From: Chlorella sorokiniana
Taxonomy: Eukaryota; Chlorophyta; Trebouxiophyceae; Chlorellales; Chlorellaceae
Length of the DNA stretch: 64,000 nt
Direction: 5' to 3'
Assembly (NCBI GenBank): GCA_025917655.1
Contig: CP084616.1
Location: forward strand, 1,426,001 to 1,490,000
Position 1 is the first letter of the stretch. Each line of letters begins with the position of its first letter. A model generated the notes under the pieces. The model worked only from the letters and a program-made list of their open reading frames with translations. It had not been told where the DNA came from and ran no database searches. A program made the translations under genes and the position numbers. Below, piece by piece: positions 1 to 64,000 of the stretch.

Positions 1-3000
1 GTACGTGGCAGGGGCTGGCCCTGGTGTGCAAGGGCTGGCTGTCTGCGCTGCGGGAGGCAACGCCCCTGTGCCTGGAGCTGACAAAACCCGGGCACCTGGG
101 GCCGGCAGCACGGCGCTGGCTCAGCCACGTACCGCTGGAGGCAAGTGCATTTGCCCTGTTGTCTGCTACTAAGCACAGCATCACAGGGCTGGCATTGTTC
201 CCTACGCCTGAAATCAAGTGTTGCACAGTGTTTCGCTGCAAATAGGAGCGTGCTGTCCCCACCGCTTTGCTTGGTGCAGGTGCTGGCGCTGGCACGCGCG
301 CTGCCGCCGCTGGATGGCGCTGACGTCAAGCTGCTGGCAGCGGGGAGGTGCAGGCGCGCTCTGCCTCCGTGCTGCGCTCCCTCATGCACGTTAGCCCCGC
401 CTTCCTGCCCCTGGCACCCAGCTTCCCACGCTTGAAGCAGGTGCGCGCGGCTGGCGGCCCGGCTGCTGCCTCGGCTGCTGTGCGCCGTGCCTGGGGCTGG
501 CTGGCAAGGGGTGCTGCTGCTGCTATGCGTGTGTGTTCCAGGCGGGTTGCCTCTGGCCCTGTGCCCCTCCCCCGTGCAGCTTGCCCTGTTCTGTCACGAC
601 GGCGCCGAGCGCGGCCGCAGCATCGACGCCGCCGCCTTCCACCAGCTGCCCAAGCTCAACTGCCTCACGGTGGCGGGTGCGTCCTTGCTTGCGTGCTGCT
701 GATCTCCTTCTCATTATTCCCGGCAATGACCAGAGTGGCTGCCATAAGCTAACCTCCTGGTTGTTTCTGCATTGTAATCTCCTTTGTCACTCAACAAACA
801 ACTTGCTTTGTGCAGTTGGCTGCGGCGGCCACCGGCCTGCTGGCAAGGTGCAGAGGCGGCTACCGTTTCTTCACCACGCCTCGTGCCCACTCGCATCCCG
901 CCCGTGTGCCTGCACCCCTCCGCAGGTTATTGGGGGCGCTGGACACTGCGGCGCTCCCCACCCGCCTGAAGCATCTGGCCCTCAGGTGCGGCAGCGCAGC
1001 GGGCAGCCGCGGAGCGTGCCTGCTCCCCTCCCTGCCGCCACCACTGCGCTGCACGACCTGGCCGCCCTGCTGCACCTGCTTCCCTTTCTCGTTGCTCCTT
1101 CCCTCACCTTCGCTGCCCACCAAGCCCTGCCCACCAATCTATTGCCGCACCGACCAATCTATTGCCGCACCGCTTTCTTGCACCGCAGCAACCACAACCA
1201 GGGCCACCAGCTGGCGGTGGTGCTGCCAGAGGGGCTGCGCCACCTGGAGATGCTGTCGGCGCGGGCAGACACGGTGGTGAGGCTGGATCCAGGGGGAAGG
1301 AGGAGGGGGCGCAGCGAGCCTGTCGGCAGACCAGCGGTGCTGCTGCATGCCTGTGGCAATGAGACGGCTGTTGAGGCAGGGCATGGCTATGGCCCCCGGG
1401 ATAGCGCTGGCCATGCAACGCTCAGTCGAGCCTGCCCCGCACCAGCTTTGCCTGCCGCCCCCTTCTCACACCCACACCCACTGGCTTCCGCAGGTGGCGG
1501 ACTGGCCCGATTTGTGCGCGCGCTGCGGCGGCGCACCTCACTGCGGGGCTGCTAGTGCTGGAGGCGGGGAAGGAGCCTTTCGAGGGCATCGCGCGGCGTG
1601 TCGGCTACACAGGGCTGCAGGTGCGGCCTGAGGCAGGCAGGGCACCCAAGCAAACAAGTAAAGCGATGCTCGCAGCGCACTCCCATGGCTGGAGGGACCG
1701 CTGCTGCGTGGCTCGCAGGGCGCACGCCACCAACGGCACCTGCTTGACTGGCCTGTCTTTCTGGCTCACCGCCCGCCTCTGCACCTGTACCGCCCGCAGG
1801 ACCACTTGTACAGGCGCGTAGCGGCTGTGATGGCGGAAGGCGAGCGGTTGGTGGAGGTGCGTCAGGCGGGGTCGCGGGCGTTCGCTTGCTGGCACCTCTC
1901 TGGGGCCTGTTCCTTTCGCGGAACTTGTGCCTTTGATTCCTCTGCGCCCAGCTTGCATGCATCCTCTCCCCCTCCCTAGCACCCAGCACACACGCACATT
2001 TACCCCTCACCTCCCCCCTCCCTGTAGGCCACCCTTTCCTTCTTCGACCTGGCGCTGCAGAGCGGCTCGCAGCGCTGGCAGGATGGCCCTGCTGTGCCCG
2101 CCGAGCCCGACGACTTCCTGCAGACCCTGCGGTGAGCGCACGGCGGGCCCCCTGCCTTGCGCAGGCAGCCGCTGCGGCTCATCCCAGCGCTTATGCACCG
2201 CCGTCTGCAAGCTGAGGCAGCCTGGCGCGTGGCCTGCCTGTGGCCTGGGCTCCTGCGGCTGGCATTCTGGTGCTCGCAACCTCATGCTGGCCCTGCTCTG
2301 TCCCTGCAGGGACGAGCTGCTGCCCGCGGGGGTGGATGTGAACCCGGCGCTGGAGGTGTGCCCCGACTTTGTGCGCGACCTGCCCTCCCGGTGAGGCAGC
2401 CCCCAAACCCGCTCCACCCTGACCTCCGCTCGGCGGGCGGCAGGCGCAGGCCCCCTCAGTTTTCAGGCCCCCTGCATACGCATGGCGTAAATCTGCGTAG
2501 CGCTCTTTCGCCCCCGATCTCGCCCTTTGTCGCCCCACGCTCCCTGCCAGGGAGCACGCTCTTCTTGCGGCTTCAAATGCCCCCCCCGCCGCCCGCCCCC
2601 TTCTGCGCAGGAGGCCTGCTTCGTGCTGGAGCTGGTGAAGCAGCCGCCCGGCAAGCCCAAGTCCATGCACTTCACCACCCCGGTCACCGACGCCGAGGCG
2701 CGCCTGCTCACCTCCCAGCCCGTGTGGCGCATCTCGTGGTGTGACGACCCGCGGGTACCCCAGGTGGGGCTGGGTGCTGCGTCGTGTGTCTGCTTGTTGA
2801 TGAAGTTAGTGACAAGCTCCCCATGTGCTGCACAGCGCTGTTGCTTGCGCAAGTGCACTCGCGTCGGGCTGACCGCCACCCACACCTCAAGAGCCTGCCC
2901 CCGCCCCCCGCGCGCGCCCCGCCCTCCCACCCTCCCCCCACACACACACACTCCCCGTGCCGCAGATCCTGTCGGACCCGCAGTTCCAGGCCCTGTCTGG

Positions 3001-5498
3001 CGGCACCCTCACAGACCTGCTTTCCATATCGCTCGTGCCGGGTGGGTGGGCGGCAGGCGGGGCGGGGGGCTGCAGGGGGCCTGCGGCAGGAGCGCTCGCT
3101 GGGGCCTGGGGGCTGCAGCCAGGCGCACCCTCACCCTGCCACCTCACGCCATGCGCAGCAGCTCATCTCTGGCCCCCGTCTCCCCTTCCAGCAGCAACGC
3201 TCGTGGCTGGTCCTTGAGGGCCCCCAACCCCCAGTCTGCCGACCTTTGCTGCCCCCCTCCTTCTGTTTCTCCCAGAGCTGGACCTGCGCCCCTTCACCAA
3301 GCTGCTGAGCGTGCTGGGGCACGTGGGCACCGCTGACGTGGCGCCGGTGCTGCGCCGCATGCCCCGCGGCCTCGAGTCGCTTTGCCTCACGGCTGAGGGC
3401 GCCCCGAGCCCCGCGACTTTGAGGCGGGTGCGTCCTCCACCGCGCCCGCCACCGGCATGCTCGCTTGCTGCCTGCCCTGCCGTGGCCGCACCAGGCTTGG
3501 CAGCCCTTCCCAGCCTTTGGAGCTGCCTTCCGGCGATGCGCCCCTGCCGCTCTTTCCTCCCCACCCCTTGTTCTTCCTGGTCGTGCCGCGCCCGCAGGCG
3601 TGGTGCGCCACCTGCGCCGCCTCAAGGAGCTGTCCCTGTACGGCCACCGCCGCCACGACCTGGCCCGCCTGCGCCGCCGCGTCACCGTGCTGCGGGTGCT
3701 CAACCCCGCCAGCGCCGAGGGGGAGGCCATAGGCAGCGGCCCCAACTACGCCTGGCCCGCCCACCTGCGGCGGCCGTCGAAGCCAGGGAAGAAAGGGGCC
3801 CTGGAAGATGACGGCAGCGGCGACAGCGACAGCGACAGCGAGGCCAGCGTGGCCAGCGGCGACAGCTTCTCCTCCGCCACCAGCGGCCCGGCCGCGGCGG
3901 CCGCCGACGCTGCGGGCCCGGCGGCCGCTCAGCCAGCCTGCGCTGCTCAGGCGCCGCAGCCGCCCCCCTCAGGACGACGACGACGGCGCCAGCAGCGCCA
4001 GCGAGGACTACGTCGACGCCGACCACGGCCACCGCCACCGCCGCGGCGACGAGGGGGAGGACGAGCGGCACAGGCGAGAGGGCGGGGCCCTGCCAGGCGG
4101 GGAAGGTCTCGCCGGCCAGGCCGGCCCCTTTGCGTCCCCGCGCTCTCCAGCTGGCACGCCGCCCCTGCCACTCCGCCGTTGCCCACCCACCCGTCCCCGG
4201 CATGTGCCCGCCCTCCTCCCCACTGACTGCAGCGAGCAGGGATGCACCGACCCCTACTGCCCGCTCCACTCCGGCAAGAGCTTCCTGCAGGTGGGGTGCA
4301 CCGTTCGCAGTGCCGGCGCCAGCCGCTGCCAGCTGGTGCCTTTTTGTGCTGTGTTGCTCGGCCCTCTGCTGCTCGGCCACACCCCGTTTGTAGTCCTCTT
4401 GACAGCCGCCGCACCCACCCGCGTCTGCAGATATCGCTGACAGACCACCGCCAGCAGTCGGCTGTGGACCTGTCGGCCCTGCTGGCGGCCGGCTTCCAGA
4501 TGCTGACCATCACCCTCAGCGCGGAAAACCCGGCGGTGAGTGCGCGGGCCGCACCGCCGCCTGCGTCACCGGTCCTCCTGGGTTGCCTGCCGCTTTTGGC
4601 TGCCATCTTCTGCCACTCATGCTGTATGCCGCCTCTCACCCCAACCTCCTCCCCCTCGCCCGCAGGCCCGCTGCACGCTGCTGCATGAGGGCAGCTGGCG
4701 GGCGGCGTTGGCTGCCCTGGAGACCTCAGGTGGGCAGGGGGTGGCCATAAGGGCTGTGAGGGACTCCTGCGGACCCTGGTGGCTAGGTGACTTATATTGG
4801 ACAGGCTGCCTCAAGCACCGCACTTGCGGCAGCTGTTTACTGTTGTGGCGGTCCACGGTCTGGCGGCCCACCCACCACCCCGCCGCCGCGTCCCCGCAGC
4901 CGTCGAGGTGCTGGAGCTCAACTGCCAGGCAGCTTCCATGGTCTTCCGCTCCACATCCCTGCTGCACCGCTTCACTGATGTGAGGCCTGCGCGGCTGCCG
5001 CGCGGCAAAACAGCCCCGGCGCTGCTTGCAAGAGCCCGCGCCTGACGGGTGCTGCACTGGTGCATCACCGCAGCGCCAGGGCTGGCTCCTGCTGCACGCC
5101 CCCATGCTGCCTCCCGCCTGCGTCTTCTCACCCTCATGCCCCCCGCCCCGCCGCTGCTGCCGCCCCTCCCCTCCCCACCCCCGCAGCAGCATGTGACTGT
5201 GGAGGCGGCGATGCGGTACGTCGCAGAGCACTTTGGCGACGTGTGGATGGTGGGTGGCGGGCTGGGCTGGGCCGGCAGCACAATGTGCTCTTGCGGCAGC
5301 CTCCCCTCCCTGCCCATCTCCTGTCCCTGATTCTTCTGGCCGGGCTCGAAACTGAGGCTGCTCTGTGTGCTCGTGCAGGTCAAAAGCTGGAACGGCAACA
5401 CCGCCGCCGACGGTGTGCTGGAGGGCAGCCGCGGCTACGCGCTCATGCGGCGGAGCGTCGCCGAGGCGGCCAGGGAGGCGGCGCTGGCGGAGCTGTGA
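1..5498 (+). CDS. Leucine-rich/F-box-like protein, 5' truncated by the window edge
   Basis: The window opens inside an exon whose translation (VCKGWLSALREATPLCLEL, from base 24) resembles the end of an F-box followed by leucine-rich segments. Further exons carry LRR-like stretches such as LPKLNCLTV, LKHLALR and LRHLEMLSARADTV (near 586-1276), then HLRRLKELSLYG near 3600. After an acidic Ser/Asp-rich linker (about 3800-4080) a conserved-looking C-terminal part follows, with GCTDPYCPLHSGKSF near 4227-4290 and a last exon from about 5379 to the TGA at 5496-5498. The first intron is GC-AG. The frame changes at C and G runs, for example near 3966-3971, so no continuous protein can be read. F-box plus LRR would suggest substrate recognition for an SCF ubiquitin ligase, but only the tail of the F-box is visible. 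The C-terminal domain is not recognised. Exon order is secure from repeated gt..ag borders; function is tentative. Confidence 0.55.
141..279 (+). other. GC-AG intron in the LRR/F-box-like gene
   Basis: The donor reads GAG|GCAAGT, a textbook GC-type 5' splice site, and the acceptor is TTGGTGCAG. Skipping these bases joins the coding frames on either side (LSHVPLE to VLALARALPPL). This is the first of about a dozen GC-AG introns in the window. Confidence 0.7.
1133..1172 (+). repeat. Perfect 20-bp tandem repeat, two copies, intronic
   Basis: ACCAATCTATTGCCGCACCG occurs twice back to back inside an intron of the first gene, just before the CTTGCACCGCAG acceptor. It probably arose by slippage or local duplication. 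No function is apparent. Confidence 0.9.
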
Positions 5499-5879
5499 GC
5501 CCGGCGCTGCAGCCTCGCCCGCCGCCGTTGCATGCATACCTGGATGTATGCACCAGCCTTTAAGTAACGTTCCACGCCGCCAACTCACAGATCCATCCTG
5601 GCTGGCCGCGCGTCAGCCCGGCTGACAGGTGGAGATCTCTGGCGCGCCGATGCCCGCAGGCGCTGACTTGGCATCCCTGCTCCCTCCATCGCGTTTTGGG
5701 GAGGCGCTGGATCGCCGCGCTCGTCCGATAGTTTCCCACCTCGATTGAAGCCTGCCTCCGCTTGTTGTCGCTCAAGGGTTTGCCTCAGGTGTCAACGCCG
5801 GTTTCCGCAACTTCTTTTCGTATCGGCTGCAAGCCCTGATCGATAATCCGGATAGATCAGCGACTCGGGCGGTCACAGT
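5499..5879. other. Intergenic, between two tandem + genes
   Basis: It holds the 3' UTR of the LRR/F-box-like gene and the promoter and 5' UTR of the UhpC-like gene. Base composition drops from the coding GC level. I see no exact UGUAA signal, no obvious TATA box and no further gene. Confidence 0.5.
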
Positions 5880-8800
5880 ATGCAGCGATCGCGTGCCGTG
5901 TGCCTCACACCGGCAGCCGCCCCTCGCAGCGTCCAGTTGCGCCCTGGAGCAGCAGCGCCCAGGTACGCCGGTGATCGGGGTGCGATGTGCGCAAGAGGCC
6001 CGATTGCCTGCGGGAGTCGCCTGTCCAGGCTAGCTGTTGGTGAGCGCGCACCCCGACTGCCGTCTGCCGCCCTGCAGGCTCCTGCCGCGCAGCCCATGCA
6101 CAGGCCTGGGCCCGCAGCAGCGACTCCTGCGCTCTGCCGTAGTCAAGGCGGCCCATGATGATGCCGACCAGACCAAGGCCGCAGCAGCAGAGGTACGAAT
6201 GCAAGCCTAGCTTGTCGCCTGCCGCTGGGGTTGCGGAGCGCTCTGTTGTGCGTCGCAGTGAGACGCACGTGCAGCACCCATGTGCCTGCTGCGCCGTGCT
6301 TCTAGCCTCCCATCCAGTGCCCACTGCCTGCACTGCTGCAGCCCGCAGCGGCCGGCACGCCGCAGCCGCCGGCGGCGCCCGCCAGCCTGTCGGAGCTGCC
6401 AGCCTATCCCTCCGACTTTGTGCGGCGCCGCCTGATCACCTTTGTGGGCATCGTGCTGGGCTACTCCTGCTTCTACCTCACCCGCAACTCCCTCACCTAC
6501 ACAGCGCCCGCCATGGTGAGACCGGCGCCGGGGTCCCGTGCCGCTGGCCAGTTTTCTGCGCACTCGCCGCCTTTTCACGACCTCCATGCTGCCTGGCCTG
6601 GAGCCCCGCTGTCGTTGCCCCAGGCGAATGCTGTCTTCCCGACCCGCCCCGCCTTCGCCGCAGGTGGCTGACCCCTCTCTGCCCATCGGCATGACTGAGA
6701 TTGGCACCATGACCTCCATCTTCCCCATCGCTTACGGCTTCAGGTGGGGAAAGCACCAGTGAATTGCCTGTCGTGATGTGTGTGTGTAGGAGGGGGGGGG
6801 CGGCATGCGCACGGCGGGCAGACCCTGGCCTGTGGTTTGCTTTCATTGGCACCAGCACGGTGCCGGCATGGCATGGGGTGCTGGCTGATGCCTTCGACCC
6901 TCCTACACGCTGTTGCCCTGCCCCCACCCCCACACACCCCACCCCACGTGCCCCTGCTTCCTTCCCACTCGCAGCAAGTTTGTGAGCGGGGTGCTGGGCT
7001 CGCGCACCTCCCCCTCGCTGCTGCTGGCGGGTGGGCTGATGGCCACCGCAGCGCTCAACGTCGCCTTTGGCTTCTCCACCTCCCTGGTCTGGTTCTGCAC
7101 TTGGTGGGCCATGAACGGCATGCTGCAGGTGGGCATCGCATCCCCTGCAGTGCGATGGGGCGGCACCGGTGGGGCCGCGTCGCTTGCGACGGCCAACCGT
7201 GGTGCAAGCGGCGCGAGGTGCCGGGTTGGGCCACGCGGCGCTGCCGTACCGCTACCGCGCCTCACGGTCGCCCCCCCACACACACACACACACATATGTG
7301 TCCCCCCTCTGTTGCAGGGCGTGGGTGCTCCCTGCTGCGCCCGCATCCTCACGTCTTGGTTTGCGGCCAAGGAGCGCGGCACGTACTGGGGCATGTGGAA
7401 CATCGCTCACAACATGGGCGGCTTCCTGGCCCCCATCCTGGCTGGCACAGCGGCCAAGGTGCGGCGGCAGCCGGCAGGCGCTTGGGGCTCGCCAGCGGCC
7501 ATCGCAGCCGACGGCGTAGGCAGCCAACGCAGGCGGAGATGAGGCAGGGCGAAGCGCCTGGGCAGCCGGTCTTGGCTTGAATCCAAGAGACGAGGCGCTG
7601 GAGTGCTGGCACCAGCACTGGAGAGCCGGGTTGCTCTCCCTGCCACGCCAGCCACACGCTGCCGCCCCAATCCCCCCGCAGATGTACGGCTGGCAGTGGG
7701 GCATGTTCGCTCCCGGCATCGTGGGCACCGTGATGGGCCTGCTCATCCTGCTGGGCGTGCGCGACTCACCAGAAGCAGGTGAGCGCGGGAGGGGGGGGGG
7801 AAAAGGGGGAGGGAACCTCGTAGGGAGGGGAGGGGGGACTTGAGAGCGGAGCAGGAGCACGATGAAAAATCCTTGGTTCTGCTGCCAAAGCGCACGTCAC
7901 GTCTCCCTCTTCCCCACATGCCCCTCCCCAGTCGGCTACCCCCCGTGGAGGCCCGCAAGGAAGCTGCACAGCCCGCCGACGGCGGCAAGGCGGCCCCCAA
8001 GGAGAGCCTGGTCAGCCTGCTGGTCAACGACTGCCTCAAGTGAGCTGAAGGGGGTGGGCCGGGGGCGCGGGGCGCGCGTGCAGCGCTGCTGGGTGCTGCG
8101 TGGCGCTACTGGCTGGCGCCGGGCAGCCTGTTTCCCGGCCCCCGCTCTGCCTTCCACGTCCTGCATTTATCTGACGGCCTGTTCACGACACCTGCAACAC
8201 GTCCCACATACCTCGGCCCCCCCACCACCCACATCCCAATCCCCGCTGTATACCCTCACCAGACACGTAACGCTGCTCACATCCTTCCCCCCCCGTGCAC
8301 TCAGGAACTGGTACGTGGTGGGCCTGGCCCTCACCTACTTCTTCATCTACATCGTGCGCCAGGGCGTCACCTCCTGGTTCGTCTTCTACCTGCTCCAGGT
8401 GCGGTGGGGGTGTTTTGGGGGGTAGGTGAGGGCGGAAAGGGGGGCTGTAGGGGGTGGTGGGTGAGGGCTGTGCACAACCAGCTCTGACACCTCGCAGGCG
8501 GAGCAGGCGGGCGACCAGGCAGGGCTTGTGGCTGGGGGTTTTGAGGGCTGTCGAAGCGCGCAGGAGCATGCCCAGCAGGCCTGCACCCACCCACTGGGCA
8601 CCCCCCGGTTGCAGGTCAAGGGCGTTGCGGACGCGGGCGCCGCCTCGCTGCGCGTGTCTGGGCTGGAGCTGGGCGGCCTCTTCGGCTCCCTGCTGGCGGG
8701 CAAGCTGAGCGACATGCTGATCAATAACTCCAAGGGCGCCGGCGGCAACGTGGGCAAGCGCATCCAGGTGCGGCGGCGCGCTGCTGGGGGCGGGCGCTGC

Positions 8801-10311
8801 GGCGCTTGCCTGCAGAGCTGCCCTGCTCGGCAGCCCCGGCTGCATCAGGTTGAGGGCGGGGCAGATCAGCAGGCGCGCGACGATGCCGCAATGACGGGCA
8901 TCAGGCAGTCCAGGGCTGCTCTTCCCCCGCCCCTGCCCTGTCCCCTCCCCCATCCTCCCACCTACACACCCCGCAACATACCGCTGCACCACGTTGCACC
9001 CCACACACCCACACATGACCGGGCAACATCACACCCTCTCGCTGCAGGTTGTCATCGCCTACACGCTGGGCATCGCGGCCATGCTGATGGCGTTTGCCGC
9101 CGTGCCGGCCTCCATGGGGGCGCTGCAGTGGGCCACCGTCTTCATGATCGGCTTCTTCCTGTATGGGCCGCAGGCGAGTATGTGTGTTTTGGGGCGCGGG
9201 GGGGGGGGGGGCGGGGGGGGGGCGCGGGGCGGGGCGCGGCGCGGGGGGCGGGGGGGGGGGGGGCGGGGCGCGGGGCGGGGGGGCGGGCGCGTCAGTGCGT
9301 GTGTGTCAGCGGGGGGCTGCGTGAGTCTGTGTGAGCGTACACATGCCTTGAAGTGGGCATGGGGGCCGTCGCGCTGTATAGGGTGGGCTTGCAGCCCTAT
9401 GCGGCAAGATCCAGCCCCAGCCCTGGAACTCGCTTGTGGTTCCCCCCCCACATACACTCTCCACACACACCACACCATTACCTTGCACTCTCGCACACAC
9501 ACACAGTCCCTCCACATATACACACCAACATGGTTCTGCACCCACATCTCGTACATGTACCGCCTCTCCACACACACCCCACCCTACCCCTCCCACCTGG
9601 CCACAGATGATGATTGGGTTGTGCGGCGCTGAGCTGGTGCGGCCTGAAAGCGTGGGCGCCAGCCAGGGCTTCCTGGGTGAGGCGCCGTCCGGCAGCCTGG
9701 CTACTGCCGTAGCAGGACCACCCAGCTGGCAGCACCGTCCGCTGCCCTGGGCCCCCAGCCAGTGGACTGGCTGCCACAGTTGCTTCTGTGGCTGCCGCTG
9801 CAGCTCGCGTCTGCGCAGGGGGTGCCCCGCCGTGTGCTGCCTGCCATCCGGTCATGCCGCTGAATGCCCTGCCCCCTCTGCCCCCCATCTCCCACATAAA
9901 CCTACGCCTAGCTTCCCTGCCCCCTGCCCTTTTCCCCCAAAAACACACATTCGCACAGGCTGGGTGGCCTACCTGGGCGCCGCCAACGCCGGCATCCCGC
10001 TCTCCATCATCGTCAAGGACTACGGCTGGGGGCCTACTTCACGGGTGCGCTCCGCTGCCGCGCAGCCGCCCGCAGGCCGGCGCACCGCTGTGCTCGAGTC
10101 CCTGGCCAGCCTGCCCCTGTTCAGCTGTTCATGCTCACAGCCTTGGTCCGTCAGCTCCGCCCCTGCTGACCATGCGCCCACCCTCCACCCCGCCGCAGCC
10201 CTCCTGGCGGCCTGCGGCGGCGCCATCCTGCTGCTGGCCCCCATGATCAACGCCAAGTCGTACATCCAGCTGGAGGAGGAGCGCAAGGCGGCGGCGGCCA
10301 AGATGGCGTGA
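5880..10311 (+). CDS. UhpC-like sugar-phosphate/organophosphate transporter (MFS, OPA family), probably plastid
   Basis: Fourteen exons (about 5880-5962, 6078-6192, 6342-6515, 6664-6743, 6975-7128, 7318-7458, 7682-7778, 7932-8039, 8305-8398, 8615-8767, 9048-9173, 9607-9676, 9959-10044, 10199-10311) give about 531 residues after two one-base corrections. Residues 1-65 are Arg/Ala-rich with RLLRSAVVKAA, like a chloroplast transit peptide. Twelve membrane segments of the organophosphate:phosphate antiporter family follow. The two phosphate-binding arginines are visible in FYLTRNSLTYTAPAM (TM1) and YIVRQGVTSWFVFYL (TM7), with the UhpC-like WNIAHNMGGFLAPILAG between. UhpC senses and UhpT/GlpT exchange sugar phosphate for phosphate, so direct transport here is inferred. 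The C-run at 7941-7946 and the G-run at 10027-10031 each need one more base to keep the family frame. Intron 11 is GC-AG. Start: first ATG with an in-frame leader. Confidence 0.85.
7267..7297 (+). repeat. (CA)n microsatellite in an intron of the UhpC-like gene
   Basis: A C-run followed by about ten CA units ends shortly before the GTTGCAG acceptor at 7311-7317. It forms part of the pyrimidine/CA-rich tract seen before many acceptors in this window. Confidence 0.85.
9174..9606 (+). other. GC-AG intron with a 100-base G-run tract
   Basis: Donor CAG|GCGAGT and acceptor CTGGCCACAG join LYGPQ to MMIGLCGAE in frame, as the transporter family requires. Bases about 9191-9290 are almost only G with single C interruptions, able in principle to form several G-quadruplexes in the RNA. 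The rest (9430-9600) is CA/ACC-rich. At 433 bases this is the longest intron of the gene. Confidence 0.75.
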
Positions 10312-10802
10312 TGACGCCGGCAGATGACGTGACGGCCGCGCTTTTGCACGCGCGCGCCTCTTGTGTAGTGGGCTGGCGGCCTCGCGCGGCGCTGCGCTGC
10401 AGGCATCGCGGCGCCACTCCGCCGGGGCCCAACTCTCACATGACCTTGGAGACAAATGAGAACACCCAGGTTGTGAGCTCGGGCTGCGCCTTGCCACTGC
10501 AGTGCGGCAGAGGAGTGGGCCTCACCGCGCAGCACGGCCAGGCGCGGCACGCTTGGCAATCCATCAATGCAGTACGTTCCCCTCTGCTGAGGCCATGGGT
10601 GGGTGCGGGGTGCACCCAGGCTGCCTCCAAAAACTGAAACCGCAACCCCTGCAGCGCCAGACCTTGTGACACTTGCCTTCTGTTGTTTCTGCCCCCCCCC
10701 CCAAATGTTCCGTGCTGCACGCCTTTCACTCACTCCGGCGCAGCTTTCTGGCACGCCGCTGCCCCTTGTCTTGCAGCACAAGCCAGCCCTGTCAGTGCAC
10801 TG

Positions 10803-10807
10803 TGTAA
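10803..10807 (+). terminator. UGUAA poly(A) signal of the UhpC-like gene
   Basis: TGTAA lies about 490 bases after the stop at 10311. UGUAA is the usual polyadenylation signal of green algae. It is the nearest exact match downstream of the gene. Confidence 0.5.
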
Positions 10808-10882
10808 CTGAGATGCAAGATATCTGGTTAGAGCATTGTGCAAGCGATTTGCAGCGCTCACGGCGCCATCTTTGCCGGGAGG

Positions 10883-10887
10883 TTACA
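10883..10887 (-). terminator. UGUAA poly(A) signal of the DEK gene
   Basis: TTACA on the + strand is TGTAA on the - strand, about 250 bases past the DEK stop. It faces the + strand signal 76 bases away, as expected for two convergent genes. Confidence 0.5.
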
Positions 10888-11140
10888 AGTCTGCTGTAAG
10901 TGTTGCCGGCGGCTGCTGCTGGGAAGCTGGGGCGGGCAGTGTCAAGGGAAGCTGTTGGAAGTCATACAGCATGGCACGGAAGCAGCACGCCCAATCCCCC
11001 TGCCATGCACACGGGTCAGTCAAGCCAGGAAGAAAACGGCGCAGCAGGCGGCTGACACCAGTTCTGGCCGTCGGTCGCAGCAAAATGAGGAGCATCAGCC
11101 CGGCCGCCAGCAGGGCTGGGCAGCGGGCCCGGCAAGCGGC

Positions 11141-14100
11141 TCATGCATCGTCGGCTGGCGCTGGACCGCTGCCTTCCGACTCTGCAGGTGCCGCATCCCC
11201 GGCCGGGCCTGATGCCTCCTCGGCAGGGGCGGCCGCCTCTTCAACGGGGCGGCCTCTGTGCCTGCGCCTGCAGCTCCCGTCTCCTCGGCGGGGGTGGGCT
11301 CAGCGTCTGCCGCAGCGTCAGCGGGCTCTGCTGCCTCAGGGTGCGCCTCCATGTACGCCTGCACATAGGCCTGCACAGCGGGGGCCAGCAGATACAACAG
11401 AAGTGGGTTGCCAGCAGCACACGCGCAACGCAGCCCGAGGGCAGGGCTGGGCGCCGCAACAGGACCTTCTTGCTCAACGACAGCGGCCCTGCGAGCGCGC
11501 CCTGCAAGCTTGCACCCACCACCCACCTGTGCGATGGCGATGATCTCCGCTTTGCGCGCCTTGAGGCTGAATCCATACTGCTCCTCTGCGGCAGCGACGC
11601 GGCGGGGGAGGGGAAACCGTGAGCAGATCTCCGCCTCTGCCGGCGGCAGCCGCTTGGGCAGACACACTGAAGCCACGGGGCAAGGCCATGCAGCTCGCCT
11701 GGCCCGTCACCCGCGCGCGCAGCCAGCACGCACCCAGTTTCCGCAGGATGGGCTTGGGGGTGATACTGGGCAGCTGCTCCTCAGGGAAACCCTTCAGGAT
11801 GGCCTCCACAGACGCCCTGAGCTCGGTGGCGGCAACCTGCAAAGGCGAGGGGCGAGCCACATGGCAGAACAAGATGGCGAGCACAGCGCAAGTCGCGCAC
11901 AGCCCGACGAGTTTTGCGAGCCCGACTTGGTTTTAGGGGGCAGGGGCACGCCAGCATTGGGCAGCCAGATTCGTGGCCGGCAGCGAGGCGGCAAGGGCCC
12001 GGGTGCGCACCTTGCTGGCGGGGTCAGCTTGCTCGTCCGCCTCCCCTCGTCCATCGGTTGTGCCTCTGCCTGCTGGGTTGGGAACCAGCTGAAGGATCGA
12101 GGAAAGAGCTCGAACACAGTAACAGCAGGGTCTCCACCCAAGAGATGCGCTGTCCAAGCCATCCCGGGAAGCAGCGCCCAGGCAGCCCACGCACCTCGTC
12201 TGACGCAGCGGCAGGCTTGCGGGCCCGCCCGCCGCTCGCCCTACGGTCCTTCTTGGCGGGAAGCTTCTCCTCCTCGCTCTCCTCCCCTTCGTCACCTTCC
12301 TCCACCTCATCCTCAACCTGCATCCCTCCGCCGCCGAGCAGCCAGGGCATGCTTCAGGGGCGGCGCACCATCTGCTGGCTTGCACCACCACCCGGCACCA
12401 ACCACCAACAGCCAGCTGCAAGCAAGCAGGCTTGGGCTGCCGTGGCGCCCCTCTCCCCACCTCGCTCTCTTCTGGCTCGTCATCCTCCTCGCCTTCCTCC
12501 TCCTTCTTGGCCTTCTGCAGAGTGCGCCAAGCCCACAGAAGACCAGACAAAGTCAGAGCCGCCAAACAGGGAGTGCAGCCTGATGCAGGTAAGCAGGGCG
12601 GGCTGGGCGGCTCTGTCCAGCACACCTTGGCAGGCCGTCCCACGCCGCCGCCGCTCTTCCGCTTGGCCCCCTTCTCCTGCTTCGCCTTGTCCTGCAGCAG
12701 CCCGCCATACAGTGGCAAAGCCAGCAACAAGGCTCAAGCGGAGCGCGACTGCTGGTGGTCGCCCGTTCCCTGCCAAAACGGCAGGCCAGCAGCAAAGCCA
12801 GCAAAAACACGCGCCTTCCCCTCCCGCCGCCCACCTTGTCCTTCTTGGCTGCTGCCCGCTCCTTCTTGGCCCGCTCCTTTTCCTTCTTGGCCGCCTCCTG
12901 CGGGTACAAGGGCCGCGTGGGGCTGCCGCCAGCTCAGATTCCTGGCCCACAGACTCCCCTCTGACATGCCCCAACCGTCTCCTTGCGCCCTGCCTGCTTC
13001 AAACAGGTCCCGCCTGCCCTCCCATTCACCCCACCCACCCAGAAACTCCCAAAGAGCAGGGAGTGGCCGGATTCCCCTCCACACACACACACGAATCACA
13101 AAGAGCAGGGAGGCGGCCGACCCCCCCCCACACACACACACACACCCACACACCCACCCACCCACCCACCCACACCCACACCCACACCCACACCCACACA
13201 CCCACACACACCCACACACACACCTTGGCCGCAAGGTCAACGTCGCTCAGGGCCCGGGGCTCCTGCAGGAACTCAAGCACCCGCTCCACCTTGGCGGGCT
13301 GGGGGAGGAGGGGGGTGGGGGGGTCGCATGCGGGGTTGGGCAGGCAGGCATGGAGGAGGGGGGCAGGGGGCCCGCCGTGGGGGGCGGCCGGAGCGCTGGC
13401 GACAGCGCAGCATGCCAAACGGCAGCAGCAGTGGGGTGGGCGCGCTGACGCAGCTGCAAGGGGGCCGCAGCGCAGGCCACGCGAGGCGCCGGCAGGGCAG
13501 CAGCGGAAGATTCCTGCGGCCCCACCTTGTCCCCTGAGCCGCGGGGCAGGTCCAGGGCGTCCATGAGGCGGTGCAGCAGCTCCAGCTTCCACTTGCCCAG
13601 GCTGGCCCGCCGCGCCTCCGTCTCCTTCTCCTGCGCACAGCGGGGGCAGCGGGGGCAGCAGGGGTGGGGCCAACCGGGTGCATGGGGTAAGGCCAGGCGT
13701 CGCTGCCTGCACGGCCCGCGTTGCGCACAGCACACTCTGCTCGCCCAGTTTCCCTCCATGCCTTGCCCAGGCGCTGAGGCACGCTCCCGTGCAGCCCGCC
13801 TCCAGGCTAAAGTCGAGAATTTGCTTGGCAAGCAGAGCAGCGGCTTGCCTTCTGGTCCTCGGCAAAAGCGAAGCCAGAGAAATCGAGCACCGCTTTCTTG
13901 CGCGTGTTGGCCTGCAGGGGGAGGGGCCCAGCCGCACGATCAGCGCTGCCGCAGCCCTTTCGGCCCCTCCTCCGCCGTCCCTGCCCCTGCCATATGACTG
14001 CCAGCTGGTGCGCAAGCGGCGGCCCCGGCACCCCATGGCCCCAGCCGGCAGCTGGTTGCGCAGCTCACCACGCCCTTGCGGCGGAAGAGCAGGTTGTGCA

Positions 14101-15084
14101 GCCCCTCTACAAGCTCATCCTTGCCTGTCACCTGCGAAGGCGGGCAAGGAACACCCAAACAGAGGCGGGCGAGTGCTCAAGCTGAACAACCACACACGCA
14201 GCGTGACATGCGCAGCGTGGGCGCAGCTTGGCGCCCAGCGCAGTCGCCGTGCATCTGTCCCTGGCAAGGCGAGCAGCTATCTCGATCGCGCATGTTTTCG
14301 GCTGTGATCCCAACACTGGCCACACGCCGCCCGGGGGGGGGGCACCTTGCCGAGCTTGAAGGCGACGTTTGGGATGTCGCGGAGGCGGGCGCCGCTGCCC
14401 CCCACCGCCAGCACCTCCTCCACGTCCTTCTTGGGCGCCTCAGCGGGCAGGAAGAACTCGGTCTGCACTGGGCTCGCCAGCAGAGGGCTTGCTGGTCAGA
14501 GTTGCAAGGAGGCAGGCGGCGCAGCCGGAGCACACAAATGCCATCAGAGACTGCGCCTGCAAGGGTCCAGCAGGGCGGCTTGGCGCCAGCCTGCCCCACC
14601 TGTTTGCGCTCGCGCCGCATGCGGCCGCCGGTGCCGGTGCCTGCCTCGGAGCCGGGCGTTGCCTTCGGCTTGGGCTTGGCGGGTGCGGTCTTGGGAGTCT
14701 TGGCAGGCTTGTCATTGCTCGCTGGCGCCTCCCCAGCCGCAGGGGCCTCCTCTCCACCGGCTGCAGGGGCGTCCTCTCTCACAGGAGCAGCCTCTTCTGC
14801 AGCAGTAGGGGGCTGAGCTCAGGCGCGTTGGATGCTGCCGCCGCCGCACTGCACTGCAGCTCTGGCATCTGGCAACCCCGGTCTGTTGCTCATTGAGCGT
14901 ATAAGCCGCCCTGCCGCGTTATCGAGTGTCTAAGGAGCAGTGCTGGGCCCGAAAGCCGACGCTTAAGCACCATACCACCCAAGATTGCTTGATCACCTGC
15001 GGATGCAGTGGCAGCCTCTTCCACCGTTTTCTCCCCAACTTCCACAGCCACCTCCTCAGCAGATGCAACATCAGGAGCCTCCAT
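11141..15084 (-). CDS. DEK: DEK family chromatin protein
   Basis: Fourteen exons read right to left (15084-14997, 14817-14600, 14462-14346, 14131-14069, 13911-13849, 13630-13526, 13298-13224, 12897-12835, 12691-12626, 12514-12461, 12317-12195, 11836-11734, 11585-11527, 11370-11141), about 475 residues. DEK binds DNA and chromatin, favours bent or cruciform DNA and introduces supercoils. Visible in order: an acidic/Ala N-terminus; GRMRRERKQ before the SAP-like core; VTGKDELVEGLHNLLFRRKG and LDFSGFAFAEDQK, typical of DEK; long Lys/Glu tracts (KKEKERAKKERAAAKKDK); and the C-terminal DEK_C domain (ASVEAILKGFPEEQLPSITP, YGFSLKARKAEI). The fifth intron (right to left) starts GC (AAG|GCAAGC). The GGGG at 11246-11249 seems one base short: with it the tail stays acidic (PAEEASGPAGD) and stops at 11141; as written the frame turns basic and ends at 11095. 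Confidence 0.88.
13120..13224 (+). repeat. CA/CCCACA microsatellite in a DEK intron
   Basis: About 105 bases of CA and CCCACA units run up to base 13224. On the coding (-) strand this is a GT/GGGTGT tract starting right at the 5' splice site AAG|GTGTGT, so the repeat is part of the donor. Confidence 0.9.
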
Positions 15085-15531
15085 CACCCTCAGCGAGCCG
15101 TTGCTAGATATTTATGCGCTGTCGATGCCGACGGTGGCGAGCTCTGCCGGCAGCCGTCCAACTCGCGATCGATTTTATGGCGCCGCCAACGCAAATGGAT
15201 CGCTTCCCATCATTCCAATCGTCTGAGCTGGCGCCAGCATGACGGAATGGCCTGTTTGAACGGTTGGGGAGCTTGCATTTATTCTCTCGGACCAAATATA
15301 TGATCATTATGCAGGGAGACTTGCGCCGTTTCGTCGAACGGAGGCATAAAGAAAAGAACTCAAGTTTCACGCCGCAAGTAGACCAGCAGCAGCATGGACG
15401 TGCAGATGCCAGCACAAAAAGACCAGGACGCAAGTTTCTAGCTGCCCTTAGTTCCCAGCTGGTCCGTGGTGGGGCGGCGCCACCCTGGCGCTGTGGAGTT
15501 GCGGACCGGACCAGGACCTGAAGCGCCATGC
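15085..15531. promoter_or_regulatory. Divergent promoter between DEK (-) and a zinc-finger-like gene (+)
   Basis: The 447 bases between two head-to-head start codons are less GC-rich than the flanking exons, with AT-rich words near 15105-15115 and 15280-15350. It must contain both transcription starts. I cannot point to a specific TATA box or operator. Confidence 0.5.
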
Positions 15532-16298
15532 ATGCCACTGCAACAGGCAGCTGCTGGAGAGCTCCCAATGCTGCAGCAACAGTCGAATGGGCAGGTAGCA
15601 GACCCACGGATTGTGCAGCAGCAGCCCCGGTTGGGCAACACCGAGACGCAGCCAGCAGGGCTCCTCCCCTGCCCCCTGTGCGGCCAGCTTCTGCCTGCTG
15701 GGCAGGAGTTGCAAGAGCATGTGGATCAGGAACTTGTCTTGCTGGAAGCAGCCGAAACGGCAAACCAAGGCGCTGAGGGCGGCGGTGGTAGCGGCATGCG
15801 AAGAAGGGGTCAGCAAGTGCCAGGTGGCGACAGGCAGCAACACCAGTTTGAGCAGCAGCCACCCACTGCATTGCAGAACCAGGATCAGCGGCGACTTGCA
15901 GCACGTCAGGTTCAGCCAGTGCAGCAGCATCAAGCGCCAATCTTGGTGTTAGGCGGCGCACCAAAGGTCACTGCTCCGACCGACCGCCGCCTCCTGGCCC
16001 AGCTGCAGCGCCAGCGCTTGCTTCCCACCAAGCGGCAGCGCCCGGCTGCCCCTGAGTTCAATTTCTACAGTGATGGGCATGGAGAGTGGGTGAGGCCTTG
16101 TTGCTGTGTGGCTGGGGCCTGATCCTGGCCACGGTTGGCGGGATTCTGGTGTGGCAATGTCCTGCCCACAACCCACGGTCTTTGACAACACCCATGCATG
16201 CTTTCTTCCACGCTGTGTAGGCTGGAGAAGACATTGGGCTGGATGGTGCTGAGCATGTGGGGCTGCGATGGGAGGGGATGGGCACAACAGACTTCTGA
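15532..16298 (+). CDS. Small Gln-rich protein with a CxxC..H zinc-finger-like motif, unknown
   Basis: Two exons: 15532-16089 and 16221-16298, joined in phase (GHGEW to AGEDIGLDGAEHVG), about 211 residues. The ATG at 15532 is the first in-frame ATG before the conserved-looking part. Near residue 44 comes LPCPLCGQLLPAGQELQEHV, a CPxC finger-like motif ending EHVDQEL. It recalls finger segments of some E3 ligases and UBZ-type fingers, but the fourth ligand is not obvious and no RING follows. The middle is Gln-rich; the end has RLLPTKRQRPAAPEFNFYSD, a basic then aromatic stretch. A role in ubiquitin or nucleic-acid binding would be a guess. It is transcribed away from DEK with a shared upstream region. 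The gene itself is well supported by one clean intron and a stop at 16296-16298. Confidence 0.6.
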
Positions 16299-16826
16299 CA
16301 GGGGGCAGCAGCTGTTGCAGCGTGAGGGGCCTGCTGTTGTCCGTCCGCTTTAGGCTAGCTCACCATAGACCGCTGTGTTACAGACCGCTGGGTAAAGTCC
16401 GTAAGAGATGATCGCAAGAAGACGGATAAGGGTCAATGCAGGGAACAGATCTAGGGCAGAGAACGGATGCAGAGCATGCACAGCACAGCACAGCAGTGCC
16501 GCTGCAACAGCAGCCATCCAGCCGCGGCCCCCGCCTCGCCCTCACGGCTCATTGCAATGCATGGCTTGACACAGTTTACTGCGCAACAACCCTCCTGCTG
16601 CAAGTTTATCTACTCACTCAAGATCCCATGTGTGGCATGGGGGAAGATTCTTCTGCTAAGCTCCCCGCCCCCAGGTTCAGCTGCCGCAGCTGCGCACGTG
16701 GGCGCCAGCTGGCAAAATCACCCCATCGTCGGAGCCGAGGAAGCTAGGGCTTCCCTTGCGACCTCAAACGCCAGTGCACCTCGCTCAACTGTGTTCGATC
16801 GCCGTTGGCTGTTTGAAAGGCCCGAA
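16299..16826. other. Intergenic/5' UTR region before the NAT transporter
   Basis: It contains the 3' UTR of the zinc-finger-like gene and the upstream region of the NAT gene. GACCGCTG occurs twice near 16370-16392. The frame upstream of 16827 is open back to an ATG at 16467 but encodes no recognisable sequence and may be 5' UTR. Confidence 0.45.
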
Positions 16827-19800
16827 ATGACGACACCCACGTGGGCAACCGGCTCCCTTGCGGTGCCGGACGGCAGCCAGGCCTTGGAGATCGAATACGG
16901 GGACACAAAGAGCGGCAGCCTTGGCAACGGGTCAGACAAACCAGAGGAGCAAACAGCGCCGCTTGCCGCAGCCGAGCCAGGCGTGACCCCTGAAGCCCGC
17001 CCCGAGGCCAAAGGTGAGCTCGACACACGTGCTTCTGACAAAACAGCAGTTGGAGGACGCCCCTGCTCTGCTCAGCGGTGCTGCAGCCTCTACTCCTGTA
17101 TCAGCCCGCGGTCCTGTCCCCGCCCCAATTCCCAGTCCGTTATGGAATCACCGACGTCCCCCCTGGTGGCTGTGCATCGTGCTTGGATTCCAAACCTACC
17201 TGACCATGCTTGGCGCTACCGTGCTGATCCCCATCCTGCTTGTCCCAGCCATGGGGGCGACACCGAAGGTGCGCCGCCGAGTGGCGAGGCGGCTCCAGAT
17301 CCCCCGCGCCGCTCGCTCCCCTCCCCTCGCTCACCTCCTTCCCTCTGGTGCAGACCTGGCCAAGACCATCTGCACCTGCTTCTTCGCCTCCGGCATCAAC
17401 ACACTGCTGCAGACGCTGCTGGGCACGCGCCTCCCGATTGTGCAGGTGCGTCACGCCTGCCATGCACCCCGTGCCCTCCGCACGGCCCCCAGCGGCCTGC
17501 ACCCCACATACGTTGCCCGCAGGGAGGGAGCTTTGCGTACATCAGTCCCGTGCTGACCATCGCCGCCAGCATCCAGGCCAGCAAGAGCTTTGAGTCGGAC
17601 CACGACCGCTTTGTGGTGCGGCGGGGGGGAGGCCGAACGCACCAGGCAGAATTGCTGCTGCACGGGGCTCGCAGACTGCGCTGCGCGGCCGAGATGCAGG
17701 CTCCCGCGGACGCGGGAGCAGCTCCGGGATGCCAATGGGCGGGCTGCGTCCTCCAGCTCGTGTGTCGCTGCTGCGATGCTGTACTGCCCCTGCCGCCGCA
17801 CACCATGCAGTACACCATGCGAGAGCTGCAGGGCGGCATCATAGGCTCAGCCCTCATCGCCCTCGGCCTCGCCCTCTTCTCCGTCTTCCTCTGGCTGCTC
17901 AAGTGCGGCGGCCGCCGCGCGGCTGCATCAGCCAAGCGCCCGCTGCGCCCGCTCCCTGCTGCCTTGGCGGCCCACGTGCCGCCCGCTGGCTGCTTCCGCG
18001 CCGTCTCCCCAGCCCTGCCACTGGCACCCTTGCTTGCCCCTCCCCCAGACACACCCGCCTACGCCCGCCCGCTGCCGCCCTCGCCCGCAGGCACCTGTCC
18101 CCCATCACCATCGGCGTCAACATCGCCATCCTGGGGCTGTCGCTGTATGCTTCGGGCTGGCCCACCATGGGCACCTGCATCCAGCTGGGCATGCCAGCCA
18201 TGGTCCTCATGTGAGCTCTGTGAGGGCCCCCCTGCTGGGGCCGCTGAGGGCACTGGGGCTGGGAGGGAGCGGGGGGTGGAGGGGCCCCCACCCGCGGATT
18301 GGGCGGGGGGGGAGGTGGAAGCTGTGCCCGAGCATATGCACGCTCTGCCTTTGTAGCAAGCATGGGGCTGCATACCTCCAGAGCACCAGCTAAAGCGATT
18401 TTAGCACAGCCAGCTCCCACGGGGTCAGGGGCACACAAGCCGCCGCCGCTCCCACGCCCGAACCTTCCCAAGCACACAGGGGCGGCCCTGCCCTCACACC
18501 AGCCCCTGTTCCCTGCCCGGCAGCATCATCTTTGGCTTCCACATGCGCCGCATCAAGATCTTTGGCATGGCCGTGTTTGGCCTGTTCCCCGTCGTGCTGG
18601 GGCTGGGCCTCACCTGGCTGTACGCATACATCGCCACCGTGGCGGGCGCCTACGACAACTCCCCCGGAGACCCAGGCGCGCCGCCGCTGCTCGGCCCCCC
18701 CCGCCCGCCCCTCCTGCGCCCGCCACACAGCCTGCCGCCTGCTGCCAGCCGCTGCACAAGCTTGCAGGGCGCGTGCCACGCCTCCTCGGCCGGCCGCCGC
18801 CGCGCTGCAGGCCAGCTCCGTCGCTGCCCCCGTGGCACTCGCCATCGCCTCCCCATTCTCTCAACCCTTTCCCTCTGCTTCTCTCAACCCTTTCCCTCTG
18901 CTTCTTCCGCTTCCTTTGCTCCGCCGCAGAAGTCCTGCACCACTGACCAGGCCAACTTTGACTACATCCTGTCGGTGGCGCCGTGGTTCCGCTTCCCTTA
19001 CCCGGGCCAGTGGGGCTCCCCATCTTCAACGCCAGCGGCGTCTTCACCATGATGGCTGCAATCATCCCCGCCGCGCTGGAGTCCATCGGTGCGTCGCGTC
19101 CCGGCTGCGCCTGGTTGTGCCAACCGTAGTGCCAGTGTCAGCATGTTGTGCAGCTGCCGCGCCTTGCCTTCAATGCTTGCCACACTGGCAGCAGTTTGGG
19201 GCCCTTTGCCGCACACACACCCCGGCACATGCTCAACACCCCCATCCACACACCCGCCTCGCCCAGGCGACTACTACGCCGCCGCGCGCTGGCGGGCGCC
19301 CGCAGCCGCCCACCGACGTCATCAGCCGCGCCCTGTTCATCGAGTCGCTGTGCTGCGCTGTGTCGGGCCTCTTTGGCACCACCTCCGGCTCGACCGCCTA
19401 CGCAGGCAAGCCTGCTGCTGCCCAGCGGGCTGCCGCCGTGCACGCAGCAGGGCAAGCCACAGCGCCTTGCCATCTGGTCCAGCGTTCTGTTGACTGAATG
19501 GCCACTGGCCTTGTTCCCAGGGCCTTCTTCCCAGGGAGAAAGCACATGCGTGGTGCCTTCTCCCCCAAAGCGTTGCAGAGAATGTCGGCGCCATCGCCAT
19601 CACCGGCGTGGCGTCGCGCCGCGTCACCCAGACCGGCGCCGTCATCATGATCATCCTGGGCATGATTGGTGCGGGGGCAGCAGGAGGGCTGCAGGGAGCT
19701 GCGTGTGTGCACAGCCTGGCAGCCACCATGCAATGACTGCCCTGGGCGCTTTGACCCTGCTGGCTCGCAGCCTGCAGCTCCTGCAAGCAGCGCAGGAGCT

Positions 19801-21208
19801 ATGTCCACCTTCCGTCCAAAGATGCCCCACCTCATCAGCTGGTCAAGTTTCGGCCCGACCCGCGCCCCCTCTGCCCTCCCGCTGGCGCCGCGCAGAGAAG
19901 TTTGGCGCCCTGTTTGCTTCCATCCCCCAGGCGCTGGTGGCGGGCGTGTTCACCGTCATGTTCTCGCTCATTGCGGGCGTGGGTGAGCTCCCCCCCCCTG
20001 CTGCAAGGGAGAGGTCGAATAGCTGTCTGCTCACCTGCTGAGCTGCCGAGCTGGGCGCGTCGCACGAGGGCCAGAACCAAAATCGTTGCCTTCGCCCCCT
20101 GCAACACGCCGCCGCCCCTGCCCCTCAACCAACAGGATTCTCCAACCTCGAGGGCGTCAACCTTCAGTCCGAGCGCAACATCTTCATCCTGGGCATAGGC
20201 CTCTACAACGGTGGGCTGCTGCACCGCCGACGTGCTGCTGCTGCGCCTGCCTCCGCTGCTGCTGGCCCCGCTGGGGGCCTGCGAGCTCCGATGGGCGTCG
20301 GCCGCAGGGTGCCCCTTGCCCTCCCGCGCCACATTGCTCGAACCGCTCATCTCCACCAATGCACCCACTGCAACCCTTGCTGCAGGCCTGTCCATTCCCG
20401 ACTACTTCTCCTCCTTTGCCGCCGCCAACGGCCACGGCCCCGTCAACACCGGCTCCGCCACCGTCAACAACATCCTCAACTCCATCTTCTCCACCCCCGC
20501 CGCCGTCGCCCTCATGACCTGCCTGCTGCTGGACCTCACCATCCCGGTGGCCCGGGCGAGCGCGCCCGGGAGGCCTGGCAGCGGCAGAGGTGGGCTGTGC
20601 TGCACGCCCGCTGCGCAACCGGGGCCGCGCGGGCTGAGCATGCAGGGGAAAGGGCTGCTGACCATGGTCTGTAATGACGTGTGCGCCGCCCGCCCCTGCC
20701 TGCCTCGGCTTCAACGCCCCACTGACTCGATAATGTGCCCCCCGGGAACTGTTGTCACTGCTGCGCAGCGGAGCGGCCGCTGGTGGGAGGACGCTGAGCT
20801 GGAGCGGGTGAGGCCTTGGCAGCCCTGGGCTTGCTGACGAGCCGGGTCTTGCTGCTGGCAGGGATGGGCTCCGCCCTGGCAGTTCTGACTCTCAATCGTC
20901 CCACACCCCCTCGTCCTCATCCCTGCCCCTCCCGTCCAAAAATCACAACAACCCCACCCACCCCTTTTCCCTTGCAGCTCTACGGCTGGCCCTTTGGCCT
21001 CACCCCCAAGTGGCGGCGCCTGGTCGACCCTTACAAGGCAGCCGGCTGGAGTGTGCTGGTCAAGGGCTGGGAGGCCGTCAGCTGCGGGCCCAAGCGGCGC
21101 CACCTGGCCCAGAAGCTCAAGCTCAAGCTCAAGCGCAGGCGGAGCGGGGAGGCAGAAGGCGGCCTGGGCTCAGCCCAGGCGCCGCCGCCGCAGGCTCCAC
21201 TTGTGTAG
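16827..21208 (+). CDS. Nucleobase-ascorbate transporter (NAT/NCS2 family)
   Basis: Fifteen exons from 16827-17013 to 20978-21208. NAT proteins import xanthine, uric acid, uracil, other bases or ascorbate, usually with H+ or Na+, across the plasma membrane. Visible: a hydrophilic N-terminus; TM1 LGFQTYLTMLGATVLIP; GTRLPIVQGGSFAYISP; and the NAT signature ENVGAIAITGVASRR near 19577-19630, which fits [QEP]NxGxxxxT[RKG]. KFGALFASIPQALVAGVF follows, and a basic C-terminal tail. The usual QH of TM1 is QT here. The signature is split by a GC-AG intron (GCAG|GCAAGC at 19406), and another GC donor lies at 18676. The family frame needs one more base at GGGGG 17253-17257 and CCCC 19018-19021, one fewer at 18661-18667, and repair near 19276-19315. 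An ATG at 16467 is in frame, so the start is uncertain. Confidence 0.88.
18676..18929 (+). other. GC-AG intron in the NAT gene
   Basis: No GT lies within about 60 bases of the expected exon end, while CAG|GCGCGC does. Using it, after removing one base from the CCCCCGG at 18661-18667, gives YDNSPETQKSCTTDQ, matching the TQxSC seen in plant NAT proteins. The acceptor is CCGCCGCAG. Confidence 0.6.
18858..18903 (+). repeat. 23-bp direct repeat, two copies, intronic
   Basis: CTCTCAACCCTTTCCCTCTG followed by CTT is repeated with a 23-base period inside the GC-AG intron 18676-18929 of the NAT gene, just before the acceptor. It forms most of the polypyrimidine tract. Confidence 0.85.
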
Positions 21209-21471
21209 GCCTGCATGCCAGCTGTGCCCTTGGTGATGGTAGGCATTTGACTGGGCTGGCGTGCCTTCTGCATTCCTCTTGTGTATTCTTCAACAACCGG
21301 AACCCTCTGAGGCCGAGAGTGCCTCTTGTTTCGTACGTTATAAGCATGCCTTCCAATTGCTTTGTACCTCAGTGTACCTTACCATACATGTCCCAGATGT
21401 GACCTTGAACTGCGTTACTTGTTGCTGCTCTGTTATATTCTCTGCACAATTCAGCAGCTCTGGTAGTGTCT

Positions 21472-21476
21472 ATGTA
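21472..21476 (+). terminator. UGUAA poly(A) signal of the NAT gene
   Basis: TGTAA lies about 265 bases after the stop at 21208, within an unusually AT-rich patch (about 21430-21535) that repeats TTAGCAA-like words. The opposing gene stops at 21579, so the two 3' UTRs nearly touch or overlap. Confidence 0.5.
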
Positions 21477-21578
21477 ATATTATTAGCAATACTATCAGCA
21501 ACTTATTTATTTTTAGGTATATTATTAGCAACTGATCAGCCACCCGCCGATGATCCCCGCCCGACAGCCCCGGGACTG

Positions 21579-23941
21579 TCACAGGTGGGCCGGGTTGCCT
21601 TGCTCCAGCAGGGCTGCCAGGGAGGAGGCGATGAAGAAGACGGAGGCTGTGATCTGCCCGTACGCAATCAACCACTGCTGCTGGGTCCAGCTGCAGCGGG
21701 TGGGATGGGGGGCTGGTTGTAGGCATGTGAGGGGCAGCGGGCTGGGCGGCAAGCCGGCGACAGTCTGGCCAGGCCGGGCCGTGCCCTGCCCTGCTCACGA
21801 AAATTTCTTGAAGAAAAAGGCAAAGCCCACAACGAGGAAGCCGACTGAGCCGTGGAAGGCAAAGAACACTGCGGGGAAGATGGGGGGACGGCGGAGAGAA
21901 GCGGCGCAAGCTCTGAGCTGTCAACCACAGCGTGGCACTTGAGCAGGCGGCGGCGCCCTCGCATAGACCTGCTCGCCCGGCAGACAGCTGGGCTGGCATT
22001 CTGCGCGTTCGCGTTTGCGCCTCAAAGCTGTCTGGCACTGGAGCCTGCCACCCCTGACCCCTTTTCACCCATTGCAGCACAACAACACAGTAAACACCTT
22101 CTAGTGGCAGCACGCCCCCCCTGGCGCGCTTCACCCGTGATCCAGCTGATGCTGCGCAGGTCCTCCCTGCGGGTGGGCACCAGCCCCCGCCACCAGCTCC
22201 CCGTTTCCTCCACACACGCCATGAGCGACGACGCTGCGGTGGTGCGTGCATCAAGGCGGGCCGTCAAGCGCCGAGCGGCAAGGAGAGTGGAAGCCAGCAG
22301 GAAGCCCTGTCGGGGTGTGGCTGTGTTCAGGCTGATGTGCCCCGCAAGGGCACCTCTACTTACTTGCAAAGCAGGCCAGCCAGCAGGAAACGGAACAAGC
22401 GCCCCACCTGTGAACAGCGTTCCTCCGATGAGGAATCCAAAAGCATGCACCATTTCTCCACGGCACGTGGCAGCTCCACCTCCTGCCCCACCAGGTCCGC
22501 CAGCGTGCCCAGCATGAAGCCCTGCAGCACAGCGTGCACGGCGCGGGCAGCAGGCGTAGCTCGACACAAGCAGGTGGCGCTGGCTGGGACGCAGACGGCA
22601 GCCAGAGCGGCTGCCCAGCGGCATGGAGAGTTGTGCAGCCCGAGGAGCGCCGGCTGTCGCCTCCCTTGGTGCCTGCATGTTGGCCATGATTGTGGCCCCT
22701 GCAACAGCCGGCTGCTGCCGTAGCTGTGTGCCTTGCGGCCCCGTTGCCACACGGGGGCTCATGGGTTCCTGCCCCAGTGGCCCCTTCCCACAGACAAACC
22801 TTCCACTCCTCGTGCCAAACGTGCAGGCACACCGCACACCCCCAAGCTGCCCAGCAGCCCTCACCAGCATGCCGACCACCTGCAGCGCCACCGCCCACCA
22901 CGACACGGTGCGCAGGTGCTCGCGTGTGGGCAGCAGGCGGGGGGGGGCGGGGGGGCCGCGCTTGACCGCGGCGCGCCAGGCTCGCTGGCGGCAGGCCCAG
23001 TCCATGTTGGAGGCCTCCAGCACCTGCGAGGCAGCTGCCAGCTTGGCGGCACATGTCACCGCACAGGAAGTGGAAGAGAACCGCAGCCGGCCACCGTGGC
23101 TGCACTCCTACGGGCAGTCGGTTCCGCCGCATCCACCCCTCTCGCCTGGATGACGACGGCGGGAAAGTAGAGGAGCCAGCAGGCCACGGCCTCGGGCCAG
23201 GCGGTGAGCCCCGCCGCCAGCGAGCCAAGCCCCGGGGGCCACACCTCGGGGTCACCCACCCCCCGCGTCTCCCGCGCGACGCCGGTGGTCAGGAACAGGA
23301 GGGACCCCGCCACAAACAGCACCGCCACCCACCAGCCCGGCTTGGAGTGGTGCTTCCAGCTGAGGCTGGGCCACCAGACGACGGGCGGCGGCGGCGAGGG
23401 CACTTCATACGGCTGCAGCACCCGCTTGCGGGACCGCCGCGCGATCCACTTGAATGGCTTGCCACCCTCATCCAGCCCTGCAGCATGCCACAGAGCCCGG
23501 GTGTGCCACTTTGTTGCTGTCAAGCCAGGCCGGGCTGGGTAGCAGGCCGCAGCCTGTGGCTGCGCAGCCAGCCACCCTGCCTCACCCTCCACGGTTGCCA
23601 GCAGGAGCGGCTTGTGCCCAACGCGCGAGCGTGGTGCGCCGCCATACTTGCAGCCATCCCTGTTTCAGGCATGTCGCCGTCACCGTCAGCACAATGGCCG
23701 CACAAGCATGCAGACGAACGCTGCAGGCGGGCGCTTCAGGCACAGCCCGGCAGAGCTGTCTGGCTTGCCTGACGTGGATGGGCACCTCATGGTGCAAGTA
23801 GTCCCCCACATCCTCCTCCCAGAAGTGGTGTTGCGAGGGGCGGCGCAGCTGCGGCGGGCCCCCGCTGGCAAGCGGCTCGTCGGCGCTGCCACTATCCTTG
23901 CCGTCCTTTCCAGGCCAATCTGCCAAGCTCGTGCTGTGCAT
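21579..23941 (-). CDS. Multi-pass membrane protein, family not recognised
   Basis: Starts at ATG 23941 (MHSTSLADWPGKDG) and ends at the TGA 21581-21579. Exons read right to left include 23941-23786, 23646-23586 and 23477 to about 23150, further exons near 23127-22870, 22560-22360 and 22310-22140, then about 21870-21800 and 21715-21579. Membrane-like helices include WWVAVLFVAGSLLFLTTG, AVACWLLYFPAVVIQ, FGFLIGGTLFTGGAL, VFFAFHGSVGFLVVGFAFFF and ITASVFFIASSLAALLEQG, separated by charged loops such as KPFKWIARRSRKR. Repeated W-(V/I)-loop-helix units suggest an internally duplicated fold; YrhK-like domains look somewhat similar, but I cannot confirm this. The middle exons (23150-22350) change frame and are unresolved. 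No catalytic motif is seen. Its gene ends against the NAT transporter tail-to-tail. Confidence 0.55.
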
Positions 23942-24936
23942 CCAGCCGCGGTGCTTGCTGTGTTGGCGTTGTGCCGGACTGGGCAGGCTTCACGCGGCGG
24001 CAACCTGAGGAGCGCCGCAACAGCGCTGAATGAGGTGCGCCGCAGCAGTGGGCGGTTGTGGGTAGGAAGTCGCAGTCAGGTGGAACAGTGGCGGAAGGGC
24101 ATCGTGGTTCGCGAATTGCGTTCTTTTGCGCGCAGGGGCTGCCAAAGGGGATTCTTGCGCACGGGCGTCCCTGCTGCCGCCACTCTCGAGAGGGGTGAAC
24201 CTTATGGCGAACGAATCAAATGCCAAGTTCAATGCGGGTATGTTGCTCCCAAGCTTGGATAGCAATTGTGATGCGCGGATGGTCCGGCACGACCTGGCGG
24301 CGGCGGCGTACTGCAGGCATAGGCTTGCATTTGCACATGGGGCGGGTAGTTATTGCCAGCGTTGGTTACAAGGATGTCTTGCATAAACTGGTCGAACCCT
24401 CATTAATGTCGAACTGACCCAGTAGGCCAGCATGCATGCTGACATGTCATTGCCCGCTCACTCCAGCGCTTGGCGGATATCCGCATCGATGCAAGTCCTG
24501 GAAGGGGCAGGAGGCCCAGGGGCGTCCCTGCCCCAGCAAGGCGGGCTGAACGGATGTCAATCTGACTCACAAACAAGAGTTTACAGGCAGCCATTATGGG
24601 TAGCAGCAAAATGTGGCAAAAGGCAAGTCACAGCACAAGCACAAGTAGCTACAACGCACAGCGCGTGGCATGTGCTGGGTTCAAAAATTGATGAAGAACA
24701 GTCGACAGGAATAACTATTTATTCAAAGACATTGTAAGGGAAAAGGGTTTGTAGGGTAAGGATTGAGGGTCAGCCCTCCAGGAGATTATCGACTGGATTG
24801 GCAGGCAGGAAGTTGAATGCAACTACATATGAGTACGTTCAGTGAGAGTGGCTAGACGATCAGGCAGTCCGACTGGTGTCCAGGGCTTGGTGCCAGGGCT
24901 TGCCAGCAGGGGGCCAGGGGGCTTGAGCATGTGAGG
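23942..24936. other. Intergenic region between two tandem - genes
   Basis: It holds the 3' UTR of the ankyrin-GT2 gene (from 24936 leftward) and the promoter of the membrane-protein gene. A - strand frame from 24265 is open but lacks an ATG and ends without a clear donor, so I treat it as upstream or 5' UTR sequence. The stretch 24560-24860 is clearly less GC-rich than coding DNA. Confidence 0.45.
24581..24585 (-). terminator. UGUAA poly(A) signal of the ankyrin-GT2 gene
   Basis: TTACA on the + strand, about 350 bases past the stop at 24937. A second copy lies near 24366. Either could serve. Confidence 0.45.
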
Positions 24937-27900
24937 TCAGCCCACCACGCCGATCGTGCCGGCAATGTCTGATGGCGCGTTGTTGAATTTAATGTCCAGA
25001 ATGGAGCCAGCAACCTGGAAGAGTAGGCAGGACGGGAAAACCCGGCTTGGTCAAGGGCCGAGCACAGGCGCTCGTGCGCCTGGCGCTCAAAGCTTCAAGG
25101 CTGCACACACACCGGGCCGCCAGCAGCATCACAGTCAAAGGGGGCGTGCCCGACACCCACCAGTGATAGCAGGAGTGCGCCGTTGACCACCAGGAACATG
25201 TAAGACTTGCCCGGCTTCTCGCTGCGTACAGGGGGCGGGGGCAGTGACGGTGGGAGCCATGATGCTTCGCAGCAAGCTGGCCTTTCTTTTTATTGCTTCT
25301 GCAAGCAGCAGCTGGAGTGGCTGGGGGCCGGAAGGCATGTTGAGGACTTGTCGGAGGGCAATGAGGGCGAAACCCAGCGGGCCGACGAGCCGCACCGCTC
25401 GCGGAAGTTGGGGCGCGCGGCCAGGGTGTGTTCGTAGATGGACTCCGGCAGCACCGGCACCACCATGGAGTATCCCTGGTCCAGCAGCATGGAGGCGGAG
25501 GTGGGGGAGAGCGCCGAAGCGATGCCCACCAACTGCGTGGACAGCGCCGCCACGCGCGAGGCGGCGGGGGTCTCGGCCTCTGCGGGGGGCGGCGTGGGGG
25601 GGGCAGGGGAAGTGTGAGGCGACTGACGAGTCAAGAGGCGGGGGATGCGGCAGAGCGCAGCAGCAAGGCTGCAGCACCAGGACCCAGCACAGCAGGCAGC
25701 GGGGGTGTGAGCTGGGGGCCCAGCATGGCATCATGCTGCTGCGGCACAGGGTCGCTGCTGCGGGCCTCAATCGGCGGAGAGCCCACCTTCCAGGGCCAGC
25801 TGGTCGGCCAGTGCCTGCTCGGCGGCGGCCTGCTGGGAGTCGGCGGGCTCTGCCGCAGCAGCCACCTGCACCCGGGGCGGCGGCGCGCCCGCCAGGGTCT
25901 CCACGCCGCCGATGCTGACCCTGCGCAGCCCGCGGTTGGAGCCCTCCTTGTTTTGGCGGAACGAGCTCTTGCGCGCGAGGCCCCCGGGCGCGGCGTGGCG
26001 GCGCCAGACCTGCACGCAACAGGAGCCAGGACGGCTGAATGGCATCGTGGCTGAGCTCCCTGACAGTTGCCATTGCCACACGCGTGCACAGCGCTGCAAG
26101 GTGCAGCCCGGCATGCAAGAATCAGACCGGCAGGCAGCCAAACGGCAGGGACAAGGACGCACGCAGCGGGGCTCACCTCCAGGTGGCATAGCTGTCGCCG
26201 CCCTCGGCTGCCGCGCCTCCGCCCACATCCATGGACGCGCGGCTGTTGCGCCGCACGATGGCCGGCTCCAGGGGCGGCAGGAAGGCGGAGCCCTCCAGGC
26301 GCACGGGGGCCACCAGGGGGAGCTCACCGGGCACCACGCTCAGCTGCTCCCCGCTGAGAGCGCCGCTGGTGACAGCGGCGCTGCCCCCGCCTCCAGATCC
26401 GCCTCCTTCTCCTCCCCTGCCCCCTCGATGATGGCCGTCAGGCGCGGCAGCTTCATGCTGGGCAGCAGGCTGAGCTGGCGCTCGCGCTGCGGCGGGGGAG
26501 GCTGCCTGCGCCGCCACGCCTGCCCCCGTCAGCGCCTGCAGCCGCTGCAGCGCGTCAGACTGCTGCGGCTGCAGCGACACGTTCATCCAGCTGCCTGCGG
26601 GTCGACATTGGGGCAGCGATCGGATGCTGTTTAAAGACAGCCTCCTGAGGGTTTGCTGTGCTTCTTGGAGCCAATAGGAGACCTTGACAGAGGTTGGTGG
26701 AGGCCAAAGCCAAGGCCTGTCACAGACAGAGACCGACCAGCCTGCATCCTATCACTGGCCGGCAGCAATGCGTTGCCCCCAGCCCCTCTCCTCACCCAGG
26801 CGGCCGCTCTTCTGTGGCTCAGCGATGTTCATGGCGGGGTGCCTGCCGGCGCGTCCAGCAGCAGCGAGGCCTCTGGGTCTTTGGCCTCGCTGCCGCTGGC
26901 GGGCGCGATGCGACCCTCCGCATCCAGCAGCACCGACACCTGCCGCATGCTGGCGTCGCCCAGCCTGACCGACCGCTCCGGCAGCACCTGGGGGCAGGGG
27001 GCGGGGCAGGTGTGCGGGACGGCCCTGTCAAGCAGCGAGCAACAGCAGCGCACGGCAGTGCTACAAGATCTTGGGCAGGAGACGGCTGCATCGAGGATGG
27101 CCCACAGCCCCCTCGACCACGGAAACTGTGCGAGTGGGCGGCGGCATCTCACCACTGATGTGAGCAGCGCCGACTGCAGCAGCGCCTTGTCCAGCTGGCC
27201 CCTCATGCCCACGCGGCCCAGGTTGGCAAAGCGATCTCGCGCGCCCGCCCCGCGGCCGCGGCGAAGGCCACGCTGGCCTCCGGCTCGCCCAGATGCTGCA
27301 GCACGGAGGCACGAAAGCGAGCCTGATTTGAGCGTGTGGCTTGCACAGAGGGTTAGTCGGTGGCAGGCTGCTGGTCAGCCTTCATTGACACACAACGGCA
27401 GCAGAGCGCACCTGTGATGACAGCGCCACAGAAGGCTGGGCAGCCACCGGCCCGCTGGCGAAGCGGTCCATGTCGATCGACACGCAGCCAGGCGGCGGTG
27501 GGGGCACGGCCAGAGGGACCTGCTGGCCCGGCGGCAGGGTGCACAAAGGCGGAAGCAAGCTCGGCAGCAAGGACAGCGGGCTCAGACTGCCACCTGCGCT
27601 GGGCTCCCCGCAAGCACGCAAGTCACCAGCACGACCTGCACTGCGCCCCACGACGGCCCACTTTTCCCTTTGGGCTTGCCTGGGAGACTGCGGCAAAGGG
27701 CGACACGTAGCTGGCGGCGGCGGCGGGCGGTGGCGGCCCCTCCTCGGAGCTCGTCCTGCCGGAGCCCTGCAAGGACAGCGTGGGGTGGGGGTGGTGGGGG
27801 CCCACAGGCAGCGGCTTGATGATGAGGCACGCTGGTCAGCACGGGATGCCGGCCGGCAGCCGAGAGAGCTCAGCCCGCATGTTTCAGCCCCACTGAGCCT

Positions 27901-30900
27901 CGCTGCGAAGAAAACAACGAGCGACTGCCACAGGCTTGCGTTGTCCGCCGCCGCAGGCCGCCGCATGCCCTGCTTGCCTGCTGCGCCGCGTCGTCGCCGT
28001 CGTCCTCGGGGATTGTCTCTGGCGGGGCGCCGCCAAAGGGCGAGGAGCCAAAGGGCGAGGCGGTGAAGGAAGAGGCGCCAAAGGGCGAGGCGGTGAAGGA
28101 AGAGGCGGCGAAGGGAGAGGCGTTGAAGGAGGGCCCGGTGAAAGGGGAGGCGCCAAAGGGCGAGACCGAGGAGGCCGCGGGGCCCAGGCTGCTGCCGGCC
28201 CCCATGAAGGACACAGACTGCGGCGGCGGCGGGTGCGGCGACAGCGGGCCCCCCGCACTTTGCCGTGCCAGGGCGGCCAGGCCGCGGGGATGTCCATCGA
28301 CGCGCGCTGACGCTGGCCAGCACGTCGCCTATGCTGCGGCGCGGCTCGCGGGGCGCGCGATGCTGCGCCGCGGGTCGGCGTCCGGGGCGGCAGGCGGGCC
28401 GCCCATGCTGCGCCGCCCGCCGCCAAACCCAAGCGCCTGCACGCTGCGCAGCAGCAGGCTGGGCTGCTCGCCCTCGCCGCCCAGGCCGCCGCTGAGGGTG
28501 CGGGAGCCGTAGTGCGACACGCTGGTGCGCCCAAAGTGCAGCGACTGCTGGCGCTGGGCGTACTTGGCGGGGTCGGCAAACGGGTCCCAGCAGATCTTCC
28601 AGCCCGCCTCCGTCTCCACGCTGCAGGCAGCAGGGCAGGCAGGGGAGAGCCGAGGAGGGGGAGGAAGCCACAGGCCAGTCAGCCGGGCCAGGAGGCGGGG
28701 CAGGGCGGCCGCTGGAAGCGTGGCGAGTGCGGCTGGCATGGGCCGGCGGCTGGGTGGCCCCTCACCGGGGGACCATGGTCCAGACGGGGGCCAGAGGCAC
28801 ATGACGATGAGCACGCCCCAGGAGATGGCGGACAGGTAGATCATGATTTGCCAGGAGCTGCGGGCGGGTGGGGCGCGGCACGTTGTTTTGGATGGGGGTG
28901 GAGTGGGGATAGTAGGGATGGGATGAGTGGTTGGGGGGAAACGGTAGATGGAAGAAGATGAGGGTTTGAGGGGTTGTGTGGGGGTGATAGATGGCGTGGG
29001 GCAAGGGGTTATGTGAGGAGGGGGGATCTCATCAAGCAGGTCTGTTCAGGCCGGTGCAAGTGACCATGCCCCTCATCCACAGCCACGGGCCAGCAGCAAC
29101 AAGGGAGCAGACAGGTTGCAGGGGGTGGGCGCTCTTTGTGCGTCGCAGAGGCAAGGCCCGGGGCTTGCGCCGGTTCGAGGCACCTGTACCGCACCTGTAC
29201 CATCCCATGGCTGCCGTGACGATGAAGTAGATGACGCCGGCTGTGAAGGCGGCATAGTAGGTGAGGTGGGGCCAGGTCACGGTGAGCGCCTTCTTGAACA
29301 GCACCCACTGCGTCTCCGCCTCCTTGTCCTTCTTGGTGACCTGGGCGGGCGGCGCGGGCAGGGCAGCGCAACGATCATGGGTGGTCCGGGCAGGGTTCGC
29401 CAATGACAATCTTGCCCTTGAAAAGAACACCGTGAGCATGCGCTGCATCGAAACGGCAACTTTGTGCTGCATCAAAACGGCAGGCACGCCCGCAGCCGCC
29501 CGCCACGCACCGTGAACCCGATCTCAAAGTTGAACAGCTTCTTCACGATTGGGTTCTCCGCCACCAGCACCTTCCAGATGGCCTGCGCTCGAGGACACGG
29601 AGACAGCAGGTCGGAGGGGAGGGATGCGCCCAGACACGTAAAGCTGCGCTGGCCAGAGCCCAAGAGGGATGCCAGCCAAGGGATGCCCCGCTGCAGACGC
29701 AGTTCCCCTCACCTTGACGTGATTCGGCGCCATCCAGACCCACATCTGCAGAGGAGCAGCCAAGGGGACGGTTGATCAAGGCTGCCGATCACAAGGCGTT
29801 GCTCTTGCATCGGCCCCACAAACGGATGCTGCACCCGCCGCTGCGGCCCCACACCTGGGAGCCGCGCCAGAGCTCCTGCGAGCCGCCCTCGGTGCCGCGG
29901 TGCACCCACAGCATCATCACGCGGTTGGAAAGGTACCAGGATCCGAAGACGACGGCAAACTCCCAGAGGTGAGCGCACACCTGGGCCCAGCCAAGGGGGC
30001 GGCGGGAAGCAGGCGGGGCCAGTGAGGGCAACAGGAGCAGGCTGCTTTGCTGCGCTGCTGCTGCGTGTCGCGCGCCACATGGCGTCTCGCAGCCATCCTC
30101 GGCAGTGCGGCGTAAGGAGCTTGCAGGAGTTGTAAGCAGCCTGCGCTGCAAGGTTGCGAATCGGAGCAACCAAGGGTGGCTGCGCCTCACCATGGGCGAC
30201 ACCTCCGCAAACAGGAAGACGATGGGCACAACCGCCATGAAAATCGTGGAGAGAGCCAGGTAGTGGTGAGCAGCGGCCTCGAAGAACAGCAGGGACTGCC
30301 AGGCGGTGAGGCCGTTCTGCAGGGGAGTCAGGGACAGGTGGCATGGGCGAGCGGGCAACGGGGCAGCAGGCACACAGGAGGAGGATGCTCTATTGATGAC
30401 ACTCGACCGCCCACAAGCCGACGCGAGGTAAGCGATACCATGCAAGCCGGTGGGCAGCACATGCAAAGCGGCCACGCAAGGGGCGTCTCTTTGAGGTTGT
30501 AGCACAGCACCCACCAAGCGGAGCGGGTTGTCCTTCATGAGGATCTGCGGGGCAGCAGCCGGCAAAGCACGAGCTCAGCAGCCCGTTGCCTCAAGGCTTC
30601 CGCACAGGGAAAAGCGCTGTGCTGTGTTGTGCTGCGCAGGGCCTCTTCGGGGGGCCAAAGTGCGGCGCCAACACAGCACAGCACAGGGCAGCGCAGCACA
30701 GCATGCACGCCACGCTGCGCAGGCAAGGCGGGTCCCCCACCTGCAGCGCGCCCATGGCCCAGCGCAGGCGCTGCGTCATCACGTCCTGGATCAGGTCGGG
30801 GGCCATGCCGAAGGAGAGGCGCTCGTTGAGGAACATGGTGGCGAAGCCGGCGCTCATGAGCGTCATGGCTGAGTTGTAGTCCTCGGTGATGGAGCCGTAG

Positions 30901-33900
30901 GCCTGCGCGCAGCGTGACCACAGCGCGACCACAGCGTCACCACAGCGCGGGCGTGGTCGTGAAACGTGCAATGTGGCCACTGCAAAAGCAAACCTGAGCG
31001 CAAAGTGCCTGGGCATGCGGCAGCGTCGAGGGGGTGGGTTGGAGCAGCGGGGCAGCAGCCCCACCTGGCCGCCGATGGAGATGAGGATGTCTCGCCGGAA
31101 GACGACCCCGTGCCGCAGCAGGGAGCGGCGCCGATGCCGTCGCGGCCTTGCAGCATGGGACCTGCTCACAGGAGGCGCAGCGGGCAGGCAGGCTGTAAGG
31201 AGCTTGCAAGCGGCTGGCAGTCTGTGGTGCCAAATGCTTCCTGCGCCGGCAGCTCAGCGACCTGCCACCCACCGTAGAAGAAGCGCGCGCAGTGCACCAC
31301 TGCGCAATGAAGGGGGCACGCAAGGCAAGGATTTAGAGGAGGGCGCCAGGGGGAGCAGTCAGTGCAAAACCGGCCAGAACAAGCTGCCTTTGCAGTGCAA
31401 CCACCGGCAACGGCGACTCACTTCTGTGGGGCGACAGAGCGAGGCAGACGGGTGATGGGGGAGGAAAGAAATGGCGTTGGTTCAGCATGGTTTCAGCATG
31501 CATGCAAGGGTGTCCCATGCAGCCCTGCCCCACGGCGCAAGCACCCACGCATGCATGGCTGCCCTTGCTGGCAGCGCGCCCAACGCATAAACTCACGGAT
31601 CGGATGCGTCCACGTTGAAAAAGTCCTGGCGATAGAAAAACAGCAGAGGGCGTGGTGCGTGAGCCAAGCAAGTCGTGCTCCGTTGCGGGGCGAGAAGCGA
31701 CACACAAACAGGGCTGTCACGCATGCACAGCCCCGGCTCTGCAAGGGCGCACTGTCAAGCAGCCCCGTGCAGCAGCAAGCCTGCAGTCAAACGCAGCACT
31801 CACGACACCCGAGGGTCAGCACCTGCGGGGTCTGCATGAAGGCGGCCTTGCGCTTGGGCACCCAGGTGTCGCCCTTCTGGCGGTAGAAGTGCCCGATCAT
31901 CTTCTGGAGGATGTCGGGGTGCACGACTGCAGGAGGATGTGGCGAGGAGAAGCGACATGCAAGGGCGTGGTCATGCACCGAATGGTTGCCTGGCTGGCAG
32001 GTGCAGGAGAGCAGGAGGCACCGTAGAGGGCGGAATGGCACGGCATGCGGGGGCCACGTGTGTGGCCACTGCTGGGCGCAGGCTCACTCATATCGCAATC
32101 CAGCACCAAGATAAACTCGCCCTGCAAAAGGGGAGCACGGGTCGGGATGGCAGGCAACTCGCATTCACAGTCTCGCAGAGACGCTTACACGTTTCTTACT
32201 GAAGAGCACGCAGCTGCCCTGCCCGGCCAGCCGCCAGTTCGTGCCCATTCCCCTTAACCCCCACTTGCCCAAACACACCTTGCCGGGCCCCTCCTTCAGC
32301 AGGCAGGAGTTGATGTTGCCGGCCTTGGCGTGGTGCGGCACGCCCTTCACCTTGCTGCGCCCGCAGTACACAATCGATGCGTCGCTGCGCGGGTCAAGGC
32401 GAGAGGGGGCAGGGCGAACCGTCAGGCATTGCTCGTGCTGCTGACCTCGCATGCTGTGGTTTCTGTTGCAAGTCTGGACCCCCTCCTTGCCATGCTCAGC
32501 CCACCTGCATGTAGCGGCACTGGTAGGCCAGGCGCTTGACCAGGCGCGCCATGATGGGCCGCTTGCCGTCGTCCAGAATGTGCACCTGAGAGTTGGGGTA
32601 AAAGTGGCGGGGAAGGGGGTGAAACAGGCGGATGCTCAGGCCCAGCTGCAAAACTTTATTCTGGCAGTCAGCGCCAGGAGGGGCAGCGACGCACCGTGAG
32701 CTTGTCGCCCGGCCAGTTGACGTTGAGGGCGGCGATGGCGGTGGGCTCCACAATCTCGGGGGCTCTGCGGGTGGCAGAAGCGGCTCAAGGCAGCTTGTTG
32801 CCGACAAGAATTGTCACCAAGTCGCCAACAGGGAAGGGCGTAGTATGTCTCAGGGGGCAGCAGCACAGCAGCTCTTGACATGCCACGAGCGCATGTTGCA
32901 GGCGGGGACGGGCGGGCGCCCGCAGCACCCTCCCCACCAGAGTAGGTGCAGATGAAGATGTCGACGTGCGGGAAGCGCTCGGGGGCATCATATCCTCCAT
33001 GCGCCGCTCGGGCCGCTCAATCTGCGCAGGGCATGGGCAGCAGGGTAAATGCAGCGGCACAAGTGTCGGCAGGAACCTGCACCAGGCTGGCTGGTGCTGG
33101 CACCGTGGAGGGGACTGGAAGCGTCAGGGATCAGGGGCGCAAAACGTGCGGCAAGCCAGCAAGACGGCCAGCTCAGAACCTCATGCCTCTCACCATGTAG
33201 TACAGGCTGGCCACGAAGCAGAAGGAGAGGCAGTACGCCGAGAACTCAGCCAGCCTGCAGCAAGCGCGGTGGGTGGGGGCCCTCGCCCTCAGGAGCCGAC
33301 GGGCAGCTGCTGCTCGGCTGCCAGAGACCTGCCTCAGTAGGAACGTTGCTGCGTGCGACTGAAGCTGGGCATCCCACACGGCACCGCAGCAGCACAGCGC
33401 AAAGCCCAGCGCACCAGAAGGGGATTGAGTAGAAGTAGAGCCAGCCGGGGTGCAGCGTGCGCAGAGCGCGCCAGACCAGATACACGGCTCCCAGGGACTG
33501 GGCAGAGGCGGCGGCAGGCGGGGCAGGAGCAGGGTCAGTGCAAGTGGGGGTTGGTGGCAGAGGGCACCGCTGGCTGTGCATGTGGCGGGATTCGTGACTG
33601 TCCTGCTTGGACGACGAATCAGTGGGGCCGTGCGAGCAGTGCAACGCCCTCCTCACACCACCCCACCCGCCCGGGTCAACCCAGCCCAGCCACCACCCCG
33701 TGGCCAGCCCCGCCCAACCCCAACCTGCGTGAGGATGGCCAGGATGCGGAAGACCTTGGTCTCCCTCTTGGGCACGGTGCCTTCTGTGCCCCAGCCCTCG
33801 TTGCCGCGCGCCACCAGCTGGCGCAGCGCCTCGGCGGCCGCGTCCCCCGCCTTGCCCCCGCCCTCTCCCACCATGGCGCTGGTCACAGTGGAGGTGGCCC

Positions 33901-35093
33901 TGCTGCTGACCACACTGATGGCGACGCCGCCTTGCGCCGACGACGCCTGGGGCGAGGTGGGGCGGCAGCTGGCGGCTGCGACGCCGCCGCCGAAGGCTGC
34001 GGCGTGGCGGGCCCCGAGGGCGCGGGGACGCCGCCGCCAGCGACGTGGGCGGGGAGGCGGCCGGGAGCCCTCGGAGCCGCCCTCTGGCGTCTCGCTGGCA
34101 TCCGAGCCGCTGCCGCTGACTGACGCCACCTGGCGCAGCGAGCGTGGCGCCTGCGCGCCGTTGCTGCGCGGCTTGGCCAGGCCCAGGTAACGGGCGACCA
34201 AGTCGTCCCGGCTGGGCCGCGGCTTGGCTGTGCCCTCCCGCACCGCCCGCAGGAAGTTTGCGGCCACCGAGTGCCCCGCACATTTGGCAACCTGCTCCGG
34301 AAGCTCTCCTGCATGGCGGAGGCACCGGGCCAGGTGTGCAGCAGGGGGCCAGACTGAAGACGCTGCCAAGACAGCAGAGGGCAGCCCCGCCAAGCCTGCC
34401 AGGCCGGCCGAGCATTCGCATTGCTCCAATTTTGCGGTAACAAACCCAGCCCGGATCAGGTTGGACAGCCCAGCCCGCCGCACGGCGCCTCACCGAGGGC
34501 ATTTGCCGTAGCGGGGTCGGCCCCCATGCCAGCAGCGCCTCGCAAGCGGCCACCGAGCCGCTTCCGGCGGCATAATGCAGCGTCGTGTCGCGCCAGTCGT
34601 CCTTCTTCATCTTGCTGTGGTCCGCGCCGCGCTGGAGCAGCCACACCATGGCAGCTGCAGAGGGGGCCGGGCACGCTGGTTGGGGTGGGAGCGGGCAGCG
34701 ACGTGGTCGTGGCGGGTGCTGGGTGCATGCACACGCAGCGAGCTTGGCGGGCTGGCTGCGGCCCCTGGCATCCCCTTTGGAATGGTCACCTGCATGGCCC
34801 TGCACCGCTGCGGCGTGCAGGGCGGTGAAGCCCAGCAGGTCGGCGTCCACCTTGAAGTCGGGCAGGCGGCTGATCAGCTGCAGCTCAGGCACGCGCCCTC
34901 GCGCCGCCAGGCGGAGCTGTCCGGCGGCCACGCTGTTCATCCGGCCCCGCCCGGCTCGCCATTTGCAAAAGCTGAACCAGGCGTAGAGGGCAGCGACGGT
35001 GAAGACCGCAACGCCGAGCATGAGGACGCCCCATTTGTCTATTCCAGGGTCGTCGGCGGCTTTCAGACCCACATCTTCTGAGATTGCGGACAT
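24937..35093 (-). CDS. Ankyrin-repeat/cellulose synthase-type GT2 glycosyltransferase fusion
   Basis: About 33 exons from ATG 35093 to TGA 24939-24937, roughly 1,600 residues. Order: a membrane anchor (VLMLGVAVFTVAALYAWFSF); about three ankyrin repeats (LLGFTALHAAAVQGHA, TTLHYAAGSGSVAACEALL); a linker; two TM helices; a GT2 catalytic domain; four more TM helices; a long Ser/Pro/Ala tail; and a last TM helix (MFLVVNGALLLSLVAGSIL). All processive-GT2 signatures are present: VHILDDGKR, HHAKAGNINSCL, LDCDM (DxD), SITEDYNSAM (TED) and QRLRW (QxxRW). The post-catalytic region resembles bacterial BcsA. It should polymerise a beta-glucan, probably cellulose, from UDP-glucose at a membrane; the exact product is inferred. 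Frame needs repair at 31106-31109, 32758-32762, about 32990, 34521-34525 and several tail sites. Two tail introns start GC (27977 and 27679). Confidence 0.85.
28041..28170 (-). repeat. Short tandem repeats coding ASSFTASPFG-like units
   Basis: In the tail of the GT2 protein, SPFGA/SxF units repeat about six to eight times at 27- to 30-base spacing (ASPFAASSFTASPFGASSF). The DNA repeats are near-identical in GGCGGTGAAGGAAGAGGCG. The units look like flexible, phosphorylatable linkers. Confidence 0.7.
30616..30682 (-). repeat. Intronic inverted repeat with 14-bp perfect arms
   Basis: GCTGTGCTGTGTTG (30616-30629) is the exact reverse complement of CAACACAGCACAGC (30669-30682), with a GC-rich 39-base loop. 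It lies in an intron of the GT2 gene between exons 30902-30741 and 30544-30515, and would fold in the RNA. Confidence 0.8.
31422..31423 (-). other. Candidate 2-nucleotide micro-exon of the GT2 gene
   Basis: Reading the - strand, TGTCGCCCCACAG is followed by AA and then GTGAGTCGCC: a strong acceptor and a strong donor two bases apart. The flanking exons (31625-31597 ending in phase 2, 31299-31273 entering in phase 1) do not fit directly. Adding these two bases restores the frame as VDASDP-M-VHCARFFYG. A lost base in a flanking exon would be the alternative explanation. Confidence 0.35.
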
Positions 35094-35385
35094 TTTTGGA
35101 CCCAATGGTAGCGACAACGGGCTCCGTGTCCGATTGTCGAGGGTCACGAAAAAATGGTAGCAGGCTGGAATGGTCTTAGCTGTGTTACGCTTTCAGCATC
35201 CAAATCAAATCAAAATGTGCGAAGAACAACCCGAAGCGAGCAGTGAACTGGTCGAATTCGGCGAAAGAAAGCTGATCCGCCCGTCGCTCGACCGGGGAGC
35301 TCCCTATCGCTGCATCTACATTGCAGTTCACATAATTCGGGAATGCGACCGACGCCTTGCCTAGACGTTGCCGTCCGATTACGAC
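35094..35385. promoter_or_regulatory. Divergent promoter between the GT2 fusion (-) and a small + gene
   Basis: The 292 bases between two start codons are clearly less GC-rich than the flanking exons (for example CAAATCAAATCAAAATGTGC near 35198) and include GAAAAAATGG. Both genes must be driven from here. No defined motif is assigned. Confidence 0.5.
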
Positions 35386-35953
35386 ATGCGCAGATGTGAC
35401 TATTCCCCGGTGCGCCGCTCCGCGTCCATCCCCCAACCTGAGCCGATCCCAATGTCCTCTACTTCTGGAGGACAGGTGGCCAAGGCCGCGAAGCTGGACA
35501 AGTTGCTAAACCGCACCAAGAGTCACTACGGGTTCCGGGGTGTCAAAGGGCTTCCGCTTGAGCCCTACGACTCTGAGTTTGGCATAAAAAGTATGTCGTC
35601 ACAATACTCAACTCAAGCGAGAGGCAGCACAGTAACTTGAACAGTCGACTGAAGGGCCACCACCGCCAAGCGCCAGAGCCAGCAAGGGGGAACGACTGGC
35701 TGTGCAGTAGGCTGGTGCCTGGCTTGCACCCTGCTCCAACTGCCTTCTCTCTGCTCCTGCAAAGCCTGCCGCCACCTCTTGGTTTCCATCCGTGACCAAT
35801 GGCACCAGGCTTTTCTGCCACACTATGCCGAGCAGCAGCTAGAAAAAGCAAACCCAGGCATGGCGCGCTTGCCTTACACTGTGCTGCTGCCACGCAAACT
35901 CATCAAGCTGGCAATCAAACCCACCTCACACGCTGACGGCATGCGAGACAAAG
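35386..35953 (+). CDS. Small basic protein, unknown, 3' end unresolved
   Basis: Exon 1 runs from ATG 35386 to about 35590 (donor AAAA|GTATGT); exon 2 from 35765 to about 35953 (donor AAAG|GTGCGC). They join in frame as DSEFGIK-TCRHLLVSIRD. The sequence contains LNRTKSHYGFRGVKGLPLEP and PYTVLLPRKLIKLAIKPTS and is rich in Lys/Arg. HYGFRGV faintly recalls the start of AP2 domains, which would link it to its neighbours, but the rest does not support this. The frame after 35953 stays open without a stop, and a further exon was not found. Its second exon overlaps the last exon of the - strand AP2/Tudor gene by about 28 bases. The gene is likely real; the function is unknown. Confidence 0.5.
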
Positions 35954-38900
35954 GTGCGCACGAGGTCGTGGCGGCCGCTGCGGTGGTGCCGCATCACCGT
36001 GGAGAATGCGGCCCCCTTCAGGTCCCGCAGCAGCATGAACCTGCGGTGTGTGGTGCGGTGGGGCTGTCGGGCAGGGCATGCAGGCAGCCGTGGGTGCTGG
36101 GCAGGGCGAAAGACGGAGCCAGAGCGCGCCATTACACGATCAGACCGGGTTGGAGGCAGCGCAGAGCAGCGGCATCCTGGGGCCGTGCGCTGGGTGTGCG
36201 CACCTGGCCAGGAACGCCACCGACTCCGCCTCGCTCAAGCCCGGGGTTGCGCTCAGCAACACGTCCAGGTCAGCATACATCTCCGCTTCGCTCTGCGGCA
36301 GCGGCGGCGGAGGCTGCGGCGACGGCTGCCTGGCACGCGCACGGCCCACGGCGGCCTGCTGCTGCTGCTGCGGCGCCTCCTCACCCTCGTCTGCAGCTTG
36401 CTGGGCCTGCGCTGCCGCCGCGGCACCCGCAGCCGTCTGCGGTGGCACCGCTTGAGGTGGCTCCGCGGGGCCTCGGCTGCCCTCCTCCCCCTCGACGTCG
36501 CTATCGTTCAGCCACCGCACCGTCTGTGCTGCAAGGTCCACAACCTCAAAGTCGCCATCGTCGTAGCCTGCAGGGGAGCTCAGTAACGAACGACAGCGAG
36601 TCAGCTGGACAGCAAGCTGCGCCGGGGGTGCACCAGCAGCCTGACTGCCCTGCAAGCCATTGCTGCCGGCCAGGGCGGTGCTACCTGCCCCGCCCTGCAC
36701 CCCTGCTCAGCACAGGCCGCAGGCAGCGGACGCTCACGGATGTCGTAGTGGCCAGGGCGCTGCGACACGGCCGCCACGGTGCCGGCAAAGTACTGCTGGT
36801 CCGCAGGCCAGTACACCTCCAGCCTGCGCCCCAGCAGCTCCTCGCCGCGCTGCCCATCCGGAGCAGTGGGTTCCAAAGCTGCTGCGCCGCTCGGAGCAGA
36901 ATCCTCATCCCGCTCATGCTCGTGGCTGGAAACTGGACTGGAGACTGAGCGCTGCTGTGGCTCCTCAGCGGCGCCGCGCCCGCGCCCACGCCCACGCCCA
37001 CGCCCCCTGCCCCGCCCGCCCTGCCTGCCGCGGCCTCCACGGCCTCCGCGCCCGCCGCGCCCCCGCCCTCGCCCCCGACCGCCTGCTGGGGCAGGCACGG
37101 GGCGGCTTCCTCCTCCTCCTCCTCCTCGCTGCTGCTGCTGCCGCTGCTGGCCTCTGCGCCAGCACTGCGGGCAGGCGCCTCTGGCTCGTCGGCCGCCGCC
37201 GCCAGCGCCGCCAGGGCGCCGCTGCCCCGAGCCCGCTTCACCACATCCAACGCCTCCTGCACCAAAGGCGGCAGGGCCTGCGCCATCAGGGCCGCCGCCT
37301 CCAGGCAGTGCTGTCTGGACGCCGTATCCGCGGGCGCACCACACAACAACAAGGCCAGCCAGCGAGTTCCCGATGCCTCTCCAGCTGACCTCTCGTGTGT
37401 GGCGGATGCATTGCGCAAATCGAGAACCGATACACGGCTCCCCTCGCCACTCTCCACACTCACACCACTACCACCCTCCCGCCCACCACACACACACAAA
37501 CAAACACACAACCATCACCACTACCAGCCTCACGCCCACCACTCCACACACAACCATCACCACTACCGCCCTCATGCCCCACTTTGGTCGAGCGCAGCGC
37601 CAGCAGTTCTTCGGCCATCGCCTTGCCCCTGCCAGCCGCATACAGGCCCCGCCCAAAGTTTAGGCTGGCTTGTGCCGGGCTTTCACCATAGGCCGCGCTG
37701 CGCAGATCAGGAAACGGTCGGGCAGGGTCGGGTGGGGGAAGGTGACGCGTTGCAAAGGTGGGGGCCAGGAGGGCCCATAACGATTGCGGGTATCATCAGA
37801 GCTGCCCCCTGCTACAACGCCCGGGTGCCCCACCCCCAAAAGCAGCTCGCCGCCTTGCCGGGCAGCACGCGGTGCACATCTTGAGGCTTACGGCAGCAGA
37901 GTTAGGTGGGGGGCTGCAGCCTGGCGGGACGCGCCCGGCGGCTCACCAGCGCCACATCATGAGCAGGTCGGCGGCGACGGCGGCTTGCTCCGGCTGGGGA
38001 AGGCCAGACACTCTCAGCGCAACCTTGTCCGCTGCCCCTGCGCGGGGGAGGGTGGGCGGGGAGAAGGGAAGCTGGAAGGAAGCTCATGCTGTGAGGAAAC
38101 GGCAGGTTCGGACAGGTGACAGCTGCGACCCTAGAGTAGGTCCCACTCAGGAGCGCGGTGGTGGCAGGTGCTGCCGCCCTTGCTGCGCCTCCATGAGAGC
38201 AGCATTTCAGAGGGCTGCACTGGGGCTGGCCGCAGCGTCAGTGCCGTTGGCTGACCGTGCCTGCTCTCACCGGCAAGCTGGTAGGCTGCTGCCATGTTCT
38301 TGGCCGCGACTGCCACTTGGCACGCCCACTTGTCATTGACGCGGATGATGCATTGGAAGCGTGTGCCGCCGCCGCGCCCGCCGACTGCTGCCACTCGGCC
38401 CCGCGCCCGCCTCGTCGAAGCTTGGCGGGAGGGGCGACGTCAGCTTTGACGCCACTGCGACCGCCCCGTCGCCGCTTCTTGCCGCCAGAGGCCAGCAGGG
38501 CCAGCCCAGCCGCCGCCCGCTCCTGCTCCTGCACCAGGCTGACACCGGGAACCTCGTCGGCTGCCACTGGCACCGCTGTTGCCGTGGCCTCCGTGGCTTC
38601 TGCACGCTGCCCCTCGTCCTGCTCCTCCTCCTCGCTTTGCTCCTCCTCCTCATCTCCATCCTCCTCGCTGATCTCCTCCTCAGACCCTCCGCCTGATTGC
38701 AAGCTGTTTGCTGCCGCCGCCGCCTTTCCTTCCGCCGCCGCTGCTCTTCGTGCCGCAGGCCCCTTGCAGCCCCGCCCGCCACGCGCCGTGCCGCCAGCCC
38801 CCTCTTTGCCCCAGCCGCCCCTCTGCGTGTGAGGTGCGACGGCCACAGCTCCTCTCCCACGCCCAGCGGCAGCCCCTGCACAAGCTGAGCCAGCACGCCG

Positions 38901-39724
38901 CGCTGCTGCAGCTGCCGCACCGCCGCCTGCACGTCGTCTGCACCTCGGCAGGCCTGCATGCTGGACAGGTGGGGCCTGCCCATGCCGGGAGGGGCAGGGG
39001 TGAGGGGAGGGGGAAGGCAGTGACGGCAAGCCGGGCGGGGCTAGCAGACTGCAGGCAGACGGGTGCACGCTGCAGCGCTGGCAGCAGCTGCCGTGTACAG
39101 GCAGCGAAGCAGGCCAGGAGGTGGAGGGGCGGGCAGCCTTTCTGTCAACAACGACAGCGCTCACCTGTACCGCTCCAGGCCCAGATTGTATTGCCAGGAT
39201 GTCGGCAGCTTCCCCGTCACATGCTGCTTCCACACAAACACCAGGTCGGCGGCCGCTGCCGCCTCCACCTGTGACAGGGGGAGGGCGCAGGCCAGTTGAA
39301 TAAGCAGCGCGCATAACCCAGGAAGCCAAGCTACATGCTGCAACCACAGAGCAGCCAGCCTCCCTGAGCCCATAGATGCAGCTCGGTGGCCCCCTGTGAA
39401 TGGCCAAAGCAACGCGTCCCTCCTTGCCTGCGAGGCAAAGCCGGTCATGCGTATGGTGTCCGACCTCCTGCCCTGCACTGCCTGCTGCTCTGGGGGAAAC
39501 GCCACGTGCACCTGGCAGCCCCAGGCGCCCTCGGCCTGTCAGAGGGAGGGGGAGGAGGGGGCAGGTCCGCAAGGGAGGGCAGGGGGCTGTTTGTCAGGCA
39601 TCGGCGGGCAACACAGCCAATGGGATGAGACAAGGAGGCTGTGGCTGTACAGGCGCATGAAGCTCACCCTGAAGGTGCCCTGCCACTGCTCAGGCGGCTG
39701 AACCACGTGCAGCGGCGGCGGCAT
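35926..39724 (-). CDS. AP2-like nuclear protein with acidic, RG-rich and Tudor-like regions
   Basis: Nine exons right to left: 39724-39668, 39535-39428, 39268-39165, 38975-38271, 38037-37947, 37697-37583, 37310-36738, 36567-36204, 36040-35926. Two degenerate AP2-like modules are seen: WQGTFR-AEGAWGCQVHVAF followed by VEAAAAADLVFVWKQ, and TRFQCIIRVNDKWACQVAV followed by EQAAVAADLLMMWRC and YGESPAQASLNFGRGLY. The pattern matches AP2's short beta-sheet, then AAxAYDxAA helix, then LNF. Between them lies a Glu-rich acidic block; after them come a run of Glu, an RG/RGG stretch (about 36960-37090) and a Tudor-like domain, LEVYWPADQQYFAGTVAAVS, then YDIRYDDGDFEVVDL. A role in transcription or chromatin reading is inferred. 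The second intron starts GC (SQ|GCAAGG). Frame breaks near 38410 and 37090-37140 look like single-base losses. Confidence 0.62.
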
Positions 39725-39970
39725 GGCGGCACCGACGGTGAAAGTATGGTTCAGTCAGCGGCTTCGCTGGGCTGCGACCCTCCTTTGTCCGCTTTGACGT
39801 TATCAGGATTCGGCACGGACCACCGCGCCTCCTGTGCTGAACACAGGAGCCAAATCAACTCTTGGCAGTGCCCATACTTCCGTTTGACAGCTTTTAAACT
39901 TAGCAACCGTCCACAAGGGTTATTGGGCCGCTAACAAAACAGCAAACGAACACAATCGGTAAGCTTAAAG
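39725..39970. promoter_or_regulatory. Divergent promoter shared by the two AP2-like genes
   Basis: Only 246 bases separate the two head-to-head ATGs. The region is less GC-rich than the exons and includes an AACAAAACAGCAAACGAAC stretch near 39931. The genes are probably co-regulated duplicates. Confidence 0.5.
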
Positions 39971-42900
39971 ATGGTGTACCGCGACTGCCCAGTGACAGGC
40001 AAGAATTGGCATCAAGGGCGGGCTATCATTTTTCAAACAACTGCGTTGCGGCATTGTGTCCAACGGGAGCATCGTGTGCTCGCTGCTATTGGAGAACCGC
40101 AGGACCCCCTGTCTCCCGTGTTGGACTGTAGCGCAGTGGTGCCTCCAGGTGAGCTGAGCAGAGATCCCGCAGTTCATTTAGCGCATGTGAGGGTAAGCAG
40201 AGACGTGCTCAACCTGGGATCAGTCTCCTCGAGCGCCGCTCGCTATGTTCTGCGGCTGGGGAGGTAAGCAGCTTGCAACCGGCGTACAGTCGATTCAGAT
40301 CACGCGAAGGAGTTGCTTGGGCGCTCTGCTGCCCGACCAGCACAGTGGGTGGGCAGAGCCGCTTGTGAGCGGGCGCGGCAGGCCAAGCCAGTGACGTTCC
40401 TCGCTGCCCTTCTTTCAGGCCCCATTTCGTGGAGATCGCACAGCCCGTACGAGCTGGCACGCCCTAGCAACGCGTGCCCGCGATGGGCTTCAGAGCTCTT
40501 CCCAACCCGGGTAACAAGCCCGGGACCATCGAAGTGACGGAGGACGGCCTGTACAAGGTGCAAGATTGGTTGTGGTCTGGGCCGCATTGGCCTTAGCGGA
40601 GCTGGTGTGCCTGCAATAATACAGAAGCTGTGGTCCGGCAGTCACTGGGCACCCGCAGCCGTGCTGGAAAGCGTGGGTGCCGAGCGGGAACCTGACGTTG
40701 CCTGCTGCTGCAGGTCACCTTCGTTCATGAGGGCGATGAGCACATTCTGGGCCTGTTCTCTACCCTGGACGAAAGCCACCGCGTCTGCGACGTACTTGCA
40801 AGTGCGCACCACTTCGCACAGCTGCAATCGTCCTCCTACCACCCGCTGTTGGTTTCATGCCGCGACAACAGGTGTGACGTTGCGTTTTGCTGCCTCCCCT
40901 CCCCCATGCTGCCCCGCCTGCAGTCAAAGCTACCGTGGATGCGGGTGGGGACTTGGGATCCTTGAACCTCCATTGCGACCTGCATAGGTGGGTGCTCGGC
41001 TGCGTTGGTCGCTCGTCGGACCCAGCTGCACTGCCCTCGTCGCGCCTTGCTGCTACCCCCGTTTTGCGCATCAGCTGATCCTCGCCAGCCCATCGTGCTT
41101 CCCCCGCCATCTCCCCGTCTTGCATTGACGCAATGGGCGCCTTACCATCAGCGCCATGATACGGCGGTACCGCTGTGCCGGTGCGCCGCAGGTACGGCGT
41201 GGACCAAGCCACCGCCGGCGAGATCCGCTCGGTCTCCTTCCGGCAGGTGGTGCGTGACCTGCAGGTCTGCTCCACACAGCCTCTGGCCCCCTTGGTGAGC
41301 GCCCAGCTGGCCGGCAGCGCGCTTGCCAGGGCCAGGCAGCACGTGGCAGCGATGCCCCGGGCAGCGCGCCCGGCCCTGCTGCACCGAGCGCTGCCAATCC
41401 CGTGCCCCGCCGCTGCCCGCTGCTTGCGCTGCGCTCCTGCCACAGCAGGTCCTGAACGCTCCTCCCTGATCCTGTTTTGCTGGCCTGCCTGCTGGGCTGT
41501 GCAGCCCCTGAGGAGACGACCAGCTGGGCTGCGCTGGGCATGAACATGAGCGTCAGGCAGGAGCCGGCGGGGTCGGCAGCCGCCACCAACTCGCATGCCC
41601 TGCGCCAGCCAGGTGAGCTCGCCTCTGCCCTCCCCCTCTCTGCACTGTGCTCTGCGGCAATGCTGTATTGATTTCCCACGGGGCTGCGTACACCTTGTCT
41701 CTCCTCAGCCAGTCTGGCAGGGCTGCGCCGCTGCGCCCAGGTGGCGCTCTGTCTCCGACCAGCCCTGCCCTGCCTGCCAACCGCTGATTGCGCAGCGCCG
41801 TCGATCGCTCGCGCCGCCTTCCACCAAGCCGGTGCCGCCAATGCAGCCGCAGCCGTAGCACAGATGGTGCCAGCCGAGGAGGAGGGGGTGGTTGAGATGG
41901 AGCAGGTGCCTTCGCAGCTGCGCGGGGCGGACGAGGTGGCTGGAGGTGTGCAGCAGGAGCAGCAGCAGGCCAGAGCACAGGGCGGCCTGCCCGCGCAGCG
42001 CCCAAACCAGCTTGATGCATTGCTGGAGTCAAGTGCAGACCTGGATGCTGGTTTGACAGCGCAGCCCCGCGCTGGCATGGCGGTCCGATGAATCCAGAGG
42101 GGTGATGGTTGGTGCTGCTCCAGAGCAACCCCAGCCGCAGCACGACGGATTGTTGGAGCCCAGCAGCGGCCTGAAAGGTGGGTTCCCGGTGGGTTCCTGG
42201 TGGCAGCAGCTGATAGCACAGCATGCAGACCAGGCTCAAAGCTGTGCTTGTGACGAGCCAGGCTCCCTTGCTCCCCCTGGTTGGTGTGACATGCAGGCCC
42301 GCCAGACGCTGCGGCAACGCAGAGCGACAGTCGAAAGCGGCGACGACAGGACGCCAGCAGCGATGCGGAGGAGGAGCGGGACGGGGATGAGCCGCGGGGG
42401 CGGGGGAGGCAGAGCGCAGGGCAGCCGGCGGGGGAGCAGGGCTTGGAGGACCCTGGGGAAGCGCCGCCTGCCGGCGGCCCTGGCACCGGCACGGCGGCCG
42501 TGCGGGAGGGCGGCGGCAAGCGGCGCAAGTCGGCGGCGGGCTTTGTGCCTGGCGAACGGCCGTACGAGGCTGCCGACGCGCTGGCCTTCACCGCCGCCAA
42601 CCACCCCTTCCACGGCATCACCGGTGGGTGCGGTGGCGGCTCCGACGTGCCGCCTGGAGCTGCATGCTCCTTCCGGTCCCTCCCGCCTCTTTGCATGCGT
42701 CGTCTGTCTGGATGTGCCCTGCCCCGACGGCCCCCGCCTGTGCCGCTGGCTGTTGGCGCAGTCCCGGCGGGCTCCTCCAAGATGTTTGCGCAGGTGGTCG
42801 TCAAGCACAACGATGACGTCGTGGCGCGTGGCGGCAGGTGACCCCGGCCCCTTCCCTTGCACTGCCGGGCTGCCCATCCCCCTGCCCCGCCTCCGTGGCT

Positions 42901-43768
42901 CAGGCCCGCGGCTGGGTCCGTCACGCACGGCGGCGGTGGTCGAACGCCCTCCACCTGCAGGGAGAAGAAGAACCTGAGGTTTGCGTCGTGCGCCACGGCG
43001 GCGGAGGCGGCGGTGGCGTGGGATCTGGGGGCCATCTGGCGGGCCATCCAGGTGTGCGCCCTCGGCCCGCGCAGCTCGCCACACACCCGAACGGCCGCTC
43101 CTCGCCTCTGCCTGCACGGCGCCAGCTGGCGTGATGTGCTGATCGCGCATGCGGCACGCTCGGCGTGCCGCCTGCCCGGCAGCTGCCCGCTGTTGGAGAG
43201 CCGTCTGTGCTCGATTCGTACGCCCCGCCGGTGCTGTTGCTCCCCCGGCGCTTGCTCTGCATGCAACACGCCTTTCCCCCTCTCTCCCTCGCACCTCCCG
43301 CAGTACGGCGAGGACCCTGCTGCGCTGGACGCCGCACCCCGCCCCGGCGACCAGCTGAACTTCGCGTTCAGCCGCTATGCAGCGCTGCTGCCCACGCTGC
43401 GCGAATGCGCCACCGGGCACGCGCTTCGGGCTGCAGTGATCGCGCTGCGCGACAAGGGTCGCCTCGCTCAGCTGGCCTCGGGCGGGCGACAGCCGCCTGG
43501 CAGCTCGAAGCGCGACTCCCAGGCTGGCAGCGCACGGCCGGGCTCGTCAGCGGCCGCGCCACCTGTCCAACACCTGGAATCTGAGGAAGGTGGGGAGGAT
43601 GCAGATGCACAAGCGCAGGAGGGCATCGCTGCCGGGGAGGGGGAAGAGCAGGAGGAGGACGATGACGAGGCGCAGCAGGCACAGCAGGAGCGGCGGCGGT
43701 CGGCAGCGCTGCCGCTGCCGCAGTGGCATCAGGGCGAGCCTGCCGAGGAAGAGCAGGAGGAGGAGCCG

Positions 43769-43799
<31 letters not shown>

Positions 43800-44970
43800 A
43801 AGCAGGAGAAGAAGGAGGGTTGCCAGCCGCTGAGCAGGGGCGGCCGCCAGGCGCTGGCGAAACTCCCAAGAGCCCTGCCGCCACGGGCAAGCAGCGCGGG
43901 CGGCGGCACGGATGGCGGCGGGATCCAGGCGCATTCCGCGGCGTGTCTGGCAAGGGCCCCTGGACCGCCCAGATTGTGTTGCGGCAGGCCAAGGTGGGCG
44001 TCCTGCAGCGGTCAGCACCACCTGACGTAGCCCTGCTGGTTTGACAGGGGCATGGCGAGAGGAGAGAGGGGAGCTTTTTAACAACGGCACCGCCGACCCT
44101 CCGCCATGTGCCGTTGTGTTGGGTAGCCGCCTGCCGTCTCGTCGCTCTCCTCTCATCTGCAGCCCCATTTGCTCTGTCCCGCCTGCCCCACCCCAGGTGC
44201 TGGACAGCAAGGCACGTCTGTGGGAGGCAATGCGCGCAGATGTCAAGCTGATCGTGCGGGGCTGCCGCTCGCACGCGGTGGCGGCCGCCTGCGCCGACTT
44301 GCTGCTGCTTTGGCGCTGCCAGCTGGTGGGTTCCTGCCACCGCTCGCAACGCCTCACCCTCCCGCTGCTGCCCGCGACAAAGCCACAGCAGCGGGCAGCG
44401 GGAAGCCGTCGCTCCCACTCGGTTGCTGACCCACGGCACTGCGTCTGCTGTGCCGCCACCACCGCAACCTGTTCGATGTTGTTCACGTCGCCATGCTGTG
44501 CCTGCTGGGACCGCCTTCATCTTGCCTTGCAGTATGGCGACGACCCCGCAGAAGCCGATCTGAACCTGCCGTTGGAGCGGTACCGCCACTTGCTGCCCCC
44601 GCTGGGCACGCTTGGCTCGTCTGCGGTTGCGCCACACGTGCAGCGGCTGAGGGACGACGGCTCGCTCAACGCTGTCGTGCTGGGGATGGGGGATGGGGCA
44701 GCAGACGCTGCAGCAGGCCAGCCGCCGAGCGTCAGTGTCGCAACGGGCACTGCGCCGGCCGCCGAGCAGCTGGTGGAGCCTGTCCAGCCGCCGTTGCCCG
44801 GTGGCGGCAGCGAGGGAACTGCAGCGCAGCAATCGCCCGGATGGCCACCGCTGGCGGCCAGCAGCAGCAGCAGCAGCAGCAGGTGGTTGCCGAGCCCACG
44901 CCGCAGGTACCGCCGCCTCAGTCCTTGCAGCAGCAGCAGGTGGTTGCCAAGCCCACGCCGCCCCAGTCCC

Positions 44971-45009
<39 letters not shown>

Positions 45010-45854
45010 TTCTGCATGAGCAGCGAACTGCAGCCGCAGCCGCAGATGTAGCAGCTGGTGAGCCGACCCCAGGCCGCTGGGACCGTCTGCAGCGAATGAG
45101 CACCGCGGAGCTTCGACAGGGTGGGTGGCTCCCCCAGCTGTTGTGCGCCGTCGCTTGCCCTTGCTGCAGCTGCCGCCATGCCCCCAAAAACATCTTGCCA
45201 GCTGCTGCATGCGCGCCAGCTCTCCTTTGTCCCGCCTGGTCTGCCCAGCTCAACCAACCTGCTTGCTCACTGCCTGCCCTGCTGGCCGTGCCGCCGTACC
45301 GCCTGTCCCGCAGCGCTCTACGACCGCTCCGAGCAGGGGCGCGTGGCGCTGCAGCAGGACTTGTACGAGCGGGTGGAGGGGCTGCTGTCGGGGCTGCAGC
45401 CAGAGATCAGCGAGGAGCAGGCAAGAGGGGCGCCTGCTGCATGCGGCGGGGCCGGGAGCGCAGGAGGGCTGCAGCTGCGACAGCGCGCCTGCAGGCCCAC
45501 AACGAAGCTCCTCATCAGCTGTGCAAGTTTGGCTGGCGTGAGAGCCCCGGCCCCCTATCCACCTATGCAACCCTCCACACCCACCAGCATGACCACCCGG
45601 CCTGCGGCACCCGCCCGCATGTGGGGGTTACCTCCCACACCTCCCTGCCTGCCTGCCTTGCTTCCCATCTGCAGGCAGTGGCCTACATGGGCCAGTTCCT
45701 GGTACTGCGAGACCTGCGCTCCCTGCTCTACCGCCGCCTCACCGACTGGCACGCGGCGGGCAGGCGCGACCTGCTGCTGAGCCACGTGCGCGCGGTGCTG
45801 CGGCGTGAACAGGGGCAGGGGCACGAGGCCTGGCTGGAGGGCGGAGGCGACTGA
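39971..45854 (+). CDS. AP2-like multi-module protein with poly-Q tracts
   Basis: ATG at 39971 (MVYRDCPVTGKNWHQGR); TGA at 45852-45854. Clear exons include about 42297-42623, 42762-42837, 42961-43051, 43304-43993, 44197-44325, 44533-45120, 45314-45420 and 45675-45854. Module A: MFAQVVVKHNDDVVARGG, then ATAAEAAVAWDLGAIWR and YGEDPAAL..LNFAFSRY. Module B: FRGVSGKGPWTAQIVLR, then SHAVAAACADLLLLWRC and YGDDPAEADLNLPLERY. Both follow the AP2 plan, with an added helical tail (LRDKGRLAQL, LRDDGSLNAV). An earlier part (40480-41660: GLYKVTFVHEGDEHILGLFS) may be a further divergent module. An acidic, KRRKS-containing linker and Gln repeats suggest a nuclear regulator. A stop at 42089-42091 just before a new frame at 42105 more likely marks an indel than two genes. 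The last intron starts GC (EEQ|GCAAGA, 45421). Confidence 0.58.
43772..43802 (+). repeat. CAG microsatellite coding poly-Gln
   Basis: About ten CAG codons in frame in the AP2-like gene, between an acidic block and the second AP2-like module. Confidence 0.9.
44971..45009 (+). repeat. Long CAG microsatellite coding poly-Gln
   Basis: About 13 CAG codons follow an eight-codon CAG tract at 44862-44882. The frame read as Gln (VVAKPTPPQSR then Q) differs from the frame of the upstream AP2-like tail by one base near 44850. Confidence 0.9.
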
Positions 45855-46192
45855 GCGGGGATGCAGCAACACTGGGAGCGCACCGAGCTTCTGAAGCCGT
45901 GCTGGCGGGCCATTGCTGCCTTGCTCATGGCCGTGTTGTCCTTGTGCAGTTACTTGCTGTTCAATCACTCGCTTGTTGCCAGGGCGTCCTCAGTTCACGC
46001 AGTCCCCACTGCAGCCGGCCTGCTTGGCTCTTGGTCACAGCGCATCGCTGCACAAGCAGTTCCGCCTGCTGTCGAGTACGACTGCAGGGATGCACACGTT
46101 GCTTCATCATGTCCTGGCGCATCCGTCAGCCCCGAGCCTGCGCATCAGGGCGTCAGCCAGCCTGAACCTGTGCGCCAGGGCTTCCGCGCGCC
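45855..46192. other. Convergent intergenic region
   Basis: This holds the 3' UTRs of the AP2-like (+) and VOC (-) genes. No exact UGUAA is seen on the + strand here, and no further gene. Confidence 0.45.
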
Positions 46193-48076
46193 TCACTCCT
46201 CCATCGCTGCGGGGGCATCGCCGCCGCAGGAGCGCGCCGCCCGTCGCCCGTCTGCCGGCACGAGGCAGAAGCGCCAGCCGTCGGCATCGCTCACCGCCAG
46301 CGCCCGCACCAGCTCCGCCGGGTCGCGGCAGCTGGGCAGCAGCCCCACCTCAAAGGGCTGCCCGAGGGCCTGCAGGGGGCAGAGCGGGGGCAGGCTTGTT
46401 CCGTTCAGTAGTGGGGTCGCCGGGGCCAGCCCGCGTGGCACCTGCAACGAACGCAAAGGCCAGCAAGCACTCATGCATGCCTGCACACGTCTGCTACAGT
46501 TATGACGATTGTGTCAGGTTGCTGCATCGCAGGCCAGCCACCTGCAGCCGGGCAGCCTCCTCCTCCAGCCTGCCAGCCACCTCCACGCTGAACCGCTGCA
46601 GCCGTGCCTGGCCTTGCGCCGCCGCCGACACGCCTGCAGCCGTGCCGGGTGCGGTGACCTGCATCGCGCCGCTTGCGGGCGGCACGGCGGCGCTCTGCTG
46701 CTGGCGCAGCTCCAGCAGGGTGCACTCCAGCTGCGGGCAGCAGCCCAGCAGCGCTGAGAGGTATCCTGTCTGGTCGCTCTCGTACTGCTGGTGTACCGCC
46801 ATGCCCAGCACGCCTGGCGGGATGCAGGGAGGGAGGCAGAGGCGCGCTGGTGTTGCTGTGCGGAAATGCCGGCAACAGTCACCAGATGGAAAACGATCGC
46901 CTGAATCCAAGGGCACCCTTCTGCCCAGCCTTCAATAGACCAAAAGCCCTCCGCATGTGCTGAAGCTGGTATGCGACCGACTGATTACTACCTCAACCGA
47001 GGCTGCACCGCGTACCGTTTGTGCTGGCGCCGTGCCCGGCCGCCTGCCCCATGTCAGCTCCCGCGTGACGCCCGCCTCACCTGTGTACCACTCGAGCGAC
47101 GCGCGCAGGTCAGCCACATGCACCATCACGCTGCACACCCGCTCCAGCACCTGCAGCAGCGCACACAGCAGGCCGGGCGACCATGTTTGCGCTCGTTTTG
47201 GGGCCTCCCTGGCTCGCTGCTCCAGCGCCGGATGGGCAGCCCTCAGCACGGGGGTGCGTCTTACTGGCATGCTGCCCACAGAAGCAAACAAACAAGATCT
47301 GTCGCCTCCCGGCTGCTGCTGTGCGTGAGGGCCCACCTTGCCCGACCGGACCTCCATCAGCTGCCAGGTGGCACCATTGATGTCCCGCACCCGAGCGGTA
47401 CGGTCCTGGCGGGGCAGCAGGCACACAACACAGCCTTTGTGAGCATCATGAGCATGAAACAGCCGCTTCATCCGGCTGCAAGCGGACATCCTGGGCTTCG
47501 ACTGGAAGGGTGAGTTTCGGGAGGGCCTGCCCGGGGCGCACTCACAGTGAAGGATTGCCCGTGGGAGCGCACTGGGATGACGGCGGCACAGTCGTCCACG
47601 ACAAGCGCCCCGTATCCCCCGGCTTTCAGGGCTTCCACTGCTGCCGCCGCATCGGGACGGCCAGTGAGAAGTGGCCCAGCCCGGTAGCTTGGGAACCCGG
47701 CCCGGCTAGGCCGGCCGTAGGAGCCTGCGTGCCGCTGCTGCCAGCCGGTGAGGTGAGCGGCTGTGCAAGAAGCTCCAGCTGGAAGCTGTTGGGCGACAAA
47801 TCTACACCAGGGCAGCCAGAAGCAGTCACCATGCATGAAGTGTGGTGGATGCTGCGCAGGGGAGGAGGTGCCTGGCGCCGCTCACCGGACGCGAGCACCG
47901 CCCGTGGTTGGTCAGGATCGCCTTCGAGGCTGGCGATTAGCTGAAGCCCCAAAAACTGCGTATAGAACCTTATCGACTCCTCCAAACTGCTGCCCGAAAC
48001 CACCAGTGATGCGCTGCGCAGGAGGCGGGGTTGCGGCGGCCTGTCTGCCCCCCGCCCGCTGAACCCAGCTCAGCAT
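46193..48076 (-). CDS. Tandem VOC-domain (glyoxalase I-like) protein
   Basis: Exons right to left: about 48076-48060, 48013-47886, 47801-47546, 47405-47337, 47150-47081, 46813-46542, 46441-46193. The VOC fold binds a metal and acts in glyoxalases, dioxygenases and related enzymes. Domain 1 shows SLVVSGSSLEESIRFYTQFL, NSFQLELLA, GLGHFSLAVP and INGATWQLMEVR, placing H/E-type ligands at expected sites. Domain 2 shows VCSVMVHVADLRASLEWYTG-VLGMAV and LECTLLELRQ, but its second half is Ala/Gln-rich and degenerate. Substrate is unknown; methylglyoxal detoxification is only a family-based guess. GGG at 47654-47656 lacks one base for the frame GHFSLAVPDAAAAVEAL. The start MLSWV-HASLVVSG needs a 46-base GC-AG intron (48059-48014) and is tentative. 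The gene lies tail-to-tail with the AP2-like gene. Confidence 0.68.
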
Positions 48077-48553
48077 CTCGATGAAGAATCACCATTTCCT
48101 GGACCGCTAACAGAAAACACTCCCAGGGTATGGGTTGGAATCAGTCTGAACCTTGCCCAGTCAGCAGGTGCAAGTTTTAATGCACACAAGAAAGGAGCTC
48201 GCTTGCGATGTGCACCGATATACAGTGAGGTCGTGCCAGCAGAGGGTTAAAAGCCGGCCAGGGCGCTGGCAGGGCCAAGCTGTTGCAGGGCGCCAGCGCC
48301 CCGCTCATTCCCAACTGAGGGGCGCGGCTTGTGTTGCGACACTAAGGGCCACGCTCATTTGTTGTTGCATGTCGCAGAGGCAATGCCATGAGAGGGTACA
48401 TTCAGCTTGTAGTAATGAAATGGAAACATGAAACTAAATCATGCCAGAGGAAGTGGCATTGGTCAGGAATCGGGAGTTTGGTGGGATCAAACGTTAGCAT
48501 TCGCTCTGGCCTCGCCATGCGCGCGAGCTGGAAGCCCGAGAGGCCAGGCCGCC
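48077..48553. other. Intergenic, tandem - genes (ABC1K 3' UTR, VOC promoter)
   Basis: 477 bases with lower GC. No UGUAA on the - strand and no open frame of interest. Confidence 0.45.
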
Positions 48554-51500
48554 TCAGGGCCTTGCTGCCTGAGCGGCGGCTGCCGGCTGGCCCTGCCGCT
48601 CCAGCAGGTCCAGCAGGGAGCGGCGCATGGGGAACAGCGTGTCTGCCTCCACGCCCAGCCGCTCCGCTGCCCGCCCCATCAGCGCATCCACCACCTGTGG
48701 GGAGCAAGGAAGAGGGAGGGGGTGGTGTGTGTGGGGGGGGAAGGGGCACAGGAAGGCGGCATGAGGGAGGGCCCGGCAGCAGTGTCGCAAGGCGGCAACA
48801 GCAGCGCACCGCATTACAGGTCAGGCACCCGCTGCTGCCAGCCGGACAGACAGCGCTGCCGCAGGAGCAACGGCAGGCCAAGCCTCTGCACCCCCCCAAA
48901 AACACACACCCACACCCACAACCACACATACCTGAGCCGTCATGTCGCGCACCGCCGCGGAGTCGGCGTTGCCCTGCCCGCCCGCCACCACGCGCAGCGC
49001 CTCCTGCAGGTCGCGCACTTGCTCGCTGGGGGACAGCAGCAGCGTCTGCAGCAGGCGTGCGTCAGGCGCCTCCAGCTCAGCGGGCTGCACGCCCAGCAGG
49101 CTTGCCGCCAGCTCCACGATGGTCTGCACAAAGAGGGGGAGGCGGGCGGGCACCATCACGCAGGGCCAGGTCATGATGGCTGGCAACAAGCGGCGCCTGG
49201 GTGACACGGGACGGTGCGGCCACGTAGGCATGCATCAAGGCCTGGGCTGGACACTCGCTCGCGATGGGCAGCAACACGGCCGGTGTGAAGCGCAGCGGTA
49301 CCGCCCCCACCTGCAGGTACACCTCTTCCGGCTGGCTCAGCGGCGGCGCCAGCTCATCCACCAGCTGCTGCGCGGGCATCAGCCCCCGCCCGGCACCGGC
49401 ACCGGCGGCGAGAAGCCCGGCGGCAGCGGCAGAGCCGGCAGCGTGGGGGCCAGCCCGCTCAGCCCGGGGGCAGCGGCAGCGGCAGGCGCGGCCGCGCGAA
49501 GGCCGCTGCCGCGGCGGCAGCGCGGCGCAGGCGGTCACGCAGGAAGAGGTCTGCTGCGTTGGTGAGCTCCGCCGCCAGCAGGGGACGCAGGTCCCGCGCC
49601 TCTGGTCCCAGCAGGAAGGCCAGGAGCTCCTGCAGAGGGGAATGTGGGCCGGGTGGGGTGGGGTGGGGTGGAGTGGAGTGGGAAAAGCTTGGATCCGTGC
49701 CAATGTGGGGGAGGGGGGCGCGCAGGCGGGTGCCAAGGTGCACGGAGGGGATGTTGCTGTCTTTGGCAAGCTTTCAAGCGGGGGATCTTGCCTGCAGGCT
49801 GGCGCCCTCCTGCGGCACGGCATCAAAGTCGACAAAGCCGCTCGTCTCCTCCGCCACGTACCCCAGGGCCGCATTCATCAGCGCCGACAGGCGGGTGGTG
49901 CGCACGCCGCCTGCGCAGGGCGGTGTGGGGCAGCATGGGAGGGGGTGGGCAGGGATGGGTGGGAGCGCAGCCGAGAGTTGAGAGTTGGATCAGCTGAGCC
50001 GGGAGAGAACATTCGCCGGTTGTGTTCACTCGGCGACGCTGGTGTCTGACCCTCCCACCCACCCACCCGCAACCCACCTGTGGCTGGGTCGTACAGCATC
50101 TGCCTCAGCAGGGGCGCCGTGCCGCGCTCGTTGCGCAGCACCTTCCGCACCACAAAGGGGTAGGCCTGGGGGGGAAGGGGCGCGCGCTGTTAAGACTTGA
50201 CGCTGATAGGCAAGGCACATAACCCGCCTGATGGGCTCCCGGCCCTCTCCTTCCCACAAGTCAACGCGTGAAACCGCGCCACCTCAAGCACCCAGCCACC
50301 CAGCCACCCACACCCTCACCACCCCCCCCCACCTGCGCCACCATCTGGTAGTCGGGGTCCCCCACCAGCGCGATGCCCTCCAGGGTGGCCACCGACCGCG
50401 CCAGCAGGCTCATGTAGGGCGGCACGGAGAAGGGGATCTCCAGCGTGGCCGCCTGTGCATGGGGGAGGTAGGGCGGCGGGGAGCGGGTGGGGGACAGCTG
50501 GGCAGACCTCCCCACATCACCAAGTCAACCCGCCCAGACCCTGCATGAGTCGGCTTGTCACCGCTTGTCTCTCCCTCGTCTCTCCTTAAGCAGCCCTTGT
50601 GTATGCAAACGCATCGCAGGCGCTTCCTGCGCCCATTTCTCCGCCACTTAAGCGCCGCCGCCCCCCCTGCCACTTAAGCGCCGCCGCCCCCCCCCCCCCC
50701 ACACACACAGCGACATCTCACCAGCAGGTCGGTAGACAGGGCCTGGAAGTTGGACTTGAAGGCCTTGGCGCCGCCTCCCCGCAGGTACGGCCCCAGCACG
50801 CGATCCATGACAGGGATGATGAGGCCTGCATGTGCCGGGTGAGGCGGAGGGGCAGGTGAACAGTGGTGATGGTGGTGGGTGGGTGATGAGGGTGGCGGCG
50901 GGTGAGGGTAGAGGGTAGGGGCGGACGTCATGTTGAGAAAGCCGGGAAATGGGGGTGCAGCGCAGGGGCCAACCGATTCACAGTGCTGCGCTGCATTCCA
51001 GTGCATCCGCGCCGGGCGGCGGCGGCGGCGCACCCGGTCGCAGCCGCGGGGCAGGAAGCCCAGCGCCACAAAGTCGTCGATGAGCGCATCCCAGTCGCGG
51101 TTGGCCAGGTGGATGGTGGCGCTGACCATGGCCTCGCGGTCAGCCTGCAGCGGCGGCACGCGGCGGCAGCAACGCGCGCTGGGGCTGCTGCGGTGCGCGG
51201 CGGTGGCGGCAACGCAGCCACACACGTGCGCTGAGGAGAGGGTGGCGGGCGGCAGGGCATCTGGCCGGTGGCCACCGCAGCCAGCAGCCTTGAAAGTTGG
51301 ATCACGATCTCAGAGTCTTGAGACTCTTCAGTAGCAGCAGGCATCTCACCGAGGGGATCTCCGCCACCAGGCCAAAGTCCAGGAGCGCCAGCTTGCCGGC
51401 ATGGGGGCCCTCGGTCACCTTGAGCAGGTTGCCGGGGTGGGGGTCTGCGGATGGGAGGGCACGCGAGGGGCACGCAGGGCCTAAGCTGAGAAGCAGCTGC

Positions 51501-54500
51501 AGCTGCAGAGAAGTGCGGCCCTGCATCCGGCAAGCAGTGGCTGGCTGCCAACCTTGGTTGCAAGCAAGCAAGTGCCGGGTGGCGCACAAAGCCCTCGCCC
51601 CCGCGGCACTGCAGCACTCCACACCGAAGCGCACCGCCTGAAGCTGGGCCTGCCCTGCCAACTTTGCCGAGGCCACCACCCACCACCATTACAGATATAT
51701 ACATACAGGTGCGCAACTACACGCATACCAGCAGCCCCCCCGGCTCACCGCCGTGGAAGAAGCCGACTTCCAGCAGCTGGGTAAGGAAGGCCTCCTGGCC
51801 GACCTTCACAAGAGCGCGAATCTCCTCGGGCTGCGCAACAAGAAGAGGGTGCACGCCAAGTGAGTTTGCGGGCTCGACTCGGCAGCCCAACTGAACAGCC
51901 ATGCACGGCGGCAGGGATGGCATGCAGCCCAGCCAACGGCCCGCGCGCTGCACTCCCCTTGCTTCGCCCTGCACCCGCCTCCTCGCCCGCCCGATCAACC
52001 CCAACCCCTTGCACGCCCCCGCCTTTTCATGACTTGACCATCTGCACACCGTGTCACCTACCCACTACACCACACCCCGCCCCATCTGCTGACCAGCGTG
52101 CACTGCGATGAGCTCCCAAGCTCCACCCCAGCCCGCCCATCCATGAGCTCCCAAGATTCACCCCAGCCCCGCCGCCGCGCCCCCTTCCCCCCCTTCCACA
52201 CACACACAAACACACACACACCTGCAGCGTGGTCAGCTTCACCCCTGTCACCCACTCCATGGTCAGCACCCGCCGCGTGGTCAGCTCCATGAGCGGCTGC
52301 GGGATGACCAGCTGCCTGGCGGCGCCAAAGTCGGAGGCCGCCAGCAGCGCCGCCATGCGCTGCGCGTTGAGCGCCTCGTTGCGGAAATCCATCTGCGCAT
52401 GAGCAGGTGTGTGTTCATGTGTGCATGTGTGTTTTGCTTTTTTATTGGAGGGGGAGGGGGGCTCCAAACCAGGGGAAGGGGTCTGAACTAGCCGGACGAA
52501 AAGCAACAAACACGCTGTACAAGCTGCGCGTGTGCCAGGCTGCACCACCCCGGCAGAGCCCTGTTTCAGGGCTGACGGAAGAGCTGCCCACCTCGGTGTA
52601 CAGGCCCTCCGCAAACGTGGACAGCAGGCGCTGGTAGTCGGTCGACTGGGCGGTGAAGCGGCGCACGATGCGCTCGTACACGCCCACACCGCGCCGCAGC
52701 ACGTAGCTGCGGGCAGGGCGGACAGTGTGCGTGTGTGTGTGCGTGTGCGTGCGCGTGTGTGAGAGAGAGAGACATAGCTGACAGGCCAGCATAGAGCTCA
52801 GGTGCAGCGAAACCGCGATGCTGGGCCAGGGCTGCAGCGAGCGGCAGGCCACAGATGATGGCCCTGAGGCCGGCAGCAGGCGGCGGCGGAGCAAAAAGCA
52901 ACAAGGCAGAGCAAACGCAGGAAGCCCACCGCCACCCCCCAACTCCTACGAACCCTCAGCCCCCGCTCACAGGTCTTTCGAGATGGTGGCCAGCGCGGCG
53001 GGACGCTGCACCTTCACAGCCACTTCCTGGCCGGTGGCCGCCACGCGTGCGCGGTACACCTGGGCCAGGCTGGCGGCCGCCACCGGCTCTGCCGAAAACT
53101 CGGAGAAGAGCTGCGAGATGGGCGCCCCCAGCTCCCGTTCCACCAGCGCCCGAGCTTCTACGGTCGAGAAGGGCTCAATCTTGTCCTGCAGGCAGGGAAG
53201 TGGAGGGGGGGAGAGGAGGGGGGGAACACAAGTCGAGAGTGAAAGGCGGTACAAGCGCGGCAATAGAGGCGGGCACACGATGCGCCACGAGGCGGCCGCC
53301 GCCACGCCGCGGCTGCTCCGGCCACCCACCACCAGCCACCAGTCGGCTCTGCCCAACACAGCCCCAGCGTGCACCCACCCACGCGCTCACCTGCAGCTTG
53401 GCGAGCTCGCCCATGACGGCGGGGGGGCAGCACATCGGGCGGATGGACATGATTTGGCCCAGCTTCACAAATGTGGGGCCCAGGCGTTCCAGGTTGTCCA
53501 CCGCATCGCGCGCCAGCGCCGCCTGCGTGCATCGGGGTAGTGGAGAGTTGGAGGGGTGGGCAGCGTGAGGCAGATTGCAGGGGGAAAGGGCAGCCAGGGT
53601 AAGGGGGTGGGACGGCAGAGGCGTGAGCCGACGGTTCAGCGAAAACCAGGTGCAGGTGAGGAGGGCTCCGATCAGTGAAGAGCATGCTGAGCGGGGCGAC
53701 TGCTGCCAGGCGGCTGAAAGGGCCCGGCACCCCTTGCCGCCGCCCACCTGCGTTGCGGGGTCCTGGAGCCGGCCCTGGATGAAGCCGTTGGCCAGCTTGG
53801 TGAGCCAGGGTACTGCATTGAGGTGGGGGAGAGGGGCAAGTACCAGCTTCAGTAGACCCAAGAGGGGGCACCAAACCACCGGCGTCGCCTTCTTTGCTCC
53901 TGGGCAAGAGGCCCACGCAAACACACTCAAGCGTGCTGCGGGGCCGGCTGGGCTCAGCAGCGCAGCAAAGCGGCGAAGCGCAGCAGAGGGGGCCCACAGC
54001 AGTGCGGGCCCGCGCGGGCGGCAGCCGCACCCGAGATCCCCGCAAACTTGGTCCAGCGTGAGGTGAGCTCCCGGGTCGGCCGCGCCAGTAAACGGCGATG
54101 CTCTCCTCGTTGTACACCTGCGGTACAGTTTGGCGGCGCAAGCTGACGGGCTGCAAGCTCGGCGGAGCACGGGGCAGGCTATGACGTTGTCATGCCACGC
54201 TGCGCTCCTCACAACTCCCTGCTCCTGCCTGCCACGGCAGAGGCCCCGCCTCCGCCCATACATCGCGCACAGCAGCCGCCCCGCATGCCTGCTGGCGCCG
54301 CCCTGTGACGCACCAGGGGCAGCCCATCCTCGTCCACCTCATCGGGGTCGAAGTCGGCAGCATCCATGCGGCGGCGGCTGACGTAGGACACCTCCTGCCC
54401 GGGAGAGGGGGCCGGCAGCGGCGAGCACGTGGGCATGCTGCCGGGAGCAGCCGCGGCACGGCCTGCGGCCGGCGTTGCGTGGCGGCGGCGGCACATGCCG

Positions 54501-54831
54501 TCGCCATGCAACCAAGAAGGAGCGTACCTTGACGTTGCGCAGCTGCAGCTCGCTCTCCTTCAGCTCCTGGCTCACGTCAATGGAGATGTCCCTCAGGCTG
54601 GCAATGCCGCTGGGTGACAGGCTGGGCAGCGGCCGCATCGTGGCCGCGGACGCCGCCACGCCGCCGCGCCCAGGCGGCGGCCGCCTGGCAGCGGCGGCAG
54701 CGGCAGGGCCGGTTGCTGCCGCAGCCGGCGTGGTGGATGCGGCACCTGTCACATGTCTCGTTGGAGAGGGGGACCGTTCTGGACGGCGGTGCCTGCCCTT
54801 GGCGAAGATTAGAGAGCAGGGGCTGCTGCAT
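48554..54831 (-). CDS. ABC1K (ADCK/UbiB-type) atypical kinase, plastid type
   Basis: Eighteen exons, ATG 54831 to stop 48554; about 850-900 residues. ABC1 kinases act in prenylquinone metabolism, in plants at plastoglobules and mitochondria. Motifs in order: an Ala/Ser/Arg leader like a transit peptide (MQQPLLSNLRQGQAPPSRT); YNEESIAVYW; FVKLGQIMSIRP (KxGQ); AAASLAQVYRARV (Ala-rich loop); VAVKVQRP (ATP Lys); MEWVTGVKLTTL; FHGDPHPGNLL (catalytic loop); LALLDFGLVAEIP (DFG). The kinase core ends near 51000; about 400 further residues include LGFLPRGCDRGLIIPVM and two helical C-terminal blocks. Frame repairs: about 54763-54767, 54070-54075, 51034-51036 and two in the exon 49629-49311. Intron 15 starts GC (SLQ|GCAAGA, 49791). 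Assignment to a K1/K3-like plastid subgroup is inferred. Confidence 0.87.
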
Positions 54832-55260
54832 GGTGGTAGCGGCTGCCAGCGCGCGCCACAGCCTTGTGATCAGCTTTAAACAGTCAATTTCAATAAATTA
54901 AGAGAGGTCGACAGGCGGAAGCGCAGGGAAGCGAAACTGGCACTTGCGCCACACTGCTCGGCTCAAAGCAGGATTCTTTACTGGTGAAGGTATTGAAAGT
55001 GCACAGGGAGAATTGATAATCAAGTTCTGGGTCGGTTGCGACATCAAGCGTGGTCGCCACCCCCAGCGGTCCCAGCGCACCGGTGCGCGGCATGACACAG
55101 CAGGCGGCCTCACAGGCTCAGCAGACAGACAAGCCTGGCGTTTCAGATTCCTGGCATCAATGTCGGGAGTAATACAATGAGTAGATCACGCGTGCAGGAT
55201 CGCAGAACTTTTAACGCGCCATAAAAGATGGAATGCAAGCAGTGCACAATGCAGGTTCGA
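54832..55260. promoter_or_regulatory. Promoter region of the ABC1K gene and 3' UTR of its upstream neighbour
   Basis: 429 bases between the stop of the coiled-coil gene (55261) and the ABC1K start; both genes are on the - strand. GC is lower (for example TTTCAATAAATTAAGAGAGG near 54887). No specific site is assigned. Confidence 0.45.
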
Positions 55261-56295
55261 TCAAGCGAATGGGGCAGTGCTCCGGTGTATATCTTCCACT
55301 GCTCCCCTTCTGGCGCTGCTGCTGCTACAATCGCCTACGGCTTGGTAGCGCCGAGTCCTAGGCAGGAGCGCCACAGCATCCTTTGGCGCGAGGCGCCCTG
55401 CTGCGAGTGACTCACGTGCAGACGCCAGCTCCGCGCGGGCCGCCTCCAGCGCAGCCTGCGCTGCCACCAGCTGTGCCCGCAGGCTGGAGACTACCGCAGC
55501 ATCAGCCCTGGACTGCGCCAGCAGGAGCTCAAACTGTGCCCGCAGCTGCTTCACCTCTGTGGGATCAGCAGCGCTGCGCTTGCCTTGCTGATTGGAGCCT
55601 TGTACATGCAGCTGACCCCACCCCGCGCCTTGCCAGCCTTCCGCTGGGCCGGTAGGAGGGTATGGTAACGGGCCCAGGCTGCCGCCGCTGATGACAGCCT
55701 GGTGCGGCTGACTGCCCGCCCGTGGGGAGCGGGGCTCAAACGATGCGTAATCATCCTGCAATTGCAATGATTCGTCGCTCTCTGACCTGCTTCAAGTGGC
55801 ATCCCTGATCTTTGCAACGCTTCCAGCTGCCAGCGCAGACATGGCTCGCTCACAGCACAAACATGCGCCCCGCTCTTAACAGCCGCGCACCTGAGTCGGA
55901 GGCGCGGGTGCAAGTGCCTGGGCCTGGCCGCAGTCATCAAGCCTCGCTTCTTGCGCCAGCTTGAGGCTCTGTCGAGTCTGGGAGTCTGGCGTCAGCGATT
56001 CGGGTGTGATCGAACAGCTGCTGCCCCAGTCCTCATCCTCGTCGAACCTGCACTGCAAGCTGGGCCGCCGGCTTGCCTGCGGGGGGGCATCCAGCGGGGA
56101 CGGAGGCGAGCACCTCTGAGATACACGACTCGGGTTCAGGCCTGTCACTTTGAGACTACCCCGAAGCAAAGTTTGCCTCCACACAGTTTCATAACCACAA
56201 GTAATGTGACCGTCATCATCATATACACAGATTAGAATCACCAGAGCTGGGGGGTCCAGTGCCGGCGGTGACGCAGCCACCCCGCCCTTTGCCAT
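55261..56295 (-). CDS. Unknown protein with C-terminal coiled coil
   Basis: ATG 56295 (MAKGGVAASPPALDPPALV); exon 1 about 56295-55891, exon 2 about 55779 to the stop at 55261, about 305 residues. The join TQ-SDESLQLQDDYASFEP uses the rare acceptor GTCAGAG; a normal GCAG seven bases earlier would need a frame shift. Visible: an acidic patch (RFDEDEDWGSS) with Ser/Thr-Pro sites (ITPESLTPDSQT), then a Pro/Gly region, then heptads VKQLRAQFELLLAQSRADAA and LRAQLVAAQAALEAARAELA. Such a protein could be a scaffold or cytoskeletal linker, but no family is recognised. It sits between ABC1K and MGST3 on the same strand, each with its own promoter. Confidence 0.5.
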
Positions 56296-56954
56296 GTTTG
56301 TTCGTTTGCTCGGCGGCCGTCACCCCGTATGGGTCGGCGGCGGCGCGTGTTCCACTTCCGCCTGCACCCACGGGGGAACCGCTGGGGTGTGAGAGGAAGA
56401 GCAAAGTTGGCACTCCGGAAAGAACGGGTCGCATAGGCGTAGGCCTGTCCTTCTGCCGCTTCATCGCACCAGCAGTTCGGCCGATACGCTGCGCTGCACA
56501 CACACCTAAGTTTCAACCGGGCGCTGCCCGGGTCCCGGGGCCCTTTCCCTGTGCCGCAATCGACCTGTAAATCCTGACTAAACAAGTAAGTGGCCGTTGG
56601 AGGGGCAATACGCGTGGCTCTCCGCGGCAGAGTGGACATGCACTCACGCCAGCTCAGCATTACTAAACTTACACTCAGCACGGTTGCCACGTCCACCAAT
56701 GCCCTTTAAGGCTGGTCCACTCCTGTGCTTGGCAATGGTGCGACTTACAGTTGAACAGCACAGGGGGACCCTTGAGGGAGAGTGAATTGTTTTGGCTGTC
56801 GCGACAAGCAGGGTGCAAAATTGCCGCCAGAGGCAGCAGCTCCTTGCAAAAGCAATCGCAGTAATCGAAGAATGATGGATGCATGGCTACAGATGGCTGT
56901 GGGAGCTGGGCACAAGCGCTGCGGTCGCAGCAAACTGGCCGCAGCAGTGCCCCC
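56296..56954. other. Intergenic, tandem - genes
   Basis: 659 bases with the MGST3 3' UTR and the promoter of the coiled-coil gene. Open frames on either strand are short and lack splice context or family resemblance. Two TTACA (- strand UGUAA) copies lie near 56745 and 56666. Confidence 0.45.
56745..56749 (-). terminator. UGUAA poly(A) signal of the MGST3-like gene
   Basis: TTACA on the + strand, about 210 bases past the stop at 56955. This is the best-placed green-algal poly(A) signal of the gene. Confidence 0.5.
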
Positions 56955-58141
56955 TCAGCCCTGCGTCACGAGCGGCAGCAGGAGCTCCACAGCCCAGCGC
57001 ACCACCATGCCCATCAGGACAAGGTAGGCGATGTGCATGAAGCCACCCCTGACTGCGGCGGCGGCAGGGTAGCAGGGCGCTGCTCAGTGGATACGTTGCG
57101 GCGGAAACCCAGCAAGCGCCCCAGCAACACATCCCCAGCTCTGGCAGGTGCAGGAGCAGAGGCAGGGCAGCGAGGCAGGTGGAGCACTCACTGCGGCTGT
57201 CGGGGTTGCCGGTGGCGTAACCCGCAAAGTAAATGATGCGGCCCGCCAGGTAAACGGCGCCGGCGACGGAGGCGGAAATGGGGTACTGAGGCAAGCGGGG
57301 ACCACCAGAGGGATGCCGTCAGTAGAAGGAGATCACGAGGCTTGCAGGCCAGGGGCAAATGAGCATGTATGCAGCCAGGCATGCCCCCTTCCTGCTCAGC
57401 AAGCTACCTTGATACCCGCCAGTAGGAGCAGCACCAGGAAGGCGGCCTGGTTCTCCAGAGAGTTCTGGTGGGCACGCTGCAAGCAGCAGTGGCAATCGGG
57501 AAAAAGGTTGGCTTAAGGCCCTGGCATCATTGACACCAAATCTGGCTGGCTGTGGGCAGTCCAGGCTGTGGCAGCGACGGCTGCAGTCTTCCAGCGACAG
57601 CCATTGCATCTTTAAGCACCTTGCCAGCTGCCCACCTGAATACAGTCGTATTCCTTGCGATGCTTATGGCCTGCACGCCGGCGCGGCGAGGCCGGAGGCA
57701 GGGGGTCAGCCAGCAATGCAGGTGTCGAGCGCACAGGCATACCAGGCCGCTCAGGGTCTCACCATGGGGTGCATACAGGTCGGGATACTTAACACCATAC
57801 TTCTTGCGGGCCGCGGACACCTTGACCGCCATGTAAACGTGCTGCAGGCCCAGGGGGCAGCCGTCAGAGCTTTGTTAGCCCAGCGAGGGCGGGAGTGGCG
57901 GTGGAGGCCCGGCGCAGGCCGCCCAGCCGGCGGTAGCGCTCAGATCCTCAGGGAATGACTGAACGGCGGATCTAGTGTCATGCATTGTAGTTACAGGGCT
58001 GGGCTAGGGCAGATGGGCATGAATTCCCCGTTGCCGGCTGTCATCGCGCGTCCTGGGTTCACTCACGTGCACGAGGACGTCCCAGATCACCACTGCAAGC
58101 ACGTAACCGTGGTCATTTGTGAGGGCCACAGTGTCCGCCAT
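56955..58141 (-). CDS. MGST3: Microsomal glutathione S-transferase 3-type MAPEG protein
   Basis: Six exons: 58141-58067, 57841-57763, 57670-57636, 57476-57408, 57285-57192, 57052-56955; 450 coding bases, 149 residues, exactly the usual MGST3 length with no frame break. MAPEG proteins are four-helix membrane enzymes that conjugate glutathione or reduce lipid hydroperoxides. Diagnostic segments: VSAARKKYGVKYPDLYAPHG, KHRKEYDCIQ-RAHQNSLEN (glutathione-binding RAHQNxLE), AAFLVLLLLAGIKYPISASV, GRIIYFAGYATGNPD and VLMGMVVRWAVELLLPL. All four helices are present. All introns are GT-AG. This clean gene is a useful control: it shows that not every gene here carries indels. It likely sits in ER or plastid membranes as part of oxidative-stress defence. 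Confidence 0.93.
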
Positions 58142-58428
58142 CGCGCCAGATCAAAGGTGCAGAAAGCTAGCCGGGCAGTGGAACACCCTCCAAAATTCAG
58201 GAAACAAGTAGCAGCCGACGTTCTGCTCGCCCAAATGCAGCCATGAGTTGACCTGCCGCTTTGCACGCTGCCCAGGCCAGGTCGGTACTTCATCAGCCAG
58301 CAGGGCTGAACACAGTGCACATGTGCAGGCCTGGACGACACAGCTGCATGTAGTGAGCAACTGGAAAACCACTGGGGAAGAGTACGGGATGCTTGGCACC
58401 ACCAGATCGTTGCAACGGCGCGCTCGCA
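58142..58428. promoter_or_regulatory. MGST3 promoter and 3' end of the propeller-like gene
   Basis: 287 bases between two tandem - genes. No UGUAA lies between 58428 and the MGST3 start, so the upstream transcript may read into MGST3's promoter. Confidence 0.4.
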
Positions 58429-61400
58429 TCACATACCAGCAGCGGCCGCATCCCACGCCGCCCGAAGCTCCTGCAGGGCTGCGGCCGCTTCTGGGCTGAC
58501 GGCCTGCTCAGGCTGCCGCAGCTGCAGGGCAGCAGCGTCGCTGGCGGGGGCGGCAGACGTCGAGGGCCCCTGGCTGGCGGCTGGCACCGGCAGCAGCACA
58601 GAGGCAGACGCCTCGGCTGCCTCCACAAGCGGCTCCAGCAGCAAGCCCTTGGCAGGGCCCGCCCCTGCTGCGACAGCACTCCCTGCCTCCCCAACTGGCT
58701 GATCATTTTCCACGCTCCTGCTGAGCAGGCAGGAGGTGCCGGCCGCTGGATGCACCACAAAGCTGCGGGGCTGCAGCTGCCACTCCGCAGCGCCCTCCTG
58801 CGGCGGGTCACCCACCTCGCGCTGCAAGCCCGCCACAGCAGCAGCCACCTGCTCCTGGAAAGCGGCCCATTCGGGCAGCAGCTGCGCGGCCGGAGGCTGC
58901 AGCTGGCGCCCCTGCTGCGCCGCGCCGAACGCCGCGGAAGCTGCCTCGGCGGTGGAGCCCCGCGGGCGCCGCGGCGGCAGCAGCCCGCCCGCCTGCAGCA
59001 CGGCCTCCAGAGCGGCGCTGCCGGGCTCCAGCCGCGAGCCCGAGGCGGCTGCCAGCGACTTGCGCTTGCGCTGCCTGCGCAGCTGCACCCCGCGCTGACG
59101 CCGCGCGCTGAGGGAGCGGGGGCCAGCAGTGCCGCCGCGTGCGCCCGGGCAGCGCCGCCGTTGGCAGCAACGGGTGCGCCGCCGGCAGCTGCACCGGTCG
59201 GTTCGCCGGCCAGCAGCGCCACCAGCGCGTCGCAGCGCTGCTGCTGCTGCTGCCGCTGCTCGTGCCGCCGCTGGGACAGCCAGTCGCGCAGCAGGCGCCG
59301 CCGCACCCCGCCCCGCTGCCGGTCCAGGCGCCGAGCCGCCGCCGCGGCCCGAACGTCGGCGGCCTCTGCCGCCGCCTCCTCGCCGCCGTCTTCTCCGCTG
59401 CCGCCTGGCTCTTCGTCGCTCTGTCCGCTACCCTCTGAATCACCGCTGGAGCTGGCGGACTCATAGCCATCCACCTGCAGCTGCAGCCGCATCGCGCAGT
59501 GGAGTTCATGCAGGGAGATGCCGCGCCGCAGCCGCCGCAGCACCTCGCGAAGGGCAGCCGCCTCCGCCCCTTGCTGCTGCTCCCCTCGGTCCTGCTGCTG
59601 CTCCCGTTGCTGCGGCTGCGCCTGCTGCTGCTGGCCGCCTGCGCCTGCTGCCACACCGCTGTGCCGCCCGCCACGCTGGGCCTGCTCCGCCAGCAGGCGC
59701 TGCACCAGGGCCATGTGCAGCGGCAGCTGCACCACGCTCCCTGCAGCCACACCGCGCGGCAGCAGCGCATGGTGACTCAACATGCGGCAGCGGGGGCGAG
59801 AAAAGACAAAGCAAGACGGACAGCATAGGGGGTAGAGCAGCAGGGATCAAGCGGGCCGGCAGCAAAGGACTGGGGCAGCCAGAGGCAAAGCGGACGGGCT
59901 TGCAACGAGGGCGCACAGGCGCAGCAGGGGCACCGCCCAGCCCCTCGCCCGGCCGGCAGCGGCGCTCACTGCCGTGCGCTCCAGCCGGGACCGTCAGCAG
60001 CGCGCGCTCGGCAGCCAGCCTGTGGCCGTGCGGAAGCGCCGTGACAAATCCAGCCTGCAGGCAGGCGGTTTGTGTGTGGGGAGGAGGAGTTTAGGGGGCA
60101 GTCCAAGCAGGGCGACCGACAGAACTAGATCACAAGCGCTGAAGAGGCTGCCTCGGCTGGGTCTGCAGCAACAGCCTCAGGCTTGCCTCACCCTGTCCAG
60201 AGCCCTAACCGTGAGGCAGCCACGGCCCATGCCCAGGCAGGCCACGCAGCAGCCGCAGCGCCTGCATAAAAAAGGTGTGGGTGGGTGGGAAGGGGGGAGA
60301 CGGGGAGGCGAAGGGAGATGAGGTGGGGGCGGGGATGCGTGCCTCTGGATACATGCACTTGCAGCTAGATCGGAGCCAGGGCAGCAGTAGACGCAGCGCT
60401 GCGGCAGGAAAGCGCGAGGAACAAGGGCCACCTGGCAGGACGGTAGAGGAAAGCGTGTGCCCCCACCTGAGCTCTCCGGCAGCCACGGCAGCCACCAGCG
60501 GGCGTGGCACCCCCTTAACGTACGGCAGCACAGCCGCCTGCCGCCCCTGCGGTACTGACGCGTCAGCTCGTGCAGCCGCCTGTTGTGCATCCGGCACATC
60601 GCTCAGCCCTTCCTCGCTGCTGCCGCTGCCGGCAGCCGCACGGGCGGCGGGGAGGAGCAGCGGGGGCGGGGGCGGGGGCCCCTGCCGCGCCGCCGCTGCC
60701 GCAGCCGCCGCCTGCTCTGCGGGGGCCAGGGGGCCCGCTGCAGCAGCGACACCGCCGCGTCGCCAAACGGGGTCAAGCTGCGGGCATCATGGGTGCGGCG
60801 CGGTTATTGGGGGCCCCAGCACACAAGTAGGTGAAGAGGGCGACTGGTTTGGGGAACTGGCAGCACATGCCGTCACGAGTCTCAGGCTGCCAGCCCCAGC
60901 CCCACTCACCTGCACAGCACCGGCAGGTGCAGTGCAGCGGCTGACGCGTGGCCCAGTCCGCCGTCGCCGCCGCCACGCCAGCAGCCGCGCGGGGTGGCGA
61001 CGGCCGGGAGCGGCAGCAGCAACACCTGCGGGGCCAGTCGGGTGGTGAGGCCCTGATGGGGTAACTTCACAGCACCCGGCTCGGCACACAGTTGCGACAG
61101 GCAGCATGAAAAGGCAAACGCATGTGGCCTGTGTTCCGCTGGCGCAAGGTGCGTGATGCAGCGCCGGATGCAGCAGAGGTGCTCACCTGGATTGCGCCTC
61201 CCGCCGCGGCCTGCTGCTTCTGAAGCAGCAGCCGCCCTGCCGCCAGCCGCTCGCGCAGCGCCGGGTGCTGCGCCTCGGGCGCCGCCAGCAGCAGGGGCGG
61301 CCCCAGCAGCGGGGTCACAGCCAGGGTGTGGGCTGGCTGCCATAGGAACTGGCGCGGCAGCGGCAGCGGCGGCGGCCGCCGCAGCGGCTCGGGCACCAGC

Positions 61401-63849
61401 GCAGCGGCGGCAGCCAGGAGGGCGGCCTGCCGCTTCGCGCTGCTGCCTGCTCACGCTGCTGCGGGTTGGGCTGGGCCTGCTCTGCTGACTGCCCCTCCTC
61501 CTCCTCCTCCTCCTCCTCCTCCTCATGTTCGCTTGCCGGGCCCGCGCCGGCAGCATGTCCGTGGTTGGCATCCCCGCCAGCCGATCCCTGTGCCTCATCC
61601 ACTTCCATCTCTGCCTGCTGCTGCTGCTGCTGCCCCTCACCCTGCTGCTGGCGCCGCTGCCGCAGCTCCTCCTGCTGCTGCTGCAGCGCCTCCTGAACGC
61701 GCTGGAGCAGCACCGCGCGAGCTGCCTGCCCAGCGGGCTCCTCCACAATGCTGCCCCGCGTGGCCAGCAGGGCGGGTCCGGCCAGGTGCGCGGTGTGCTG
61801 GCAGCCCAGCAGGCGGCCGCTGTCCGGGCGCCCGCAACCAGCAGACCGCCCCAGCGGGGCTGGTCGTCGCCGCCGCCGCCGCCGGGGCGCGCGCTGGCCG
61901 CTGCGGAGCGCGAGTCGACGGTGGTGGGCACCCAGCGCAGCAGGGAGGGGGCCTCGTGCAGCGCCTTGTCCATACCTGGCTGCTGCCAGGTGGCCACAGG
62001 CTTGTATGGCCGCCGCAGGTCGAAAATGAGCAGCTGGCTGCCGCTGCCGGGCACGCCCGTGCTGGCCGCCGCCGCAAGCAGGTGCTCGGTGGGGGCCCCC
62101 CTCGCTGCCCGCGAGGCCCGGCGGCGGGGCGCGGATGGCGGTCAGGTGCTGCCCCTGCGGGCAGCTCCACAGCTGCTGCGGGGAAGCGGTACGGCTGCGC
62201 AGGTCCAGCCGGGACAGACGATCCCGCAGCGCCAGGACCACTGCGGGCAGATTTGCAAAGACCAGGCATGACGAAAGGCAGCACGCAGATTTTAAGGAAT
62301 TTCTCGCACAGCAACCTGCCCTTGAGCAGCTGCAACGCGCAAGCCCAATGGCTCACTGCCTGCCACAGCCTCCTGAAACCACAACCGCCCCCTCCGCCCC
62401 ACACACACAGACCCTTCCTGCACCCTGCCCCTGCCTGCCTGTGCGGGGCTGCGCCGCCGGCTGCACCTGCAGCGCGCCCAGCAGGCGGGGCGGCACGGCG
62501 TCGGGCGGCGCACGCCACGCCTCCACCACCTCCGCCCTCTCCCTCAGCGCCACCTCCAGCAGGCTGCCGTCGCGCAGCAGCACCAGCGGGCGCTGCGCCA
62601 GCTGGCGCTGCCAGCAGCAGTGCGCCGAGGGCCGCTCGCACGCCACCACCGCCAGCTGGCGCAGCTCAAACCCGCCCCTGCAACGTGGGCAGGCCTCGCA
62701 AAAATCAGCAGAGCTTCATGCGGCCTAGGAAGGCCACAGGGCAGGCAGGCATGAAAAGGAGGGGCGCTTCACGAGCAAGAAGGACCTCACCCGTCATCCA
62801 GCGACTCCTCCTCCTCCTCCCCCTCCTCCTCCCCTGCGCTGGATGTTGTGACATCCTGGTCACCGTCTGCCTCATCCATGCTGGAGCTGCTGGCCCGCCG
62901 CCGCCGCCGCGCCTGCACCTGCGTGCCGGCGTCCTCCCCGCCGTCTGCCGGCGCCAGCTGCAGCAGCGTCAGCGTGTAGTCTGCGAGGTGCAGCAGGGGG
63001 ATCAAGCTTGGCGCCGGTACAGCCCACATGGTAGGCTTGCAGTTCCACAGTTGGTCAGCGTGCCGAATCAGGGGTGGCCTAGACAGAGCACACGTTTCAC
63101 GCCACGCATTTGCTGCTGCAACGGGACGAGCCCGTACCCCAACCCCACAGCTGCTATGCTGCCACCGCAAGCTCCCGGCTCGCCTGACCGCGCCGCCAGG
63201 ATCGGCAGGTTGGGGTGGCGCAGGCACGAGGCCCACCCCTCGTGCGCACAGGTGTTGAGCGCCAGCTGGCGCACCGCCGCGGGCAGGCGCCGCTGGCGCA
63301 GCGGGTAGAAGAATTCGCGCCCCTCGTACAGCAGCGGCAGCGGCAGCCGCGCCCAGGTCAGCAGGCTGCGGGTGGGGCCGGCCGGGCTGCGAGGAGGGAA
63401 GCGGCCAGGGGCGCTGCACCTTGGCAAAGCGAAGTCGGTTGTTGTGAAGCGCCGCTGGCAAGCCGCGCAAGCATGCCGCTGCCTCCACGAATGCACGGCC
63501 AGGCTGCTGCTGCTGCACCTGAACAGGTGGAGGTCGTCCTGCAGGCAGCATGCCTCCAGGCAGTCCAGAGGGCCCTCCTCGCCCAGCAGCGCTGCCGCAC
63601 CCGCCGCCGCCGCCGCCGCAGCCGGTGCGGCGGCGGGCCCGCGGCAGCCTGGCATTGCTCGGCTGCGGCCTGCTGCAGGGCCTCCTGCGCCACCAGCTCT
63701 GCGGGTACAAACTCCCGGGGCAGCACGCGAGGCAGGGCATCCAGCTGAGAGAAGTGGAACGAGGCCGGAGGCGGCGGGCTGCTGCCAATGGCCTCCAAGG
63801 TGCCGCCGATCACGACAGCGGCGAGCTCCGCGCGCAGCATGGTGCCCAT
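58429..63849 (-). CDS. Large propeller-like protein, possible Pol I factor TAF1C/Rrn6 relative
   Basis: Ten exons right to left: 63849-63420, 63386-63184, 62980-62791, 62677-62439, 62240-61187, 61025-60910, 60777-60467, 60261-60210, 60054-59970, 59775-58429; about 1,250 residues. Start MGTMLRAELAAVVIGG. The first 650 residues show beta-blade-like units: EGWASCLRHPNLPILAARSD-YTLTLL, RPLVLLRDGSLLEVAL, VVLALRDRLSRLDLRSRT, and SQLLIFDLRRPYKPVATW. 'Store/DlR..kP..tW' repeats occur in the Rrn6/TAF1C propeller, the SL1/core-factor subunit for rRNA transcription, hence the tentative call. Then follow acidic/Gln blocks, a cysteine-rich RCGCCVACLGMGRGC, and a Gln/Arg-rich C-terminus (RRQRGVQLRRQRKRKS). 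At least six homopolymer frame changes (63640, 62090-62101, 61815, 61440, 60729-60733, 59118-59122) interrupt it. Two introns start GC (63183, 62438). Confidence 0.5.
61495..61525 (+). repeat. CTC trinucleotide repeat coding poly-Glu on the - strand
   Basis: About ten CTC units encode a Glu run (EHEEEEEEEEEE) in the propeller-like gene, next to Gln-rich stretches. A slippage-prone site. Confidence 0.9.
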
Positions 63850-64000
63850 CGCTGCACGCCCGCTAGTTTGGCAAGGCTGTGCGAGCCTCTAGCGACCCTA
63901 CACGACAACATCGGAAGGGTTCTGCAGCATGGCTATTGCCGCTATGACGGTAACAAGATTGCAACCAATACGCAATATATATGCTGCAACAATTCAATCA
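63850..64000. promoter_or_regulatory. Upstream region of the propeller-like gene, cut by the window edge
   Basis: GC falls sharply past 63900 and the end is AT-rich (CGCAATATATATGCTGC near 63972), as expected for a promoter. Only 151 bases are visible. Confidence 0.45.

Follow-up and report, generated by a model that had tools for sequence, protein, structure and literature searches.

The window, the whole 64,000-nucleotide stretch of Chlorella sorokiniana contig CP084616.1 that was analysed, carries on its minus strand a multi-exon gene (35093-24937) in which a membrane anchor is followed by three or four ankyrin repeats, a linker, a GT2 core and a long C-terminal tail (Table 1). Exon models were built by hand. 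The three 5' exons, bounded by GT donors and AG acceptors, lie where the initial annotation had placed them, save that exon 1 ends at 34790 and is one base longer than noted there; the DDG, KAGN, DCD, TED and QRLRW motifs that it had reported were likewise all found. Comparison with a paralogue on contig C7 implies a 2-base exon (31423-31422) within exons 10-14, which keeps the frame, and GC-type donors occur in the tail after 27978 and 27680. Both the linker and the tail are low-complexity; the last hydrophobic stretch in the tail, SYMFLVVNGALLLSLVAGSILDI, was spotted by eye, and the parts of the tail scanned gave no Pfam match. The TGA stop ends at 24937 and is followed by TGTAA, which we take to be the green-algal type of polyadenylation signal.

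Table 1. Features of the ankyrin-GT2 gene, with positions in the window except for the exon 1 counterpart, which is on contig C7
Feature	Position	Strand	Content
Exon 1	34790..35093	-	start ATG, single hydrophobic anchor GVLMLGVAVFTVAALYAWF
Exon 1, after anchor	34790..35093	-	N-terminal repeat-like helices, then first clear ankyrin repeat DLLGFTALHAAAVQGHA
Exon 1 counterpart in C7 paralogue	2132674-2132343		
Exon 2	34494..34654	-	rest of repeat 1 and ankyrin repeat 2 DTTLHYAAGSGSVAACEALLAW
Exon 3	33725..34308	-	degenerate last ankyrin repeat, low-complexity linker, conserved RQLVARGNEGWGTEG stretch, start of GT2 helix 1
Exons 4-5	33497-33415, 33254-33194	-	synthase helices 1 and 2
Exons 6-9	32279..33021	-	GT2 U1 (VDIFICTYS..ILDDG) and HAKAGN motif
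Exons 10-14	31065..32121	-	DCD motif, QTPQDFFN, CCGTG stretch
Exon 15	30741..30902	-	TED and QRLRW motifs
Exons 16-22	28766..30544	-	C-terminal synthase part, at least three hydrophobic helices
Exon 23 and nine more exons	24937..28620	-	long low-complexity tail, TGA stop
TGTAA	24581..24585	-	352 bases past the stop

Gene integrity and the paralogue on contig C7

The C7 paralogue is dispersed and has an identical domain order and matching introns. With exon frames set by hand, ankyrin repeats 1-2 of the two copies are 91% identical over 104 codons (dN/dS 0.107, bootstrap 0.04-0.21) and the first half of the GT2 part is 95% identical over 303 codons (dN/dS 0.123, bootstrap 0.06-0.21), while the anchor, at 49% identity over 43 codons, looks hydrophobic in both. 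The similar conservation of the repeats and the catalytic half suggests that the fusion is older than the duplication and under selection; to judge from these substitution patterns, the combination appears to have been kept by natural selection in both copies. A segmental duplication was considered and rejected: when ORFs of at least 40 residues from 35 kb of C7 were compared with the window by tblastn, none of the 79 matches lay outside the gene, giving no sign that neighbours were copied.

The fusion is seen directly in the DNA, as a single open frame in exon 3 of the window copy runs from the last repeat into the beginning of the first GT2 helix; this exon, the C7 paralogue and its selection pattern together back the initial annotation in assigning both parts to one gene. 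The locus could instead hold two adjacent genes, one for an ankyrin membrane protein and the other for a GT2 synthase, linked only through the splicing in that annotation. The linker is low-complexity, G+C-rich sequence may stay open by chance (exon 3 has another open frame as well), and there is a single in-frame Met near 33874 in the window copy linker. Exon 3 of C7 also changes frame as assembled, leaving its ankyrin and GT2 parts in different frames, and the single-gene argument from that copy therefore comes from how the parts are ordered and from the absence of any Met ahead of helix 1 in the GT2 frame. Yet C7 does have the same exon, with splice signals at matching places, and no TGTAA lies between exons 3 and 4 of the window gene, one being present further on, in the intron sequence at 32189. 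Exon 3 and the paralogue led us to drop the two-gene reading, which we hold to be very improbable.

In the assembly several exons do not stay in frame, which a decaying pseudogene would explain. The window copy has breaks in exons 2, 6, 7, 9, 14 and 22, so at least six in exons 1-22, and in several tail exons, and the C7 copy has more; exon 9 breaks at its start and is short by two bases, which a run miscount does not explain, and the breaks in exons 9 and 14, like those of C7 at a T run and a C4 run, lie away from 5-base runs. Against decay, exon 2 breaks at a G5 run and exons 6, 7 and 22 at C5 runs, and in exons 2, 6 and 22 the same G5 or C5 run is affected in both copies. Across 99 kb we counted 385 G/C runs of length 5 against 51 of length 6, a ratio of 0.13, compared with 0.43-0.45 at the steps 4-5, 6-7 and 7-8 and 0.27-0.33 at lower steps, and we attribute this 5-to-6 deficit to runs of 6 being called as 5. 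An HSP70-type gene on contig C3, the one gene used as a control and presumed active, changes frame twice within one stretch, and dN/dS is close to 0.1 in both the ankyrin and the GT2 parts. Most of the frame breaks in the two copies look like under-called 6-base G/C runs. Pseudogene decay was dropped on the common break sites, the homopolymer counts and the HSP70 control, and we give it hardly any credence. Because G/C runs disrupt gene models in this genome, the ankyrin-GT2 fusion may have been split or overlooked by automated annotation.

The synthase and its relatives

The part following the ankyrin block exceeds the Pfam cut-offs for Glyco_trans_2_3 (6.4e-20) and Cellulose_synt (1.2e-19). 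Its BcsA/CesA-type core contains DDG, HAKAGN, DCD, TED and QRLRW, with the D, DxD, TED and QxxRW motifs of processive GT2 enzymes of this kind placed between membrane helices. NCBIfam CelA was the best profile (1.3e-67 over residues 6-486), far ahead of PgaC (5.8e-15) and NodC (5.2e-9), but its score, as that of the bacterial BcsA equivalog TIGR03030, was 228.4 bits, far below the family cut-off of 699.1. Among solved structures, BcsA was matched at 2.2e-38 and the best-matching chain in the size class of plant CesA, presumably a plant protein, at 4.1e-21.

Bacterial BcsA (TIGR03030; solved as 4hg6, 7lby and 9fmv) has the catalytic core and motifs in common with the window gene, and an E. coli-type BcsA stretch (9b8v) is 34% identical to it; the algal gene differs in its ankyrin block and anchor and in that no PilZ was found. 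PilZ gave no match at E<=1 in exons 4-22, in the first part of exon 23 or from exon 28 on, nor at E<=10 in the tail pieces, with about 35 residues of mid-exon 23 outside the scan. The parts scanned with Pfam likewise contained no RING (at E<=1 in exons 1-3), PH or GH9 domain. Plant CesA, for which we take 7d5k and 6wlb to be structures, is also a processive GT2 enzyme with an N-terminal accessory domain ahead of the first synthase helix, but the window gene has no zinc-finger match in exons 1-3, lacks the long insert between DDG and AKAG and matches plant CesA more weakly in sequence.

Among prokaryotes the best relatives are synthases of cyanobacteria, with identities of 36-40% in the top ten, and 57 of the 80 bacterial loci kept were cyanobacterial, including the first 19 listed. 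Three cyanobacterial rows share PHHAKAGN, QTPQDF, FYGP..QG.DG, SITED.N.AM and QRLRWA with the window gene, and PilZ is absent from synthases of the Nostoc alr3757 type too, by the account of the paper describing them. However, DDG and AKAG are 132-146 or 272-275 residues apart in the cyanobacterial rows and 42 in the window gene, and this short spacing indicates that the cyanobacterial PCR insert between U1 and U2 is missing from the algal gene. An ankyrin pattern, crude enough to miss the window gene's own repeat 1, was found in none of 77 bacterial ORFs. These ORFs, obtained from the 80 loci (L102, L118 and L120 having none), supplied a tree made by a quick method with the cyanobacterial insert removed; its 58 rows comprised 54 bacterial ORFs (34 of the 57 cyanobacterial and all 20 others), the two algal copies, the E. 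coli-type BcsA stretch and a partial row from contig C1. By path the algal pair is closest to cyanobacteria, on a long branch and not nested in them; as the program warns of long branches meeting and the C1 branch is extreme, no origin was drawn from it.

Within the green lineage, the published account of a trebouxiophyte CesA-GH9 from Coccomyxa (PMC3446292) describes a similarly cellulose-synthase-like GT2 enzyme. A separate CesA-like/GH9 gene resembling that type is present in the same genome as the window gene (C1:3419-3426k, GT2 then GH9 exons on one strand); this gene, like the size and G+C of the genome, is consistent with Trebouxiophyceae. The window gene has ankyrin repeats where such genes have GH9, and is 31% identical over the one aligned exon, at a weak E-value of 0.03. 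CslO/CslP of streptophyte algae, which are BcsA-like and have been positioned close to the CesAs of cyanobacteria, oomycetes and tunicates, resemble it by description only, and the main text of the paper on them does not contain the word "ankyrin" (PMC9915684). No relatives were recovered among 2 and 81 candidates from viral contigs or among 11 from genome contigs in a first scan, and a PF13641 family search of the alga's own genome gave no match, a silence made weak by its short exons. The union of ankyrin repeats with a cellulose-synthase-type GT2 domain was not found in the literature searched, eukaryotic protein collections being outside its scope.

Sequence does not tell which product is made, because the GT2 class spans several polymer synthases, among them those of cellulose, mixed-linkage glucan and curdlan. 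On profile and motif evidence the window gene probably encodes a beta-glucan synthase, with cellulose as the likely polymer. It might instead make another polymer (mixed-linkage or beta-1,3-glucan, or an N-acetylglucosamine polymer), the ankyrin block still being a docking site: the FFCGS of E. coli BcsA is PCCGTG here, and the related CslO/CslP are described as including mixed-linkage and arabinoglucan synthases (PMC9915684). Set against this are the lead of CelA over PgaC and NodC and the cyanobacterial character of the closest prokaryotic relatives, three of which, compared at that place, have GTN or GTD; we regard a different polymer as unlikely, if well worth bearing in mind.

A candidate docking block ahead of the synthase

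Within the first 350 residues Ank_2 (3.3e-9; 37.6 bits, cut-off 27.3), Ank (1.5e-8; 34.9, cut-off 21.1), Ank_4 (1.1e-7; 32.4, cut-off 22.7) and Ank_3 (2.9e-7) exceed their Pfam cut-offs, and Ank_5 (0.0014) falls under its own; the repeats are consecutive, as in ankyrin-repeat proteins. Hydropathy over the first 888 residues gives a single helix ahead of the ankyrin block, a pair between this block and the catalytic domain and a further three beyond that domain. Basic residues flanking a helix favour the cytosolic side (the positive-inside rule), and since KWRAGRGR directly follows the anchor, a cytosolic ankyrin block is favoured. The docking role proposed in the initial annotation is plausible for a module that is under purifying selection and expected on this side of the membrane.

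We consider it rather probable that the product of a single nuclear gene is a processive GT2 enzyme embedded in the membrane, most likely producing beta-1,4-glucan for the cell wall and equipped with an anchor and a cytosolic ankyrin docking block. In the predicted protein the anchor and repeats would sit directly ahead of the synthase, placing the block beside the catalytic domain, where it may dock a putative partner protein that could position the synthase, assemble complexes or switch activity. Such a block would fill the place of PilZ in BcsA or of the zinc finger in plant CesA, a purpose that the long low-complexity tail may share.

Bacteria control these enzymes through PilZ, which in BcsA binds cyclic-di-GMP, and land plants through complex assembly and accessory proteins; to our knowledge, the control of cellulose-type synthases in algae outside the land-plant line is poorly known. 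We tentatively suggest, as a possibility short of an expectation, that a green-algal lineage evolved a control module of its own. On this view PilZ is gone, and an anchored ankyrin block, which became fixed before the duplication and is conserved about as strongly as the core, would bring in a partner from inside the cell to position or switch wall synthesis. The two paralogues with their conserved ankyrin block offer a clear handle in the search for a partner dedicated to a chlorophyte wall synthase.

Gene architecture and domain content

The genome comprises 38.8 Mb in 15 contigs and resembles that of a trebouxiophyte green alga, a putative placement; the window corresponds to C11:1426001-1490000, and its G+C ranges from 0.615 to 0.719 (2 kb steps). 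Exon models of the Ank-GT2 gene, which joins ankyrin repeats to a BcsA/CesA-type glycosyltransferase core (GT2), were built by hand; introns are short and TGTAA is present 3' of the gene. Coding exons are numbered 1–23 as far as 27978, a 2-base exon being left uncounted, and nine further exons lie downstream. From its N-terminus the protein has a single anchor helix, three to four ankyrin repeats, a linker of low complexity and a pair of helices, followed by the GT2 domain (DDG, HAKAGN, DCD, TED, QRLRW), three further helices (hydropathy, first 888 residues) and a long low-complexity tail, whose last hydrophobic stretch was judged by eye.

Consistent with the initial annotation, which posited about three ankyrin repeats fused to a cellulose synthase-type GT2 with DDG, KAGN, DCD, TED and QRLRW motifs, all of these motifs occur in the hand-built protein, and Pfam recovered Ank_2 (3.3e-9), Glyco_trans_2_3 (6.4e-20) and Cellulose_synt (1.2e-19). 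Among solved structures, the GT2 part matched BcsA (2.2e-38) more strongly than chains of the plant CesA kind (4.1e-21 or weaker). NCBIfam CelA matched at 1.3e-67, yet with 228 bits against the 699 required. PilZ, RING, PH and GH9 were not found in the scanned parts, which took in all but some 35 residues midway along exon 23, and the tail pieces gave no Pfam match at E <= 10.

Coordinates of the Ank-GT2 copies and other features (unprefixed positions refer to the window)
Feature	Location	Strand	Basis
Ank-GT2 gene, coding span	ATG at 35093 to TGA ending at 24937	minus	hand-built exons
Second Ank-GT2 copy	C7, from near 2132674, read to about 2124400	minus	exon-by-exon search
Additional intron, window copy	31625-31273 region	minus	C7 copy as reference
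Implied 2-base exon, window copy	31423-31422	minus	frame-keeping
Apparent GC-start introns	27978; 27680	minus	
Apparent GC-type intron start, C7 copy	C7:2126459	minus	
Third BcsA-like gene	C1:3419-3426k		
CesA-like GT2 stretch, then GH9 exons	C1:3419001-3429000	minus	
Dense ankyrin-encoding clusters	C5:2248297-2261252; C3:343770-346732; C3:911625-914800; C2:594167-597106		

One gene and its paralogue

Exon 34308-33725 encodes both the final repeat, ELPEQVAKCAGHSVAANFL, and the beginning of helix 1, KVFRILAILTQ, in one open frame; a second frame is open as well, and because the DNA is G+C-rich this is by itself a weak argument for a single gene. The paralogue on contig C7 offers a stronger one: it contains the anchor, repeats, GT2 core and conserved linker end RQLVARGNEGWGTEGT, with splice signals at corresponding positions in the 23 exon pairs compared. 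Both lines bear out the single gene originally proposed. As assembled, C7 exon 3 places its ankyrin and GT2 parts in different frames, but the only Met in the GT2 frame falls within helix 1, making a separate GT2 start there unlikely. Of 79 matches linking the C7 region with the window, none falls beyond the gene, and the C7 copy thus looks like a dispersed duplicate of a single gene.

The sole structural difference noticed between the copies is an additional intron in the window copy, two bases ahead of an existing donor (GATCC-intron-AA-GTGAGT). Keeping frame therefore requires a 2-base exon, an apparent intron gain or splicing puzzle. Both copies have introns that apparently start with GC instead of GT; GTGCGG of the window copy corresponds to GCGCGT in C7.

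Codon comparison of window and C7 copies, reading frames set by hand
Part	Codons	Identical	dN/dS
Anchor	43	49%	0.35
Ankyrin repeats 1-2	104	91%	0.107 (bootstrap 0.04-0.21)
Last repeat	25	76%	0.31 (wide interval, 0.08-0.83)
Conserved end of exon 3	43	77%	0.28
Catalytic half	303	95%	0.123
C-terminal helices	207	89%	0.136

Repeats 1-2 are close to the catalytic half in both identity and dN/dS, so the ankyrin block is constrained to about the same degree as the enzyme. Synonymous distance varies between gene parts (0.29-1.36), which calls for caution on any single dN/dS value; it is 0.51 for the ankyrin part and lower, 0.29, for the catalytic half (exons 4-15), possibly a trace of gene conversion or of constraint on codons.

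At the DNA level, then, this is a conserved Ank-GT2 fusion with catalytic motifs and without recognisable PilZ in the scanned parts. The number of helices, together with the basic residues that follow the anchor, would put the ankyrin block on the cytosolic side, next to the catalytic domain. Since such blocks typically bind proteins, this one probably serves to tether the synthase to another protein, a putative docking role. The putative product is most likely cellulose.

Relatives and comparison with known synthases

A scan of 84,980 prokaryotic species genomes returned at least 594 candidates, at least 553 of them relatives. Cyanobacteria account for 57 of the best 80, among them the top 19 of the list, and a crude ankyrin pattern was found in none of the 77 with a recoverable ORF. 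In these 77 ORFs DDG-AKAG spacing is 132-146 or 272-275 residues in cyanobacterial rows and 27-31 in others; in the algal protein it is 42. PMC12430437 describes cyanobacterial synthases that lack PilZ and carry a plant-like PCR insert, in keeping with the long cyanobacterial spacing; the algal protein has no such insert. A quick tree placed the algal pair near the cyanobacteria but outside them, on a long branch. CslO and CslP are further green-lineage BcsA-like families, according to PMC9915684.

In the third BcsA-like gene, on C1, a GT2 stretch is succeeded by GH9 exons on one strand as a putative single gene, like the CesA-GH9 fusion reported from Coccomyxa in PMC3446292, so the Ank-GT2 pair would be a second type in this genome. 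The dense ankyrin-encoding clusters on C5, C3 and C2 are possibly expanded ankyrin gene families.

Among the papers listed on ankyrin or chlorophyte cellulose synthases, from a collection with few subscription papers, no title or abstract start reported an Ank-GT2 fusion, and the word 'ankyrin' is absent from the main texts of PMC3797821, PMC3446292, PMC5122149, PMC12430437, PMC4023592, PMC3091534, PMC9915684 and PMC10762512. We regard this silence as a weak sign of novelty.

Frame breaks in both copies

The window copy shifts frame in exons 2, 6, 7, 9, 14 and 22 and in several tail exons. In exons 2, 6 and 22 both copies break at an identical G5 or C5 run; the C7 copy has C6 in exon 7, keeps its frame through exons 9 and 14, and has private breaks in exons 1, 3, 13 and 15. 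Across 99 kb of genome (the window plus four other stretches), G/C runs of length 4, 5, 6, 7 and 8 number 872, 385, 51, 23 and 10, a strong depletion at length 6; A/T runs fall from 43 to 6 over the same step, in small numbers. We posit that the breaks mostly reflect assembly under-calling, with the exception of the two-base deficit in exon 9 of the window copy, for which run under-calling does not account. The shortage of length-6 G/C runs is a base-calling mark, and as a result many gene models of this genome will break. An HSP70-type gene on C3 shifts frame twice within a single stretch, once close to CCCCC and once close to GGGGG.
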